Below are positions 1 through 64,000 of a stretch of DNA of 64,000 nucleotides, one piece after another. The stretch covers positions 6,609 through 70,608 of the forward strand of contig JAAYCL010000008.1 in the NCBI GenBank assembly GCA_012729785.1, in the 5' to 3' direction. The position numbers were made by a program, and so were the translations under genes. The notes beneath the pieces are model-generated. The model made no database searches. It had not been told where the DNA came from and saw nothing but the letters and a program-made list of their open reading frames with translations. Numbering within the stretch: the first letter of the stretch is position 1; each line of letters begins with the position of its first letter. Source of the stretch: Chlamydiota bacterium (GTDB lineage: Bacteria > Auribacterota > Tritonobacteria > UBA1439).

Positions 1-190
1 GCGAATCCATCGGGTCGACCGCGACCGCGCGGAGCCCCTTCTCCTCGGTGCCCGCGGAGAGGTTCGCCCACTCGCTCCCGTACGCCGCGACGCGAAGCGC
101 CGCGCCGGCGAGGCAGACGGTTACGGCAAGCGCGGCCGCGAGGTGACGCGGTGCCAACGGAACGCCCCGGCGACGCAATGCGATCTTCAT
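1..190 (-). CDS. Secreted protein, N-terminal fragment cut by the window edge (possible beta-propeller)
   Basis: Only the first 63 or so codons are inside the window. The ATG at 190 follows a strong ribosome binding site (AAAGGAGGGG) about 8 bases upstream. The protein opens with a basic stretch and a hydrophobic segment (AAALAVTVCLAGAAL), a likely Sec signal peptide. Soon after comes GLRAVAVDPMDS, a phrase seen in repeat units of BNR/sortilin-type beta-propeller proteins (xxAVAVDPxD), but one repeat is too little to settle the family. A candidate promoter lies upstream at 287-316. The function is unknown. Confidence 0.6.
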   Translation of the reverse strand, partial: MKIALRRRGVPLAPRHLAAALAVTVCLAGAALRVAAYGSEWANLSAGTEEKGLRAVAVDPMDS

Positions 191-286
191 CCTGGATACC
201 CCTCCTTTGAGCCCAGGTTCGATGCAGGGCCGGCGCCCGGACGCCCTCCGCACGGCGGTTCCCGCGCGCACAGTACAGGTTACGAT

Positions 287-316
287 ATGCTAACACCCCG
301 TTCGAAGAACTGTCAA
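287..316 (-). promoter_or_regulatory. Candidate sigma-70 promoter for the secreted-protein gene
   Basis: On the minus strand a perfect TTGACA (311-316) is followed after 18 bases by TAGCAT (287-292). This would give a leader of roughly 90 nt before the ATG at 190. The -35 box is convincing and the -10 box only fair. Confidence 0.4.
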
Positions 317-473
317 GCCGCCAGTGCGATTTTTTTCGCCGCGTGGTACGACCGGCCTGTGCGCAGTCTCTCAGATCCGCCTCTGGAACGTGTCACCTGA
401 TTGTAAAAACAATGTCGCCGCCTTCCCGGATCCCGTGCAAGCCCGAATGCCCTTTCGCTCCCCCGCCCCGCTC

Positions 474-482
474 TGGCATAAT
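474..482 (+). promoter_or_regulatory. Candidate extended -10 box close to the TMTC-like start codon
   Basis: TGGCATAAT fits an extended -10 element (TGnTATAAT). The start codon at 494 is only 11 bases downstream, so the mRNA would have a leader of about 5 nt or less. No good -35 box is visible. Confidence 0.4.
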
Positions 483-493
483 GAGGCGCCGTC

Positions 494-2881
494 ATGAACC
501 CTCGTGCGCGTCTCGTCGTTCTCGTTCCCTGCCTCGCCCTCCTCGCGGCGCTCGCCTTCGGCCGCGCGCTGGAGGCCCCGTTCTTCTGGGACGACGACGC
601 ACTCATCGTCACGAACCCGTGGCTGGGGACCCCGGGAGGGGTGCCGCGCTTCTTCCTCCCGGCGTTCTGGCGGGGCATCTCGTTCGCCGAGGACTACCGC
701 CCCGTCGAGATGCTCTCCTACAGCCTCGACCACGCCTTCTGGCGCACCAGGCCGGCCGGCTTCCACCTCACCAACCTCCTGGTGCACGTCTTCAACTGCG
801 CCGCCCTTGTAACCCTCGCCTGGCTCCTCTTCGAGAACGCCCACGCGGCGGCCCTCGCGGGCCTCCTCTTCGCCGTGCACCCGATGCACAGCGAACCGGT
901 GGTGTGGATCCAGAACCGTTCCGAACTCCTCGCCGCAGCCTTCTCGCTGGCCTGCATGTGCGCCTTCCTGCGCTGGGCGCGCGACACGCGGGGCGGGGCG
1001 GGACTCTACGCATGCGCGCTCGCCGCCTTCGCGCTCGCCCTCCTGTCGAAGGAGAACGCGGCGATCCTGCCGCTCCTCCTCGCCTCCCTGCTTGCCGTCG
1101 CCGTCCCCGCGCGGCGGGGCGCCTGGCGCGGTCTCGCGCCGTTTCTCGCGCTCGCCGTCCTGTTCGCGGCCGTCAAGCTCGGCCTCCTCTCCCACAGCCG
1201 CCCCTCCCCCGCCACCGCCCTCCTCGCGGGGGCGTACCCGCGCCTGACCGTGGTGGCCACGACGCTCGCCCTCTACCTCGGGATGCTCCTCTTCCCCGCC
1301 CGCTTCTGTCTCGACCGCCTCCTCAAGGTGCCGGTCCTCCCCCCCGAGGCGGCGCCGCTCCTGGCGCTCGCGGCGATCTCCCTCGTCTTCGCCGCCGCCT
1401 TCCGCGGCCTCGTCCGCCGGAGACCGTGGGGCGTTGCCCTCGCCCTCACCCTGCTGCCGCTCCTGCCGGCGTCCAATATCGTCTTCCTCTCCGGGCGCCC
1501 GCTCTCCGAGGGGCGGCTGTATCTCGCCTCCGCGGGCTTCTGTCTCGGGGCCGCTCTCTTCATCGACCGGGCGGCGCGACGCCCGGCCGCGCGCCGTCTC
1601 GCCGCGGCGCTCGCCGCCTCCCTCGCGGCGGCATGGTTCGTCGCCTCCGCCGCGCGGACCGGCTACTGGCTCGACGAGCGGGTGCTCTGGGAGCGGACGC
1701 TCGAGGCGTCGCCGTTCAGTTGGCGGACGAAGCTGTTCCTCTCCCGGATCTACTCCCGCGAGGGCCGCCCCGACGAGGCGATCGGCCTCATCAAGGGGAT
1801 CCTGCGCTACTCGGAGCCCAGGCCTTCGATGGCGTTCGTCGATCTCGGGCGGGCCTACGGCGCGCTGGGGTGGAGCGCGCGGGCGCGCGCCGCGTTCGAG
1901 CGGGCGGCTGCCGCCGGCCCCGACAACCCGGTCGCGCGGCTATGCCTCGGTGAGGCGTACCGCCTCGAGGGGAGGTTCGACGAGGCGCTCCGGGAGTTCG
2001 AGGCGGTCGGGCGTCTGCGTCCCGACAGCGGCAAAGGGCTTCTCCTCGCCGCAGGGGTGTTCAGCGCCCGGGGCGATCATGCGGCGGCTCTCGACGCGCT
2101 CCGGCGGGTCATCGCTCGGCATCCGGGCAGCGTCGAGGCGCTCGCGGCCGCCGCCGCGGCGCACGCGGCGCGCGGCGAGGACGCCGAGGCCGAGCGGCTC
2201 TTCACCGAGGCCCGTTCCCTCGACCCGTCCTCTCCGGCGCTCCTCAACAACCTCGGCCTCTTCCTCGAGCGACGGGGGCGCCTCGAGGAGGCCCTCGCCA
2301 TCTACAGGGAGGCCGCTGAAGCGGGCCCGGACCGCTGGGCCCCGCGCTACAACGCGGCGGTGATCCTCGAGGCGCAGGGGCGCCTCGCCGAGGCCGTGGT
2401 GGCCCTGATGCAGGCCGCGGCGCTTCGGCCCGGACACGCCGGCCTCCGGAAGGAGGTCGGCCGGCTGCTCGATCTGACGGGAAATACCCGGCTCGACCCG
2501 GGCGCGTGGGAGCGGATCGCAAACGCGCACGCGGCGCTGCTTCAGGCGCAGGGGATCTACTGCGCGCGCACCGGGGAGACGAAGGAGGCGATCGGATGCT
2601 TCGAGGCGCTCATCGCGCTCGACCCGCGAAACGGCGAGGCGCGGGCCAATCTCGCGCGCACGCTCGCCGAGCGCGGCGAGCACCGGCGGGCGCTGGAGGA
2701 GTACCGGGCCGCGGCGCGGCTCCTGCCGGATTCCGCGGCGATCCAGGCGGGGATGGGGGCGTGCTATGCCGAGATCGGGATGCGCGGGGAGGCGGAGGCG
2801 GCGTGGGCCCGGGCCCTGCGGCTCGATCCGCACGCCAGGGAGCCCCGGAGGAACCTGTCACGCCTCAGGCGCCTCCGCTGA
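494..2881 (+). CDS. TMTC-like membrane protein with C-terminal TPR repeats
   Basis: This 795-residue protein has about ten hydrophobic segments in residues 5-390 and TPR repeats from about 405 to the end. The N-terminal half resembles the TMTC/DUF1736 group: FFWDDDALI near residue 30 (acidic loop after the first membrane span, as in GT-C glycosyltransferases), YRPVEMLSYSLDH, VHPMHSEPVVWIQNRSELL near 130, and LLSKENAAILP. Eukaryotic TMTC proteins are O-mannosyltransferases. Bacterial homologues are poorly studied, so transfer of a lipid-linked sugar at the membrane is inference. It stands alone on the plus strand and converges with the next gene, 8 bases away. The start has little ribosome-binding sequence. 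Confidence 0.75.
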   Translation: MNPRARLVVLVPCLALLAALAFGRALEAPFFWDDDALIVTNPWLGTPGGVPRFFLPAFWRGISFAEDYRPVEMLSYSLDHAFWRTRPAGFHLTNLLVHVFNCAALVTLAWLLFENAHAAALAGLLFAVHPMHSEPVVWIQNRSELLAAAFSLACMCAFLRWARDTRGGAGLYACALAAFALALLSKENAAILPLLLASLLAVAVPARRGAWRGLAPFLALAVLFAAVKLGLLSHSRPSPATALLAGAYPRLTVVATTLALYLGMLLFPARFCLDRLLKVPVLPPEAAPLLALAAISLVFAAAFRGLVRRRPWGVALALTLLPLLPASNIVFLSGRPLSEGRLYLASAGFCLGAALFIDRAARRPAARRLAAALAASLAAAWFVASAARTGYWLDERVLWERTLEASPFSWRTKLFLSRIYSREGRPDEAIGLIKGILRYSEPRPSMAFVDLGRAYGALGWSARARAAFERAAAAGPDNPVARLCLGEAYRLEGRFDEALREFEAVGRLRPDSGKGLLLAAGVFSARGDHAAALDALRRVIARHPGSVEALAAAAAAHAARGEDAEAERLFTEARSLDPSSPALLNNLGLFLERRGRLEEALAIYREAAEAGPDRWAPRYNAAVILEAQGRLAEAVVALMQAAALRPGHAGLRKEVGRLLDLTGNTRLDPGAWERIANAHAALLQAQGIYCARTGETKEAIGCFEALIALDPRNGEARANLARTLAERGEHRRALEEYRAAARLLPDSAAIQAGMGACYAEIGMRGEAEAAWARALRLDPHAREPRRNLSRLRRLR

Positions 2882-2889
2882 CGGGGGGG

Positions 2890-3315
2890 TCACTTGACGA
2901 CATCGAGGAGCATCGACTCGATCTCCTTGATGAGATCCTCGTTCTTCTTGACCCGCGCCTGGACGTCCGTATCGATCTGGACGATCCTCACGATCCCCTG
3001 GGCGATCCCGCGCTGGAGTTGCAGCGCCTCGGCCTGCTGCTTCTGCATCTCCGGGATCTGACGGAGGATCTCCACCGTGAGCCGGTCCTTCTCGGCGCTG
3101 CAGGCATCGATCTTGGGCTGCGCCGCCCCCGCCGCGCGGAGCGCGTAGAGGGCCTCCGTGTAGTTCTTGAGGGCGCTGATCCTGTCGCCGGACACCTTCG
3201 CCTTCTCGGCCGCCGCCATCAGGGCGCCGGCGTCCGCCGCCTCCGCGGCGTGCACCCGCGCCGCGCAGAGGCAGAGCGCCGCTGCGATTGCCGCTCCCGC
3301 ACCGCACACCTTCAC
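2890..3315 (-). CDS. Small exported protein of unknown function, last gene of its operon
   Basis: I chose the GTG at 3315 because AAGGAGG lies 5 bases upstream and a clean signal peptide follows (MKVCGAGAAIAAALCLCAARVHA). An ATG at 3351 in the same frame overlaps the preceding gene's stop by 4 bases and is the alternative. The mature part of about 115 residues is helical and charged, with a TPR-like stretch (AEKAKVSGDRISALKNYTEALYAL) followed by a probable coiled coil. No family is recognised. Coupling to the calcium-repeat gene upstream suggests a shared envelope role. Confidence 0.7.
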   Translation of the reverse strand: MKVCGAGAAIAAALCLCAARVHAAEAADAGALMAAAEKAKVSGDRISALKNYTEALYALRAAGAAQPKIDACSAEKDRLTVEILRQIPEMQKQQAEALQLQRGIAQGIVRIVQIDTDVQARVKKNEDLIKEIESMLLDVVK

Positions 3316-3347
3316 CGCCGCCTCCTTCCCGTCTTTCGCGCCGCCGT

Positions 3348-4286
3348 TCATTCCTCCTCGAACCCGGGATCGTTCGGATCGTTCGGATCGTACCCGAGCT
3401 CGACCTCGTCGCCGTCGTCCCAGTTGTCGCCGTCCGTGTCGGGGTCGATCGGATCGGTGTCGTGGTCGTTGACCTCCTGGCCGTCGAGCAGTCCGTCGTT
3501 GTCCGAATCAGGGTCATTCAAGTCGGTGCCGAGCTCGAGCTCCTCGAGATCGAGCAGGCCGTCGTCGTCGGTATCGAGTTCCAACGCCTGTTCCTCGATC
3601 ACGCCGGACAAGTCCGCGGACTCCGGGGCGAGGGCGTCCAGATCGTTCAGATCAACTTCGAGATCGAGCCCCTCCAGACCAGACAGGTCGTCGATGTCCA
3701 GGCCCAGCGTCTCGTCCCACTCTTCGCTCTCGAAGGGCCATGCCGCCAACTCCGAGGCGGAGGCGGACCGGCCGTCCTCGGCGCGCCGAATGTCTGCAAG
3801 CGTGACGGGAGCGTCCCTGTCCAATTCGAGGATCCTCCGCGCGTGCTCGATCCGGTTGAAGTCGCGCGCAGACCCCTCGATCTCCTTAAGCTTCTTCTTC
3901 TCCCACTCCATCTGCGTTGCCAGCGCGACCTTCCTCCCGTCCAGCTCGGCGAGATCCTCCGCAACCCCCCGCATCTCCACGATCATCATCTCGAACGATC
4001 CCAGGTCGGCGACGGGAGCCGTGCGCAACGAGCGCGTAACCTCGCCGAGTTGCGAAAGAACTATCTTCCGGTTCCAGTCGGGGAAGTCGCGGCTGATCTT
4101 CTGGAGCAGTCTCCTCGCCTCGTCCCATTTCGACGCCGCGAGCTCGGCGTTGCCCCGGTAGTCGGCCATCTTGGCCTCCCGGACAAGGCGGTACGCGTGG
4201 CGGTACCCCTGCTCCGGGCCAACGACCGCCCCGGCAGCCGAGGCGGCGAGCGCCAGCGCCGCGGCGGCGCAGATCCACATCTTCAT
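3348..4286 (-). CDS. Exported protein with C-terminal thrombospondin type 3-like calcium repeats
   Basis: The ATG at 4286 has a strong ribosome binding site (AGGGAGGGG) and is followed by a signal peptide (MKMWICAAAALALAASAAGA), giving 312 residues. Residues 20-180 are mostly helical and charged. Residues 238-312 hold acidic repeats of the type DxDxDG (DTDDDGLLD, DSDNDGLLD, DTDGDNWDDGDE), typical of thrombospondin type 3 or dockerin-like calcium loops, ending in GFEEE. A calcium-stiffened cell-surface stalk is plausible. It lies downstream of a TPR gene and its stop is close to or overlaps the next gene's start. Confidence 0.75.
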   Translation of the reverse strand: MKMWICAAAALALAASAAGAVVGPEQGYRHAYRLVREAKMADYRGNAELAASKWDEARRLLQKISRDFPDWNRKIVLSQLGEVTRSLRTAPVADLGSFEMMIVEMRGVAEDLAELDGRKVALATQMEWEKKKLKEIEGSARDFNRIEHARRILELDRDAPVTLADIRRAEDGRSASASELAAWPFESEEWDETLGLDIDDLSGLEGLDLEVDLNDLDALAPESADLSGVIEEQALELDTDDDGLLDLEELELGTDLNDPDSDNDGLLDGQEVNDHDTDPIDPDTDGDNWDDGDEVELGYDPNDPNDPGFEEE

Positions 4287-4323
4287 CGGCGATCCCCTCC
4301 CTGGCCATGCCCGGTCAGACAAT

Positions 4324-5667
4324 TCACGCGCCCAGGCGCGCCTTCGCCTCGGCGCGCCGGCGGCGGTGGAACGCGGCAGGCACCTTCTGGCCGAGCCGCG
4401 CATAGGCGCGGGCGAGCACCGCGTGGGCACGGAGGATATCCGCGCCGAAGCGCCGCGGGGCGTCGCGCAACACCCCCTCCGCGATCTCCACGGCCCTGCG
4501 GCAGTCCGGGTCGCGAAGGGAGAGCTCGGCGAGCGCGACCCGGGCGCGGGCGTTGCCGGGGTACAGATCGAGGATGCGCTCGAGTATCCCCCTCCCCTCG
4601 TCCAGCGCCCCGGTGCTGATCTTGAGCTCGGCGATCCGTATCAGTCCCCCGAAGACGTCGCGGGACTGCTGGAGCGCTCCCTGCATCTCCTTGTGGAGGC
4701 GCGCGCGGGCCGGCTCGCGGAGCGCCCGATAGGCGTGCGTGAGGATCCGGTGGCAGCGCACCTGTTCCCAGATGTAGTAGAACGGCGTCCGGGAGAGCGC
4801 CTGCTCGCCGAGGCGCGCCGCCTCATCCGGGCGGCCCTCCAGAAACTCGATCTCGGCGCGGCAGAGTGTCACCCGGGAGTTGCCGGGCCAGCGCCGGTCC
4901 ATCTCCTCCAGGACGCGGCGCGCCTCGACGAGCCGGTTCTGCCGGATGCGCAGCTCCGCGATATGCACAAGGGCCTGAAAATCGTTCGGTTTTTCGCGCA
5001 GCAGCTCCGAGAACTCGTACTCCGCGAGCTCGTAGTTTTCGTTCTCCATGAGGGCGATCCCGAGCCAGGTCCGCGTCTCGCGGTCGCCCTTGTCCTCGGC
5101 GAGGGCGCTTCCGAACTGCTCGATGGCCCCCACGTAGCGCTTCTGCAGCAGGTAGAACTTGCCGAGCTCCCTCCCGAGGCGCGCGGTGAATCCGTACTCC
5201 CGTATCTCCCGCTTCAGGCAGGAGACGGCCCTGGAGAGGTCGCCGAGGCGCCAGTAGATGCCGGTCATCCGCTTCAGGCCCTTCCTCCTGAGCGGATTGT
5301 CCGGCGCCATCCCCTCGTAGAGGGCCAGCGCGCGGCGCGGCTGCCCCGAACGGAGGTAGAGCTTCTCGAGCTCCTTGTAGAACGGGTAGTCGGCGGGATA
5401 GCGACGCAGGAGCCCCCGGTAGGCGGCGACCGCGATGCGCACGTTGCCCGCTTCGGCACAGGCGGAGGCGAGGGCGTGCGCGGGGACCCGGATCTCCGCG
5501 GTCTTCTCCGAGAAGAGTCGATAGGCGCTGAGGGCGCCGTCGAAATCACCCCCCGCCACGCAACGCCGGATGAGGCGCGCGCAGGAGGATGCGGAGAGGG
5601 AGGCACGGCGGGGAGGCCGTGTGCGCCCCACCGGGGGGCGCCGTCGAGAAGCTTTCCTGTCGCTCAT
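4324..5667 (-). CDS. TPR-repeat protein
   Basis: 447 residues. A basic, arginine-rich N-terminus (residues 1-30) is followed by about ten TPR-type helical pairs, for example LASACAEAGNVRIAVAAYRGLLRRYP and LGIALMENENYELAEYEFSELL. There is no signal peptide or clear membrane segment, so it is probably cytoplasmic or membrane-associated. The ribosome binding site is weak. TPR proteins act as scaffolds and no enzyme domain is visible. It sits in a row of genes between an upstream lipoprotein and a downstream calcium-repeat protein. Confidence 0.75.
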   Translation of the reverse strand: MSDRKASRRRPPVGRTRPPRRASLSASSCARLIRRCVAGGDFDGALSAYRLFSEKTAEIRVPAHALASACAEAGNVRIAVAAYRGLLRRYPADYPFYKELEKLYLRSGQPRRALALYEGMAPDNPLRRKGLKRMTGIYWRLGDLSRAVSCLKREIREYGFTARLGRELGKFYLLQKRYVGAIEQFGSALAEDKGDRETRTWLGIALMENENYELAEYEFSELLREKPNDFQALVHIAELRIRQNRLVEARRVLEEMDRRWPGNSRVTLCRAEIEFLEGRPDEAARLGEQALSRTPFYYIWEQVRCHRILTHAYRALREPARARLHKEMQGALQQSRDVFGGLIRIAELKISTGALDEGRGILERILDLYPGNARARVALAELSLRDPDCRRAVEIAEGVLRDAPRRFGADILRAHAVLARAYARLGQKVPAAFHRRRRAEAKARLGA

Positions 5668-5760
5668 CCCGTTTTCCCCGCGCTCGACAAACGACGGAGC
5701 CGACCGGAGCGTGGAACGCGGCTGCGACGCAGAGAGATCCCCCCCGTGAGAACCCTTTCC

Positions 5761-6273
5761 CTAGCGCCAGGTCATCTCGGGCTGGGCCGCGGACGCCGCC
5801 GCGCGCGCCGCCTCGGCGGCCGCCTCGGCGGCGATGGCGCCGCCCACGCCGCGGGGGGCGCCGGCGTCTATCGCGCGGGTCCCGGAGGAAATCGCGGCGT
5901 CTGCGGCCGCGGACGCCTCGCCGGCGATGACGCCGCCCACGCCGCGGGAGGCGCCGGCGTCTATCGCGCGGGTCCCGGAAGAGATCGCGGCGTCCGCGGA
6001 CAGGTACCGGCCCCCCGCGTCGGCGGTGTCAAGAACAGTGGCGGTCTCGTACTCGGAGGGCGGGTCCACCGGCTGGACGCCGTAGTCGAACATGCTCTCG
6101 AGCATCTGGAGGCTGAACTGCGGGATATCGTCGAAGATCCCGCCTTTGGCGAAGTTCCACTTCCCTCGCCTGTACAGGTACGGATCGTCGGCCCGATACC
6201 CTCTCCTGGTCCCGCACGACGCAAGCAGGCACACGAGAAGCATTCCCACCACCACCGCAGCAGTCGGTTTCAC
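5761..6273 (-). CDS. Lipoprotein with a 31-residue internal duplication
   Basis: The GTG at 6273 is preceded by GGAGGT at proper spacing and is followed by a lipoprotein signal ending in LLASC, with Cys20 as the likely lipidated residue. An ATG at 6300 is the alternative start. The mature part (150 residues) has a tyrosine-rich segment (RADDPYLYRRGKWNF), then two near-identical blocks of about 23 residues (DAAISSGTRAIDAGAxRGVGG) spaced 31 residues apart, and an alanine-rich tail. No family is recognised. A promoter with an extended -10 box lies at 6313-6321. Confidence 0.7.
   Translation of the reverse strand: MKPTAAVVVGMLLVCLLASCGTRRGYRADDPYLYRRGKWNFAKGGIFDDIPQFSLQMLESMFDYGVQPVDPPSEYETATVLDTADAGGRYLSADAAISSGTRAIDAGASRGVGGVIAGEASAAADAAISSGTRAIDAGAPRGVGGAIAAEAAAEAARAAASAAQPEMTWR
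5833..5994 (-). repeat. Imperfect 93-base tandem duplication inside the lipoprotein gene
   Basis: The 69-base segment 5833-5901 recurs at 5926-5994 with only a few substitutions, a period of 93 bases (31 codons, frame kept). It encodes the repeated block containing AISSGTRAIDAGA. The near identity suggests a recent duplication or ongoing homogenisation. Confidence 0.85.
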
Positions 6274-6312
6274 CAGCGCACCTCCATCGGATTGTCGCAC
6301 GCCTTTCGATAC

Positions 6313-6321
6313 AGTATAGCA
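6313..6321 (-). promoter_or_regulatory. Extended -10 promoter element for the lipoprotein gene
   Basis: On the minus strand TGCTATACT is a near-perfect extended -10 element. A TTGACG lies 14 bases further upstream at 6333-6338, which is short for a -35 box but may help. The leader to the GTG at 6273 would be about 33 nt. The promoter overlaps the 3' end of ispH. Confidence 0.55.
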
Positions 6322-6334
6322 CCTCTCGGCCCCG

Positions 6335-7261
6335 TCAACACAGATTTTTCCCCGGGTGGGGATTGTCGGGTTTCTCGGAGGCGCAGGACGGACCGGAACA
6401 GCCGGGCGCGGCGGGGGGGGCGGACGCGAAACGATGGAGGCGCAACCATTTCTCCACGCGCTCGATGGACCAGGGGGGGGTGCTCGCGCCCGCCACGATA
6501 CCGATTCGTTGGGCCTCGGCGAAATCCCTTGCGCAGAGATCCTTTTCAGACTCGGCGTGGATGACCTTCACCCCCGCGGCCCCGACGATCGTGGCGAGGC
6601 GCGCGGTGTTGGCGCTGTTTTTCCCCCCGACGACGATCACCGCGTCCGCCTGCCGGGCGATGTCGAGCGCCTCCGCCTGCCGCTCCTTGGTCGAGCGGCA
6701 GATCGTGTCGCAGACCACGCACTCCGCGGCGCACAGGCGAATGCGTTCCGCCAGTTCGCGGAACAGTTGCGCGTCCTGCGTGGTCTGGGCCACGACGCAG
6801 ACCCTGGCGCCGGGCGGCAGTGTATCGACGTCTCTCTGCGAGCCGACAACGCGCCCGCCTCCTTCGCTGAAGCCGAGCAGCCCCTCGACCTCGGCATGCC
6901 CGCGGTCGCCGACGATGGCGATCTCGTACCCGTCCCTCGCGTACCGGCGCACGATCGCCTGGACCTTGGCGACATCCGGACAGGTCGCGTCGAAGAGCGG
7001 GAGACCGATCCGCTTCAGCTCCTCCCGGCGCCTCGGGGAGACGCCGTGCGCCCGGATGACGATGAGGCCGCTCCCCGGCGACTCGCCGTCCTTCAAGGCG
7101 CGGATCCGCTCGCGCGCGAGCGTCTCGACGATCCCGGGGTTGTGGATCAGCGGGCCGTCGGTGTAGATCGGTCCGCGGCCCTCCGCCGCGAGGCGCCGGA
7201 CGAGATCGAGGGCGCGCTTCACCCCCATGCAGAACCCCGCGTTCCGTGCGACGCGTATCAT
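6335..7261 (-). CDS. ispH: 4-hydroxy-3-methylbut-2-enyl diphosphate reductase
   Basis: IspH is the last enzyme of the MEP pathway, reducing HMBPP to IPP and DMAPP in the cytoplasm with a 4Fe-4S cluster. The three cluster cysteines are present in GFCMGV (Cys12), DATCPDV and ICRSTKERQ. Substrate-binding motifs PLIHNPG, VIRAHGV, GDRGHAEVEG, VAQTTQ, GGKNSANT and GASTPPW follow in the usual order. The ATG at 7261 follows a G-rich ribosome binding site and gives 308 residues. The C-terminus has a tail of about 25 residues with three extra cysteines (PGCSGPSC...NLC) that I do not associate with the family core. It lies just downstream of the ABC exporter genes. Confidence 0.95.
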   Translation of the reverse strand: MIRVARNAGFCMGVKRALDLVRRLAAEGRGPIYTDGPLIHNPGIVETLARERIRALKDGESPGSGLIVIRAHGVSPRRREELKRIGLPLFDATCPDVAKVQAIVRRYARDGYEIAIVGDRGHAEVEGLLGFSEGGGRVVGSQRDVDTLPPGARVCVVAQTTQDAQLFRELAERIRLCAAECVVCDTICRSTKERQAEALDIARQADAVIVVGGKNSANTARLATIVGAAGVKVIHAESEKDLCARDFAEAQRIGIVAGASTPPWSIERVEKWLRLHRFASAPPAAPGCSGPSCASEKPDNPHPGKNLC

Positions 7262-7319
7262 ACCCCCCCTCCCGTCCCGACGATTCCCGGGCTCCTGCGC
7301 GCCCGCCGCCGCTCCCGCA

Positions 7320-8978
7320 TCACAGATCCGCCCGCTCCAGCCACCGCGTCGCCGCGCGAAGCGCGAGCGCCGCCACGGCCGCGCTCCCGGCCCCAAGGAC
7401 TCCGACGCACCCCCAGAAACAGGAGGGGAACGCCGCCCCCGGGAGCGCGCCGCGCAGCCGCAGCAGAAGGGGGAGACCGAGAAGCGCGAGGGCGCACAGG
7501 AGGTAGCCGAGGTTGAGGATGAGCACGATCGCCCCGCCGAGTCCCGATACCGCCTCCGCGGGCGAGGCGGCCTTCAGGTTCGGGTACAGGGCGCCGAGCC
7601 CCACGGAGAGGCCCGAGATCGCGCACCCCATGGAAACGACCGCCGCGAGCGAGCCCGCGAGCAGCATCGGCGGGACGCCGAGCATCAGGCCCGAGAGCAG
7701 GGCCAGGAGGAGCGTGATCCCCGATATGAACGTCGCGCAGAGCAGGAACTTCTCCCCGAGGATCCGCCGTGCCCCGAGCGGACTCGTCCCCAGGAACCAG
7801 AAACGCGCGAGCTCGACGCTCATCAGAGGGAAGAAGAAGCGGCTGCTCAGCCCCGCGAGCGTGAAGCCGAGCGCGGAGAGGTTGAGGATGAAGAGGAGGT
7901 ATCTCCAGAAGTCGCTCTCCAGGTCGTACGGCATCGCCCGCAGGTTGAGGAGATAGAGGCCGAGGAGGCCGAAGAAGAGGGCGAACTGTCCCCACTGGCC
8001 GAAGTCCCGCACGAAACTGAGCGCGTCCTTGAGTGCGAGGGCGACGGCGGGCGAACGCCGCTCCGTCCAGGAGCGCCCGCGCGCGCCGCGCGCCCGAAGC
8101 CGGGCGGGCGCGCTCGCCCGCCGGTCCCAGCCGGCCTGCAGCAGCCGCTCGGCGACGGACGGACCGACCGCCAGCAGGAACAGCACCGTGCTCACGAGCG
8201 CCCCCCAGAGGAGCCACGCGTCGCCGCGCGCGCCGCGCGCCGCCGCGAAGATCCCCTCCGCGGCCCAGCTGCTCGGGAGGGGGAACCACGACGCGAGCCG
8301 GCACTTCGAGACGACCTGGTCGACGAACCCCAGCGACCGCCCGGCCCCCGCCGGCCCGCCGTGGCGGCCGATGAGCAGCGCCGCCGCCGCCGCGGAGAGG
8401 AGCGCCGCCGCGCGGCGCAGGGCCGGCGGCAGCCCGCGCGGAAGGAACCTCCCCAGGAGGAGCGCCGCGAGGAGGCCGGCCGCGCCGGCGAGAACGACGA
8501 GCGGGATGAAGAAGATCCACGAGAAGGCGAAGCCCCGCAGACCCGTTTCGCTCAGGTGGAAGTACGCCAGCATGATGGGCGTCCCCGTCAAGAAGAACGC
8601 CCACGAGCCGAGGAAGATCGTCTCGACGATCCTGCACGCGGCGATCCCCGCCCGGCCGAGCGGCATCGAGAGGAGCAGCTCGTTCTCCTTCTTGACGAAG
8701 AGGAGCGGGTAGGCCAGGAGCGCGCAGCTCAGTGCGAGCATCGCGAATACGCCGAGCGAGAAAAGGTAGAGCAGCCGGTCCAGCAGGTACTCCCCGATCC
8801 CCGGGAAGCGCGCGACGAAGGAGAACCCCTCCCGGGAGATGAGGAAGGCGCCGCAGACCCACCCCGCGGCGAAGAGGCCCACGACGGCGACCTTGAGCGG
8901 CGGCTCCTTCCCGATCGAGCGGACCGTCGCCGCGAGGATCCGCCTCTTCGCGGAAAGGAGCGCCGCGGTTCCGTTCAC
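7320..8978 (-). CDS. ABC-2 type transporter permease
   Basis: A 552-residue membrane protein with about twelve hydrophobic segments across its whole length and a cytoplasmic N-terminus (LLSAKRRILAATVRSIGKE). The GTG at 8978 overlaps the stop of the ATPase gene by 4 bases (GTGA) and has a GAGGAGG ribosome binding site, so the two are translationally coupled. The size, about twice that of a usual ABC-2 permease, suggests two permease halves fused in one chain. Its partner is the ATPase encoded just upstream. The substrate is unknown. Confidence 0.85.
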   Translation of the reverse strand: MNGTAALLSAKRRILAATVRSIGKEPPLKVAVVGLFAAGWVCGAFLISREGFSFVARFPGIGEYLLDRLLYLFSLGVFAMLALSCALLAYPLLFVKKENELLLSMPLGRAGIAACRIVETIFLGSWAFFLTGTPIMLAYFHLSETGLRGFAFSWIFFIPLVVLAGAAGLLAALLLGRFLPRGLPPALRRAAALLSAAAAALLIGRHGGPAGAGRSLGFVDQVVSKCRLASWFPLPSSWAAEGIFAAARGARGDAWLLWGALVSTVLFLLAVGPSVAERLLQAGWDRRASAPARLRARGARGRSWTERRSPAVALALKDALSFVRDFGQWGQFALFFGLLGLYLLNLRAMPYDLESDFWRYLLFILNLSALGFTLAGLSSRFFFPLMSVELARFWFLGTSPLGARRILGEKFLLCATFISGITLLLALLSGLMLGVPPMLLAGSLAAVVSMGCAISGLSVGLGALYPNLKAASPAEAVSGLGGAIVLILNLGYLLCALALLGLPLLLRLRGALPGAAFPSCFWGCVGVLGAGSAAVAALALRAATRWLERADL

Positions 8979-9706
8979 GGTTCCGCCTCCTCCGCGGTGG
9001 CCGTCAGGAAGATCTCCTCGAGGCTGCCCGCGTTCCCGGCCTTCGCCTGAAGCTCGTCGAGCGTCCCCTCGACCGCCATCCTGCCGTGGTGCAGGATGCC
9101 GATCCTGTCGGCGAGCTCCTCGGCGGCGGGGAGCGTGTGCGTGCAGAGCAGGACCGCCCCCCCCGCCCGCGCCCGTTCCCGCAGGGCGTCCTTCACCGCG
9201 CATGCGCTCTTGGGGTCGAGGCCGACGAACGGCTCGTCGACGACCATCAGCGACGGGGCGTGCAGCATCGCCATCGCGAATACGAGGCGCTGGCGCATCC
9301 CGTGCGAGAGCGCCTCTGCGAGGTCGTGCCGCACCCCGTTCAGTCCGAACCGCGAGAGCATCTCCTCCCTGGCCCGCGCCTCGTCGCCGCCCGCCTCGCC
9401 GTACACGCTCGCCGCGAAATCGAGCGTCTCGACGACCGTGAGCTTGTCGTAGAGGAACGGGATGTCGGGGACGAAGCCCAGGCGCGCCCGGGCGCGCATC
9501 CCCTCCGCCGCGGCGTCGAATCCGGCGATGCGTATGACGCCGGAGGTCGGCCGCAGCAGCCCGGCGATCATCCTCACCGCGGTGGTCTTGCCCGCGCCGT
9601 TGGGCCCGAGCAAGGCGAATATCTCCCCGCCGCGGACCTTGAGGTCGAGGCGGTCCACCGCCGTGACGCCGCCGAATCGTTTCGTCAGTCCGGAGAGCTC
9701 GAGCAT
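8975..9706 (-). CDS. ABC transporter ATP-binding protein
   Basis: 243 residues with a complete nucleotide-binding fold: Walker A GPNGAGKTTAV near residue 34, Q-loop region DIPFLYDKLTVVETL, signature LSHGMRQRL (first glycine shifted from the classical LSGGQ), Walker B LMVVDEPFVGLDP, and the switch histidine in LLCTHTL. This is the CcmA/NatA-like exporter class that pairs with ABC-2 permeases. The last bases overlap the permease start. Transport would be ATP-driven at the inner membrane; the cargo is not indicated. Confidence 0.9.
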   Translation of the reverse strand: MLELSGLTKRFGGVTAVDRLDLKVRGGEIFALLGPNGAGKTTAVRMIAGLLRPTSGVIRIAGFDAAAEGMRARARLGFVPDIPFLYDKLTVVETLDFAASVYGEAGGDEARAREEMLSRFGLNGVRHDLAEALSHGMRQRLVFAMAMLHAPSLMVVDEPFVGLDPKSACAVKDALRERARAGGAVLLCTHTLPAAEELADRIGILHHGRMAVEGTLDELQAKAGNAGSLEEIFLTATAEEAEP

Positions 9707-9716
9707 CGCCGTCTTC

Positions 9717-10373
9717 CTACCTGTCTTCGCCGCCGCAGGCCCCTTCCCGCACGGCGCTGAAGCCCAACGACGGGAGATCCGCCCTGAGCAGCCCCCCCCG
9801 CCGGTCCACCCAGAGCTCCGCCTCGCCCGCGCCGGCGCCGACGATATATTTTCTCGCCGAAACGAACGTCCCCGACGCCTCCACCACCGCCTCGCCCGCC
9901 TCCCGCACCGTCCCCGCGGCGTTCGGGAGCGGGATCCGAACGGGACCGGATGATGCGCCCGTTCGCTCGATGCGGAGCTCGTCGTCCGAGACCGTCCCTC
10001 GCAGGGAAACCGCCGACGCCCCCGCGCGCAAGATCAGGGAGAATCCCGAGAGCCCCCCCGGGTCCCGCACCACCGCCTCACCGTCGACAGAGACCTGCTC
10101 CCGGAGGGCCGGGAGAACCACGCAGGCGCGAAGGATGAGGCGGTATGCGACCGCATTTCCGACGACGTCGGCGTCCGCGGACACCGTCGCCTCTCCCAGC
10201 GCCTGTTCGCCGCTCCGCAGCAGGTAGCGGGCGGGAGAGGAGGGCGCCCCGCGCACGAGGGCCAGGAACGAGGAATCGTCGTTCACCCGCCGGGCGGCGG
10301 TGTGCCTCTGGAAGACGAGGGACATCATCGCCGCCCAGAAGGCGAACGATGCGGCGAGGAGAAGGCGGCGCAT
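9717..10373 (-). CDS. Membrane-anchored or exported protein of unknown function
   Basis: 218 residues starting with a signal or anchor sequence (MRRLLLAASFAFWAAMMSLVF). The rest looks like a beta-rich periplasmic domain; the C-terminal part (ELWVDRRGGLLRADLPSLGFSAV) resembles the tail of periplasmic domains that follow transglutaminase or DUF3108-like folds, but that is only impression. It is 10 bases upstream of the ABC ATPase gene and so probably in the same operon, perhaps as an accessory of the exporter. Confidence 0.65.
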   Translation of the reverse strand: MRRLLLAASFAFWAAMMSLVFQRHTAARRVNDDSSFLALVRGAPSSPARYLLRSGEQALGEATVSADADVVGNAVAYRLILRACVVLPALREQVSVDGEAVVRDPGGLSGFSLILRAGASAVSLRGTVSDDELRIERTGASSGPVRIPLPNAAGTVREAGEAVVEASGTFVSARKYIVGAGAGEAELWVDRRGGLLRADLPSLGFSAVREGACGGEDR

Positions 10374-10471
10374 GGAACGGTCGGAGGCCCCCGTACGTCA
10401 CCCCGGGCGCCGCCCCCCCCCGCATCGTTGACGCCGGACGGGGAGGATCCGGGACCCCCGGCTCCCCTCCC

Positions 10472-12253
10472 TCAGGGGATGAGCAGTATCCATCCGGCCG
10501 GGAGCGGGGCCGAGGGTTTCCACCCCTGGAGCGTGTTTTGGTTCACGTCATTGATGCTCTCCCACCTTCCGGGCGAACCGTAGAATCTCTGCGCGATCGA
10601 GCGGAGGGTATCGCCCTTCACGGTCCGGTAGCGGCGCGCCGGGGCGGGGGCGGACGTCCGCCGCGCGGGGGGCGCGGTCCGGCGCGGCGCAGGGGCGCGT
10701 TTCCCGACGCGGGCGGCGGTCCTCTGCGCCGGGGGGGCGGGCGGGGGCGGCGAGGGACGCACGGCGGCCGACGACGACGCGGATGCGCCCGGCGCGGCCG
10801 TCCGCGCGAGGATCGACTCCCGCTCCTTCCTGAAACGCTCCTCCATCTCGGCCTTCTCCCGCCTGAACTGCTCCCGGAGCCGCTCCATCGCGTCGGAGGT
10901 GTACTGCTCCGACTGGCCCGCGGAGGCGCGGGCCTTCTCGGCCTCGGCCTTCAGGTACGCGGTCTCCCTGCGCGCCTCGAGGAGTTCCTTCTGGAGGTCC
11001 GCCTTCTCGCGAACAGAGGCGCCCTGCAGCTCGGCGAATTTCCGCTCGTACGCCTCCTTCATCTCCGCCTTCAGGCGCTCCGCGTCGGCCCCGGCCTTCG
11101 AGGCGGCGGGAGGCGGCGGGGGGGCGGGGCTCTTCGCCGCCGCGCGGCGCGCGGCGACGAGCTCGCGCTGCAGCTCCGCCCGTTCCCTGTCGAACCCTGC
11201 GGCGACGTCCGCGATCTTCTTCTCGTAGACCTTCCTGAGCTCCTGCCGTTCGCGCTCGGCATCCGCCTTGACCTTGGAGAGGAGGAGCGGCGACTCCGAC
11301 GAGGCCTGGAGCCGGTACCATTGGAGCCGCTTCTCCGCGTTCTGCAGCCGGGAGACGAGCGCCTCCCGCTCCTTGGCCCCGGCGGCGACGCGCGCCTCCG
11401 TCTCCCGCAGCCTCTCCCGCGCCGCCTCAAGTTCCGCCGGCAGCGCCTCCTTCCCCGCGGACGGGGCGGCCTTCTCCGCCTCCTCGATCCGCAGATGCGC
11501 CTTCCTCAACGCATCGTCGCCCGACGCCTTCTGCGCCTTGAGGTGGGCGAGCTCCTCCCGGAGCGTCTCGAGCTCCCGTTCGAACCTCTCCTTCTCGCCG
11601 CGGTACCGCCGCCAGATATCCCGTTTCTCCGTTTCCCACCCGGCGGCGGTGGTCGCGGCCCCCTCCTCCGCCGAGGCGGCGTCGCGGGATGCGGCCAGCT
11701 CGCCGCGGACCTGGGTCAGCTCGCCCCGCAGCGCCTCGACCGTCTTCAGGTACGCCTCGTTCTCCGCGCGCATGATGGCGAGGTCCTCGCGGAGGCGCTC
11801 CTGCCCGGGGCGGGGCGGGGCGCCCCCCCCCTCGGACGCGGCCGACGGCGGCGCGGCGCCGTCCCCGGCGGAGGCGCTCCGCCCCTCCTCGATGGCGCGT
11901 ATCCAACGCCGCACCATCTCCGCCTTCGCCGAACGCGGCTCGATCGCGAGGAACGCCCGGTAGTGCTCCACCGCCTTCTCCTTGGCTCCCCGGTAGTCGT
12001 CGTGGATGATGCCGAGGTCGAGGTGGGCTTCGGCCAGTTTCGGGTTCATCTGGAGGGATCGCTCGTAGATGTCGATGGCCGCGTCGAAATCCCCCTCGCG
12101 GTACTTCTCCGCCGCGAGACGGTACTGGTAGAGCGCCCCGGCGCCGCCGGTCGCCCGACCCTCCTCGCTCTCGCCGCAGCCGGCGACGAGCGCGACGCAG
12201 AAGGCCGCCAGCGCCGCGGCTCGGACCAGCCCCGCCCCGTCGCCGCCGCTCAC
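10472..12253 (-). CDS. Lipoprotein with TPR, long coiled coil and C-terminal LysM domain
   Basis: The GTG at 12253 overlaps the upstream stop by 4 bases and has GAGGGG upstream, giving 593 residues. It has a lipoprotein signal (FCVALVAGC, Cys26), two TPR units (AAEKYREGDFDAAIDIYERSL; LAEAHLDLGIIHDDYRGA), then some 330 residues of nearly unbroken coiled coil rich in Lys, Glu, Arg and Ala, a proline-rich linker, and a LysM domain at residues 541-593 (YRTVKGDTLRSIAQRFYG). LysM binds peptidoglycan, so the protein could bridge membrane and cell wall. It is coupled to the larger TPR lipoprotein upstream. Confidence 0.85.
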   Translation of the reverse strand: MSGGDGAGLVRAAALAAFCVALVAGCGESEEGRATGGAGALYQYRLAAEKYREGDFDAAIDIYERSLQMNPKLAEAHLDLGIIHDDYRGAKEKAVEHYRAFLAIEPRSAKAEMVRRWIRAIEEGRSASAGDGAAPPSAASEGGGAPPRPGQERLREDLAIMRAENEAYLKTVEALRGELTQVRGELAASRDAASAEEGAATTAAGWETEKRDIWRRYRGEKERFERELETLREELAHLKAQKASGDDALRKAHLRIEEAEKAAPSAGKEALPAELEAARERLRETEARVAAGAKEREALVSRLQNAEKRLQWYRLQASSESPLLLSKVKADAERERQELRKVYEKKIADVAAGFDRERAELQRELVAARRAAAKSPAPPPPPAASKAGADAERLKAEMKEAYERKFAELQGASVREKADLQKELLEARRETAYLKAEAEKARASAGQSEQYTSDAMERLREQFRREKAEMEERFRKERESILARTAAPGASASSSAAVRPSPPPPAPPAQRTAARVGKRAPAPRRTAPPARRTSAPAPARRYRTVKGDTLRSIAQRFYGSPGRWESINDVNQNTLQGWKPSAPLPAGWILLIP

Positions 12254-14421
12254 GTCTTCCCCCTCAGCCACGCGCGGACCTGCGGGGCGAAGGCGCCCTG
12301 CGGGTCGAGGCGGAGGTACTGGGTGTAATGGTAGACCGCCTTCTGCCGGTCCCGCACCCCCTCCGCGTAGATCGACCCGAGGCCGAGGTGCGCGTGGGCG
12401 TAGTTCGGGTCGATCTCGAGCGCCTTCTGGAACGAAACGATGGCCTTCCCGTACCAGCGCTTCTGTTTGTAGATGGCCGCGAGGTTGCTGTACGCCTTGA
12501 GATAGTCGGGCTTCAGCTGGATGGCCTTGCGGTACTCGGCGACCGCTTCCTCGTACATCCGCAGCCGGTCGTAGCTGTAGGCAAGGTTGAAATGCGCGTG
12601 GGCATTGTCGGGGCCGAGCTCGATCGCCTTGCGGTAGGCGTCGATCGCCTCGCGAAATCTGCCCTGGCGCTGGAGAAGGACGCCGAGGTTGTACTGGTCG
12701 GGGACGCTCGACGGTTTCCGCATGAGCGTGCGCTTCACCTCGGCGACCTGATCCCTGTCGCGGTCGGCCTTCTTCACCTTCTTCTCGATCTCCTTCACGT
12801 CGGCCGATTTGGGCTTCGTGTCGAGGTACCGCCGGTAGTAGGCAACCGCCTTCGCCGAATCCCCCTTGAAGGTCTCGTGTATCCGGGCGATCTCCTTCAC
12901 CGCCGCGCCGCCCTCGTCGCCCCCCTCCGCCGCGATCTTCTCGAGCTCCGCGACGGCGGCGTCATAGTTCCCCATCCCCTCGTGCGCCTCGGCGAGCTTC
13001 CTGCGGAGGCGCGTCCTCTTCGGATCGAACCCGAGCGCCTTCGCGAGGTCCTTCTCCGCGGCCGGGAACCTGCTCTCCTTCAGGGCGACGTCCGCGCGCG
13101 CTTCGCACATATCCGCCATGTCCCGGGTCAGATCGAGCGCCGGCTGCAGCCGCTTCGCGTCCCCGAATGCGCGGGCGGCCTCCTCGTGCCGCCCCTGCGC
13201 GAGGAGCCAGCGGGCGTTGAGCAACGCCATCTCGGCGAGCGTGGCGTCGCTGACCGCCGCGGGATCGAGCGCCTTGGCGGCCGCGGCCTCGTCCGTCGCG
13301 CGCGCGAACTTCCCGCTCCCCGCGTACGCACGCGCGAGCGCGCTGTGCAGGACGGCGTCGTTGGGGGCGAGCTCGAGCGCCTTGAGGAACCTGTCCTCCG
13401 CGTCGGCGAACTCGCCGCGTTTCAGGTGGGCGTCGCCGAGCGCGGCGTAGATGCCGGAGAGATCCTTGGCGTAGGCGAAGTCCGGCTGGCGGGCCTTCAG
13501 CCATTCGTACTCCTTCTCGGCGCCCTGCAGATCCCCGGAACGCAGGTACGCCTCCGCGAGCAGGTCGTGCACCCGCTCGTCGTCGGGCGAGGCGTCGCGC
13601 CTCCCGGAGAGGAGCTCGATCGCCTTCGCCCACTGCCCCTCCTTGATGAGACGCTCCGCCTCGGCGACGGCGCCGGAGTCGTCCGCGGGCGGCGGCGTCC
13701 CCGACGTCTTCTGCCGGAGCCGCTCCACCGCCGCCATCGCATCCGCCGCGTCGGGGGCATTGATATGCGCGTCGAGGTACGCCTGGTAGTGCCGGAGCGC
13801 GTCCCCCGGCCGTTCCAGCTCCGTCTCGCAGATCCGCGCGGCGGCGAGCTGCGCGCGCCCCGCCCCCGCCCCGCCCTTGGCGGCGATCCTCTCGTACAGC
13901 TCGACCGCCCGGGCGTGGTCGCCCTGCTCCTCGAAGGCGCGCGCCGCCTGCTCCTGTTCCTCCGGAGACTCCTCGATCGCCGTCCTGACCTCCGGCCGCT
14001 CCAGCAGCCCCTGCACGATCCTGGCCACCGCCTCCGCGCGGGGCCCTCCGGGCGAGAGGTCGAGGTAGCGCCGGTAGGCGATCACGGCGTCGGCGGGCCG
14101 CTCCAGGTGCGACTGGTAGAGGATCCCGAGGTTGTAGTGGCCGGTGGCGAGCGACGGGTCGAGCTCCACGGCGCGCCTGAACTGGTCGGCGGCCTTGTCG
14201 TAGAGCCCCACCTTGCCGTAGCAGACGCCGAGCTGGTTGTACGCCTTGCTGAAACGCGGGTTCACCCGCAGCGCCGTCTGGAGCTCGGCGATCGCCTGCT
14301 CGTAGTTGCCGCTCTCCTTGTAGCGGAGCGCGAGCTCGTAGTGGCGCGCATCCCTCTGCCCGCAGCCGGTGAGGGCGGCGGCGAGGACGCACGGGACGAT
14401 GAGGCGAACGACCCGGTTCAT
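12250..14421 (-). CDS. Large TPR lipoprotein
   Basis: The ATG at 14421 has GGAG 5 bases upstream and is followed by a lipoprotein signal ending in LTGC (Cys20), giving 723 residues. At least fifteen TPR-like units run to the C-terminus; the clearest are near the two ends (YELALRYKESGNYEQAIAEL; AHFNLAYSYDRLRMYEEAVAEY). No catalytic domain is seen. It probably organises an envelope complex together with the LysM lipoprotein whose start overlaps its stop. A possible -10 (TACACT) lies at about 14475. Confidence 0.85.
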   Translation of the reverse strand: MNRVVRLIVPCVLAAALTGCGQRDARHYELALRYKESGNYEQAIAELQTALRVNPRFSKAYNQLGVCYGKVGLYDKAADQFRRAVELDPSLATGHYNLGILYQSHLERPADAVIAYRRYLDLSPGGPRAEAVARIVQGLLERPEVRTAIEESPEEQEQAARAFEEQGDHARAVELYERIAAKGGAGAGRAQLAAARICETELERPGDALRHYQAYLDAHINAPDAADAMAAVERLRQKTSGTPPPADDSGAVAEAERLIKEGQWAKAIELLSGRRDASPDDERVHDLLAEAYLRSGDLQGAEKEYEWLKARQPDFAYAKDLSGIYAALGDAHLKRGEFADAEDRFLKALELAPNDAVLHSALARAYAGSGKFARATDEAAAAKALDPAAVSDATLAEMALLNARWLLAQGRHEEAARAFGDAKRLQPALDLTRDMADMCEARADVALKESRFPAAEKDLAKALGFDPKRTRLRRKLAEAHEGMGNYDAAVAELEKIAAEGGDEGGAAVKEIARIHETFKGDSAKAVAYYRRYLDTKPKSADVKEIEKKVKKADRDRDQVAEVKRTLMRKPSSVPDQYNLGVLLQRQGRFREAIDAYRKAIELGPDNAHAHFNLAYSYDRLRMYEEAVAEYRKAIQLKPDYLKAYSNLAAIYKQKRWYGKAIVSFQKALEIDPNYAHAHLGLGSIYAEGVRDRQKAVYHYTQYLRLDPQGAFAPQVRAWLRGKT

Positions 14422-14670
14422 CAGATCTCCGAAAATCGGCTGCGGGCACCGGTTCGGTCCCCGCAAAGGGATAGTGTACACTCTTCCGCGGGGCGCGGGC
14501 AATGAAATACGGGCCATCGGTTCGCCGCGGGGGAGACGGGGAAGGCGCGGCGCCGCCGGCAGGTCCGGGTTCACCCGGCGCATGCGCCGTACGGGCGCGC
14601 CGATGGGGATGCCGGCTTCCCGGGGCGCGCCGGTTCCCTTTTCAGGCGCGGTCCGGGATCGTCGCGGGCG

Positions 14671-17265
14671 TCAAGGCTTCCTGCGGAAGGAGAACGCGCC
14701 CTTCCCGTCGACGTCGACCTCGACGGCGTCGCCCTCGCGGAACCCCCCCTCGAGCAGGGCGAGGGCGAGCGGGTCCTGGAGGGAACGCTGGATGACCCGC
14801 TTGAGCGGGCGCGCCCCGTAGTCGGGGTCGTAGCCGAGGCGGGCGATTTCGCGCCGGGCGGCCGGGCTGATCGTGAGGGCGATGCGCCGCTCCTGGAGGC
14901 GCGCGGCAAGGAGGCCGATCTGGATATCGACGATCCGGGCGATCTCCTTCTCGCCGAGGGAGCGGAAGACGACGATCTCGTCCACGCGGTTGAGGAACTC
15001 CGGGCGGAACTGCTCCTTGAGCGCCGCGATGATCCGCTCGCGGACCGCCGCCTCGCCCGCGCCGGCCGACTCCTGGAGCATCCGGGAGCCGACGTTGGAG
15101 GTCATGATGAGCACGGCGTTCTTGAAATCGACCGTCCGCCCGTGCCCGTCGGTCAGGCGCCCGTCGTCCATGACCTGGAGGAGGACGTTGAAGACGTCCG
15201 GGTGCGCCTTCTCGATCTCGTCGAGGAGGAGGACGGTGTACGGGCGGCGGCGCACCTTCTCGGTGAGCTGCCCCCCCTCCTCGAAGCCGACGTAGCCCGG
15301 CGGGGCGCCGATGAGCCGGGCGACCGAGTGCTTCTCCATGTACTCCGACATGTCGATCCGGACCATCGCGCTCTCGCTGTCGAAGAGGAACTCCGCGAGG
15401 GCGCGGGCGAGCTCCGTCTTCCCGACGCCGGTGGGGCCGACGAAGATGAACGAGCCGATGGGCCGGTGCGGGTCCCCGAGACCCGCGCGCGCCCGGCGGA
15501 CCGCGTTCGAGATTGCGGCGATCGCCTCGTCCTGCCCGACGACCCGTTCCCGGAGCCGCTCCTCCATCCGGACGAGCTTCTCCTTCTCCCCCTCGACCAG
15601 GCGGGAGACCGGGATGCCGGTCCACGAGGAGACCACCTCGGCGATATCCTCCTCGTCGACCTCCTCCTTCAGCATCTTCCGTTCCTTCTGGATCTCGGCG
15701 AGACGGCGGTTCGCCTCGTCGAGCCCCTTCTGCAGCCCCGCGAGGACGCCGTAGCGGTACTCGGCGGCCTTGGCGAGATCGCCCTCGCGCTCCGCGATCC
15801 CCTCGCGCGCCTTGGCGTCCTCGATCCCGCGTGTCGCCTCGCGGATCCGGGCGATCGCGGCCTTCTCCGCCTCCCAGTGCGCCCGCATCCCGTCGCGCGA
15901 CTCCTTCTCCTCGGCGAGCTGGCGCTCGATCTTCTTCTGGCGCTCGCGAGACGCCCTGTCCTTCTCCTTGCCGAGCGCCTGCCGCTCGATCTCGAGCTGC
16001 ATGATGCGCCGCTCGACCTCGTCGAGTTCCGTGGGGCGGCTGTCGATCTCCATCTTCAGGCGCGACGCCGCCTCGTCCACGAGGTCGATCGCCTTGTCCG
16101 GGAGGAACCGGTCGGCGATGTAGCGGTGCGAGAGCGTCGCCGCGGCGACGAGCGCCCCGTCCCGTATCCGGACGCCGTGGTGCACCTCGTAGCGGTGCTT
16201 CAGACCGCGCAGGATGGCGATGGTGTCCTCGACCGACGGCTCCCCGGTGAAGACCGGCTGGAAACGGCGCTCCAGCGCGGCGTCCTTCTCGATATGCTTC
16301 CGGTACTCGTCGAGCGTGGTCGCGCCGACGCAGCGGAGTTCGCCGCGGGCGAGCATCGGTTTGAGCAGGTTCGAGGCGTCGACCGCCCCCTCGGCCGAGC
16401 CCGCGCCGACGAGCGTGTGCAGCTCGTCGATGAAGAGGATGATCTCGCCCGCCGCGGAGCCGATCTCCTTGAGGAGCGCCTTCATCCGCTCCTCGAACTC
16501 GCCCCGGAACTTCGCCCCGGCGATGAGCGCCCCGAGGTCGAGGGCGAGCAGGCGCTTGTTCTTGAGCCCCTCGGGGACGTCGCCCGAGGCGATCCGCTGG
16601 GCGAGCCCCTCGGCGATGGCGGTCTTGCCGACGCCGGGCTCGCCGATGAGGACCGGGTTGTTCTTGGTCCTGCGGGAGAGCACCTGCATCACCCGCCGTA
16701 TCTCGTCGTCCCTCCCGATCACCGGGTCGAGCTTGTCGCGGCGGGCGAGCGCGGTGAGGTCGCGCGTGAACCGCTCGAGGGCGCGGTACTTGCCCTCGGG
16801 GCTCTGATCGGTGACCCGGTGACTCCCGCGGATCTTGACGAGCGCCTTGAGGAGGCGGTCGCGGTCGAGCCCGAGCCGATGCAGGATCTCCGCCGTCTCG
16901 CCCGCCCCGTTCGCCGTCAACGCCAGGAGGAGATGCTCGACGCTGACGTAGTCGTCCTGGAGCGCGGCGGCCTCGCGGGACGCCTCCTCCAAAACGAACC
17001 GGAGCTCCCTGCCGGGCGAGGGCGGCGCGGCCATGGCGCCGTGGACGCGGGGGGTCTTCTCGATGCTCCGCCGGAGCTCCTGTTCGACCGCGCCCGGCTG
17101 CACCCCCGCCTGCGCCAGGAGCGGCGGGGTCACCCCGTCGGCCTGGGCGAGCATGGCGAGGAGGAGGTGCCCCGGGGAGAGCTCCTGCTGGTTCTCCTCC
17201 CCGGCGATGCGCTGCGCCTCGGCGAGCGCCTCCTGGGACTTGAGCGTCAGCGTGTCGTGCCGCAT
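14671..17265 (-). CDS. clpB: ATP-dependent protein disaggregase ClpB
   Basis: A cytoplasmic AAA+ chaperone that rescues aggregated proteins with DnaK. The 864 residues match the usual ClpB length and domain order: N-domain ([16 protein letters not shown]), first AAA module with Walker [16 protein letters not shown] and Walker B LFIDELH, the coiled-coil middle domain (about 400-520), and second AAA module with [12 protein letters not shown] and [13 protein letters not shown]. The middle domain separates it from ClpA and ClpC. The ATG at 17265 is chosen by family alignment; its ribosome binding site is weak, and an in-frame ATG at 17334 is unlikely. No CIRCE or HrcA box is visible upstream. Confidence 0.95.
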
Positions 17266-17368
17266 GGGGATATCAGCGCCTCCGCGAAACGGACGGGATG
17301 CGATCCTTCCGCCGCCGATGCCGGGGATCTTCACGGATCGGCGAAGATCCGCCGATCCGCGGCGCCCC

Positions 17369-17785
17369 CTACCTCCTCGGCTTCCTGCCGCCCCCGGCCT
17401 TTTTCAGGAGGACGGACTCGATCGTCGCGACGAGCCCCTCCTCGGTGAACGGCTTGGTCACGTAGGCGTCCGCGCCGAGCTTGAGCCCCTTCTCGATGTC
17501 GACCTTCTTGTCGAGCGCCGAGATGATGACCACCGGGATCTCCCGCGTCGCCGGGTTCTTCTTGAAGACGTCGCAGTACCAGTAGCCGGAGAAGAACGGC
17601 ATCATGATGTCGAGGATGATCATCCGCGTGGGAGAGGAGAGCACCTTGGGGATCGCCTCGACGCCGTCGGACGCCGTCACCGCGTCGTAGCCGTGCCGTT
17701 CGACGATCTTGGCGATCATCTCCGCGACGTGGGCGTCGTCCTCGATCACCAGGATCCTGCCCTTCCTCGCGACGGAGGGGCTCAT
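17369..17785 (-). CDS. Single-domain response regulator (CheY-like receiver)
   Basis: 138 residues forming one receiver domain: acidic pair EDD at residues 15-17, phospho-acceptor Asp59 in IILDIMMP, Ser/Thr of the VVIISA strand, and the conserved Lys in YVTKPF. There is no output domain, so it would act by protein contact. Its ATG overlaps the stop of the preceding gene by 4 bases, which ties it to that membrane-anchored protein of unknown function. No histidine kinase is encoded nearby. Confidence 0.9.
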
Positions 17786-18690
17786 CGGAGGGCGGTCTCC
17801 TCCTCGCGAAGGCCTCCCCTCTCCTCCTCCGGGAGATCGTCGGGAGGCGGGGGCTCCTCCTCGGGGAGCTCGAGGAGGAAGAGCGCCGCGTCCTCCATCT
17901 TCACCTTCTCGGCGGGCGGTTCGATCAAGAAGATCGGCACCAGCACCTCGAGCGAGAGGTTCAGGCACGCATAGACCGAGAGGCGCTTCCCCAACTTCCC
18001 GCGGTCGTCGATCACGTCGAGGCAGCGGGCGCCGTCCGCGGCGCCGGCGGCGATGAAGAGGTGCTTGTACTCCTCCCCCCGCTCGAGGAACGCGGCGGTC
18101 TGCTCGATACCCGCGCCGATGAGGCGCTCGCTGCCGCGGGCCGGGGCGAGCTCGGTCTTGCGGCTCCCGACGGCCATCTTGAGCAGCAGCCCCTTGGCGT
18201 GCGGCACCGCCCCGGTCCGCCGCGTCTCGAGCACGCTGCCGACCGTGAGCGGGGGGGCCTTCTTCGCCAGATCCCGGAGGAACGCCGCCACCTCCTTCTG
18301 CGACGAGAGGAAGACGATGCCCGCGACCTTGTACGGCCCCTCGGGGGTGTTCCTCCCGTAGATGTGCCCGGTGAGTTTCAGGGTGCTGCCGCTCTGCCGG
18401 AGATCGCGGAAGATGTGTTCCGGTTTCAGCTTGATCCACTTGCTGTCGCCGCCGAAGAGCGGGACGAAGGGGATGATCAGGTCCGCCTTGTCCCCCTCGG
18501 CGCCGAAGGTGACGGTGAGCTTCTCGGTGAGCGGGGCGGGGCGGGCGGGCGTGCTCCTGCCGCCGAGGAACGCCTCGATCTTCTCGAAGCCGAAGAAGAG
18601 GAGCGCCCCCGCGCTGTAGAAGGCGTAGAGGAACGGCTTCCGCGCCCAGCGGTACCACTCGACCGCCGGCCTCTTCTTCCGCGCACTCAT
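17782..18690 (-). CDS. Membrane-anchored protein of unknown function coupled to a response regulator
   Basis: 302 residues. A basic N-terminus is followed by one hydrophobic segment (FLYAFYSAGALLFFGF, about 20-35), then a mixed alpha/beta region of some 220 residues and a very acidic proline-rich tail (PEEEPPPPDDLPEEE). No family is recognised. The stop overlaps the response regulator start and a 67-residue gene precedes it, so all three are likely co-transcribed. The soluble part presumably faces the cytoplasm. Confidence 0.7.
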   Translation of the reverse strand: MSARKKRPAVEWYRWARKPFLYAFYSAGALLFFGFEKIEAFLGGRSTPARPAPLTEKLTVTFGAEGDKADLIIPFVPLFGGDSKWIKLKPEHIFRDLRQSGSTLKLTGHIYGRNTPEGPYKVAGIVFLSSQKEVAAFLRDLAKKAPPLTVGSVLETRRTGAVPHAKGLLLKMAVGSRKTELAPARGSERLIGAGIEQTAAFLERGEEYKHLFIAAGAADGARCLDVIDDRGKLGKRLSVYACLNLSLEVLVPIFLIEPPAEKVKMEDAALFLLELPEEEPPPPDDLPEEERGGLREEETALR

Positions 18691-18715
18691 CGTTCGCCCC
18701 CCGCCGGAACCGCCG

Positions 18716-18919
18716 CTAGTCGTTGACGACGCTGAACCCGAAGTAGTGCACCGTGAGGTCCCGGCTGTCGCTGAACGCGGCGGCGAGCCGTTTCTGGAGG
18801 TAGTCGAGCACCTCCTTACGCCGCCGCTGTACGTCGAAGTCGCGCGTGCGCTCGTCCACGCCCTCCAGCGGAAGGTCCGCCTTGAAACTCACCTCGGAGT
18901 AGATCCGCAACATCGCCAT
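18716..18919 (-). CDS. Small conserved-looking protein of unknown function
   Basis: 67 residues from the ATG at 18919, which has GGAGG about 7 bases upstream; a GTG at 18922 and an ATG at 18913 are alternatives. The sequence (LRIYSEVSFKADLPLEGVDERTRDFDVQRRRKEVLDYL in part) predicts a short beta strand followed by helices, with no export signal. It lies between hppA and the response-regulator pair, 30 bases from hppA, in the same direction. No family is recognised. Confidence 0.6.
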   Translation of the reverse strand: MAMLRIYSEVSFKADLPLEGVDERTRDFDVQRRRKEVLDYLQKRLAAAFSDSRDLTVHYFGFSVVND

Positions 18920-18949
18920 CACGCCCCTCCTCTCCCCCTCTCGCGCCGC

Positions 18950-21259
18950 TCACATCCTCCCCATGTGCAGGAAGGCGCTGATCTGGGGGCCGAACTTCAC
19001 GATGAGCCCCGCCACCACGACGCTCACCATGCTCATCAGCTTGATGAGGATGTTGAGCGAGGGACCGGCAGTGTCCTTGAACGGGTCGCCGACGGTGTCG
19101 CCCACGACCCCGGCCTTGTGGGCGGCCGAGCCTTTGCCGCCGTGGTGCCCCTGCTCGATATGCTTCTTCGCGTTGTCCCATGCGCCGCCCGAGTTGGCGA
19201 GCATGACCGCCAAAACGAATCCGGTCGCCGTGGCCCCCGCGAGGAACCCCATCACGCCCGCGACGCCCAGCACGAGCCCCACCAGGATCGGGACGACGAT
19301 CGCGCTGATGGAGGGGAGCATCATCTCCCGCTGCGCCCCCTTCGTGGAGATCGCGACGCAGGAGGCGTAGTCGGGCACCGCCTTCCCCTCCAGCAGCCCC
19401 TTGATCTCCTTGAACTGGCGCCGGACCTCCTCAACCATCCGCCGTGCGGCGCGCCCGACCGCCAGCATCGAGAGCGCGCAGAAGACGAAGACCATCATCG
19501 CGCCGAGGAAGAGGCCGACGAGCACCTTGGGGTTCAGGAGCGTGACCTCGTACTGGGCCATGAAGAAGTCGAGGTTCGCCTTCTGGATTGTCGCGGCGTC
19601 GAACGCCTTCGTGCCGATCCGGGCGAGCCCGTCGGCGCTCGTGGAGGCGACGCGGACGAGGCCGATGCGCACCTCCTCGATGTAGGCCGCCAGGAGGGCG
19701 AGCGCGGTGAGCGCCGCGGAACCGATCGCGTACCCTTTGCCGGTCGCGGCGGTCGTGTTGCCGAGCGAATCGAGCGCGTCGGTTCTTTCGCGCACGCCCG
19801 GTTCGAGCCCGCTCATCTCGGCGTTGCCGCCCGCGTTGTCCGCGATCGGACCGTAGGCGTCGGTCGCGAGGGTGATCCCGAGGGTCGAGAGCATCCCCAC
19901 GGCGGCGAGCCCCACGCCGTAGAGCCCGTGCTCGGGGTTCGTGAAACCGCCGGCGAAGCCGTAGGCCAGGATGGTCGCCACGCCGATCGTGACCACCCCG
20001 GGCCAGGTGGAGAGCATCCCCACCGACATCCCCTCGATGATGACCGTGGCGGATCCGGTGAGCGACTGCGATGCGACCTGCCGGGTCGGGGGGTAGTCCT
20101 GCGAGGTGTAGTACTCCGTCGCCTTGCCGATGATCCATCCCGCGCAGAGCCCGGCGACGATCGAGCCGAAGAGGCCGAAGTGCCCCGGCAGCATCCACGG
20201 GACGAGGAAGAACGACACCGCGCAAATCCCGACGATGCTCAGGTTCACCCCGCGGGCGAGCGCCTTGAGCAGCTCCTTCTGCGTCGCCGTCTCCCCGCTC
20301 CGGACGAAGAAGATCCCGACGATAGAGAGGAAGACGCCGATCCCGGCGATCATCATCGGCAGGAGGACCGACCTGAGCATCAGGACGGAATTGCCGGAGA
20401 ACGCCGCGACGCCGAGGGCGGCCGTGGCGAGGATGGAGCCGCAGTAGGATTCGTACAGATCCGCCCCCATCCCCGCGACATCCCCGACGTTGTCGCCCAC
20501 ATTGTCGGCGATGGAGGCGGGATTGCGGGGGTCATCCTCGGGGATCTCCGCCTCGATCTTGCCCACCAGGTCGGCGCCGACGTCCGCCGCCTTCGTGAAT
20601 ATACCGCCCCCGACGCGCGCGAAGAGCGCCTGGGTGCTCGCCCCCATCCCGAAGCAGAGCATCGTGACCGTGGTCTCGACGAGGCCGAGGCCGACGATGC
20701 TGTTGAGCAGGTAGAACCAGATACAGATGTCCAGGAGCCCGAGGCCGACGCAGACCAGCCCCATCACGGCGCCGCTCCGGAAGGCGATCTGGAGGGCGCT
20801 GTTGAGGGAGCTGCGGGCGGCGTGCGCGGTGCGGGCGCTCGCGTGGGTCGCGGTCTTCATCCCGATGAACCCGCAGAGGCCGGAGAAGAACCCGCCGGTG
20901 AGGAAGGCGAACGGGACCCATTTCGACTGGACCTGCAGCACGAAGGCGAGGAAGGCGAAGAAGAGCCCTGCGACGACGAAACACCAGAAGACGACCTTGT
21001 ACTGCTGCCGCAGGTAGGCGCGGGCGCCGGTGCGCACGTACGAGGCGATCTCCTTCATCCGATCGGTGCCCTCGGATGCGCGGATCATGGAGCGGTAGAA
21101 GAATCCCGCGACGACGAGCGCGGCGACGGAGGCGATCGGGGCGATGAGCCAGGAGAGGGGGAGCGGCGCCGTCTCCGCGACCGCCTCCGGCAGGGCCGAT
21201 GCCGCGCGCGCCCCGAGCCCCGCCGCCAGCGCACACAGACGCACGATGCTGTTCTTCAC
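18950..21259 (-). CDS. hppA: Membrane-bound ion-pumping pyrophosphatase
   Basis: 769 residues with about sixteen membrane segments. It hydrolyses pyrophosphate and pumps protons or sodium ions out across the membrane. The acidic substrate loops are intact: DVGADLVGKIEAEIPEDDPRNPA, DNVGDNVGDVAG, and near the end DTVGDPFKDTAGPSLN. The motif GNTTAATGKG carries alanine where potassium-independent enzymes have lysine, which points to the potassium-dependent subfamily; whether the pumped ion is sodium or proton cannot be decided by eye. The GTG start at 21259 has AAGGAGGT 5 bases upstream, and a good promoter lies at 21296-21324. Confidence 0.95.
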   Translation of the reverse strand: MKNSIVRLCALAAGLGARAASALPEAVAETAPLPLSWLIAPIASVAALVVAGFFYRSMIRASEGTDRMKEIASYVRTGARAYLRQQYKVVFWCFVVAGLFFAFLAFVLQVQSKWVPFAFLTGGFFSGLCGFIGMKTATHASARTAHAARSSLNSALQIAFRSGAVMGLVCVGLGLLDICIWFYLLNSIVGLGLVETTVTMLCFGMGASTQALFARVGGGIFTKAADVGADLVGKIEAEIPEDDPRNPASIADNVGDNVGDVAGMGADLYESYCGSILATAALGVAAFSGNSVLMLRSVLLPMMIAGIGVFLSIVGIFFVRSGETATQKELLKALARGVNLSIVGICAVSFFLVPWMLPGHFGLFGSIVAGLCAGWIIGKATEYYTSQDYPPTRQVASQSLTGSATVIIEGMSVGMLSTWPGVVTIGVATILAYGFAGGFTNPEHGLYGVGLAAVGMLSTLGITLATDAYGPIADNAGGNAEMSGLEPGVRERTDALDSLGNTTAATGKGYAIGSAALTALALLAAYIEEVRIGLVRVASTSADGLARIGTKAFDAATIQKANLDFFMAQYEVTLLNPKVLVGLFLGAMMVFVFCALSMLAVGRAARRMVEEVRRQFKEIKGLLEGKAVPDYASCVAISTKGAQREMMLPSISAIVVPILVGLVLGVAGVMGFLAGATATGFVLAVMLANSGGAWDNAKKHIEQGHHGGKGSAAHKAGVVGDTVGDPFKDTAGPSLNILIKLMSMVSVVVAGLIVKFGPQISAFLHMGRM

Positions 21260-21295
21260 GTATGACCTCCTTCTAAATGATCACACCCGGGGTGA

Positions 21296-21324
21296 ATATT
21301 GCCGCTCGCCCACCCGGTTGTCAA
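21296..21324 (-). promoter_or_regulatory. Sigma-70 promoter for hppA
   Basis: On the minus strand a perfect TTGACA (21319-21324), a 17-base spacer, and CAATAT (21296-21301). The leader to the GTG at 21259 would be about 30 nt and contains the AAGGAGGT ribosome binding site. Confidence 0.65.
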
Positions 21325-21359
21325 TCGCATTCTGATCCCCCGCCTCCCCGGGCCGGCGG

Positions 21360-23786
21360 TCAGGGACCGTCCATCAGCCGTTTCACCAGGCGGACGATCT
21401 CGCCGGCGTTCCGCGCGTAGCCGTCCGCGCCTATCTTGCGCGCGTAGGCGGGGGTGACGACCGCCCCCCCCACCATCACCTTCTGGGCCATCCCCCTGCG
21501 TTTGAGCTCGGCGATGACCGTCTCCATCTGCCGCATCGTGGTGGTCATCAGGGCGGAGAGCCCGACGAGTTGGGCCCCGGTCGCCGCCGCCTGCTCCGCG
21601 ATCAGCTCGGCCGGCACGTTCCGGCCGAGGTCCGTGACCTCGTAGCCGTAGTTCTCGAGGACGGTGCAGCAGATGTTCTTGCCGATGTCGTGGACATCCC
21701 CCAGGACCGTGGCCATCAGGATCCTGCCCCGCGACGGCATCCGCTCCCCCTTCATCTCGCGCTTCAGGCGCGCGAAGGCGGCCTGGACGGTCTCCGCGGC
21801 GAGGATCATCTGCGGCAGGAAGATCTCGCGGCGTTCGAAGCGCGCCCCGACCTCCTCGAGCGCGGGGGCCAGCATCGCCACGTTGATCTCGAGGGGCGGG
21901 ATCCCCATCGAGAGCGCCGCCTCGAGGGGCGGGATGACCCCGTCCCGGTCGCCGGCGAGGATAGCGGCGAGGAGCCGCTCGCGCACCCGCGCGGCGTCCT
22001 TTGCGGGCTCCTCGGGCGCGGAGGGCGCGGCCGGCCCGGCGGCGCGCGCGCCGGCGATGAAGTCGCGCGCGCCGGGATCCTTCCCGGCGAGCACGCGCGC
22101 GGCGCCCAGGACGCGCATCACGAGCCCGTCCGCGGGGTTGCAGATGACCGCGTCGAGGCCCGCCTCCACCGCCATCGCGAGGAACGCCGCGTTCAGGCTG
22201 CTCCGCCCGGGGAGGCCGTGGGAGACGTTGCTGAGGCCCATCACCGTCTGCCAGCCGCGGGCCTTCAGCATCCGCAACGTCTCCAGCGTCACCGCGGGCT
22301 GCGCCTGCGAGGCCGCGGCGGCCATCACGAGCGGATCGACCAGGATATCCTCGCGCCGCAGCCCCGCCCTGACCGCGCTCGCCGCCACCTCCTCGGCGAG
22401 CGCGACCCTCCGCGCGGCGGTCTCCGGGATCCCCTTCCCCGAGAGCGGCAGCACGATGATCGCCGCTCCGTGGAGGCGGGCGAGGGCGAGCAGTCTCGGC
22501 ATCGACCCCCCGTCCGCGGTGATTGAGTTGACCAGCGCGCGCCCCTCCACCTCCCGCAGCCCCGCCTCGAGCGCCTCGGGGCTGCTCGAGTCGATGACGA
22601 GGGGGGCGTCGACGCAACGCTGCACGACGCGCGCCGCGCGCGCCATCAGCTCCGTCTCCGAAACCGCGCCCACGCCGAGCGTCTCGCCGTGGGCGCCGGC
22701 GTTCAGATCCAGCAGCTGCGCCCCCTCCCGGACCTGGGCGGTCGCCGCGTCGCGCACCGGGGCCGTATCGCCGCGGATGAAGAGGCGCGCCATCTCCGCC
22801 TGGACGCTCAGGTTGATCCGCTCGCCGATGACGAGCGGTCCGCGGGAGGGATCGAGCGATACCGCCCGCACGCGGCTGCACAGCCGGAGGCGGTCCGGCA
22901 CCGCGCGCCGCGCCGGCCTCCTCCGCCCGAGCGCCGCGGCCATCGCCTTGATGTGCGCGGGGGTCGTCCCGCAGCACCCCCCGATCAGGTTCGCGCCTGC
23001 GGCCGCGAACCGATCGGCGAACGCCGCCATCTCGGCGGGGCTCTTCCGGAAGACGGTTTTGCCGTCGACGAGCTCGGGGAGCCCCGCGTTGGGGAGCACG
23101 GAGAGGCACGCCGGGGCGACGCCCGCCATCGCCTCCAGGAGCGGGAGCATCTCCTCCGGCCCCAGGCTGCAGTTCACCCCGACCGCGGCGGCGCCGGAGG
23201 CGGCGAGCACGATGGCCGCGACGTCGGGCGGGGTCCCCGAGAAGGTCCTCCCGTCCTCGCCGAAGGTCGCGTGGGCGACCACCGGGATGTCGGAGACCTC
23301 GCGCGCGGCGACCAGCGCCGCTTTCGCCTCGCGGATATCCGAGAAGGTCTCGAGGAAGAGGGCATCCGCCCCCGCGCGCGCGAGCGCGCGCATCTGCTCG
23401 CGGAACGTTTCGACCGCCTCGTCGAACGTCAGCGCGCCCAACGGGGCGAGCTGCGCCCCGAGCGGGCCTACCGAGCCGGCCACGTAGGCCCTGCCGCCGG
23501 CCGCCTTCCGTGCCAGGCGCACCGCCTCGCGGTTGATGCGCTCGACATCCGCCTCCAGACCGTAGTCGGCGAGCTTGCGGCGGTTGGCGCCGAAGCTGTT
23601 CGTCTCGATCACCTCGGCCCCCGCGTCGAGGTACCGCGTGTGGATGTCGACGACGAGGGCCGGGCGGCCGAGGATGGCCTCCTCCGGGCAGCCGCCGTCG
23701 GGGAGCCCCCCCTCCTGGAGCATCGTCCCCATCGCCCCGTCGACAAGGAGCACGCGCTCCCGCATCGCGTCCAGAAACGGTTTCAT
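21360..23786 (-). CDS. metH: Cobalamin-dependent methionine synthase, without activation domain
   Basis: 808 residues. Residues 1-290 are the homocysteine-binding barrel with zinc cysteines in GVNCSLGP and GGCCGTTP. Residues 310-570 are the methyltetrahydrofolate-binding domain (VIGERINLS, LDLNAGAHGE). Residues 590-808 are the cobalamin cap and Rossmann domains with the cobalt-ligand motif DVHDIGKN. It transfers methyl from methyl-THF to homocysteine. The AdoMet-binding activation domain found at the C-terminus of E. coli MetH is absent; a separate gene at 23936-24571 encodes it. An intergenic repeat lies between the two. Confidence 0.93.
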   Translation of the reverse strand: MKPFLDAMRERVLLVDGAMGTMLQEGGLPDGGCPEEAILGRPALVVDIHTRYLDAGAEVIETNSFGANRRKLADYGLEADVERINREAVRLARKAAGGRAYVAGSVGPLGAQLAPLGALTFDEAVETFREQMRALARAGADALFLETFSDIREAKAALVAAREVSDIPVVAHATFGEDGRTFSGTPPDVAAIVLAASGAAAVGVNCSLGPEEMLPLLEAMAGVAPACLSVLPNAGLPELVDGKTVFRKSPAEMAAFADRFAAAGANLIGGCCGTTPAHIKAMAAALGRRRPARRAVPDRLRLCSRVRAVSLDPSRGPLVIGERINLSVQAEMARLFIRGDTAPVRDAATAQVREGAQLLDLNAGAHGETLGVGAVSETELMARAARVVQRCVDAPLVIDSSSPEALEAGLREVEGRALVNSITADGGSMPRLLALARLHGAAIIVLPLSGKGIPETAARRVALAEEVAASAVRAGLRREDILVDPLVMAAAASQAQPAVTLETLRMLKARGWQTVMGLSNVSHGLPGRSSLNAAFLAMAVEAGLDAVICNPADGLVMRVLGAARVLAGKDPGARDFIAGARAAGPAAPSAPEEPAKDAARVRERLLAAILAGDRDGVIPPLEAALSMGIPPLEINVAMLAPALEEVGARFERREIFLPQMILAAETVQAAFARLKREMKGERMPSRGRILMATVLGDVHDIGKNICCTVLENYGYEVTDLGRNVPAELIAEQAAATGAQLVGLSALMTTTMRQMETVIAELKRRGMAQKVMVGGAVVTPAYARKIGADGYARNAGEIVRLVKRLMDGP

Positions 23787-23833
23787 GATGTATGTCGCGG
23801 ATCACCGCGGATCAGAACGAAGAGAAAATCTTG

Positions 23834-23923
23834 CCGCGGATTGACACGGATGAACATGGATCGATTCTGTCTTGTGACCTCCGGATAGTGTCGTTACCCG
23901 TGTCTATCCGCACACATCCGTGG
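23834..23923. repeat. CGGAT-rich imperfect inverted repeat, copy 1
   Basis: The left arm (23834-23861) has CGGAT units spaced about 10-11 bases apart, such as CCGCGGATTGACACGGATG. The right arm (23896-23923) is its approximate inverted copy (GTGTCTATCCGCACACATCC). A relative lies at 62491-62568; both also contain GATTCTG just inside the left arm. It fills the gap between the activation-domain gene and metH. Similar ATCCGTG-type elements are known as scattered intergenic repeats in other genomes; the function here is unknown. Confidence 0.65.
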
Positions 23924-23935
23924 CACGAGATATCT

Positions 23936-24571
23936 CTATCCCCCGCCGCGCGGCACCCAGCCCACGACCGCCGTCACCGACTTCTCCGGGACCAAAATGC
24001 ACCCCCGGCCCGCCGAGATCCCGATCCGCTCCGCCCCGAGCGCCGCCAGCACCCCCGGCTGCGCATCGAGCGCCCAATCGCCGTAGCCGGGACTGAACCG
24101 CCGGGTGAGCTCAAACCCCTCCTTCGCCGCCTCCCGCCCCAGCGAAGCCGCCGCGGCCTCCACGACCGCCTCGACCGCCTCCGAGCCGTAGGCGTCGAGG
24201 ATCATCGCCTCGGTCATCCTCTTCTCTCGCATCAGGCGCTCCGCGGCGGACGTGAGTGCCGCACCGACGGTCGCCCCGATGAACGTCGCGCAGCTGCAGG
24301 GGGCGAGCAGCTCCGCCACCCGGGCGCTCCGGATGGCGAACGGCGTCTCCTTGAATTCGACGACCCCGCCGGCGTTGCGCCTGATACGGAACGTCGCCCG
24401 CACCGCGGCGGGGGCGGCGAGCGCTTCCCCCTCCCCGATGCCCCGGGCGACCAGCGCCGCGAGCGCCGGCGCCCCCCGCGCGGCGGAGGGCCCCATCCCC
24501 ATCCGCCGCAGAACGGCCTCCGCCGCGACCGCCGTTCCGATCTCCCGGAAGACGCCGTCGGAGGAACTCAT
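23936..24571 (-). CDS. Stand-alone methionine synthase activation domain protein
   Basis: 211 residues. The C-terminal half carries the hallmark of the MetH activation domain: RRFSPGYGDWALDAQPG followed by an IGISAGRGCILVPEKSVTAVVGW segment. In the one-piece enzyme this domain binds AdoMet and supports reductive remethylation of oxidised cobalamin. Here it would act in trans on the MetH encoded just downstream. The ATG overlaps the uppP stop by 4 bases. Related stand-alone proteins also occur with corrinoid methyltransferases, so another partner is possible. Confidence 0.85.
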   Translation of the reverse strand: MSSSDGVFREIGTAVAAEAVLRRMGMGPSAARGAPALAALVARGIGEGEALAAPAAVRATFRIRRNAGGVVEFKETPFAIRSARVAELLAPCSCATFIGATVGAALTSAAERLMREKRMTEAMILDAYGSEAVEAVVEAAAASLGREAAKEGFELTRRFSPGYGDWALDAQPGVLAALGAERIGISAGRGCILVPEKSVTAVVGWVPRGGG

Positions 24572-25332
24572 CCCCAGAGCGCCCAGGCCACGCCGAGCGC
24601 GATGCAGTAGCAGCCGAACCAGGCGATCCCGCCCCTCTCGACCGCGCCGTTGAGGACCCTGATCGCCACAAGACCGCTCGCGCAGGAGACCGCCGCGGAG
24701 GCGGCGAGCGCCGCGACGCCGAAATTCTCCGCCGCGGATCCGATCTCGGGCAGGTGCATGAGGGCGGCGCCCAGCATCGCGGGGGCGGCCATCATGAACG
24801 CAAACTCCACCGCCCGCCGCCGCCCGACCCCGGCGAGAAGGCCCGCCCCCACGGTCATGCCCGATCTCGAGATGCCGGGGGGAAGGGCGAGGGCCTGCGC
24901 GCACCCGATGAGGAGCGCCCTCCCCCACCCGATCTCCGCGTCTGCCGGACGGGCGCGCCCCGCGGCGACGAGGAAGACGCCGCCCGCGACGAGCCCCGCC
25001 GCGGCCATCCGCGGGTCGTGGAAACGCGCCTCCAGCCACCCGCGAGCGAGCACCCCCACCGCCGCGGCGGGGAGCGTGGCGACGAGGAGGAGGCCGAGGT
25101 CCCGCCGCGCGCGGGGCTCGGCGGGGTGGAGCAGGATGCGTCTCCATGCCGCGCGATAGAAGACAACCGCCGCGGCGAGCGTCCCCAGATGGAGCACCAG
25201 CTCGAGGGCGACCCCCTCGGACCGCACGCCGAGCAGGCGCTCGGCGAGCACCAGATGCGCCGTGCTCGACACCGGGAGCCACTCGGTGGCCCCCTGCACG
25301 ATCCCGATCACGACGGCCTGCGGTATGGTCAT
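24568..25332 (-). CDS. uppP: Undecaprenyl-diphosphatase (BacA family)
   Basis: 254 residues with about eight membrane segments. UppP removes a phosphate from undecaprenyl diphosphate, recycling the lipid carrier for peptidoglycan and other envelope polymers, and gives bacitracin resistance. The two family motifs are present: GATEWLPVSSTAHL at residues 14-27, with the catalytic Glu17, and GISRSGMT near 155. It sits between the epimerase gene upstream and the MetH activation-domain gene, whose start overlaps its stop. Confidence 0.93.
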   Translation of the reverse strand: MTIPQAVVIGIVQGATEWLPVSSTAHLVLAERLLGVRSEGVALELVLHLGTLAAAVVFYRAAWRRILLHPAEPRARRDLGLLLVATLPAAAVGVLARGWLEARFHDPRMAAAGLVAGGVFLVAAGRARPADAEIGWGRALLIGCAQALALPPGISRSGMTVGAGLLAGVGRRRAVEFAFMMAAPAMLGAALMHLPEIGSAAENFGVAALAASAAVSCASGLVAIRVLNGAVERGGIAWFGCYCIALGVAWALWG

Positions 25333-25363
25333 AAGGCTGCCGCTCGTGCGCGCGGAGGGGCGT

Positions 25364-26314
25364 TCACGGATTGACGCGCCGATACCAGTCGACGAACCGC
25401 TGCACCCCCTCCTCGACCCGGACGCGGGGACTGTAGCCGAGGAGCTCGCCCGCCTTGCGGATATCCGCGCAGGTCACCGGGACGTCCCCCGGCTGATCGG
25501 GGAGCGATTTCACGACCGCCTTTTTCCCGACGGCGCGCTCGATCGCCGCGATGAGCGCCCTGAGCTCCACGGTCCTCGACTCGCCGAGGTTGATGACCTC
25601 GAACGGGAACGGAGTGTCGACGGCCCGCACCAGGCCGTCCAGGATGTCGTCGACGTAGGTGTAGTCGCGGCGGCTTGTCCCGTCGCCGTAGACCTCGATC
25701 GGTTCCCCGCGCAGTATCCTGCGCGTGAAACGGTGGATCGCCATCTCCGGCCGCTGCCGGGGCCCGTAGACAGTGAAGAATCGGAGGCAGGTGGCGCTGA
25801 GGCCGTGGAGGTGGTGCCAGACGTGGCAGAGGAGCTCGCAGGCCCTCTTGGTGGCCGCGTACGGGGAGATGGGGCGGTCGGCGCAGTCGTGTTCCGAGAA
25901 CGGCACCTCGCTGCGCGCCCCGTAGACCGAAGAGGAGGAGCCGAAGACGAAGCGCCCCACCGCGTGCTCGCGCGCGAACTCGAGAAGGTTGAGCGTGCCG
26001 CAGCAGTTCACCTCCTCGTAGAGGAGGGGGTTTTTGAGGGAGGCGCGCACCCCCGCGCGGGCGGCCAGGTGGACAATCACCTTGAACCTGTGGCGCGCGG
26101 CGATGCCGCGGAGGACCTTCCTGTCCCTGATGTCTCCCTCGACGAGCGCGTACGACGGGTTCTTGAGGGCCGAAGCGATATTCTCCCGCTTCACGGCGGG
26201 ATCGTACGAGTCGTTGAAGTCGTCGAGGCAGACCACCTCGTCGCCGCGCTCGAGCAGCCGGTCGACCAGATGAGACCCGATGAACCCCGCACCGCCGGTG
26301 ACGAGGACCTTCAT
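25364..26314 (-). CDS. NAD-dependent sugar-nucleotide epimerase (UDP-glucuronate 4-epimerase-like)
   Basis: 316 residues of the extended short-chain dehydrogenase type. The NAD site is GGAGFIGSHL at residues 7-16. The catalytic residues are in SSSSVYG (Ser) and YAATKRA (Tyr, Lys). RFFTVYGPRQRPEMA is close to the signature of UDP-glucuronate 4-epimerases such as CapI, although UDP-glucose 4-epimerase and dTDP-glucose dehydratase relatives cannot be excluded. It would supply a sugar for surface polysaccharide, in keeping with uppP directly downstream. A possible extended -10 (TGGTACCAT) lies near 26420. Confidence 0.88.
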   Translation of the reverse strand: MKVLVTGGAGFIGSHLVDRLLERGDEVVCLDDFNDSYDPAVKRENIASALKNPSYALVEGDIRDRKVLRGIAARHRFKVIVHLAARAGVRASLKNPLLYEEVNCCGTLNLLEFAREHAVGRFVFGSSSSVYGARSEVPFSEHDCADRPISPYAATKRACELLCHVWHHLHGLSATCLRFFTVYGPRQRPEMAIHRFTRRILRGEPIEVYGDGTSRRDYTYVDDILDGLVRAVDTPFPFEVINLGESRTVELRALIAAIERAVGKKAVVKSLPDQPGDVPVTCADIRKAGELLGYSPRVRVEEGVQRFVDWYRRVNP

Positions 26315-26513
26315 AACGGCACACCCCCGCCCGCCCCGCCGATCCGCGGGGCGAAGCTCCCTTCCCGGATCCTGAAGCCGGGCCCCGAACCTGCGCCCGG
26401 GGCCGGCGACGGCAGGTATGGTACCACAGTGCCGTCCAGGCGCGCAACGAAAGGCGCCGCCGCGGCGCGGTTCAGGCGGGCCGCGTCCGCCGCTGTACCC
26501 ACGCCCGCCCCCG

Positions 26514-26522
26514 TGCTATACT
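26514..26522 (+). promoter_or_regulatory. Extended -10 element directly before the thioesterase start (likely leaderless)
   Basis: TGCTATACT ends 6 bases before the ATG at 26529, so transcription would begin at or next to the A of the start codon. No Shine-Dalgarno sequence lies in between. The same nonamer is used upstream of the lipoprotein gene at 6313-6321. Confidence 0.55.
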
Positions 26523-26528
26523 GCCTGT

Positions 26529-26960
26529 ATGCCGCGCCTCAAGATCGCGCTCCCGAAAGCGTTTCCGTTCTCCACGGAGATCCCGGTGCGTGTCGCCGAC
26601 CTCAACTACGGCGGCCACCTGGGCAACGACGCGGTCCTTTCCATCGTCCACGAGGCCCGCGTCCGGTTCCTCCGGCACCACGGCTTCACGGAGGCACGGA
26701 TCGGCGGGCCGGGCATCCTGATGACCGATGCCGCCGTCGTGTACGCCGCGCAGGGCTTCTGGGGCGACCCCCTGACGGTCGAGGTCGCGGTGACGGACCT
26801 TTCGCGGTGCGGCGCCGCCTTCGTCTATCGTCTCTCCAACCGCCTCTCGGGCAGGGAGATCGCCCGCGCCAGGACCGGCATCGTCTTCTTCGACTACCGG
26901 GCCGGCCGTATCGCGCGCGTCCCGGACGCGTTCGCCGCGCGCTGCGCGGGCGCCTCCTGA
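26529..26960 (+). CDS. Acyl-CoA thioesterase, 4HBT hotdog family
   Basis: 143 residues with one hotdog fold. The N-terminal segment VRVADLNYGGHLGNDAVLSIVHEAR matches the 4-hydroxybenzoyl-CoA thioesterase/YbgC group: an Asp near residue 24, a His, and the helix carrying EAR. Such enzymes hydrolyse acyl-CoA or acyl-ACP esters in the cytoplasm; the substrate cannot be deduced. It is the first of two plus-strand genes here and probably has a leaderless mRNA, with TGCTATACT ending 6 bases before the ATG. Confidence 0.85.
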   Translation: MPRLKIALPKAFPFSTEIPVRVADLNYGGHLGNDAVLSIVHEARVRFLRHHGFTEARIGGPGILMTDAAVVYAAQGFWGDPLTVEVAVTDLSRCGAAFVYRLSNRLSGREIARARTGIVFFDYRAGRIARVPDAFAARCAGAS

Positions 26961-26970
26961 GGAGCCGCGA

Positions 26971-27189
26971 ATGGCGTTCATACGACTGCGCGGCGTGCCC
27001 GGCCTCGTGTATCTCCCCGACGCGGACCCCGCCGCCCCGAAGAAGCACCCGTGCGCGGACTGCTTCTCGTGCGGCTGGTGCAGCGACGAGCGGTGCGCGC
27101 TCTGTCTCAGGCGCGGGAGGCAAGGACGGCCGCGGCGGCGCACGCGGCGGCGAGCAGGAGATTGCCCGCGGCGTTGCGGGACGACGTGA
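26971..27189 (+). CDS. Very small cysteine-cluster protein
   Basis: 72 residues, starting 11 bases after the thioesterase stop with a GAGGAG ribosome binding site. Residues 1-25 (MAFIRLRGVPGLVYLPDADP) are followed by a tight cluster HPCADCFSCGWCSDERCALC with six cysteines in the pattern C-x2-C-x2-C-x2-C-x4-C-x2-C, able to bind zinc or an iron-sulfur cluster. After the cluster the frame runs into an arginine-rich tail overlapping the 3' end of the convergent DUF3307 gene by about 80 bases; that tail looks like accidental read-on. The ordered N-terminal part speaks for a real gene; the function is unknown. Confidence 0.65.
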   Translation: MAFIRLRGVPGLVYLPDADPAAPKKHPCADCFSCGWCSDERCALCLRRGRQGRPRRRTRRRAGDCPRRCGTT

Positions 27190-27841
27190 GGAACGGCTCC
27201 GGGCGGAAGCGCTTCGCGGCGCGGTTCGCGGCCGGGATGCGGAGGAGCAGCACGAGCGGGACGAGAACGAGCCACCATCCGCCCGCCGCCATCGCCAAAA
27301 AGAGCGCGCCCCGCTCGGCCGCGCCGTAGTACTTCTCGGCGCCCCCCGGCGGGGGCGTTTCGGCGCACGTCTCGAACAGCGTCCGACGCGCCGCGCTCAG
27401 CAGGTACACGCCGCCGAAGGTCGCCGCCACGAACAGGATCGCGGGGGTCAGGATCCCCGCCTCGTCGAGCCGGGCGGGGAGAGTTCCCCGGAGCGCCGGG
27501 GAATCCGGGAGCGGGGTGAGGAAGACCGTCGCGAGCGTCGCGAGGTGCAGCGCCTGATCGGCGCAAAAAGCCCAGAGGCCTCCCCCCAAGACGCCGCGCG
27601 CGGAGAGATCCACCTTCAAGGCGTCGATCAGAAGATGGAGCGACGCGACCGCGGCGGCGAACGCCCAGAACGACCAGTCCCCCGCGAGCGGGTAGCAGAC
27701 ACACACCGTCGTCGCCAAGGCGATGCCCGCGTGCGGGAGCTGGCCCGCAAGGCGCGTCAGTTTCATCCGGTAGACGCGGGCGGACTGGAGCGGGAAATCG
27801 GCGACGAGGTGCGCGAGCACGAGGAGCTTGAAGAGGAGCAT
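27107..27841 (-). CDS. DUF3307 integral membrane protein
   Basis: 244 residues with about six membrane segments. The N-terminal half fits DUF3307: LLVLAHLVADFPLQSARVYRMK at residues 5-26, then a histidine-bearing helix (QLPHAGIALAT) and SLHLLIDALKVDL. The biochemical role of the family is not known. The 3' end overlaps the convergent cysteine-cluster gene. The gene follows the FecR-domain gene by 31 bases, suggesting one operon. Confidence 0.8.
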   Translation of the reverse strand: MLLFKLLVLAHLVADFPLQSARVYRMKLTRLAGQLPHAGIALATTVCVCYPLAGDWSFWAFAAAVASLHLLIDALKVDLSARGVLGGGLWAFCADQALHLATLATVFLTPLPDSPALRGTLPARLDEAGILTPAILFVAATFGGVYLLSAARRTLFETCAETPPPGGAEKYYGAAERGALFLAMAAGGWWLVLVPLVLLLRIPAANRAAKRFRPEPFLTSSRNAAGNLLLAAACAAAAVLASRA

Positions 27842-27872
27842 CGTCTTCTCCGCGCGGCAGACAGGCGGGTTC

Positions 27873-29345
27873 TCAGATCCCGCCGAGGCCGAGGAGCCGG
27901 ATACAGTCGTCCGCGTCGAGCGCGGCGGGTGAGGCCAGGTACTGCGCGCCGAGGGAAAGCCCCGGGATCGAGGCGAGCCCCTCCTTCAGCGTTGCGCCCC
28001 CGATCTCGAGCGTCACGTCGATCGAGCCGTCGGAGTAGTACGTCTTCGCCACCTCCTCCGCGCCCTGCACCAGGCCGTTCACGGCGATGTCGACCCGGTC
28101 GTCGGCGACCGCGAAATCCCGCAGGGTGGTGGACGAGGTCACCACGGTGCCGTGGATCTTCTCCGCCAGCCGCCGGTAGGCGTCCACCGCCGCCGCCCGC
28201 TCCGCGGCGAGGCGGATGAACCCCCCGAACAGGGCGGCGTAGTCGGCCTGCGGCAGCGGCGCGATCCCTCTCCACGCCTGCGCCAGATCCCTCCCGGTGA
28301 TCCTGGGCACCGCGTCGAGCGGAAACTCCAGGCACACCGACGCCGCCCGCTCCGCCGCCGAGTAGTCCTCCGCCGAGACGGGGGCGTCGAGCGCCGCGTC
28401 GAGGAGGCGGCGGGAGATCTTCGGGTCCCTCTCCATCAGGTCGCCGACCGTCTCGTTCCCGGAGAGCATCAGCGTTTCGAGCTTGCCGGCGAGTTCCCTC
28501 TGCGCCCGGCGCCGCGCCTCCGCCCTCGCCCACCCCTCGGCCTCCGCCGGATCGGCGATGCCGGCCGGGGCCGCGGCGCGGCCCTTCCCGGAAAGCGCGA
28601 GGCCCGTGAGATCGGCCGACGGACGGGAGAGCCGGTCGAGAAGCCCCTTGGCGTCCTTCAGCGGGACGGCCGGGTCGCCGAGGCGCTTGAGGAGGAGGCG
28701 GCGGGGGGGGAGCCCCGTCCCCTTGGCGCGCAGAATCGCGCGCGCCCACGGGGCAACCGTCGTGCGCCGGTCGGGGAAAACCGTCACGTGCTTGTCCGGC
28801 TCCCCGAGCGCCTCGACGCGCACGCTCCCGTCGGCGACGGCGACGCCGGTCGTCTCCCCGTCCGCCGCGACCGACATGGCGAATCCGGTCCCGCGGACCG
28901 CGGCGACGGCGACCGGCGATCTCAGGGTGAGCCGCGCGCCGGCGGGCAGCTTGTCGAGGCGGGCGATGATTTCGCCCTTCAGGAGCCCGAGGTCCGTCAG
29001 GCGCACCACCGAGCCGTCCGGGTCCCGCGACTCCCCGAAGAGGCGCTCCACCTTCAGCACCGAATTCTCCTTGAGACGGAAACGGTTGGGGGGATCGAGC
29101 TGGAGGTCGGCGTAGGAGTTGTTGAGCGTCCGGAGCGAGTCGGCGGCCGCGAGCGACGTCCCCGCGGCCGCGGGGACCCACGCGGCGGAGGGGGGATTCA
29201 GGCGCTCCGCCTGCCGGTGGATCTTGACGAGGGAGACGCCGTCCGGCGCGCGGGGAGCGGCCTGCGCCGCCGCAGCCAGCGCCCCGGCGACAGTCGCGGC
29301 GCACAGCCGCCGCATCGCGCCCCTCACCGCCCGTCCCGCGGTCAT
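27873..29345 (-). CDS. Exported FecR-domain protein
   Basis: 490 residues with a signal peptide (LCAATVAGALAAAAQA). Residues 60-180 form a FecR-like domain: YADLQLDPPNRFRLKENSVLKV, GEIIARLDKLPAGARLTLRSPVAVAAVRGTGFAM, ending with GVAVADGSVRV. A helical central part follows, then a C-terminal domain (residues 370-490, with KTYYSDGSIDVTLEIGGATL) like that of LPP20-type envelope proteins. In this arrangement FecR domains are structural periplasmic modules rather than sigma regulators. The start has almost no leader: TGGTAGGTT ends 6 bases before the ATG. Confidence 0.8.
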   Translation of the reverse strand: MTAGRAVRGAMRRLCAATVAGALAAAAQAAPRAPDGVSLVKIHRQAERLNPPSAAWVPAAAGTSLAAADSLRTLNNSYADLQLDPPNRFRLKENSVLKVERLFGESRDPDGSVVRLTDLGLLKGEIIARLDKLPAGARLTLRSPVAVAAVRGTGFAMSVAADGETTGVAVADGSVRVEALGEPDKHVTVFPDRRTTVAPWARAILRAKGTGLPPRRLLLKRLGDPAVPLKDAKGLLDRLSRPSADLTGLALSGKGRAAAPAGIADPAEAEGWARAEARRRAQRELAGKLETLMLSGNETVGDLMERDPKISRRLLDAALDAPVSAEDYSAAERAASVCLEFPLDAVPRITGRDLAQAWRGIAPLPQADYAALFGGFIRLAAERAAAVDAYRRLAEKIHGTVVTSSTTLRDFAVADDRVDIAVNGLVQGAEEVAKTYYSDGSIDVTLEIGGATLKEGLASIPGLSLGAQYLASPAALDADDCIRLLGLGGI

Positions 29346-29351
29346 CGTTTC

Positions 29352-29360
29352 AACCTACCA
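29352..29360 (-). promoter_or_regulatory. Possible extended -10 box at the FecR-domain gene start
   Basis: TGGTAGGTT on the minus strand ends 6 bases before the ATG at 29345, the same geometry as at the thioesterase gene. The match to TGnTATAAT is only moderate. Confidence 0.3.
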
Positions 29361-29498
29361 CACCGCCGCGTGCGCGTCCAGTTTCGCGGCATACGCGCAG
29401 GGACTGTTCATATCGAATCCTGAACGCGGCCGCCGCCGCGGCGCCGCCGCTCCCCCCCGCGCGCCTCTCCGGGGTTGCGCGGCGGCCGGGGCCCGATG

Positions 29499-29504
29499 TA
29501 AGAT
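29499..29504 (+). promoter_or_regulatory. Possible -10 box for the signalling operon
   Basis: TAAGAT lies 17 bases before the ATG at 29522, which would give a leader of about 10 nt containing a weak GGGGAT ribosome-binding sequence. No clear -35 box. Confidence 0.3.
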
Positions 29505-29521
29505 ACACGGGGATACCGCCC

Positions 29522-31468
29522 ATGAAAACCCGGCAGGTCGCCTTCCTCACGGTGCTGCTCAGCCTCGCCCTGGTCGCGCTCCTCTCCAGGACCGCCTTCT
29601 TCAGGATCTACGAGGCCAAGACCGTCGACTCCCGCTTCGCCTGGCGGTACCGGTTGCGGGGCCCCCGCCCGAACCGGTCCATCGCCCTCGTCGGGATCGA
29701 CGACCAGACCCTCGCCGCCCTCGGCGGCCGCTGGCCGATCGCCTGGCGCTGGCACGCCCTCCTGCTGGAGGCCCTCTCCGAAAAGCTCCCCGCGCTGGTC
29801 GCCTACAACGTCCTCTTCCTCCCCGCGAGCGGGCAGGACGCCGGCGACGAGACGGACCTCGCCGAGGCGACCCGCCGGCTCGGGGACGTCGTCTACCCCT
29901 ACTACTTCGACTTCGAGACAACGGAGGGCGGAGACGGCGACCCCCTCCTCCGGAACGCGATCCCCGCCGGCCGGGACGCCCTCTCCTCCCTCCCCCGCGC
30001 CGCCGCGGCGATGCTCCCGATCCGACCGCTCGCCGCCTGCGCCGCCCTCGGCTTCGCCAACGCGCCGGGGGATGAGGAGGACGGCGTGATGCGGCGCGTG
30101 CCGCTCCTCCTCCGTTTCGGCGACCGCGTCTACCCGTCGTTCTGCCTGATGGCGGCGCTCCGCTACTTCAACGTCGAGCCCTCCCGGGTGCGCTTCTCGC
30201 CCGGGGGGCGCATCGACTTCGACCCCCCCGGCGGACCGCCGGTGTCGATCCCGATCGACCGGTCCGGGGCGATGCGGATCGACTACGCCGCCCGCGAGGA
30301 GGACTTCTCGCGGAGCGTCTTCTCCCAGGTGCTCCAGTCGTACGCCCTCCGCGCAAGGGGCGCCCCCGCGGCCGTGGATCTGGCCGATTTCGAGGGGAAA
30401 CTCGTCCTCGTCGGCGTCACCGCCACGGGGGTGATCGAGTCGTACTCGAAGCCGACGCCGCTCGCGCCCGAAAGCCCCCTCCTCTCCGTCTACGCGAACG
30501 CGATCGCGACGATCCTCTCCCGCTCGTTCCCGACCGCCCCGTCCCCGCGCGCCGCCGCGGCGCTGCTGCTCCTTCTCGCCGCGCTCGCGGCGGTAGTCTC
30601 GATCTCGTTCAGGGCGGGCGCGAGCCTCGCGCTCTCCATGCTCTTCCTCGCGGTCTACCTCGCGGCCGCCTACGCCGTCTTCATCGCCGCCGCCGTGATT
30701 CTGCCGGTCGTGCCCGGGGTCCTGACGGTGGCCTTCGTCTACACGCTCGTCACATCGTTCCGCTACGCGACCGAGGAGCGCCAGCGCAGGTTCTACCGCG
30801 GGGTGCTGGGGAAATACCTCTCCCGGAACGTGATGGAGGAGCTTCTGCGGAACCCCGGGGGGCTGCGGCTCGGCGGGGAGCGCCGCGAGCTCACGGTGAT
30901 GTTCGCCGATGTCAAGCAGTTCAGCGCCTTCTGCGAGAAGAGCGCGGTGGAGGAGATCGCCCCGCGCCTGAACGAGCTGCACGACCGGATGACCCGTCTC
31001 ATCTGGAAGCACGACGGCACGCTGGACAAGTACATCGGGGACGGTATCATGGCGTTCTGGGGGGCGCCGCTCCCGCAGGAGGACCACGCCGCCCGGGCGG
31101 TTTGTGCCGCGCTCGAGATGCGCGACGAGCTGCGGCGGATGGGGGAGGAGGCGCGGCTGCGCGGCGCCGATTCGTTCTCGATGGGGATCGGCCTCAACAC
31201 CGGGACGGTGGTCGTCGGGAATATGGGGTCGAACGACTTCTGGGACTACACGGTTCTCGGCGACGAGGTGAACCTCGCCGCGCGCGTCGAGGCGCTCACG
31301 CGCGCCTACGGCGTCGACATCATCGTCACCGAGTCGACCCGCCGCAGGGTCGAGGGGCTCGTCGAGACGCGCCTCCTCGGCGAGGCGACCGTCAAGGGCA
31401 AGGAGAGACCGGCGGTGCTGCACGAACTGCTCGGCCGCGCGGCGGAGAAACCGACGGATGGACGCTGA
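29522..31468 (+). CDS. CHASE2-domain class III adenylate/guanylate cyclase
   Basis: 648 residues. An N-terminal membrane segment (VAFLTVLLSLALVALL) leads to an extracytoplasmic CHASE2 sensor (about 25-330, with SIALVGIDDQTLAALGGRWP). Three hydrophobic segments at about 335-410 are followed by a cytoplasmic class III cyclase domain (about 450-620). Metal-binding aspartates are in VMFADVKQFSAF and YIGDGIMAFWGAP; the Lys in DKYIGD favours ATP as substrate. It likely makes cAMP in response to an envelope signal. The last 11 bases overlap the next gene (GAF-phosphatase), so signal and phosphatase are probably linked. Confidence 0.92.
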   Translation: MKTRQVAFLTVLLSLALVALLSRTAFFRIYEAKTVDSRFAWRYRLRGPRPNRSIALVGIDDQTLAALGGRWPIAWRWHALLLEALSEKLPALVAYNVLFLPASGQDAGDETDLAEATRRLGDVVYPYYFDFETTEGGDGDPLLRNAIPAGRDALSSLPRAAAAMLPIRPLAACAALGFANAPGDEEDGVMRRVPLLLRFGDRVYPSFCLMAALRYFNVEPSRVRFSPGGRIDFDPPGGPPVSIPIDRSGAMRIDYAAREEDFSRSVFSQVLQSYALRARGAPAAVDLADFEGKLVLVGVTATGVIESYSKPTPLAPESPLLSVYANAIATILSRSFPTAPSPRAAAALLLLLAALAAVVSISFRAGASLALSMLFLAVYLAAAYAVFIAAAVILPVVPGVLTVAFVYTLVTSFRYATEERQRRFYRGVLGKYLSRNVMEELLRNPGGLRLGGERRELTVMFADVKQFSAFCEKSAVEEIAPRLNELHDRMTRLIWKHDGTLDKYIGDGIMAFWGAPLPQEDHAARAVCAALEMRDELRRMGEEARLRGADSFSMGIGLNTGTVVVGNMGSNDFWDYTVLGDEVNLAARVEALTRAYGVDIIVTESTRRRVEGLVETRLLGEATVKGKERPAVLHELLGRAAEKPTDGR

Positions 31469-32783
31469 CACCCCTCCCCTGAAGGACCGGATCGCCGAGC
31501 TCGGGGCGCTCCAGGAGCAGCTCCGGATCTCGAACCAGCGGGTCGCGAACCTGTCCGCGCTGGTCGAGATCAGCAAGATCATCAACTCCACGCTCGACCT
31601 CGACACGCTGCTCACGATGATCATGGAGATCATCAAGCAGGTGCTGAACGCCGAGAGCGGGTCGCTGATGCTCCTCGACGAGCGGGGCGACGAGCTCCTC
31701 TACCGCGTCGCGCTGGGCGAGAAGGGGTCGCGGCTGAAGGAGCGGTTTCGTCTGAAGATCGGCCAGGGCATCGCCGGATGGGTGGCGGCGCACGGCGAGC
31801 CGCTCCTCGTCCCGGACGCGGCCCGGGACGCCCGTTTCTACGGGGCCCCCGACAAAACGCTCAACCACCGGACCCGCTCGATCCTCTGTGTCCCGTTGCG
31901 CGGCCAGGGGAAATTGCTCGGGGTGCTCGAGGCGATAAACTCCAAGAGCCCCGGCGGCTTCACCCCCGACGACCTGTCGCTCTTCCTCGCCTTCGCGAGC
32001 CAGGCCGCCGTCGCCATCGAGAGCGCCCGGATGCACGAGCGGCTGCTCGAGAAGCAGCGGGTCGAGCAGGAGCTCAAGATCGCCAACCAGATCCAGCGCA
32101 ACTTCCTCCCCTCCTCGTTCCCGAAACCCGCGGGGGCGCGCGTCTACGCCAGGACCGTCCCCGCCTGGGAGACGGGGGGGGATTTCTACGATGTCGTGGA
32201 GCTTGGCCCCCGGCGGCTGGGCGTCGTGGTCGGGGACGTCTCGGGGAAAGGGGTCCCGGCCGCGCTGTACATGGTGCAGGTGCTCAGCGAGTTCCGCTTC
32301 AGGGCTTCGGCCGCCGACGGGACGGACGCCGTGCTCGGCCGGTTGAACGACGGGCTGCTCGTGCACGGCACCAGCGGGATGTTCGTCACGCTCGTCTACG
32401 CGATCGTGGACGCCGCGGCGCGTCTCCTCTCCTTCAGCAGCGCGGGCCACCTGCCGATGCTCTGGAGGAGGAGCGGGGGCGGGACGGAGCTCCTCGAGGG
32501 GCCGTCGGGGATGCCGCTCGGCATCTCCGCCGGCGTGCGCTACCCGATGCACACCGTCGCGCTCGGCAGGGGGGACCTGCTGTTCCTCTACACCGACGGG
32601 ATCATCGAGGCGCGGGACAGGAAGGGGCGCGAGTTCGGCATTGCGCGGCTCAAAAACATCCTCGGCGGTCCCGCGGCGGGGCCGGAGGCGGCGGTGCGGC
32701 GCGTGATGCGGCGGGTCGAGACGTTCTCGCGCGGCGTACCTCAGTACGACGATCTCACGGCACTGGCACTGCGAATGGGGTGA
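31458..32783 (+). CDS. GAF-domain SpoIIE/RsbU-type protein phosphatase
   Basis: 441 residues. Residues 1-40 form a short coiled coil, 35-185 a GAF sensor (ALVEISKIINSTLDLDTLL, GIAGWVAAHGEPLLVPD), and 195-441 a PP2C-like SpoIIE phosphatase with metal-binding motifs GGDFYDVVEL and VGDVSGKGVPAALYM, and FLYTDGIIEARD near the end. Such enzymes dephosphorylate STAS anti-anti-sigma proteins in partner-switching pathways. It overlaps the cyclase gene by 11 bases and is followed 4 bases later by an RsbW-like kinase gene. Confidence 0.92.
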   Translation: MDADTPPLKDRIAELGALQEQLRISNQRVANLSALVEISKIINSTLDLDTLLTMIMEIIKQVLNAESGSLMLLDERGDELLYRVALGEKGSRLKERFRLKIGQGIAGWVAAHGEPLLVPDAARDARFYGAPDKTLNHRTRSILCVPLRGQGKLLGVLEAINSKSPGGFTPDDLSLFLAFASQAAVAIESARMHERLLEKQRVEQELKIANQIQRNFLPSSFPKPAGARVYARTVPAWETGGDFYDVVELGPRRLGVVVGDVSGKGVPAALYMVQVLSEFRFRASAADGTDAVLGRLNDGLLVHGTSGMFVTLVYAIVDAAARLLSFSSAGHLPMLWRRSGGGTELLEGPSGMPLGISAGVRYPMHTVALGRGDLLFLYTDGIIEARDRKGREFGIARLKNILGGPAAGPEAAVRRVMRRVETFSRGVPQYDDLTALALRMG

Positions 32784-32787
32784 CGAC

Positions 32788-33228
32788 ATGGCGGGCACGC
32801 GCGCGGCTTCCGACAGCATCACGGTGATCATCCCCAGCAATCCACGCTACCTCAGGGCGGTGCGCTCCCTTCTCGACGAGATCGCCTACGAGATGAGGTT
32901 CCCGGCGAAGGCGCGGAGCGAGATCGTCCACGCTGTCGACGAGGCGTGCACCAACGTCATCAAGCACGGGTACGGCGGCAACCTCGACAAGAAGATCGTG
33001 CTCATCCTCCGGGAGCGCGCCGACCGGCTCGAGATCACCATCAAGGATTTCGGCAAGAAGGTCCACCCGGCGCGCATCCGTTCCCGGGACCTGCACGACG
33101 TCAAGCCCGGCGGGCTCGGCGTCTATTTCATCCGGCAGTCGATGGACCTGGTCTGGTACGACACGAGCCCGCGCGTCGGGACCGTGCTGACGATGGTCAA
33201 GTATCTGAAGAAACCGGGACGCAGGTAG
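32788..33228 (+). CDS. RsbW-like serine/threonine kinase (anti-sigma regulatory factor)
   Basis: 146 residues with a single GHKL ATPase fold: N-box VDEACTNVIKHGYGG near residue 50, G1-like IKDFGKK, and G2-like KPGGLGVYFIRQSMD. Kinases of this type phosphorylate STAS-domain antagonists or bind sigma factors. It lies 4 bases after the phosphatase gene, a classical pairing of opposing activities. The STAS partner and sigma factor are not in the window. Confidence 0.88.
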   Translation: MAGTRAASDSITVIIPSNPRYLRAVRSLLDEIAYEMRFPAKARSEIVHAVDEACTNVIKHGYGGNLDKKIVLILRERADRLEITIKDFGKKVHPARIRSRDLHDVKPGGLGVYFIRQSMDLVWYDTSPRVGTVLTMVKYLKKPGRR

Positions 33229-33541
33229 GCGCCCCCCCGCCCGCCCCGCGCCAAAACCGCCGCCGCCCGGCACATCTTCGACCCCATGCCCCCCAGGTGA
33301 CCCCGCATCGCAACGGCTCGGGCCCGCTCCTTCCGGCTGCATGTGCGCATCAGAAAGCACGCAAGAATTGTATGTTTTACCGAGTATCTCATCGTATATT
33401 GCGCTATTTTGAATGCAATATTTTTGTCAATCTTTTGGCTCTATTCTTAATCCATTGGAGTTCAATATGTTATGTCTTAACATTTGCCATCAGAGCTTGG
33501 CATCTATCTTGCTTAACAATCTTTCGGGTTGGAGGTTGGCC
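33229..33541. other. Intergenic region with an AT-rich island
   Basis: The first 130 bases are G+C-rich and featureless. From about 33360 the base composition changes abruptly to AT-rich for some 180 bases, unlike any other stretch in the window, and ends at the ribosome binding site of the 61-residue protein. It holds an inverted repeat with a T run (33396-33425). It could be a long 5' leader, a promoter-rich region, a small RNA or recently acquired DNA. Confidence 0.6.
33396..33425 (+). terminator. Weak candidate terminator after the signalling operon
   Basis: Inverted repeat ATATTGC (33396-33402) and GCAATAT (33415-33421) with a 12-base loop, followed by TTTT. The stem is AT-rich and weak, but the T run and the position about 170 bases after the kinase gene fit a terminator. 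Confidence 0.3.
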
Positions 33542-33727
33542 ATGAAAGAGATTTGCGAGTACTGCTTCAGCGAGCTTGCGGTAGAGGATGAGAAGGTCGA
33601 GGGCAACCGCAAGTTCATCTGGAAGCGCTGCACGAACGACGAGTGCGGCGAGACCTTCCTCTTCGTGGAGTACCTCTGGCAGCTCAACCTGGCGGAGTGC
33701 AGCTCATTCCAGGTTGTCGCCGGCTGA
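33542..33727 (+). CDS. Small cysteine-containing protein, zinc-ribbon-like
   Basis: 61 residues starting at an ATG with GGAGG 8 bases upstream. Two cysteine pairs, CEYC near residue 5 and CTNDEC near 30, could form a zinc ribbon; the segment FIWKRCTNDECGETFLFVEYLW is aromatic-rich. The base composition of the start region differs from neighbours because of the AT-rich leader. It stands alone on the plus strand. No family is recognised; similar small ribbons act as regulators or protein-contact modules, but that is guesswork here. Confidence 0.65.
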   Translation: MKEICEYCFSELAVEDEKVEGNRKFIWKRCTNDECGETFLFVEYLWQLNLAECSSFQVVAG

Positions 33728-33752
33728 GCGATGGGCTGAGGATTTCGACACG

Positions 33753-33780
33753 GGCGCCGCTCCCGCGGGGGGGCGGCGCC
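33753..33780 (+). terminator. Hairpin after the small cysteine protein gene
   Basis: A perfect 8-base inverted repeat GGCGCCGC (33753-33760) and GCGGCGCC (33773-33780) with a 12-base loop, followed by GCTTGTTGT. The hairpin is strong but the T run is poor, so it may stop transcription only in part. Confidence 0.4.
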
Positions 33781-33822
33781 GCTTGTTGTACGGTCAGGGC
33801 TGCCGCGGAACCGCCGGGGCCG

Positions 33823-34683
33823 TCACCCCGCGCCTCCCCCGGGACCGAGCGGAACGGAACAGGTCGTCCCCGCGGCGAGATCGATGAAGAGGACCCTGTT
33901 CCGCACCGGTTCCCCGATCCCGGCGATGATCTTCACCGCTTCGGCCGCCTGCATCGCCGCGACCGCGGCGGGGGTCGGGGTCGAAACGCCGAGCTCCACC
34001 TCGATCCCCTTCCTCGACGCCGGTCCCTCCCCCCCGTAGAGCGCCTCCAGGCCCGGGTCCCCGGGGAAGACCGTCATCAGTTCGCCGATCCACCCCGCGA
34101 CGGCGCCGTGGATGAACGGGATCCCGCAACGCGCGGCGGCGCGCTGGAGGACGAGGCGCGAGGGGATCTCGTCGAGGGCGTCCACGACGAGGCGGCAGCC
34201 GGCGAACAGCGCGTCGGCGTTGGTGTCGTCCACGAACAGGCGGTGGGGAAGGATTTCGACGGCTGAGTTGACGCACCCCGCCCGCCGCGCCGCCGCGGCG
34301 GCCTTGCCCTCCCCGATGTTCCCCTCGTCGCAGAGAAGCTGGCGATTGAGGTTGTCCTCGGAGAAGAGGTCCGCGTCCGCCACCACGAGCTCCCCGACGC
34401 CGAAACGGGCGAGGTGCTCGACGACCGCGCCTCCCAGCCCCCCCGCCCCCACGACCGCCACGCGCGCCCGGCGCAGGGCGAGCAGCCCCTCCACGCCGAG
34501 GGTGCCGACGAGGCGGAGGTACCTGCGGGGAACCGCGCCGCCTGCGAGCGCGGAGATCTCCACCTCCCGCCGTGTCGCACCCGTCGCGGCGGCGATCGCC
34601 GCGACGTCGCGGAGCGCGAGCGTGGGGGGGCGGGTCTTGTCGTCAAGGCGGGACCGCACCATCGCCGCGAGCGTATCCGCCAT
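33823..34683 (-). CDS. E1-like ThiF/MoeB/HesA-family protein
   Basis: 286 residues. The ATG at 34683 has GGAGG 5 bases upstream. An N-terminal helical region of about 65 residues precedes the adenylation domain: nucleotide loop VVGAGGLGGAVVEHLARFGVG, DLFSEDNLNRQLL, and DALDEIPSRLVL. These enzymes adenylate the C-terminal glycine of ubiquitin-like sulfur carriers. The paired CxxC zinc motifs of MoeB and ThiF are missing, and no catalytic cysteine stands where it usually does (STPTPAAVAAMQAAE). It shares an operon with NifU-like, CutA and FolE genes. Its carrier protein is not in the window. Confidence 0.82.
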   Translation of the reverse strand: MADTLAAMVRSRLDDKTRPPTLALRDVAAIAAATGATRREVEISALAGGAVPRRYLRLVGTLGVEGLLALRRARVAVVGAGGLGGAVVEHLARFGVGELVVADADLFSEDNLNRQLLCDEGNIGEGKAAAAARRAGCVNSAVEILPHRLFVDDTNADALFAGCRLVVDALDEIPSRLVLQRAAARCGIPFIHGAVAGWIGELMTVFPGDPGLEALYGGEGPASRKGIEVELGVSTPTPAAVAAMQAAEAVKIIAGIGEPVRNRVLFIDLAAGTTCSVPLGPGGGAG

Positions 34684-34730
34684 CTCCGCCTCCGGGATTC
34701 CCTCTACCCCCGGGGTGCCCCGGGGGCGCG

Positions 34731-34958
34731 TCAGTCCACCGCCTCGATCCCCTTGATCTCGGGAACCCGGTTCCGCAAGGCGGACTCCACGACGTTCGAC
34801 AGCGTCATCCTCGCCCCGGGGCAGCCGGCGCAGGCGCCGGCGAGCCGCACCCGAACCACGCCCTCCGCCGTCACCTCGACCAGCGCCACGCTTCCGCCGT
34901 GGGCGCCGAGCATCGGCGCGATCTCCTCCCTGATCACCTTCTCGACTTTTTCGCGCAT
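34731..34958 (-). CDS. NifU-like C-terminal domain protein (iron-sulfur carrier)
   Basis: 75 residues from the ATG at 34958, which has GGAGGAG just upstream. It is a single NifU C-terminal/Nfu domain: VEKVIREEIAPMLGAHGGSVALVEV, then the cluster-binding motif CAGCPGA, which can hold a 4Fe-4S cluster between two subunits. It would pass clusters to target enzymes such as IspH. The start overlaps the end of cutA by 25 bases. Confidence 0.9.
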   Translation of the reverse strand: MREKVEKVIREEIAPMLGAHGGSVALVEVTAEGVVRVRLAGACAGCPGARMTLSNVVESALRNRVPEIKGIEAVD

Positions 34959-35293
34959 AACTCCTCCGTGAGCCATTCCAGATACTCCCCGCTTCCCCCG
35001 ACGAGGGGGAACGCGGCGATCTCGGGCACCTCGTAACTGTGGATCCTCTTGACCTCCTCCACCAGGCGCGGGAGCGCGTCGAGACGCGCCTTGGCGAGCA
35101 CCAGATGCTCGCGGGCGCGCTCCACAACGCCCCTCCAGCGGTAGATCGATTCGCCCTTCGGGTACACGCTGGCGCAGGCCGCGAGACGCGCCTGCACGAG
35201 ACGGCGCGCGATCCGCCGCGCCTCGCCGGTCTTGTCGCAGGTGATCATCACCACGGCGTATCGCCGCCAGCGGTTCGCCATCGCACGGGCCAT
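34934..35293 (-). CDS. cutA: CutA family protein
   Basis: 119 residues; a second ATG at 35281 is an alternative start. The family pattern is clear: VVMITCDKTGEARRIARRLVQARLAACASVYP followed by SIYRWRGVVERAREHLVLAKAR and, near the end, YEVPEIAAFPLVGGSGEYLEWL. CutA forms ferredoxin-like trimers that bind divalent metals; it was linked to copper tolerance in E. coli, but its exact task is unsettled. It lies between folE and the NifU-like gene, 1 base after folE. Confidence 0.93.
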   Translation of the reverse strand: MARAMANRWRRYAVVMITCDKTGEARRIARRLVQARLAACASVYPKGESIYRWRGVVERAREHLVLAKARLDALPRLVEEVKRIHSYEVPEIAAFPLVGGSGEYLEWLTEELCAKKSRR

Positions 35294-35294
35294 G

Positions 35295-35849
35295 TCAACG
35301 GGGCTCGGAATGTCCGATGAGGTTCAGAAACTCCATCCGCGTCTCCTGCCGCGTGCGGAAGCAGCCCCGCATCGCGGAGGTGACCGCCCGCGAGTGCCCC
35401 TTCTCGGCGCCGTGGAGCACCATGCACAGGTGGCGCGCCTCGATCACCACCGCCACCCCCTTCGGCCGGAGGTGTTCCTGGATGGCGTCCGCGATCTGGG
35501 TCGTGAGCCGCTCCTGTATCTGGAGACGGCGCGCGAACGCGTCGACGAGGCGCGCGATCCGCCCGAGGCCGAGCATCTTCCGGTCGGGAAGGTAGGCGAT
35601 GTGGCAGCAGCCGTAGAACGGGAGCAGATGGTGTTCGCAGATGCTCAGCAGCTCGACCCCCTTCAAGAGCACCATCTCGTCGCAGATGTCGGTGCTGATC
35701 TCCGCGGAGAGGATGGCGGCGATATCCTCGCGGTAGCCGCCGGTGAGGAACGACCAGGCCTGCCGGAGACGCTCGGGGGTCTGTCGGAGCCCCTCGCGGT
35801 CGGGGTCCTCGCCGAGCTCCCTGAGCCAGCTCCTCAGCGTCTCCCGCAT
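35295..35849 (-). CDS. folE: GTP cyclohydrolase I
   Basis: 184 residues. It converts GTP to 7,8-dihydroneopterin triphosphate, the first step to tetrahydrofolate (and queuosine). Zinc ligands are present in [12 protein letters not shown] and in [11 protein letters not shown], and the substrate-binding segments [26 protein letters not shown] and [13 protein letters not shown] are intact. The absence of other folate genes nearby is normal. It shares an operon with a small unknown gene upstream and cutA downstream, and indirectly supports the folate-dependent MetH. Confidence 0.95.
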
Positions 35850-35859
35850 CGGCCGCCCC

Positions 35860-36111
35860 TCACCGCTCCTTGAACAGGTCCAGTGTGCGGGCGATCTCCG
35901 CCAGCTCGTCGATCGAGACCGTGTCGAGCGTCTTCTTCCTCTTCTCGAGCTGCTCGTTCAGCTTGATCGCCTTCTCCTGCATCTCCCCGTGCGTCTCCTC
36001 GGAGCCGCCGTAGAGGCGGAAGTTCTTCCCGCGCGTGACGCGCCAAAGGCCGTCCCGGCAGTCGAAGCCGAGCCCCAGGAGAAGGCGTTTCAGCGCGTTC
36101 CTGTCTTTCAT
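35860..36111 (-). CDS. Small hypothetical protein upstream of folE
   Basis: 83 residues, basic at the N-terminus ([18 protein letters not shown]) and charged-helical at the C-terminus ([35 protein letters not shown]). No signal peptide or known domain. It ends 10 bases before folE in the same direction, so it is probably co-transcribed. Its function is unknown. Confidence 0.65.
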
Positions 36112-36151
36112 ATGCAGCCCCGCCCCCCGATCGGCCGGGCCCGGCGCAGAA

Positions 36152-36340
36152 TCACCGGAGCCTGCCCGCCATCGGGGAGATCCTCTTGAAGGTGCGGCCG
36201 ATCCTGTCGGCCTTCTCGGCGTTCTTCTCGTCGACGCTCCCGCCGCCGTAGTCGCGGTATTCGTACCGGGACGCGGTCCCGCACCCCGCGACGGAAACGC
36301 AGAACCCCGCGGCCAGCGCCGCGGCGATCAAGGCGCGCAT
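36152..36340 (-). CDS. Short lipoprotein
   Basis: 62 residues: a lipoprotein signal ending VSVAGC (Cys20) and a mature part of 42 residues rich in tyrosine and charge (ASRYEYRDYGGGSVDEKNAEKADRIG). GGAGGGG precedes the ATG. The start overlaps the end of the M23 peptidase gene by 13 bases, so the two are coupled and may act together at the cell wall. Confidence 0.7.
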   Translation of the reverse strand: MRALIAAALAAGFCVSVAGCGTASRYEYRDYGGGSVDEKNAEKADRIGRTFKRISPMAGRLR

Positions 36341-37023
36341 CGATCCCCTCCGAACTCCTCGGGGTTCAGCACCCCCCCCAGGTAGCTCCCGTAGACCGCC
36401 TCGCCGAGCTGCCGCAGCGTCGTGATCAGGTGGGGGCTGAAGAGGCCGATGATCCGAAGCCCCCCGAGGTCGATGAGCCCCGACGGCGCATGCAGTATCT
36501 CAAAATGGAGCTGGTATTGGAACTCTTTCGGTATCCGCATCGCGTTGCCGCTCCGCCCGACCGCCGCGAACCGCTCCCCCGCCGCCACCCGGCGCCCGAC
36601 CGGCAGCGGCGACGGCCCGTCGAGGTGGGCATAGAGCGTGTAGAAGTTGTTCGCGTGGTCGATCAGCACGGTGTAGCCGTAGCCGCTGTCGGGCCCGCCG
36701 TTCATCTCGTTGTAGCAGATGAACCCCGCGGCGGCCGCCCGCACCGGGGTCCCGGGCGGGGCGAGGTAGTCCACCCCCTTGTGGTAGGAGATCCCGCTGC
36801 GGCGCGCCGCGCCGAACTCCCCCTCGGGCCTCCGGATCGGCGCCCCGGCGACCGGCTGCGCCTCGACCCGGAACCGGGCGACCTCGCGGGCCGACTCCGC
36901 CCGGTCGCGCGGGCGCCAGTCAAAGCCCCAGATCGCGGCGACGTCGGCCCCCCCCGCCGGCCCCGCGGCCGTCGCGGCCGTGAGGAGCGCCGCCACGGCG
37001 GCGAGAGACGCGGATCTCGGCAT
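36328..37023 (-). CDS. Exported M23-family peptidase (LytM-like)
   Basis: 231 residues from the ATG at 37023, beginning with a signal peptide (ASLAAVAALLTAATAAGPAGG). The M23 zinc site is complete: HKGVDYLAPPGTPV supplies the first His and Asp, and YTLYAHLDG with QLHFEIL supply the others. Such enzymes cut peptidoglycan cross-bridges in the periplasm or, when degenerate, activate amidases; the motifs here look active. The C-terminal 45 residues (LGGLRIIGLFSPHLITTLRQ) are additional. A short lipoprotein gene overlaps its end. Confidence 0.88.
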   Translation of the reverse strand: MPRSASLAAVAALLTAATAAGPAGGADVAAIWGFDWRPRDRAESAREVARFRVEAQPVAGAPIRRPEGEFGAARRSGISYHKGVDYLAPPGTPVRAAAAGFICYNEMNGGPDSGYGYTVLIDHANNFYTLYAHLDGPSPLPVGRRVAAGERFAAVGRSGNAMRIPKEFQYQLHFEILHAPSGLIDLGGLRIIGLFSPHLITTLRQLGEAVYGSYLGGVLNPEEFGGDRCAP

Positions 37024-37081
37024 CGGCCACACCCCCGTGAAGCGGACTGTCGGACGGGGAGCGGGTCCGCGGCCGTCCCCC

Positions 37082-37837
37082 TCACTCCCCGCGCGCGAGC
37101 GTGTAGACATCCACCCCCGCGGCCCCCGCGGCGAGGAGCGTCGAAACGCACTCGGCCGCGGTCGCCCCGGTCGTGTACACATCATCGACGAGCAGCAGCC
37201 GGCGGCCCGCCACGAGGCGGGCGTCCGAAACGGCGAACTCCCCGCGCACGTTCTGCCGCCGCTGCGCCTTCGAGAGGGCGCGTTGCGACGGCCGTCCGCC
37301 CCTGCGCGCGAGGGCCCGCTTCTCCACGGCGATCCCCGCGAACCTGCCGAGCACCAGGGCGAGGTCAAGCGACTGGTTGAAGCCCCGCTCCCGGCGGCGT
37401 TCCGGGGAGATCGGCACGGGGACGAGCGCGTCGTACGACGCCCCCGGGCACTCGCGGGCGAACGACTCCGCCATGAACGCCCCCAGCGGCTCCGCGAGGT
37501 CCCGCCGGTCCCGGAACTTCAGCAGGTGCACGCACTCCCGCAGCGGGCCCTCGTACCGCCCCGCGGAACGGCAGGTGCCGAACCGCGGCGATCGGACCCT
37601 GCAGCCGCCGCAGAGGGTGTCGAACGGGACCGGAACGGCGCCGTACACCTGTGTCCCGCACCGGGGGCAGTACGGCTGGCGTATCGCGGGAAGCCGTCCG
37701 CGGCAGGGGCCGCAGAGGCCGCCCGGTTCCGCGGGGGCGAGCGCCGCCTCGCAGAGGGCGCACCGGGCCGGCAACAGGAGGCCGAGGAGGCCCCGCCAGA
37801 AGGCGACGCACACGGACCGCGTGCCGATGCCGTTCAT
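37082..37837 (-). CDS. comF: ComF family phosphoribosyltransferase-like protein
   Basis: 251 residues. The N-terminal region has paired zinc-type cysteines (CALC, CGPC, CPRC, CGGC), and the C-terminal half is the phosphoribosyltransferase-like fold with VPVPISPERRRERGFNQSLDLA and the PRPP-site motif LLLVDDVYTTGATAAEC. ComF takes part in uptake of transforming DNA in naturally competent bacteria; many ComF-like proteins have unknown roles. The ATG at 37837 is in front of MNGIGTRSVCVAFWRGL. It follows ahcY by 32 bases. Confidence 0.9.
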   Translation of the reverse strand: MNGIGTRSVCVAFWRGLLGLLLPARCALCEAALAPAEPGGLCGPCRGRLPAIRQPYCPRCGTQVYGAVPVPFDTLCGGCRVRSPRFGTCRSAGRYEGPLRECVHLLKFRDRRDLAEPLGAFMAESFARECPGASYDALVPVPISPERRRERGFNQSLDLALVLGRFAGIAVEKRALARRGGRPSQRALSKAQRRQNVRGEFAVSDARLVAGRRLLLVDDVYTTGATAAECVSTLLAAGAAGVDVYTLARGE

Positions 37838-37869
37838 GGCTCCCGCGCGCCTCCCCGGGAGCCCCCGCG

Positions 37870-39168
<1,299 letters not shown>

Positions 39169-40335
39169 CTAGAGCCCCGCGGCCTTCCGCAGCGCCTCCG
39201 CCTTGTCGGTCTTCTCCCAGGTGAAGCTCGGAAGCAAGCGGCCGAAGTGCCCGTTCCGCGCCGTCTCGCGGTAGATCGGACGGCGCAGCTTCAGATGGGC
39301 GATCATCCCCGCGGGGGTCAGGGGGAACAGCTTCCGGATGAGGCCGGCGATCTTCTCGTCGGGTATCCTCCCCGTCCCCTCCGTGTCCACGTGTATCGAG
39401 AGCGGATCCGCCACGCCGATGGCGTAGGAGAGCTGCACCTCGCAGCGGTCGGCGAGGCCGGCCGCGACGACGTTCTTGGCCACGTAGCGCGCCATGTAGC
39501 TCGCGCTCCGGTCCACCTTCGACGGATCCTTCCCGGAGAAGGCGCCGCCGCCGTGCCGGCCGCGGCCCCCGTAGGTGTCGACGATGATCTTGCGGCCGGT
39601 CACGCCGGTGTCGCCGGCGGGCCCCCCGACCACGAAACGCCCGGTCGGGTTGACGTGGTAGATCGTCTTGGCGTCGAGCAGCCGCTTCGGGATGATCGGC
39701 AGGATGACCTTCTTGATGATCTCGCTGCGGATCTTCGCGTACGGGATCCCGTCCGCGTGCTGCGTCGAGACGACGACCGTGTGGACGCGGACCGGTTTCC
39801 CGCCGTCGTACTCCACCGTGACCTGCGACTTCCCGTCCGGACGGAGCCACGAAATGAGCCCCTTCTCGCGGGCGTACGAGAGGCGCTCGACGAGCCGGTG
39901 CGCGAGGTGGATCGGGAGCGGCATCAACTCCTTCGTCTCGCGGCATGCGTAGCCGAACATCAGCCCCTGGTCCCCCGCCCCCGCCGCCTTGTGCAGCCCC
40001 TGCCCCGCCGTGACGCCCTGCGAGATGTCGGGGGACTGCTTGTGCACGGAGACGAGGATGCCGCAGCTCTCGGCGTCGAAGCCGATGTCGCCAGTCGTGT
40101 AGCCGATCTCGCGGATCGTCCTGCGGGCGACCCCCTGGTAGTCGATCTCGGCTTTGGTGGTGATCTCGCCCGCGATCACCACGAGGCCGGTGGTGAGCAT
40201 CGTCTCGCAGGCCACCCTGCCGTGGGGATCCTTCTCGTAGACGGCGTCGACGATCGCGTCGCTGATCTGGTCCGCGACCTTGTCGGGGTGGCCCATCGTG
40301 ACCGATTCAGAGGTGAACAGATACCGCGATGCCAT
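39169..40335 (-). CDS. metK: S-adenosylmethionine synthetase
   Basis: 388 residues, typical length. It makes S-adenosylmethionine from methionine and ATP. The signatures are [20 protein letters not shown] at the N-terminus, [12 protein letters not shown], and [25 protein letters not shown]-like sequence precedes the ATG at 40335, a clear ribosome binding site. No SAM riboswitch is seen: only 37 bases separate it from the next gene upstream. It is followed by ahcY in the same direction. Confidence 0.96.
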
Positions 40336-40372
40336 TGCGTCCTCCCTTTCTGTGCGTCCCTGCCGCGTGCCG

Positions 40373-41125
40373 TCAGTCCGTTTCGGCGCGCCTCGTTGCC
40401 GTGTAGAGCGCGTCGGCCCTCCGGTACATCTCCAGATCCCCGATATCATACCAGATCCCCCGGAAGACGTAGGCATAAACCTCCTCGCGGGGGCAGAGCC
40501 ACTTGACGAAGAGACCCGGCGCGTCCATCTTGTTCCCCTCCCGCGCGTACGTCTCGAAGAGCGGGAGCTTCCGGCGCGGGTACAGGTACATCCCGATCGC
40601 GGCGAGCGTCGTGGGCGGGTCGGCGGGCTTCTCCACGAAGTTCACGACGCGGTGCGCCGCGTCGACCCGGAGGATGCCGTAGAGCCGCGCCGCCTCCCGG
40701 TCGCCGACGTCGTAGGCGGCGACGGTGATCCCCTTCTCCCTGAAGAACGGGATGAGTCTTCCCAGGTCGAGGTCGAAGAGGTTGTCGCCGAGAACGACGA
40801 ACAGGTCGTCGTCGATCCTCTCCTTCTCGATCACGAACCGGATGTCGCCGATGGCCCCGAGCTTGTCCGCGTCGGAGACCGTCCCGTCGTCGATGACGGC
40901 GACCGGGGCGCGGCTGCGCCTCTTCTCAGCCCATTCCCGGAACGACGGGGCGAACCGGCGGTTGGTCACCACGAGGATCCGGTCTATCTCCTCCACCTTG
41001 TCGAGCGCGTCGACGATGTAGTCGATGATCGGCCTCCCGGCGATCGGGAGGAGCGGTTTGGCGCGGTCTTTGGTGAGCGGGTAGAGCCGCGTCGCGTACC
41101 CCGCAGCCATGATCAGCGCCTTCAC
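40373..41125 (-). CDS. Sugar-phosphate nucleotidyltransferase (glucose-1-phosphate thymidylyltransferase-like)
   Basis: 250 residues from the GTG at 41125, which has GGAGGAGGG upstream. The N-terminal nucleotide-binding motif [25 protein letters not shown] is the signature of RmlA/GalU-type enzymes, with VLGDNLFD as the metal-binding strand and [10 protein letters not shown] following. It would make an NDP-sugar from sugar-1-phosphate; the exact sugar and nucleotide are open. A strong promoter lies at 41209-41237. It precedes metK by 37 bases. Confidence 0.88.
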
Positions 41126-41208
41126 CCCGTCCCTCCTCCTCGAAAGATGGAAAAAAGGACCCTGGAGACACCCGGGTCCCCGCATTCCCACCCACGGTAC
41201 GAGGGTAC

Positions 41209-41237
41209 AGTATATACCGCGTCGAAACGGATGGCAA
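41209..41237 (-). promoter_or_regulatory. Sigma-70 promoter for the nucleotidyltransferase-metK-ahcY run
   Basis: On the minus strand TTGCCA (41232-41237), a 17-base spacer, and TATACT (41209-41214). Spacing is ideal. The leader to the GTG at 41125 is about 75 nt. Confidence 0.65.
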
Positions 41238-41331
41238 GCCCCTTGCCCCCGCCCCGCGGGCGCCCCCTCCCCGTGCGCCCGACGCGGCCGGCGCGACGGC
41301 CCCCCACGCCCCGCCCGCGGCGGTATTCCGC

Positions 41332-41360
41332 TTGACATCGGCGTATGAAACTGGTGTAAT
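41332..41360 (+). promoter_or_regulatory. Sigma-70 promoter for the bactofilin gene
   Basis: TTGACA (41332-41337), a 17-base spacer, and TGTAAT (41355-41360). The leader to the ATG at 41422 is about 55 nt with a GGGGGAGGAG ribosome binding site. It diverges from the promoter at 41209-41237. Confidence 0.65.
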
Positions 41361-41421
41361 CGCGCCTACGGGTTGGACGCGATGTGTCCGCGGATACCGA
41401 GAGCCGCGGGGGAGGAGATGA

Positions 41422-41979
41422 ATGAGCAATATCCTGAGGAGGCTCGGCGCGGACGGTGCGGGCCAGGGCATCCCCAACTACCCCGGCAGGGAGGAGGGAC
41501 AGAAGATGGCCATTCAGGACAAGCTGCAGCAGCCGATCGCCCACAGCGAGCTCAAGGAGACCGTCATCAGCCCGGACGCCGAGTTCAAGGGGTCGATGAA
41601 GTTCAAGGACTCTTTGCGGATCGACGGGAACTTCGAGGGGGAGATCGACTCCAACGGAACGCTCTTCGTCGGCAAGACCGGCCTCGTGAAGGCCGAGGTC
41701 CACGTGGGGAACGTGATCGTCGAGGGGAAGATCGAGGGGAACGTCACCTGCGAGGACAAGATCGAACTCCGGGCGACCGCGAAGATGCTCGGCGACATCC
41801 AGGCCGCCCGCCTGACCATCGCCGAGGGGGTCAACATCGTCGGCAAATGCTCCGTGAGCTCGCAGAAGCCGGCGGCGGAAGCGTTCAAGCCCGACCGGCC
41901 TTCCCGCCCCGACTTCAAGAAAGGCAGGGACGACAGGTCCGGCGGCGAGCGGTCCGGGATGGGGGGGGGCGCGGACTGA
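41422..41979 (+). CDS. Bactofilin
   Basis: 185 residues. The core at residues 45-145 is the bactofilin repeat domain: ETVISPDAEFKGSMKFKDSLRIDGNFEGEI, then GKTGLVKAEVHVGNVIVEGKIEGNV and KMLGDIQAARLTIAEG. It is a right-handed beta helix that polymerises into membrane-associated filaments and places cell-wall enzymes. Flexible tails flank it: a 44-residue N-terminus and a basic, glycine-rich C-terminus (KKGRDDRSGGERSGMGGG). It has its own promoter and a strong terminator, so it is probably monocistronic. Confidence 0.92.
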   Translation: MSNILRRLGADGAGQGIPNYPGREEGQKMAIQDKLQQPIAHSELKETVISPDAEFKGSMKFKDSLRIDGNFEGEIDSNGTLFVGKTGLVKAEVHVGNVIVEGKIEGNVTCEDKIELRATAKMLGDIQAARLTIAEGVNIVGKCSVSSQKPAAEAFKPDRPSRPDFKKGRDDRSGGERSGMGGGAD

Positions 41980-42008
41980 CCGATTCGCGGCGCGACGGTG
42001 CACACGCG

Positions 42009-42038
42009 GGGCGGCCGCAGGGCCGCCCTATTTCTTTT
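42009..42038 (+). terminator. Rho-independent terminator of the bactofilin gene
   Basis: Perfect 8-base stem GGGCGGCC (42009-42016) and GGCCGCCC (42021-42028) with a 4-base loop, followed by TATTTCTTTT. It lies 30 bases after the bactofilin stop and touches the 3' end of the convergent TPR gene. Confidence 0.85.
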
Positions 42039-43230
42039 CCTCGATATGGCCGAGGGCGCGGCGGCCGAGGGGGGTATCCGTGCCGTAGAGCTCGGCCGCC
42101 CGCTGGAGGTGGTAGGCGGCGAGGACGAAACGGCCCTGCTTCTTGTAGTTGATGCCGAGGTTGAAGTGCGCCTCGGCGTTCTGCGGATCCTTGTCGATCA
42201 GTCCCTTGTACTCCCTGACCGCCTCCTCGCTGTTCCCCATCACGCCGTGCAGGAACGCCAGATTCATCCTCGCCGCCCGGTATCCCGGATCCTTCGAGAG
42301 CGCCGTGCCGAACGCCTCCAACGCCTCCTGGTAGCGCTGGATGTGCATGAAGACGAGGCCGAGGTAGTTGTACGCGGCCGCGTTTTCCGGGTCGAGATCG
42401 AGGGCCGCGCGGCACTCCCGGTAGGCGGCGAGGTACTCCTTGGCCTCGATGCGGACCCAGGCGAGGTTGACGCGGAGCGACACGTCCGCGGGGGCCTTCT
42501 CGATGCCGCGGCGGTAGACCTCCGCGGCCGCGGCGAGGTTCCCCAGCCGTTCCTGGAGTTCTCCGAGGGCGAGGTACGCCGGGATGTAGCTGGGATTCCG
42601 CTCCAGGATGCCGGAGTAGATCCGGACGGCGGCTCGATTCCTCCCGAGTTTCTCGTTCAGGAGGCCCGCCTTCATCGCCGCGTCGAGGTTGTCGGGAGCA
42701 ATCCTGAGGAGCTCCTGGAACTGGGCGAGGGCGCCCTCGAGATCCCCCTTGCCGAGCATGGCGTCGCCCTTGACCAGGCGGGCGCGCGCGTCATCCGGAT
42801 CGATCGCGAGCGCCTTCTCCGCCGCGGCGAGCGCGCCCGGCGCATCCCCGTTTCGGAGCGCACGCTCCGCATGGAGGCGGTGCGCCTCCGCGAGCCGGCC
42901 CGAGATCTGGAGTTTCGGGTCGAGCGCCCGCGCCTTCTCGTATTGTTCCGCGGCCCCGCGGGGGTCCCCGTTGCGGAGCAGCAGCGCCGCGAGGCCGACG
43001 TGCGCGCGGGCGATGCTCTCCCGGAGTTCTATCTCCGGGGAGAGCGCCACCGCCCTGGTGTACATCGAGAGCGCCTGCTCGTACTGCCCCCCGTCGATGA
43101 AGGTGTTGCCGAGCCGGATGTAGAACTCCGCGTTCTGCGCGGCCTCGGGCGGCTCTCCCGCCGCCGGCGTCGCGGCGGACCAGGCGGCCAGGCAGGCGGC
43201 GACAAGGTGTCGGAACGGGCGGCTCTTCAT
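42028..43230 (-). CDS. Exported TPR-repeat protein
   Basis: 400 residues with a signal peptide (HLVAACLAAWSAATPAAG). About ten TPR units follow, for example YIRLGNTFIDGGQYEQALSM and AYNYLGLVFMHIQRYQEAL. The likely promoter sits at the very start: TGCTACACT ends 10 bases before the ATG, no Shine-Dalgarno sequence lies between, and the mRNA leader would be a few nucleotides. It is the nearest gene downstream of the ExeA/GspB module but has its own promoter. A role as pilus or secretion scaffold is inference. Confidence 0.78.
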   Translation of the reverse strand: MKSRPFRHLVAACLAAWSAATPAAGEPPEAAQNAEFYIRLGNTFIDGGQYEQALSMYTRAVALSPEIELRESIARAHVGLAALLLRNGDPRGAAEQYEKARALDPKLQISGRLAEAHRLHAERALRNGDAPGALAAAEKALAIDPDDARARLVKGDAMLGKGDLEGALAQFQELLRIAPDNLDAAMKAGLLNEKLGRNRAAVRIYSGILERNPSYIPAYLALGELQERLGNLAAAAEVYRRGIEKAPADVSLRVNLAWVRIEAKEYLAAYRECRAALDLDPENAAAYNYLGLVFMHIQRYQEALEAFGTALSKDPGYRAARMNLAFLHGVMGNSEEAVREYKGLIDKDPQNAEAHFNLGINYKKQGRFVLAAYHLQRAAELYGTDTPLGRRALGHIEEKK

Positions 43231-43240
43231 CGGCGGCACC

Positions 43241-43249
43241 AGTGTAGCA
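43241..43249 (-). promoter_or_regulatory. Extended -10 element at the exported TPR gene (likely near-leaderless)
   Basis: TGCTACACT on the minus strand ends 10 bases before the ATG at 43230. It differs by one base from the TGCTATACT found at 6313 and 26514. No ribosome binding site lies between it and the start codon. Confidence 0.5.
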
Positions 43250-43347
43250 CGGATGGCGTCACAGATCCCGTCTCCCGGATCGCGCATCCCCTATCCGTAT
43301 CCCGCATCGCCGGTTCCAGGCCCGCCGCAGAAACAATCGTCCCCTTG

Positions 43348-43665
43348 TCAGCGGATCCCCTCGGGGCTGCCGGCGGTCCCCTCTTCCGGGGGGCAGGAGA
43401 CGGCCTCCGCGCACCCGGCGAGAAGCGCCGCCGCCGCGCTATTGGCCGGATCGAGGAGCAGGATCTTCTCGAACTCCATCGCGGCGCTCCGCGCGTCGCC
43501 CCGTTCGAGGAGGCGCATCCCGCGCCCCGTCAGGTCGATGGCGGCGCGCAGGGCATGCTCCGCGTCGATCGCGGAGCGCTCCCGGGCATAGCCGCCCGAT
43601 GCGGCCAGGAGCGCGGCGGCGAGGAGACCGCACCTTCGGACCCGCGATTTCATCTTCCCGCGCAT
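43348..43665 (-). CDS. Small exported TPR-like protein
   Basis: 105 residues with a signal peptide (RRCGLLAAALLAASGGYA). The mature part has one TPR-like pair (GRGMRLLERGDARSAAMEFEKILLLDP) and a tail with two cysteines (AGCAEAVSCPPEE). The start could also be the ATG at 43653. It follows the GspB-like gene by 40 bases and probably belongs to the same operon. Confidence 0.68.
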   Translation of the reverse strand: MRGKMKSRVRRCGLLAAALLAASGGYARERSAIDAEHALRAAIDLTGRGMRLLERGDARSAAMEFEKILLLDPANSAAAALLAGCAEAVSCPPEEGTAGSPEGIR

Positions 43666-43705
43666 CGCACCGCCCTCGCCCGCATCCCGTGTCCCGCGCC
43701 CCCCG

Positions 43706-44161
43706 TCACTCCTCGACCGTGAGCGTGAACTCCTCCGCGCCGCGCCTGAACGTCGCGCCGTCCACGCTGATCCCCACCACCTGTATCCCCGACAGCTCCT
43801 CGCCGACGGCGACGGGCCTTCCGTTCACGATGGCGAGGGGACTCTCCTCGTCCCAGATCACCCCCGAGAGGCGGAGGGACGGGATGCTCGCCGCCGCTGT
43901 GTTCGATGCGGCGCGCGGCGGAAAGGAACGCGCCCCGTGCGGCGCCGCGGGGCGCGCCGGCGCATCCGCCGCGAAGCGGGGCGGGCGGAGCCGCATCGCC
44001 GCCGCGACGACCGCCGCGGCGAGGAGCAGGGCGGCGAGGGCGATCGCCGCGCGGCGGCGCGCGGAAGCGGCGGGCGGCTCCTCGGCGACGAGCCGCTCCT
44101 GGAGGATCGTCTTGGCCCTCCCGTTCTCCGCCTTCTTCAGCGCCTTCAGGATCGTGCTCAT
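43706..44161 (-). CDS. GspB-like general secretion/pilus assembly protein
   Basis: 151 residues. The N-terminus MSTILKALKKAENGR is typical of GspB/MshK-associated proteins; then comes one membrane segment (IALAALLLAAAVVAAAM, about 40-56), a proline/alanine linker, and a C-terminal domain (SLRLSGVIWDEESPLAIVNGRPVAVGEEL, VVGISVDGATF) like the type II secretion GspB domain. With an ExeA ATPase, such proteins help place the outer-membrane secretin through the peptidoglycan. Its ATG overlaps the ExeA stop by 4 bases. Confidence 0.85.
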   Translation of the reverse strand: MSTILKALKKAENGRAKTILQERLVAEEPPAASARRRAAIALAALLLAAAVVAAAMRLRPPRFAADAPARPAAPHGARSFPPRAASNTAAASIPSLRLSGVIWDEESPLAIVNGRPVAVGEELSGIQVVGISVDGATFRRGAEEFTLTVEE

Positions 44162-45966
44162 CCGCCCCTCCCCTCCGCGGCGCCGGCGAAGAGCCGCGGC
44201 ACCTCCCTGCCTGCCTCCGCGCTCCTGAGCAGCATCCACTCCGCGGCGCCCGCCACCCCGTCCGCGGGGAGGCCGCGGTCCTCCTGGAACCGCTTCACGG
44301 CGGCGGTCGTCTTGGCTCCGTAGCCGCCCTCCTCCCCGTCTGGCGGGAACCCGGCCGCCGCGAGGGACCGCTGCAGTTCGCCTACCGCCGGCCCGCGCAT
44401 CCCCGGCGCGCAGAGACCGGGGAGGGTCACCCCGGCGGGATAGAAATAGACCGCCCGCCCGCAGAGCGCCTCCTCGAGCTCCTGCTCGGCGAGCAGCCGC
44501 GTCTCTCCGCCCTGCATGCGGAGCGCCGCCCGCTCCCCCCTGACGCCCGAGAGCACGGCCGCGAGGCGCCCGCCCCGCGGCGCGCGCAGGAACAGGATGC
44601 AGGGGAGGTCCATCCGGCGGATGAAATCGACCCCCCCCCAGCACGCGACCGCCTGCATCCCGAAGCATCCGGCGAGGCGGTGAAGATCCCGCTTCTCGCC
44701 GAACTCGGGCGGTTCAGTGTCCCCGCGCCCCCACAGGGCGGCAAGCCGCGCCGCGGCTTCCGCCTCGGGGTTCACGGGAACGGCGATGGGAGCGGAGGCG
44801 GCCTGCGGTTGCGCCTCCTCCAGCGGCGCCGTGTCGTCCGGCGCCGGCGCCTCCAGCGGCGAAACAACGGGCGTCGGGGGCGCACCCGGCGCCGCCTCCT
44901 CGTCGAGCCGCTCCGCGACCGGCCCCAGGACGGTGCCGAGGAGCCCCTCCGCGTCCGCCCCGTTTCCCCCGGCCTCCGCCGCCGCTTCGGCGAGAGGAGC
45001 CTTTGCATCCCCCGCTCCCCCCGCGGGCGGACCCGGGAGGGGCGGCGGGGCGGGCCGCGTCGCGTACACCAGGGCGGCCGCGACGGCGGCCGCCGCGGCC
45101 CCCGCCGGCAGCGCCGGCATCCAGCGGCGCCGGGCGGCCGCGCCTCGAGGGCCCGGGTGGGCCCGGAGCTCCTCGATCGCGCGCCGCGCGATCCGGCCCG
45201 TGATCTTCCTCCTTCCGGCCACGAACCCCACGAGCAGCGCCCGGTCGCAGACGACGTTGATCCTGCGGGGGATCCCTCCCGAGTAGCGGTAGAACCTCCG
45301 CATGGCGGCGTCGGTGATGCGGATGGCGGGCGGCCCGTCTCCGGCGGCAACCGCGAGCCGGTACCGGATGTAGCGCGCCGTCTCCGCCGGTGTCAGCGGA
45401 TTCAGATGGCAGGTGACGGCGATTCTCTGGGCGAGCTGCCTGAGCGCGGGGATCGCGAGCATATCCCGCAGCTCCGGCTGTCCCACCAGGACGATCTGGA
45501 GCAGCTTCTCCTTTTCCGTCTCGAGGTTGGAGAGCATCCGGAGCTGCTCGAGCACGGGGAGAGCGAGGTTCTGGCACTCGTCGATCAGCACGACGACGCT
45601 GCGCCCCGCCTCATGCTGCGAGAGGAGGTACCGGTTGAGCTCGTCGACGAGCCCCTTCCGGGTTGACGCCCCGCGGTGGCAGGAGAGATCCTCGTTGATG
45701 TTCTTGAGCAGCTCCTCGGCGGAGAGGAAGCTGTTGATGATGAACCCGACCTCCGCCTCCTTCTCGATCTCCGCGATGAGCGCCCTGCAGAGCGTGGTCT
45801 TGCCGGTGCCGACCTCCCCGCTCACGAGGATGAATCCTTTGCGCTCCCGTATGCCGTAGAGGAGGTGCCCCATCGCCTCGCGGTGCAACGGACTCAGGTA
45901 GAGGAAATGGGAGTCGGGGGTGAGGTTGAACGGCCGCTCCTTGAGGTTGTAGAAGTTGGTGTACAT
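44158..45966 (-). CDS. ExeA-like AAA ATPase with C-terminal peptidoglycan-binding domain
   Basis: 602 residues. The N-terminal AAA domain (1-260) starts with the family signature YTNFYNLKERPFNLTPDSHFLYLS, Walker A GEVGTGKTT at residues 50-58, Walker B VVLIDECQNL, and sensor region VLVGQPEL. A membrane segment (ALPAGAAAAAVAAALVY) follows near residue 290, then a linker rich in Ala and Pro. The C-terminal residues (about 525-590; CAPGMRGPAVGELQRSLAAAGF) form a peptidoglycan-binding domain 1. ExeA works with GspB to insert secretins. The partner gene is directly downstream. Confidence 0.9.
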   Translation of the reverse strand: MYTNFYNLKERPFNLTPDSHFLYLSPLHREAMGHLLYGIRERKGFILVSGEVGTGKTTLCRALIAEIEKEAEVGFIINSFLSAEELLKNINEDLSCHRGASTRKGLVDELNRYLLSQHEAGRSVVVLIDECQNLALPVLEQLRMLSNLETEKEKLLQIVLVGQPELRDMLAIPALRQLAQRIAVTCHLNPLTPAETARYIRYRLAVAAGDGPPAIRITDAAMRRFYRYSGGIPRRINVVCDRALLVGFVAGRRKITGRIARRAIEELRAHPGPRGAAARRRWMPALPAGAAAAAVAAALVYATRPAPPPLPGPPAGGAGDAKAPLAEAAAEAGGNGADAEGLLGTVLGPVAERLDEEAAPGAPPTPVVSPLEAPAPDDTAPLEEAQPQAASAPIAVPVNPEAEAAARLAALWGRGDTEPPEFGEKRDLHRLAGCFGMQAVACWGGVDFIRRMDLPCILFLRAPRGGRLAAVLSGVRGERAALRMQGGETRLLAEQELEEALCGRAVYFYPAGVTLPGLCAPGMRGPAVGELQRSLAAAGFPPDGEEGGYGAKTTAAVKRFQEDRGLPADGVAGAAEWMLLRSAEAGREVPRLFAGAAEGRGG

Positions 45967-46055
45967 CCGCCGCCCGCCCTCCCCTCGCCGCGGCGCCGCG
46001 CGGAGCCCTCCCGCGCTCATCCGGACTCACCCGCGGCGGCCGCCGTGCCCCGCGG

Positions 46056-46595
46056 TCAGTGCACGCCCTCGAGGGAGAGGAGCTCGCGCACCTGCTTCTG
46101 CACCTCCCTCGCCTGCCCGACGGCGAGCCCGGGGTCCTCGACCAGCAGCGTCTCCCCGCTCCCCGCGAACTCGTAGACGACGAGCCGGCGCCCGCTTCCC
46201 GGCTCGACGATCCTGTCGCGCGGCAGGAGCTTCCGCTTCCGTTCAAGCATCAGGGCGAGGATGTACGAGAAGTTCACGTGCGCGGGCTCGCCTGAATCGA
46301 GGTACTTCCTGAGGAGCCGCTCGACCGTGCTCCGGGCGATCGGCTCCTCCTTCTCTTTCGGCGGCTCCGGTTTGAAGCGCCCCTTCCAGGATGAGAGGGC
46401 CTCCGCCGCGCGATCCGGCCCCGCGGAACTGTCGAGCGCCGCCCGGCAGGCCGCGCAATAATCCTCGCGCTGATACGACCCGTCGACGGCGAAGAGGAAG
46501 GTTTCGTACCGATCCCCGTCCGCGAACTCCCGGGCGCAGCAGGCGCACCGCCTGGCCCGTTTGATGCTGTGCCACTCCTGCGGGTTCCTGGCCAT
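46056..46595 (-). CDS. Conserved zinc-cluster protein of unknown function
   Basis: 179 residues. The N-terminus has a four-cysteine module, CACC near residue 18 and CAAC near 47, separated by GDRYETFLFAVDG, probably binding zinc. The rest is helical with KYLDSGEPAHVNFSYILALMLERKRKLL and a beta hairpin (RRLVVYEFAGSGETLLVEDP). I associate such short CxxC proteins with PVC genomes but cannot name the family. It starts 1 base from the DUF1844 gene's stop in the same direction. Confidence 0.7.
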   Translation of the reverse strand: MARNPQEWHSIKRARRCACCAREFADGDRYETFLFAVDGSYQREDYCAACRAALDSSAGPDRAAEALSSWKGRFKPEPPKEKEEPIARSTVERLLRKYLDSGEPAHVNFSYILALMLERKRKLLPRDRIVEPGSGRRLVVYEFAGSGETLLVEDPGLAVGQAREVQKQVRELLSLEGVH

Positions 46596-47008
46596 CAGTC
46601 CGCGCCCGCCGCAGGGTCCTCCCCAGACGCCTTCCCCGGCTCCCCCTTCGTTTCGCCCCGCGCGGGGGAGGGGGCCTCCTCCGCCCCCCCCGCCGCGGAC
46701 GCGGGAGCGGCATCCCGCCTCCCCGCGGCGTCATTCGGCTCCTTGGCGGCCTCGTCGACAAAGTTGAGCTGGAGAGTGCTCAGGGCGTTGGCGAGCACCC
46801 GCTCCTCCTGCCTCGTCAGGTTCCCCTTCGTCTTCGCCTGCAGGGTCTCGAGCAGGTCGATGCTGCCCCGCGCGGCCTCGAGGTCCTTCTCGGTCTTCCC
46901 CGAGACCGGGTTCGCCACCTTGCCCAGCGCCACCCACGCGGAGCCGTGTATGCCCATCAGCAGCGAGAGGAAGCGCGCCTCGTGCACCTTCTCCTTTTCC
47001 CTGTCCAT
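46595..47008 (-). CDS. DUF1844 protein
   Basis: 137 residues. The first 85 match DUF1844: FLSLLMGIHGSAWVALGKV, DLEAARGSIDLLETLQAKTKGNLTRQE, and LSTLQLNFVDEA. The C-terminal 50 residues are a disordered Ala/Glu/Gly tail. The family is widespread in PVC and related bacteria and its role is unknown. It lies in a run of small conserved genes. Confidence 0.85.
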   Translation of the reverse strand: MDREKEKVHEARFLSLLMGIHGSAWVALGKVANPVSGKTEKDLEAARGSIDLLETLQAKTKGNLTRQEERVLANALSTLQLNFVDEAAKEPNDAAGRRDAAPASAAGGAEEAPSPARGETKGEPGKASGEDPAAGAD

Positions 47009-47131
47009 TGCATCCCCCTGTGTGATGCCCCGCCGCGGAGTCCGCGGGGAGACGACCCCGCCGGAGGGCCTCTCCCCTCCCCCTCCGTTTCGTTCCGTGC
47101 CCCCCCGGGGTGAAACAACCGGCTCTTCGCG

Positions 47132-47500
47132 CTAGTCGTCGAAGATGCGGTCGAACGCCTCCTTGAAGTCGTAGCCGCCCCGGAAATCGTCGAGGTTGTC
47201 CTGTTCGGTCTTGTTGAGGAGGCCGCCGTTGACGAGGTTGAACACCGCCTCGCCGATATCCTCGCACCGGCGCACCCCCCAATGCTCGAGAACGGTCCTC
47301 GCCATCGGGCCGTAGCGCTCGATCGCGTGCCGGCGCGCCCCCTCGAGCAGCTCCCGCCCGCTCACGTGCCTCCTCTCGCCGAGCATCCGGTACGTGTAGT
47401 CGAGCGCCTCCATCACGAACTGGTAGGCGTCGAAGGCGTACCGGTCGTCGCGCCTGACGATCTCCCGCACCAGCTGTTCCGCCGTCTTCTTCCTGCCCAT
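47132..47500 (-). CDS. Minf_1886 family protein
   Basis: 122 residues from the ATG at 47500; an upstream ATG at 47542 is less likely. The sequence follows the family pattern: RDDRYAFDAYQFVMEALDYT, then GRELLEGARRHAIERYGPMARTVLEHWGV, CEDIGEAVFNLVNGGLL, and an acidic end (DFKEAFDRIFDD). The family is named after a Methylacidiphilum gene and its function is not known. It supports a PVC-type origin. Confidence 0.88.
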   Translation of the reverse strand: MGRKKTAEQLVREIVRRDDRYAFDAYQFVMEALDYTYRMLGERRHVSGRELLEGARRHAIERYGPMARTVLEHWGVRRCEDIGEAVFNLVNGGLLNKTEQDNLDDFRGGYDFKEAFDRIFDD

Positions 47501-47576
47501 CCGTCTCGATCCCCTCCCGCATTGCGACACGCCGCCGCACACCCCGCGCTGGTGCGCGCCGTCCCGGGCGACGGGG

Positions 47577-48101
47577 TCAGCGGCTCTCCGGCAACACCGC
47601 CTCGTAGGCGATGCGGTACCGCTCCCGGTCGGCGCCCCGGAGCGAATCGTGGTTGGCCTTCTTGAGCGCGCTGTAGGTCGAACTGGCGTAGAGGACGAGC
47701 TGCGCCACGTGGTCCAGTATCTCCTGTTCCATGCTCCGGCTTCGCTCCTCGAACGTCACGAGGATCGCGGCGCCGCCGCCGAGGAGCCGCTTGAGGAAGC
47801 CCTTCTCCTCCCTGAGGAGGGCCTCGTGCTCCAGCATCACCAGCGCCGCCCTCACCCCGTCGCAGACCAGGAGAAGGTACTTCAGGAATATCCGCTCGTC
47901 GCGCCAGCCGCGGCTCCCCCGGAGGGCGCACGTCGCCTCCCGGATCGCCTCGGCGATATGGTGGAGGATCCCCTCGAGGCGTCTGCGTCTCTTCACCAGC
48001 GGGGTCTCCTCGAAACGCTGCTCGAGGAGCCGGATGCAGCACCGGTAGTGGGCGTCGCGCCGCGCCAGATGCACCGCCCTGTTTATCGCGATGTTGACCA
48101 T
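47577..48101 (-). CDS. Helical protein of unknown function
   Basis: 174 residues, nearly all helical: RAVHLARRDAHYRCCIRLLEQRF, RRRLEGILHHIAEAIREATCAL, then a leucine-rich stretch (ERIFLKYLLLVCDGVRAALVML) and a basic segment. No signal peptide or known domain. It begins the run of four small genes (this, Minf_1886, DUF1844, zinc-cluster) that follows the moaC remnant. The start MVNIAINRAV is the only plausible one seen. Confidence 0.65.
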   Translation of the reverse strand: MVNIAINRAVHLARRDAHYRCCIRLLEQRFEETPLVKRRRRLEGILHHIAEAIREATCALRGSRGWRDERIFLKYLLLVCDGVRAALVMLEHEALLREEKGFLKRLLGGGAAILVTFEERSRSMEQEILDHVAQLVLYASSTYSALKKANHDSLRGADRERYRIAYEAVLPESR

Positions 48102-48234
48102 AGCTTTCGACGAACAATGTCGGACGGGAGAAGGCGCCGGGGCCTTGTGAACGCCCCGCGGTCGTCTCGTCGCATGGCCCCCGTCGTTCCGTTCCGCGCC
48201 CCGTCGCCCCGATCGCCTCCCGGGCGCCTCTCTG

Positions 48235-48502
48235 CCCCGCCGCGGGGAGATGTCGACCGCGGCGTGCGCGATCGCGAAGGGAGGCGGAGGGGGATCGGCT
48301 GGTTCAGGCGCACGGCGGCGGGGATGCCGGCGATGCGCGCCGCGTCGAAGACGTCGCCCGCGGGGCCGCGGCCGCGCGCGGCGGGGGAGAGGGTCGCGGC
48401 CGCGCCGCGGGCGACCGTCTCCCGGCCCGCATCCGGCGTGCCGCCCATGCCGATCATCGGGGCCCGCCCGTCGCAGCCCAGGTGGCTGAGCGTCCGGCCC
48501 AT
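48235..48502 (-). pseudogene. moaC: Frameshifted and truncated moaC remnant
   Basis: MoaC makes cyclic pyranopterin monophosphate for molybdenum cofactor. The frame from the ATG at 48502 (after GGGGAAGGAT) reads LSHLGCDGRAPMIGMGG, GRETVARGAAATLSP, GDVFDAARIAGIPAAVR and IPL, matching the first half of MoaC (compare LTHxxxxGxAxMVDV, GDVFxTARIAGIxAAKR, IPLCHPL) in order and spacing. After IPLRLP the frame must shift by one base to continue with AIAHAAVDISPR, resembling the LTxVxVDIxPR of MoaC. Beyond that no MoaC sequence is found, and the catalytic C-terminal half is missing. Confidence 0.6.
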
Positions 48503-48522
48503 ATCCTTCCCCCCGTGGCGAA

Positions 48523-48548
48523 GCGCCCGCACGAACGTCGGCGGGCGC
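48523..48548 (-). terminator. Hairpin after rplQ
   Basis: Perfect 8-base stem GCGCCCGC (48523-48530) and GCGGGCGC (48541-48548) with a 10-base loop, 7 bases beyond the rplQ stop. On the minus strand it is followed by TTCG, a poor T run, so it may be a weak terminator at the end of the ribosomal cluster. Confidence 0.4.
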
Positions 48549-48554
48549 GGGGGA

Positions 48555-48974
48555 TCACGCCCTGGCCTTCCTCTTCTTCTCTTCTTCCTTCTTCGCCTTC
48601 TTGACCTTCACCGGGCGCGTGGTGTCCACGAGCTCGCAGACCGCCATCGGGGCGCCGTCGCCGCGCCGGTACCCGGTCTTGATCACCCGGGTGTACCCGC
48701 CGGCGCGCGCGGCGTAGCGCGGCCCGAGCTCCTTGAACAGCTTCGCCGCCGCCGGCCCGTCGCCGAGGATGCGCATCGCCAAGCGCCGGCTGTGAAGGTC
48801 GCCGCGCTTCCCGAGCGTCACCATCCGCTCGGCGAGCCGGCAGACCGCCTTCGCCTTCCCCTCGGTCGTCTGGATCCGCTCGACCGTGAGGAGACTGCAG
48901 ACCGCGTTCGAGAGCATCGCCCGCAGGTGGGCCGGCTTCCGGTTGAGTTTCAGCGTCCGCTTCCTGTGCCTCAT
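48555..48974 (-). CDS. rplQ: Ribosomal protein L17
   Basis: 139 residues. MRHRKRTLKLNRKPAHLRAMLSN is the unmistakable L17 start. The protein lies near the peptide exit tunnel of the 50S subunit. A lysine/glutamate-rich tail (KKAKKEEEKKRKARA) extends the C-terminus. It closes the ribosomal cluster after rpoA, as in most bacteria. Confidence 0.97.
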   Translation of the reverse strand: MRHRKRTLKLNRKPAHLRAMLSNAVCSLLTVERIQTTEGKAKAVCRLAERMVTLGKRGDLHSRRLAMRILGDGPAAAKLFKELGPRYAARAGGYTRVIKTGYRRGDGAPMAVCELVDTTRPVKVKKAKKEEEKKRKARA

Positions 48975-49007
48975 CGTCGATATCCCATCCCCTCTCCCGG
49001 CGCCGCC

Positions 49008-50006
49008 CTATTCCGGCAGCTCCTTTTTCGCCGCAAAATCCATCCCGAGGGACAACCCCATCTCGCCGAGCTTGTTCTTGATCTCGGCGAGCGATTTCTT
49101 CCCGAAGTTCCTGTACTTCAGCATCTCCGCCTCGCTCTTCTGCGTCAGATCCCGGATCGTCTTGATCCCGGCGGCGTTGATGCAGTTGGCGGCGCGGACG
49201 GAGAGCTCGATCTCGGTGATGGGGGTGTTCAGCTTGCGATCGAGCTCAAACTCCTCGACCCTCTCCTTCTGCTGCTGCTCCTCGTCCTCCATCCGGACCG
49301 GATGCGCGGTGTAGTCCACGAACACCGTGAGGTGCTCCCGCAAGATCGAGGCGGCGTGGATCAGGGCATCCACCGGCTTGACCCTGCCGTCGGTCCAGAT
49401 CTCCAGGATCAGCTTGTCGTAGTCGGTGATCCGGCCCACGCGCGTATCCTCGACATGGTAGGCGACCCGCGTCACCGGGGTGAAGATCGAGTCGATGGGG
49501 ATGATCCCGATCGGCTGCCCCTCCCGCTTGTTCCCCTCCGCCGGGCGGTAGCCCCTCCCGATCTCGACCGTCAGCTCGGCCCCGAAGGAGAGCTTCTTGT
49601 TCAGGGTGGCGATATGGTGGGACGGGTTCACGACCTCGACGGTCCCGTCGGTGACGATGTCCCCCGCCGTGATCTCGCCCATCTTCTCGGTTTTGATCCC
49701 GATCGTCTTGGGCTCGCGGCTGTGGGAGACGAGGAGCACCTTCTTCAGGTTGAGGACGATCTCGGTGACGTCCTCGACGACGCCCTCGATCGTGTCGAAC
49801 TCGTGGAGCACCCCGGCGATCTTCACGGTGGTGATCGCGGTGCCCTCGATCGAGGAGAGGAGGACCCTGCGCAGGGCGTTGCCCATCGTGTGCCCGTAGC
49901 CGCGCTCGAACGGTTCAGCGATGAACCTCGCGTAGGTGTCCTGCTCGGTCTCCGGATCCACGGACAACCGCTTGGGCATCTCGAACTTCGCCATTCGTAT
50001 AACCAT
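49008..50006 (-). CDS. rpoA: RNA polymerase alpha subunit
   Basis: 332 residues. The N-terminal assembly domain has HTMGNALRRVLLSSIEGTA; the C-terminal domain (about 250-332) has LSVRAANCINAAGIKTIRDL and FGKKSLAEIKNKL and contacts activators and UP elements. The ATG at 50006 is chosen; the ATG at 49994 (MAKFEMPKRL) also fits the family. It follows rpsD, as usual in the alpha operon. Confidence 0.97.
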   Translation of the reverse strand: MVIRMAKFEMPKRLSVDPETEQDTYARFIAEPFERGYGHTMGNALRRVLLSSIEGTAITTVKIAGVLHEFDTIEGVVEDVTEIVLNLKKVLLVSHSREPKTIGIKTEKMGEITAGDIVTDGTVEVVNPSHHIATLNKKLSFGAELTVEIGRGYRPAEGNKREGQPIGIIPIDSIFTPVTRVAYHVEDTRVGRITDYDKLILEIWTDGRVKPVDALIHAASILREHLTVFVDYTAHPVRMEDEEQQQKERVEEFELDRKLNTPITEIELSVRAANCINAAGIKTIRDLTQKSEAEMLKYRNFGKKSLAEIKNKLGEMGLSLGMDFAAKKELPE

Positions 50007-50036
50007 ATCAGCACCCTCTCCTTGTCTTCCGCCCGA

Positions 50037-50663
50037 TCACTTCGAGTAGAGCTCCACCACTAGCTGCACGTTCACCGGTACCGCGATATCCGACCTCTCG
50101 GGCAGGCGGACCATCGAACCTTTCATCGCCTCTCGGTCCATCGACAGCCAGGCCGGGACCTCGCGCTTCGCGGTGGCGTCGAGGTTCTTTTTCACCTCCG
50201 CCCGAACGCGCTCCCCGGGCTTCACCTCGACGGCCTGCCCGGCCCGGCACTGGTAGGAGGGGATGTTCACCGTGCGCCCGCCGACGCGGAAATGCCCGTG
50301 ACAGACCATCTGGCGCGCCTGGGCCCGCGACGGGGCGAACCCCATCCGGAAGACGACGTTGTCGAGCCGGGTCTCGAGGAGCTGGAGCAGCGTGTCGCCG
50401 GTGATCCCTTTGCGGCGCTGGGCCCTGTCGAACAGCACGCGGAACTGTTTCTCCAGCATCCCGTACATCCGGCGCAGCCGCTGCTTCTCCCGCAGCTGCT
50501 CGGCGTAGGCGGTGGTCTTGCGCTTCCGCGCCCCGTGGACCCCCGGCGCCGGGCGGCCGCGTTCGATCGGGCACTTGGCCATCTCGCACCGCGGCCCCTT
50601 CAGGAAGAGTTTCATCCCCTCCTGGCGGCAGAGCCGGCACACCGGACCTGTGTATCTTCCCAT
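50037..50663 (-). CDS. rpsD: Ribosomal protein S4 (zinc-binding form)
   Basis: 208 residues. [16 protein letters not shown] begins an N-terminal zinc site with four cysteines (CRLC and CEMAKC), the C+ form. The S4 RNA-binding domain follows ([22 protein letters not shown]). It is a primary 16S rRNA binder and, in many bacteria, represses its own operon. Confidence 0.97.
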
Positions 50664-50738
50664 GGTATCCTCTTCCTCCTGCCCCTGCGTTCAGCACCCG
50701 CGCGGCCGCCGGGGCGTTCCGCCCCCGCGCGGCGTCCG

Positions 50739-51149
50739 TTACACCCTGCGGCGCTTCGGCGGCCTGCAGCCGTTGTGCGGGATCGGCGTGACGTCCCGTA
50801 TCGCGGTGATCTGGAGGCCCGCGGCCTGCAGCGCCCTGATCGCGGACTCGCGCCCCGCGCCGGGGCCCTTGACGTTGACCTCGATCTCGCGCATCCCGTG
50901 CGCCACGGCGCGGCGGCCGCAGTTGGTGGCCACGACCGTGGCGGCGAACGCGGTGCTCTTGCGCGCCCCCTTGAACCCCGATGAGCCCGCGCTGGCCCAG
51001 ACGACCACGTTCCCCCGGTTGTCGGCGATGCTCACGATCGTGTTGTTGAACGACGCCAGGACGTGGGCGACGCCCCGCGGAGCGCTGCGCCACGCCTTGC
51101 GCTTCGTCGTCGCCGTCCTCGGCCCCCTCTGCTCCCGTTCCTGTGCCAT
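50739..51149 (-). CDS. rpsK: Ribosomal protein S11
   Basis: 136 residues with the S11 core [18 protein letters not shown] and the C-terminal [20 protein letters not shown]. It forms part of the 30S platform near the E site. It lies between rpsM and rpsD, the canonical order. Confidence 0.97.
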
Positions 51150-51182
51150 GCTCTCCCTTTCTCCCGTTCCCGGCCGCGCCGC

Positions 51183-51581
51183 CTACGCGATCTGGCCCTG
51201 CTTCTTCATCGACGCCTTGCGCTTCACGCCGACGGTCTTCCGCGGCCCCTTCCGGGTGCGGGCGTTCGTGCTGGTCCGCTGGCCGCGGACCGGCAGCCCG
51301 CGGCGGTGCCGCATCCCCCGGTAGCTGCCGATGCTCATCAACCGCTTGATATTGCCCGCCACCTCCCGCCGCAGGTCGCCCTCGACCCGGCAGGTGTTCT
51401 GGATCACGGAGGCGATCTTCGCCACCTCCTCCTCGGTGAGGTCTTTAGCCCTCGTGTCGGGATTCACCCCGGCCGCGGCGAGGATCCTCGACGCCTTCGC
51501 CGGCCCGACGCCGTAGATGTAGGTGAGGGCCGTCTCGACCCGCTTCTCTTTCGGTATGTCGACCCCTACGATGCGCGGCAT
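51183..51581 (-). CDS. rpsM: Ribosomal protein S13
   Basis: 132 residues from the ATG at 51581 (AAGGAG upstream). [26 protein letters not shown] and [19 protein letters not shown] are S13 signatures. It is in the 30S head and contacts the P-site tRNA and the 50S subunit. Confidence 0.97.
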
Positions 51582-51670
51582 AGCGCTGCTCCTTGTTCGT
51601 TGTTCAGGACACTCCCGATCGCCGTCTCCCATCCGGCCGGATGCTGGAAACGGGAACCCCTACGCGGTCT

Positions 51671-51784
51671 TCACCCCTGCTTCTGCTTGTGCCGCGGGTT
51701 GGAGCAGAGCACCCGCACCACCCCCTTGCGGCGGACGATCTTGCACTTCTCGCAGATCCTGCGCACCGACGCTTTGACCTTCAT
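51671..51784 (-). CDS. rpmJ: Ribosomal protein L36
   Basis: 37 residues. [21 protein letters not shown] and [13 protein letters not shown] give the full protein with its zinc site (three Cys and one His). It is the smallest 50S protein and lies between infA and rpsM, as in most bacteria. Confidence 0.96.
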
Positions 51785-51833
51785 GGCATCCCTTCGGGGC
51801 CCCCGCGCATCGCGTATCCCGCGCGGGCCGCCC

Positions 51834-52055
51834 TCACTTGACGCGGTAGACGATCCGTGCCTTCGCCAGGTCGTACGGGGACATCTCGAGCAGCACCTTG
51901 TCCCCCGGGAGGATCCTGATGAAGTGCATCCGCATCCTGCCCGAGATATGGGCAAGGACGCGGTGCCCGTTCTGGAGGTCCACCCGGAACATCGTGTTCG
52001 GGAGCACCTCCGCGACGACCCCCTCGACCCTTATCGCTTCTTCCCTTTTGGGCAT
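51834..52055 (-). CDS. infA: Translation initiation factor IF-1
   Basis: 73 residues with one OB fold: [45 protein letters not shown], and [16 protein letters not shown]-1 binds the A site during initiation. The start at 52055 overlaps the end of map by 25 bases. Confidence 0.96.
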
Positions 52056-52792
52056 GTGAGCACCTCTGGACCGTTCTCCGTGATCGCGATCGTGTCCTCG
52101 TAGTGCGCCGAGGGCCTTCGGTCCCGCGTTACGACGGTCCATCCGTCCGACAGGACCCGCACCGCGTGCGAGCCCGCGTTGATCATCGCCTCGACCGCAA
52201 ACGTCATCCCCGGCTTGAGCCTCGGCCCGGTGCGGGGCTTCCCGTAGTTCGGAATCTGCGGATCCTCGTGGAGCCGCGCGCCGATCCCGTGCCCGACGTA
52301 GTCCCGCACCACCGAGAAGCCGCCCGTCTCGGCGCGGCGCTCGATCGCGTGCGAGAGATCGAAGAGCCACCCGCCCGCCACCGCCTGGCGCACCGCGTCG
52401 TCGACCGCGAGCCGCGCCGCCTCCGCCAGACGTGCCTTTTCCGAATCCACCGCGCCCACCGCGAAGGTGCGCGCCATGTCGCCGAAGTAGCCGCCGTGCT
52501 CGACGCCCGCGTCGATGCTCACCAGGTCGCCCGTGCGCAGCTCGCGGCGCCCCGGGATCCCGTGGACGACCTCCTCGTTCACCGACACGCAGATGGTCGC
52601 GGGGTACCCCCGGTACCCTTTGAACGCCGGGCGCGCCCCGCGCTCCCTGATGAACCGCGCGGCCGCCGCGTCCAGATCCCTCGTCGCCACACCGGGCTCG
52701 ATCATCGCCCCGAGCGCCTCCATCAGGGACGCGGTGATCTCGCACGCAACGCGCATCTTCTCGAGTTCGCCCGGGGACTTGATATTGATCAT
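52031..52792 (-). CDS. map: Methionine aminopeptidase, type I
   Basis: 253 residues. The metal-binding residues appear in [19 protein letters not shown] (two Asp), [14 protein letters not shown] (His), [10 protein letters not shown] (Glu) and [12 protein letters not shown] (Glu). It removes the initiator methionine from new proteins. The ATG overlaps the adk stop by 4 bases. Confidence 0.96.
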
Positions 52793-53442
52793 TCCCTGCC
52801 CAGCACCCGCATGATCTGGATGAACGTCCCCTGCACCGGCGCGTCGCTGTTCACCGTCGCGAGCAGATTGCGCGCCTCGTAGTAGCCGATCAGAGGGGCG
52901 GTCTGCGCCTCGTAGACCCTGAGCCGGTTGAGGATCGTCTCCTCGCTGTCGTCCGCCCTCGCGGCGAGCGGTCCGCCGCACGCGTCGCAGACCCCCTCGA
53001 CCTTCGGCGGCACGTTGACCAGGTGGAAGCTCGCGCCGCAGGATCTGCAGACCCTGCGCCCGCCCAGGCGCTGCAGGATCACGTCCTGGTGGGTCTTCAT
53101 GTAGAAGACCTTGTCGAGGTTCTGCCCGAGCTCCGCGAGAAGGGCGTCGAGCCCCTCCGCCTGGGGGAGCGTGCGGGGGAACCCGTCGAGGAGGAAGCCG
53201 CGGCGGCGGCAATCCTGCTTCGAGAGGCGCTCCCGCACGAGGCCGACGGTGATCTCGTCCGGCACCAGGTCTCCCTTCCCCCAGTAGCGGTCGTGCGCCG
53301 CCGTGCCGAGCTCCGTTCCCGCCTTGTACGCCTCGCGAAACATATCCCCGGTCGAGATGTGCGGGATCTTGAACTCCTCGCAGAGCACCTTCGCCTGCGA
53401 TCCTTTGCCCGCTCCCGGGGGGCCCAGTAGTATGAGTCTCAT
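52789..53442 (-). CDS. adk: Adenylate kinase
   Basis: 217 residues. P-loop [11 protein letters not shown] near residue 7, LLDGFPRT, and a zinc-type LID domain with CRSC and CDAC cysteine pairs. It converts ATP and AMP to two ADP. The ribosome binding site is weak. A nested palindrome lies in its leader (53465-53513), between secY and adk. Confidence 0.96.
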
Positions 53443-53464
53443 TGCATTGATCCCGTATGTCCGC

Positions 53465-53513
53465 TCTCGGATCCCAGATTTCAGATCCCGGATCTGAAAG
53501 TTCAGATCCGAGA
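53465..53513. repeat. Nested perfect palindrome in the adk leader
   Basis: An outer 9-base perfect inverted repeat TCTCGGATC (53465-53473) and GATCCGAGA (53505-53513) encloses an inner 9-base perfect repeat TTTCAGATC (53479-53487) and GATCTGAAA (53491-53499). The loop is 3 bases (CCG) and the inner-to-outer spacers are 5 bases on each side. As RNA it would fold into a 49-nt two-tier hairpin between the secY stop and the adk start. No T run follows, so it is not a typical terminator. Confidence 0.85.
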
Positions 53514-53575
53514 CCCCGGATCCCGCCGCCGTATGTGCGCGCCGCCCGTTCAAATGGCGGGGCGAACCCGCCCCG

Positions 53576-54910
53576 TCACCGCCCGCGGATGCGTCCCTTC
53601 CGCATGAACCCCTCGTAGTGGCGCATCACGAGGTGCGACTCCACCTGCCGCATCGTGTCCAGCATCACGCCCACGATGATCAAAAGCCCGGTTCCGCCGA
53701 AGAACTGCGAGATCGTGTAGCTCACGTTCATATAGCCCGCGATGAAGCTCGGGAAGACCGCGATCGCCGCGAGGAAGAACGCGCCGGGGAGCGTGATGCG
53801 GTTCATGACCCGTTCGAAGAACTCCGCGGTGGGCTTGCCGGGCCGGATGCCGGGAACGAACGCCCCGCTCTTCTTCATGTTGTCGGCGAGATCGATCGGG
53901 TTGAAGGTGATGGCGGTGTAGAAGTAGCAGAAGAAGATGATCAACACGACCTCCAGGAGCGTGTACAGGAGCGCCCCGGGACGCAGCGCCCCCATCGCCT
54001 CCCTGAGCCAGTCGGTCTGGACGAAGCTCCCGATCGTGGCCGGGAAGAGCAGGATCGAGGAGGCGAAGATGATCGGGATGACCCCCGCCTGGTTGACGCG
54101 CAGCGGGATATAGGTGCTCTGGGCGCTGTAGATCTTCCTACCGCGTATCTGCTTGGGGCGCTGTATGGGGATGCGGCGCTGCCCCTCCGTGACCAGCACC
54201 ACGCCCGCGACGACGAGCGCGGCGAGCAGCGCCATCCCCGCGACCGCGAACGGGCGGATCGTACCGGTCCGCACCAGCTCGTAGACCTCGTAGACGGCGC
54301 TGGGCATCCGGGAGATGATCCCGGCGGTGATGATCAGCGAGATGCCGTTCCCGATGCCGTTCTCGGTGATCTGCTCCCCGAGCCACATGATGAAGATGGT
54401 GCCGGCGGTGATGGTGATCATGATCATCAGACGCGTCGCCCATCCCGGGTTCGGGATGATGAGCCGCCCGCCGAAGCTGGCCGGGTTCTCCAGGAAACGG
54501 CTGATCATCGCCGACTGGAAGAGGCAGAGGAACACCGTCCCGTAGCGCGTGTACTGGTTGATCTTGCGCCGCCCCGCCTCCCCCTCCTTGGCGAGCCGCT
54601 CGAGGGAGGGGACGACCGCGGTGAGCAGCTGGAGGATGATCGAGGCGCTGATGTACGGCATGATCCCGAGGGCGAAGATGGTGCAGTTCGACAAGGCGCC
54701 GCCCGAGAACATGTTCATCATCCCGAACAGGTTGCCGCCGGTCCCCTGCGTCCGCTGGAGCTCGTCGAAGAAGAGGCCGAGGGCCTTGGCGTCGACGCCC
54801 GGCGTGGGGACCCAGGCGCCGAGCCGGTACACGATCAGCATGCCGAGCGTGAACAGTATCCGGCTTCGCAGTTCGCCGATCCTGAACATGTTCCTGAACG
54901 CCGCGATCAT
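53576..54910 (-). CDS. secY: Protein translocase subunit SecY
   Basis: 444 residues with ten membrane segments, the central channel of the Sec translocon. Landmarks: RLGAWVPTPGVDA, NLFGMMNMFSGGALSNCTIFALGIMPYISASIILQLL in pieces, the plug and lateral-gate helices, and the cytoplasmic loop GVVLVTEGQRRIPIQ. The ATG at 54910 lies 2 bases from the rplO stop. Confidence 0.97.
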   Translation of the reverse strand: MIAAFRNMFRIGELRSRILFTLGMLIVYRLGAWVPTPGVDAKALGLFFDELQRTQGTGGNLFGMMNMFSGGALSNCTIFALGIMPYISASIILQLLTAVVPSLERLAKEGEAGRRKINQYTRYGTVFLCLFQSAMISRFLENPASFGGRLIIPNPGWATRLMIMITITAGTIFIMWLGEQITENGIGNGISLIITAGIISRMPSAVYEVYELVRTGTIRPFAVAGMALLAALVVAGVVLVTEGQRRIPIQRPKQIRGRKIYSAQSTYIPLRVNQAGVIPIIFASSILLFPATIGSFVQTDWLREAMGALRPGALLYTLLEVVLIIFFCYFYTAITFNPIDLADNMKKSGAFVPGIRPGKPTAEFFERVMNRITLPGAFFLAAIAVFPSFIAGYMNVSYTISQFFGGTGLLIIVGVMLDTMRQVESHLVMRHYEGFMRKGRIRGR

Positions 54911-54911
54911 C

Positions 54912-55406
54912 TCACTCCGCTCCCGGCGTCGGCGCCCCGGCCGCGGCCGGCGCCGCCTTCGGCGGCGCGGCGATCCGCGCCGTGCCCTTCGCCGCTTCGA
55001 TCTTCTTCCGCGCGGAGACGCTGAACGCGTCCGCGACGACATCGAGGCGCTTCGTGAGCGCCCCCTCGCCGAGGATCTTCACGCCGTCGCAGGACCGCCG
55101 CACGATGCCCCGGGCGGAGAGGGCCTTGGCGTCCACCACGCTCCCCTCGTCGAAGACGTCCAGGCGCCCGACGTTGACCGTTTCGACGCGGGGCCGCCGC
55201 GGGGCGCGGAATCCGCGCTTGGGGATCCGGCGGATGAGCGGCATCTGGCCGCCCTCGAAGCCGGGCCTGATCTTCGCCCCCGACCGCGCCTTCTGCCCCT
55301 TGTGGCCGCGGCAGCTCGTCTTGCCGTGGCCGGAACCGGGCCCCCGGCCCCTGCGCTTGGCGCCGCGCCGCGCCCCCTCGTTGTTTTTCAGCTCGTGCAG
55401 TCTCAC
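54912..55406 (-). CDS. rplO: Ribosomal protein L15
   Basis: 164 residues. The glycine/arginine-rich start (RRGRGPGSGHGKTSCRGHKGQKARSG) and PLIRRIPKRGF are typical L15. It has a proline/alanine-rich C-terminal extension (APPKAAPAAAGAPTPGAE). It begins 1 base after rpsE with no rpmD between. Confidence 0.96.
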   Translation of the reverse strand: MRLHELKNNEGARRGAKRRGRGPGSGHGKTSCRGHKGQKARSGAKIRPGFEGGQMPLIRRIPKRGFRAPRRPRVETVNVGRLDVFDEGSVVDAKALSARGIVRRSCDGVKILGEGALTKRLDVVADAFSVSARKKIEAAKGTARIAAPPKAAPAAAGAPTPGAE

Positions 55407-55407
55407 C

Positions 55408-55929
55408 CTAGTCGAGCCCCCTTCCCGCCATCACCTGCGCGCGCGTCCGCAGCCCCTCGAGCGCGACGAACGTCGCCTTCACGACGTTGATCGGGTTCTT
55501 CGATTTCAGCGACTTCGCAAGGACGTCCTTCACCCCCGCGAGGTCGAGGACGATCCGCATGCCGCCGCCGGCGATGATGCCGGTGCCGGGGGCCGCGGGT
55601 TTCAGGAGCACGCGCGCCCCCCCGAAGACACCGATCGTCTCGTGGGGGATGGTGGCGCCGCGGCGCTGGACGTGCACGATCCTCCGCCGCGAGCCCTCGG
55701 AGCCTTTCTTGATCGCCTCGGCGATCTCGTTGGCCTTCCCGAAGCCGTAGCCGATGTTCCCTTCCCGGTCGCCGCATACGACGAGGGCGCTGAAGCTGAA
55801 GCGGCGCCCGCCCTTGACCACCTTGGCGCAGCGGTTGATGCTCACGACCTTTTCCTGTATCTCTCCGGGGGCCGCTTCGCGGTTCCTGTCGCGATCCCGG
55901 TTCCTGTCCCGATCCCGTCTCTCCGCCAC
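55408..55929 (-). CDS. rpsE: Ribosomal protein S5
   Basis: 173 residues from a GTG at 55929 with AAGGAGGAG upstream. The S5 core is intact ([52 protein letters not shown]). The N-terminus has an unusual Arg-Asp-Asn repeat ([14 protein letters not shown]). S5 lies at the mRNA entrance of the 30S subunit and affects accuracy. Confidence 0.96.
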
Positions 55930-56003
55930 CGACTCCTCCTTGCGGGCGCAACGCCGTCGCCGAGGCACCCGTCCCTGGTTCACGGCCGTTCCCGGCCGGC
56001 GCG

Positions 56004-56375
56004 TCAGAAGGTGAGCCCGCCCGCGCGCGCCCCGTCCGCCAGCGCCTTCACCCGCCCGTGATAGCAGTACCGGTTCCGGTCGAACACCACCGCGGCGACG
56101 CCCTTGGCCTTGGCCATCTCGGCGATGAGGGTTCCGACGATCCCCGCCGCCTCCTTGTTCCCCGTCTTCTTCGCCGTCCCCGCCGCCTTCTCCTTGAACG
56201 CGGCGGAGCGGGTCGACACCGCGGCGAGCGTCAGGCCCCGGTCGTCGTCGACGAGCTGCGCGTAGATATGCGCCGCGCTGCGGAACACGCTCAGGCGCGG
56301 CCTCGCGGCCGTGCCGTGGATGCGCTTCCTGACGCGCATCTTCCTCCTCCACCGTGCTGCGTCGCTTCTCTTCAT
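56004..56375 (-). CDS. rplR: Ribosomal protein L18
   Basis: 123 residues with [20 protein letters not shown] and [17 protein letters not shown], the standard L18 ends. It binds 5S rRNA together with L5. Its place between rplF and rpsE is canonical. Confidence 0.96.
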
Positions 56376-56423
56376 CGTGTCGGGAACCTTATGTTAGCGC
56401 GACGGTGCATCGCTGCGACCGCG

Positions 56424-56969
56424 TCACGAGGTCGTGGCGACCGCCTTGCCCGCCTTGCGGCGCACCCTTTCGTCCTTGTACCGTATCCCCTTGCCCTTGT
56501 ACGGTTCCGGGGGGTAGAAGCCGCGTATCTCCGCGGCGACCTGGCCGACCGCCTGCTTGTCGCACCCGGTCACCGTCAGCATGTTCTCCTTGCCGAGGGT
56601 GATCCGGATCGTCTCGGGGAACTCGTAGTCGATCGGGTGCGAGAAGCCGAGCTGGAGCACCAGGCGGCGCCCCTCGATCTTGGCCTTGTAGCCGACGCCG
56701 ACGATCTGGAGCGTCTTTTCGTACGGCTTCGACACGCCGCGGACCATGTTGGAGATCAGCGTGCGCGTGACGCCGTGAAGGGCCGAGCCGTTCTTCGCCC
56801 CCGGCGCGCACGCGACCTTCACCTGCGTCCCCTCCACGGCGGCGGAGATGCCGTCGGGGAGCTTCAAGGCCAGCTCGCCCTCGGGTCCCTTCACCGTGAC
56901 GCTCCGCCCCGCGAAGGCCACCTGCACCTTCGGCGGCAGATCGATCGGTTTCTTTCCCACCCGCGACAT
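56424..56969 (-). CDS. rplF: Ribosomal protein L6
   Basis: 181 residues. MSRVGKKPIDLPPKVQV starts it and LGFSHPIDYEFPETIRI with GFYPPEPYKGKGIRYKDE are L6 signatures. It sits near the factor-binding region of the 50S subunit. Confidence 0.97.
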   Translation of the reverse strand: MSRVGKKPIDLPPKVQVAFAGRSVTVKGPEGELALKLPDGISAAVEGTQVKVACAPGAKNGSALHGVTRTLISNMVRGVSKPYEKTLQIVGVGYKAKIEGRRLVLQLGFSHPIDYEFPETIRITLGKENMLTVTGCDKQAVGQVAAEIRGFYPPEPYKGKGIRYKDERVRRKAGKAVATTS

Positions 56970-57044
56970 TGTCGTACTCCCCTTTGACGTTGCCCCACAC
57001 ACCGCGCCACAACCGCGACAGCCCGCCCGCGGCGGACTCCCCGC

Positions 57045-57443
57045 TTACCAGGCGTAGCAGAGGATCTCCCCGCCGACCCCTTCCCTGCGGGCCTGCGTAT
57101 CGGTCAAGACCCCCTTCGGGGTCGTGAGGATCGCCACGCCGAGCCCGCCGAGCGGCCGCGGGATCTTCTTCTTGTCGACGTACTTCCTGCTGCCGGGCGT
57201 GCTCACCCTCCGGAGGCCGCGGATGACCTCCTTGCCGCCGGGGGCGTACCGCAGGTACACCCGAAGGATCCCCTGCGGGGGGGCGTCCGCGATCTTGAAA
57301 TCATCCACGAACCCCTCGCTCTTGAGCACCCGCACAAGGGCGAGCTTCAAGGTCGACTTCGGGATGTCCACGAACTCGCGGCGCGCCTTGCTCGCATTGC
57401 GAATCCGGGTCAGCATATCCGCAACCGGATCGGTCATCGTCAT
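57045..57443 (-). CDS. rpsH: Ribosomal protein S8
   Basis: 132 residues. MTMTDPVADMLTRIRNA fits the usual S8 start, so I chose the ATG at 57443 over ATGs at 57452 and 57437; AAGGAT lies upstream. The C-terminus GGLGVAILTTPKGVLTDTQAR is typical. S8 binds helix 21 of 16S rRNA and in E. coli represses the spc operon. Confidence 0.96.
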   Translation of the reverse strand: MTMTDPVADMLTRIRNASKARREFVDIPKSTLKLALVRVLKSEGFVDDFKIADAPPQGILRVYLRYAPGGKEVIRGLRRVSTPGSRKYVDKKKIPRPLGGLGVAILTTPKGVLTDTQARREGVGGEILCYAW

Positions 57444-57546
57444 ACAATCCATCCTTATCTATCTGTCGCCGCAGCGGCCGCGAGGATCAGAGGAGCACCG
57501 CAGCGCTTCTTCCCCTCCGAGGCCCCCGTGCGCCCTGCGGCAACGG

Positions 57547-57732
57547 CTACCAGCTGGCCTTCACCACGCCCGGGATCTCGCCGCGCGACGCGAGCTGGCG
57601 GAAGCAGATCCGGCACATCTGGAACTTGCGCAGGTAGCCCCTCGACCGGCCGCACCGCAGGCAGCGGGAATACCCGCGCACCTCGAACTTCGGCGCGCGC
57701 GCCGACTTCACCCTCTGACACGTCTTTGCCAT
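57547..57732 (-). CDS. rpsZ: Ribosomal protein S14, type Z
   Basis: 61 residues, the short zinc-binding form, starting [20 protein letters not shown]. The zinc site is CLRC and CRIC in [12 protein letters not shown] and [13 protein letters not shown]. It lies between rplE and rpsH, as in most bacteria with this form. Often labelled rpsN. Confidence 0.96.
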
Positions 57733-57772
57733 ACCCTTTTCGTCTCCCGTCTCCCCCCCGTCTCCAGGGGGA

Positions 57773-58315
57773 TCACTTCTTCGCGAACGGCATCCCCAGG
57801 AGCTCGAGCAGCGCTTTCGACTCCGCGTCGGTCTTCGCCGAGGTGACGATGGCGATATCCATTCCCTGGGGGCGCTTGATCTTGTCCAGCTCGATCTCGG
57901 GAAAGATGCTCTGCTCGACGACGCCGAGCGCGTAGTTCCCGCGCCCGTCGAACGAGGAGACCGGAACCCCGCGGAAGTCCCTGATCCTGGGAAGCACGAC
58001 ACTCACGAGGCGGTCGAGGAACTCGTACATCATCGCGCCGCGGAGGGTCGTCTTGCAGCCGATCTTCGACCCGCTGCGCAGCTTGAAGTTCGAGATGCTC
58101 TTCGACGACTGCGTCATGGCGGGCTTCTGCCCGGTGATGAGCGCGAGATCCGCCGCCGCGTCGTCGAGGATCTTGGAGTCCTGGGTCGCCTCCCCGACGC
58201 CCATATTCACCACGATCTTCTTTAGGCGCGGCGCCTGCATCCTGTTCGCGTACCCGAAGCGCTTGATCAGTTCGGGCACGATCTCCTTCGTGTACCGTTC
58301 ACGCAACCGCGACAT
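57773..58315 (-). CDS. rplE: Ribosomal protein L5
   Basis: 180 residues. [19 protein letters not shown] and [19 protein letters not shown] with RIRDFRGV are L5 signatures. It binds 5S rRNA and the P-site tRNA loop. Confidence 0.97.
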
Positions 58316-58362
58316 AGATCACTCTCCATCCTTCGCACGGCCCGAGCCGGGCGGACGGCGCG

Positions 58363-58692
58363 CTACGCCTTCCCCACCGGCTCCCCGCACACGCGGCAGC
58401 ACCGCACCGCGCTCCCGTCGGCGAGCTGTTTGCTTCCCGTCCGCACCCCGCGCCGGCACTTCGCGCAGTACGGCATCAGGTTCGATATGTGGATCGACCG
58501 TTCCTTCTGGACGATCCCCCCCTTGGGGTTCTTCTGCGTCGGGCGCATATGCCGTTTCGAGAGGTTGAACCCCTCGACGATCGCCCGCTGGGTGCCGGGG
58601 AAAACCCTGAGCACCGTGCCCGTCTTCCCGGCGAAACGCTCCCGGCCCGCGACCGCGACGACCAGGTCGCCTTTCCGTATCCTTGTCTTCAT
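58363..58692 (-). CDS. rplX: Ribosomal protein L24 with zinc ribbon
   Basis: 109 residues. The KOW start (RIRKGDLVVAVAGRERFAGKTGTVL) and VEGFNLSKRHMRPT identify L24. The C-terminal CAKC and CRVC pairs make a zinc ribbon, the C+ form. It starts assembly of the 50S subunit. Confidence 0.96.
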   Translation of the reverse strand: MKTRIRKGDLVVAVAGRERFAGKTGTVLRVFPGTQRAIVEGFNLSKRHMRPTQKNPKGGIVQKERSIHISNLMPYCAKCRRGVRTGSKQLADGSAVRCCRVCGEPVGKA

Positions 58693-58717
58693 CGCTCTCC
58701 GTTCCCGACCGCCGCCC

Positions 58718-59086
58718 TCAGATCACCTCGGGGGCGAGCGAGATGATCTTCATGAAGTTCCTGTCGCGCAGCTCGCGCGCGACCGGTCCGAATATCCTCG
58801 TCCCCTTGGGGTTGTTCTGCTGGTCGATGATCACCGCGGCGTTGCGGTCGAACCTGAGGAACGACCCGTCCTCGCGCCGAATCGGCTGGCGCGTCCTGAC
58901 CACGACCCCCCGCACGACCTCGCCCTTCTTGACGATCCCGTCGGGCACCGCCTCCTTGACCGAGGCGATGATCACGTCCCCGACGTGGGCGTACCGCCTC
59001 CCGGATCCCCCCAGGACCTTGACGCACGCGATCTGGCGGGCGCCGGAGTTGTCGGCGACGTCGAGGCGCGTCCGCAGCTGTATCAT
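58718..59086 (-). CDS. rplN: Ribosomal protein L14
   Basis: 122 residues. [27 protein letters not shown] is diagnostic. It forms an intersubunit bridge. Its start overlaps the rpsQ stop by 4 bases. Confidence 0.97.
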
Positions 59087-59505
59087 GACGCCGCTCCCCC
59101 GGGCGTGTGCCCGGCTGTGCCGGCATCCGAAAGATCGTGCGCCGCGCCCGCGTCCGCCGCCGCGGCCCTTTTCTCCCTCGGCCCGCGGATCGACTCCTCG
59201 ATCTCCTGGACCTCGGCCTCGGTCGCCGCCGGCCCCCCGAGCCCCCGGCCCTTCGCGATGACCTCAACGAGACGCCACCGCTTCAGCCGGCTCATCGGCC
59301 TGCACTCCTCGATGCGGACGGTGTCGCCCTCCTCGGCCCGCCCCTGCTCGTCATGCACGTAACAGCGCGTGCGGGCGGAGATCACCTTGTCGTACCGCGG
59401 GTGGCGCTGTACGCGCCTGACCTCCACGATGGCGGTCTTGGCGCTCGGGACGGAATCCACCGTCCCGACCCGCGTCTTCCTCTTGCCCCTGGTCTGGTTC
59501 GTCAT
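59083..59505 (-). CDS. rpsQ: Ribosomal protein S17 with C-terminal extension
   Basis: 140 residues, whereas S17 is usually 80-90. The first 88 residues hold the S17 OB fold ([46 protein letters not shown]). The last 52 form an alanine/glutamate-rich, probably disordered tail. The ATG shares one base with the rpmC stop (TGATG). Confidence 0.95.
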
Positions 59506-59726
59506 CACGCCTCTGTCTCCTTCACGGCCGCCTCACCCGAGGCGGGGCGCCCCTTCAACACCGTGAGGGCCCGGGCGATGTCCTTCCGTATCGCGCCCAC
59601 CCGACTGTACTGCTCCATCTGCCCCGTCATCGCCTTCACCCTGAGGGCGAAGAGCTCCTCCCGCCACCCGGCAAGGAGGTGGTGCAGCTCCTCCGGCGCC
59701 TTCTCACGCATCTCCTTGGCTTTCAC
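59505..59726 (-). CDS. rpmC: Ribosomal protein L29
   Basis: 73 residues: MKAKEMREKAPEELHHLLAGWREELFALR and RVGAIRKDIARALTVL. It lies at the tunnel exit beside L23. Order rplP-rpmC-rpsQ is canonical. Confidence 0.96.
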   Translation of the reverse strand: MKAKEMREKAPEELHHLLAGWREELFALRVKAMTGQMEQYSRVGAIRKDIARALTVLKGRPASGEAAVKETEA

Positions 59727-59759
59727 CGTCGTGCCCCCTCGTCGCGCCCGGCCGGGCGC

Positions 59760-60179
59760 CTACCGCATCGTGCTCCGCGAAACAAACCGGGTCCTGATGC
59801 CGAGCTTGGCGGCGGCGCGGCTCATCGCCTCCTGCGCCGTCGCCGGGCCGATGCCGTCGACCTCGAACAGGATCCGTCCCTTCCTCACCACGGCCACCCA
59901 CGTCTCCGGGGCGCCCTTCCCCTTCCCCATCCGCGTCTCGGCCGGTTTCTTCGTGACCGGCTTGTCGGGGAATACCCGTATCCACACCTTCCCGTGCCGC
60001 TTCAGGTGGCGCGTGACGGCGACGCGCGCGGCCTCGATCTGGGTCGTCGTCACCCACGCGTTCACGAGGGACTGGAGACCGTACTCGCCGAAGGCGACCG
60101 TGGTGCCCCGGGTCCCGTGCCCCTTCATGATGCCGCGCTGCTGTTTCCTGAACTTGCTCTTAGCCGGCTGGAGCACCAT
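59760..60179 (-). CDS. rplP: Ribosomal protein L16
   Basis: 139 residues. I chose the ATG at 60179 (GGGAGG upstream); a TTG at 60188 is the other option. [20 protein letters not shown] and [22 protein letters not shown] are L16 signatures. The start overlaps the end of rpsC by 20 bases. L16 organises the A-site region of the 50S subunit. Confidence 0.96.
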
Positions 60180-60825
60180 CCCGAACAACCTCCCTTCCCG
60201 GAACCTTTTCGCCCTTGTAGATCCAGACCTTCACGCCGATCTGCCCGTACGCGGTGCGCGATTCGGCGAAACCGTAGTCGATCTCCGCGCGGAGGGTGTG
60301 CAGCGGTATCTTCCCCTCGCGGTACGCCTCCGATCGCGCGATCTCGGCGCCCCCGAGGCGGCCGGCGCAGTGTATCTTCACCCCCTGGGCCCCCGCGTCC
60401 ATCGTGAGCGACACGGCGCGTTTCATCGCGCGGCGGAACGAGACGCGCTTGAGGAGTTGGGAGGCGACGTTCTCCGCGACGAGCTGGGCCTCGACCTCGG
60501 GACGCTTGATCTCGGTCACGTCCAGCACGATCTCCCTGCCGGTCATCTCGGCCAGCTCGTCCCGCAGCTTGTCGATCTCGGCCCCCTTGCGGCCGATGAC
60601 GATGCCGGGGCGGGAGCTCCAGATATTGATCCTGACCTTCTTCCCGTAGCGCTCGATGCAGACCCTGGCGATCCCCGCGAAGCCCAGGCGTTCCTTGATG
60701 AACCCCCTGATCTTCACATCCTCGTTCAGCATCGTCCCGAAGTCGCGCTTGGCGCCGTACCATTTGGAGCGCCACTCCTGGTTGATCCCGAGCCGAAGCC
60801 CGATCGGATTAACTTTCTGCCCCAC
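60160..60825 (-). CDS. rpsC: Ribosomal protein S3
   Basis: 221 residues. [23 protein letters not shown], the KH-domain GxxG region [15 protein letters not shown], and [16 protein letters not shown]3 is part of the 30S mRNA entry helicase. It overlaps both rplV upstream and rplP downstream. Confidence 0.97.
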
Positions 60826-61246
60826 GTGTGCCTCCCTGTGCCCTCGCGCCGCGTTCCGCCCGCGCCGTCTTCGCCGCGGGCGCCTTCCTGCCGGACGTCT
60901 TCGTGTCGGATGCCGGCTCCCCCTCGCGCACCACGATGGTGATCCGGCTCGTCCGCTTCCGTATCGGCGTCGCCCTCCCCATCGCGCGGGGCATATACCG
61001 TTTGAGCGTCGGGCCTTCGTCGACGAACGCCTCCCGCACGACGAGCGGCACCGGCTTCTCCTTCCCCGTCGCGTTCGCCACCGCAGAGTCGAGGATCTTG
61101 CGCACCGGCCCCGCGCCCCGCTTGCGGCACATCCGGAGCGCCTGCGCGGCGTCCTGCACGCTGCGCCCGCGGATCAGATCGACCACGAGGCGCGCCTTCC
61201 GCGGCGCGATCCGCAGGTAGTTCCCCACCGCCTTCGCCTCTTTCAT
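60809..61246 (-). CDS. rplV: Ribosomal protein L22 with C-terminal tail
   Basis: 145 residues. [18 protein letters not shown] and [24 protein letters not shown] are L22 signatures; the protein lines the exit tunnel. The C-terminal 38 residues are a basic alanine/glycine tail beyond the normal length of about 110. The last 17 bases overlap rpsC. Confidence 0.96.
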
Positions 61247-61278
61247 CTATCTGTCCTCTCGCTCGATCGCCCGATCGC

Positions 61279-61563
61279 TCACTTCGCCGCCGCCGACTTC
61301 TCGGTGTGCACCCCGTGCCTCCGGAAGGTCCGCGTGGGCGCGAACTCGCCGAGCTTGTGTCCGACCATGCTCTCGGTGACGAAGACCGGGATGAACTTCT
61401 TCCCGTTGTGCACCGTGAAGGTGTGCCCGACGAAATCCGGGACGATGGTGCTCCGACGCGCCCATGTCTTCAACGGCCGCCGCTCGTTGCCGCGGTTCAT
61501 CCGCTCGACCTTCTTGAGAAGCTTCTCGTCGACGTAGGCGCCCTTCCGTATCGATCGTGCCAT
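61279..61563 (-). CDS. rpsS: Ribosomal protein S19
   Basis: 94 residues. [20 protein letters not shown] and [18 protein letters not shown] are standard. It is in the 30S head beside S13. Confidence 0.97.
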
Positions 61564-61601
61564 TGTTTCTCCTCACCCGGTTCCCGGTCCGCGGCGGGCA
61601 A

Positions 61602-62456
61602 TTACGCCTTGCCGCTTCCTCCGCGCCGACGCTTCTTCACCCTCGCCTTGACGACGTGGCGCGCCGGCTTTCTCCTCGAGCGGGTCTTGCCGCCCTTCGC
61701 GAGCACCCCCGTGGGCGAACACGGATGCCGCCCGCCGGAGGACCGCCCCTCTCCGCCGCCCATCGGATGATCGACCGGGTTCTGCGCCACGCCGCGCACC
61801 TTCGGGCGCCGCCCGAGCCAGCGGCTGCGCCCCGCCTTGCCGAGGCGCACCGCCTCGTGCTCGCTGTTCCCGACCTGCCCGACGACGGCCATGCAGCGCA
61901 CGTTGACGAGCCGCACCTCCCCGGAGGGGAGGCGCACGTGCGCGTAGGCGCCGTCGCGCGACAGGAGCTCCGCGCCGTTGCCCGCCCCGCGGGCGAGGAT
62001 CCCCCCGGCGCCGGGGCGCAGCTCGACGCTGTGGATCTGCGTCCCCAGCGGGATCTCGGCGAGCGGCAGCGCGTTGCCGATCCGCGGCTCGATGTTCTGG
62101 CCCGACACGACCGTGTCCCCGACCCCGAGCCCGACCGGCGCCAGGATGTACCGCTTCTCTCCGTCGGCGTAGTGCAGGAGGGCCAGGCGCGCCGCCCTGT
62201 TCGGGTCGTACTCGATGGCGGCGACGCGCGCGGGGATCCCCGCCTTGTTCCGCTTGAAGTCGACGATCCGGTAGCGCCGCCGGTGCCCGCCGCCGAGGTG
62301 GCGCACCATGATGCGCCCCATGAAGTTCCTGCCCGCCTTCTTCCGGACGGCGACGGTCAGGCGCTTCTCGGGGGACCGCTTCGTGATCTCCTTGAAATCG
62401 TGCCCCGTGATCCAGCGGCGGCTCGGGGTCGTGGGCCGGTATGTCTTGATTCCCAT
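61602..62456 (-). CDS. rplB: Ribosomal protein L2
   Basis: 284 residues. Begins [18 protein letters not shown] and holds [17 protein letters not shown] and the conserved [24 protein letters not shown] loop that reaches the peptidyl-transferase centre, essential for activity. An intergenic repeat lies upstream toward rplW. Confidence 0.97.
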
Positions 62457-62490
62457 AATCTCACTCCACCTTTACACGCTCTCTGCGTCG

Positions 62491-62568
62491 CCACGGATCG
62501 ACGCGGATCGTCACGGACAGATTCTGCATTCCCTGCTCTTCACGCATCCGTGAAGATCCGTGGCAACG
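62491..62568. repeat. CGGAT-rich imperfect inverted repeat, copy 2
   Basis: The left arm (62491-62526) begins CCACGGATCGACGCGGATCG and ends CAGATTCTG. The right arm (62541-62568) is its approximate inverse (ATCCGTGAAGATCCGTGG). It is related to the element at 23834-23923. It fills the 122-base gap between rplW and rplB inside the ribosomal operon, where most neighbours are nearly touching. Confidence 0.65.
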
Positions 62569-62578
62569 ATACCGTACA

Positions 62579-62863
62579 TCAGGTCGCGTACTCGATCGTG
62601 TCGCCCTCGCGCAGCGTCACGATCGCCTTCTTCCAATCGGGGGTCTTGCCGACCTGCCACCGCACCCGTTTCAGCTTGCCCCGCATCGTGATCGTGTTGA
62701 CCTTCGTCACCTTCACCTTGAAGGCGGTCTCCACGGCCTTTCTGATCTCTATCTTGTTCGCCCGGATGTCCACCGCGAAGGCGTACCGGCCGCCCTCGCC
62801 GGCCCCGCCGCCCGCCTTCTCGGTGATCACCGGCCCCTTGATGATGCCGCGCCTGTCGCTCAT
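62579..62863 (-). CDS. rplW: Ribosomal protein L23
   Basis: 94 residues. [33 protein letters not shown] and [15 protein letters not shown] are L23 signatures. It is the docking site for trigger factor and SRP at the exit tunnel. It follows rplD by 1 base. Confidence 0.95.
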
Positions 62864-62864
62864 G

Positions 62865-63491
62865 TCAGAGTCGCTCCTGCAAAAACTCGAACTCCCCCCG
62901 CGCCATCACGACGGCCCCGTGCGCCATCAACAGCCAGGCGCTCAAGGCGCCGCGCTGCGCAACGGAGGCGCCGGGGATGTTCCGGGTCGCCCTCTCGACG
63001 GCCGGATCCGGCGCGCCCAGGACGATCAGCGGGGCGTTCGCCGCGCCGATCGTCTTCAGCCACCCCGCCATCTCCTTCGTCTTGGCGGGACGGGCGACCG
63101 CGTCCACGAGCACGATCTCGCCCCCCCGCACCTTGTCCGCGAACGCCGCCGCGAGCGCCTTGCGCCGCAGCGCCTTGGGGATCGAACGGCCGAAATCCCG
63201 CGGCTTGGGACCGAACGTGGCCCCGCCGCCGCGCCAGACCGGGGAACGGCGGTACCCCGCCCGCGCGCGGCCGGTCCCCTTCTGCCGCCACGGCTTCTTC
63301 CCCGATCCCGCCACCTCGCCCTTGGTGAGGGTCGAGGCGGTCCCCGCCCGCCGGTTGCGCCGGTAGCCGGTGATCACATCGTGCAGCAGCTGCGGGTTCG
63401 CGCGCGCCGTCCGAAGCTTCTCGGAAACCGCGACCTCGCCCGCCGCGCGCCCGTGTTTGTCCACTACCTTGAGTGTCTCCATCGTCGTCAC
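62865..63491 (-). CDS. rplD: Ribosomal protein L4
   Basis: 208 residues from a GTG at 63491 with GGGAG upstream; the in-frame ATG at 63482 is the alternative. [33 protein letters not shown] and [19 protein letters not shown] are L4 signatures. Its loop reaches the exit tunnel. It follows rpsJ by only 22 bases, so the expected rplC between them is absent. Confidence 0.96.
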
Positions 63492-63513
63492 GCGTCTCCC
63501 GTCGGTTGCCCCC

Positions 63514-63822
63514 TCACAGCCTGATCTTGATGTCCACCCCGGCGGGCAGGTTGAGCTTCTTCAGCTCGTCGATCGTCTTCGCGGTCGGGTCGAGGATATC
63601 GAGCAACCGCTTGTGCGTCCTGATCTCGAACTGTTCCCGCGACTTCTTGTCCACGTGGGGGGAGCGCAGCACCGTGTAGCGCTCGATCTCCGTGGGGAGC
63701 GGGATGGGACCGCACAGCTTGGCCCCGGTCCTCTTGGCCGTCTCGACGATCTCCTCGGCTGACTGGTCGAGCACCCTGTGGTCGTACGCCTTCAGCCGTA
63801 TCCGAATCCTCTGTTTCGCCAT
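63514..63822 (-). CDS. rpsJ: Ribosomal protein S10
   Basis: 102 residues. [50 protein letters not shown] and [12 protein letters not shown] are standard S10. It also serves as NusE in transcription antitermination. It lies 65 bases after tuf. Confidence 0.97.
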
Positions 63823-63887
63823 CGCTCCCTCGTCTGTCCTGTCCTTCTCTTCGGGCCTTCAGGCGCCGCCGCGGCCCGAGATCCGCC

Positions 63888-64000
63888 TTATTTGATGATC
63901 TCGCTGACCCTTCCCGCGCCCACCGTCCGGCCGCCCTCGCGCACCGCGAACCGCAGCCCCTTCTCCATCGCGATCGGCGTGATCAGCTCGCACTCCACCG
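63888..64000 (-). CDS. tuf: Elongation factor Tu, C-terminal end (cut by the window edge)
   Basis: The last 37 codons are inside the window and read [20 protein letters not shown], then [12 protein letters not shown] and a TAA stop, the C-terminal end of EF-Tu domain III. EF-Tu carries aminoacyl-tRNA to the ribosome. A tuf gene just ahead of rpsJ is the usual str-S10 junction. Confidence 0.95.

Follow-up and report, generated by a model that had tools for sequence, protein, structure and literature searches.

An intact gene outside the S10 operon encodes ribosomal protein L3 where rplC is missing from its usual site

The S10 operon in the window, by which we mean the whole stretch of 64,000 nucleotides that was analysed, has no rplC, and in the genome to which it belongs uL3 is encoded by a single intact gene that is not linked to the operon. 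We consider it probable, with real room for doubt, that a horizontally acquired L3 took the place of the native rplC.

The rpsJ-rplD junction and the L3 gene of the genome

Few bacterial gene orders are conserved as strongly as the S10 cluster, and L3 is essential, a core ribosomal protein that assembles early. According to the sequence and the ORF coordinates, only a short gap separates rpsJ from rplD in the window, with no rplC between them, where the canonical S10 operon has it. The features around the junction are the following:

63880..64000, minus strand: 3' end of tuf (EF-Tu), truncated at the window edge (tblastn with EF-Tu on L032, which overlaps the window end)
63514..63822, minus strand: rpsJ, ribosomal protein S10 (PF00338, E 2.6e-40)
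63492..63513, minus strand: rpsJ-rplD spacer, the usual site of rplC, 22 bp, with a GGGAG Shine-Dalgarno-like stretch for rplD in its sequence
62865..63491, minus strand: rplD, ribosomal protein L4 (PF00573, E 4.2e-53), start at GTG 63491 or ATG 63482
62579..62863, minus strand: rplW, ribosomal protein L23 (PF00276, E 4.4e-32)
61602..62456, minus strand: rplB, ribosomal protein L2 (PF03947 and PF00181)

The full order is tuf (partial)-rpsJ-(no rplC)-rplD-rplW-rplB-rpsS-rplV-rpsC-rplP-rpmC-rpsQ-rplN-rplX-rplE-rpsZ-rpsH-rplF-rplR-rpsE-rplO-secY. The initial annotation had reported the missing rplC, with coordinates and a 22-bp gap that proved exact, and a canonical order in the rest of the operon. 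The latter holds as far as secY, except that rpmD (L30) is likewise missing between rpsE and rplO (window 54912-55951), which overlap by 4 bp. No L3-like sequence or remnant was detected in the 64-kb window by tblastn with L3 queries from three families (best E 0.42). The rplW-rplB spacer (window 62457-62578, 122 bp) contains an imperfect inverted repeat (CCACGGATC...GATCCGTGG) that resembles a small dispersed element, the rest of the operon being tight.

The genome of the window (G000) comprises 2.59 Mb in 45 contigs and is 96.6% complete with 1.1% contamination. The initial annotation had offered relocation of L3 as one explanation and a whole-genome profile search as the way to find it. This search located a single PF00297 match, on contig C36 (155.6 kb), where an intact and unlinked gene at about 13.5-14.2 kb on the minus strand (L001:1393-2061, minus) encodes a uL3 of 222 aa. 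The protein scores 67.6 bits against PF00297 and 264 bits against TIGR03625 (curated cut-off 142.9), covering positions 1-202 of 202, and L3 chains of solved ribosomes in the PDB match its residues 5-217 with an E-value of 4.9e-63. It is thus a full-length match to bacterial uL3 as defined by TIGR03625 and departs from it in genomic location only. As in a displaced ribosomal-protein gene, the only copy lies away from the home operon, where none is left. The GC3 of the L3 gene (0.89) is similar to that of the S10 and L4 genes. A foreign or contaminant origin of C36 was ruled out by its tetranucleotide signature, which matches that of the window (r 0.97-0.98), and by the L3 tree, in which the L3s of the window's family form one clade with 100/100 support.

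For the comparison with relatives that the initial annotation had also called for, the window's family is designated f1 (G000-G004), while f2, f4-f8, f11 and f14 are other families of its phylum. The L3-less junction was seen in nine other genomes, three of them in the same family (G002, G003 and G004), the others being G010, G012, G017, G020, G024 and G027. With G000, S10 and L4 thus adjoin directly in 10 genomes of families f1, f6, f8, f11 and f14, and L3 lies between them in 20 genomes of other families of the phylum. The S10-L4 gap without L3 measures 206 bp in G002, 20 bp in G003 and 39 bp in G004, with L3 on another contig in each, and in G001 the contig that carries L3 measures 3.9 kb and shows the same gene upstream of it as G000 does. 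S10 and L4 are also directly joined in those named genomes with an orphan L3, that is, one outside the S10 operon, whose junction is readable (Myxococcota, Tectomicrobia, a Syntrophorhabdaceae and others), and the 13 named orphan-L3 genomes that were searched have one L3 copy each. The 206-bp spacer of G002 (L035) contains an inverted-repeat-like element (GAGCCAGGAGTTAG...) at the place where rplC is missing.

These junctions bear on the other explanation raised at the outset, an assembly deletion. A deletion or binning artefact would mean that rplC really lies between rpsJ and rplD, or that the L3 contig is a contaminant, and the 45 contigs of the G000 assembly might invite such a suspicion. 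The clean junction, however, is repeated in the nine other genomes, L3 in f1 has a conserved context outside the operon, C36 matches the window in composition and the f1 L3s form a single clade. Because independent genomes share the junction and carry L3 outside the operon, a misassembly at this site is refuted, and we regard an artefact of either kind as next to impossible.

Context, promoter and recurrence of the orphan gene

In f1, L3 lies downstream of a pyrimidine-degradation cluster encoding a PreT-like oxidoreductase, PreA, a dihydropyrimidinase and a class III aminotransferase, all on the same strand. This cluster is conserved upstream of L3 in G000, G002, G003 and G004, and in most of them it is preceded by a carbon-nitrogen hydrolase. 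Directly before L3, three f1 genomes have a gene for an exported-looking protein of 150-166 aa with no assigned family, and in G000 a TPR gene follows the cluster on the opposite strand. The conserved upstream neighbours point to one relocation in the f1 ancestor and, as part of the best explanation, we infer that the displaced state was fixed before f1 radiated.

Comparison of the leaders showed TTGC(A/G)N, a spacer of exactly 16 bp and TATAAT upstream of L3 in all five f1 members, with 9-36 nt between its end and the L3 start, within flanking DNA that has diverged. The G000 version, TTGCAG-16 bp-TATAAT, was missed by a generic promoter scan because TTGCAG falls under the hexamer threshold of the scan; it was the direct five-genome comparison that revealed the site. 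Across the 2.59 Mb of the genome the pattern has two matches, of which the L3 site is one, and a reversed control pattern has one. Upstream promoter-like scores were higher for orphan (n=26) than for in-operon (n=109) L3s, with a Mann-Whitney p of ~1e-6 that is only indicative, the sequences being non-independent. Judged by sequence, a sigma70-type promoter of its own most likely drives transcription of L3 in f1. In G003 (L036, upstream of L3 at 9934) only 9 nt separate the end of TATAAT from the first L3 ATG; therefore, the message may be leaderless there or start at the second ATG.

Orphan L3s were found in five of the 16 typable families of the window's phylum. In a concatenated ribosomal-protein tree without L3, the phylum forms one clade in which the orphan families are scattered: f1 stands by the in-operon family f2, f6 by f4, f8 and f11 by f7, and f14 by f5. 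This scatter requires several events, and parsimony suggests about four separate displacements. Outside the phylum, L3 was located away from the S10 operon in all 26 decidable genomes of the Myxococcota sample (the phylum of G071, Myxococcaceae) and in 3/30 of the Desulfobacterota sample (the phylum of G059, Syntrophorhabdaceae). At L052 10001-11925 (Syntrophorhabdaceae) the orphan L3 is followed on the same strand by ORFs that by eye are 6-pyruvoyltetrahydropterin-synthase-like and GTP-cyclohydrolase-like.

A gene of the RlmE type adjoins the orphan L3 in f6 (G010, L041) and f14 (G024, L047), both scoring below the strict NCBIfam cut-off for RlmE. These are the only two of 44 genomes of the phylum in which a blast-type search, which a diverged RlmE could escape, found rlmE; the same type of search detected none in f1. 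In the Myxococcota sample, rlmE lies within ~1.4 kb downstream and on the same strand of 11 of the 26 orphan L3s. At many Myxococcota loci the two genes adjoin, with rlmE downstream on the same strand:

L085, L093, L103, L113, L114, L116, L186, L190-L193, L196, L199, L201, L204, L205 and L213: rlmE directly beside orphan rplC

The arrangement departs from that of Myxococcota in f6, f14 and one Desulfobacterota genome (L244), and this variation between lineages does not support a simple block transfer. The central loop of L3 reaches the same region of the 23S rRNA as U2552 of the A-loop. RlmE, as the enzyme is named in NCBIfam, methylates U2552 of the 23S rRNA, a site given in PMC12123411. We hypothesize a functional tie between the L3 loop and RlmE.

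Origin of the orphan L3

The L3s of the phylum differ in their central loop. The motif RH[GS]GS is present in 8/8 orphan L3s from five families and in none of 22 in-operon L3s from 11 families; counted per family (5/5 vs 0/11), Fisher's test gives p 2.3e-4 for a motif that was noticed after the alignment had been viewed. Hence the orphan gene is also of a sequence type distinct from that of its in-operon relatives. Outside the phylum, 27 of 30 L3s from the Myxococcota sample have the motif, as do the three Desulfobacterota orphans and some of the deltaproteobacterial L3s that lie in the operon. These frequencies derive from the samples of the phylum, of Myxococcota and of Desulfobacterota that the Pfam model had retrieved; the named orphan loci were left out, as the scan peptide SHGTHEYF biases them to the RHGGS type. 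A 2-aa insertion is carried by all 51 orphan L3s and is absent from 21 of 31 in-operon L3s.

In the displacement that we favour, horizontal transfer would have placed outside the operon an L3 with the RHGGS loop that is typical of Myxococcota and deltaproteobacterial lineages, and this gene would have acquired, or carried with it, its own promoter. The redundant native rplC would then have been lost from the S10 operon, and like events would have occurred separately in other families of the phylum. The restriction of RH[GS]GS to orphans within the phylum, the scatter of the orphan families and the finding of rlmE only beside orphan L3s argue for this course, as do the tree costs: a single L3 clade of all 51 orphans can be enforced for 0.5 lnL, whereas forcing the window's phylum together costs 24 lnL (AU p 0.17 and 0.22). 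Keeping the Desulfobacterota orphans with the in-operon ones costs 34 log-likelihood units. On the other side, the AU tests on this short gene gave no significant rejection of vertical descent (p 0.09-0.49), and the 2-aa insertion occurs in some in-operon families as well. The identity-based affinity of L3 to the phylum versus deltaproteobacteria, considered as a test of transfer, was rejected as uninformative, since the value for f1 (-5.2) is equalled by that of its in-operon sister f2 (-5.4).

As the AU tests reject neither displacement nor a native translocation, the latter is the main rival. Here the f1 family's own rplC would have moved, or been duplicated with subsequent deletion of the operon copy, and the RHGGS loop would be ancestral or convergent. 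On the L3 tree, one clade of f1 and f2 costs only 0.4-4.9 lnL (AU p 0.37 and 0.49); the corresponding clade of f8, f11 and f7 gives an AU p of 0.09. The native GC3 of the gene, the affinity profile that f1 shares with f2 and the insertion state, which agrees between orphan and in-operon sister in three of four pairs (f6/f4, f14/f5 and f8-f11/f7), are also in line with it. The fourth pair disagrees, f1 having the insertion and f2 lacking it, and the presence of RH[GS]GS in every orphan family and in no in-operon family would demand repeated convergence tied to relocation. We therefore take native translocation seriously but think it the less probable course. An ancient paralogy, in which operon-type and orphan-type L3s coexisted in the ancestors of several phyla and each lineage kept one, would agree with the low cost of uniting orphans of several phyla and with the mere four changes of location needed on the L3 tree. 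However, the 44 genomes of the window's phylum included none with two L3s, and in the Myxococcota sample each of the 179 genomes in which L3 was matched had a single match; we judge such a history very improbable. Displacement by an acquired gene could also be cast more widely: a mobile, promoter-bearing lineage of RHGGS orphan L3s, often linked to rlmE, may have repeatedly replaced the S10-operon copy of this core ribosomal protein near the peptidyl-transferase centre across several phyla, with loop type and U2552 methylation perhaps co-adapted. We offer this broader picture only tentatively and would sooner doubt it than accept it.

Significance and comparison with known systems

That rplC has left the operon repeatedly, and in the Myxococcota sample apparently as a rule, shows that the dosage of L3 can be uncoupled from the S10 operon. 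A further consequence is that L3 may mislead in concatenated ribosomal-protein trees, and the recurrent pairing with rlmE offers a way to test for a link between the central loop of L3 and methylation of the A-loop. A literature search among papers open without subscription found none on rplC outside the S10 operon or on an rplC-rlmE linkage.

In a survey of 40 universal genes in 191 genomes, zero displacements were counted for L3 (COG0087) (PMC3151239). The mechanism proposed here is the same as the orthologous gene displacement of that study, in which a transferred ortholog replaces the native copy. Genes of the S10-spc-alpha clusters are reported to be translocated in Borrelia and Treponema (PMC2481283), and these cases are alike in that cluster members lie elsewhere, but they concern another phylum, the passage that describes them does not name rplC, and in Leptospira rplC is in place. 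The closest likeness is to S4 (rpsD): entire lineages, including all Alphaproteobacteria, have their only copy away from the alpha operon, a state that has been attributed to HGT (PMC3087516). In both cases a universal single-copy ribosomal protein is found off its cluster, in another sequence type and lineage-wide. The S4 types, in contrast, are split by a zinc-binding motif and those of L3 by the central loop, and the transfer signal for L3 is non-significant. We conclude that the L3 case is that of a displaced ribosomal-protein gene, ordinary in kind but of note because of the gene affected and because it recurs.
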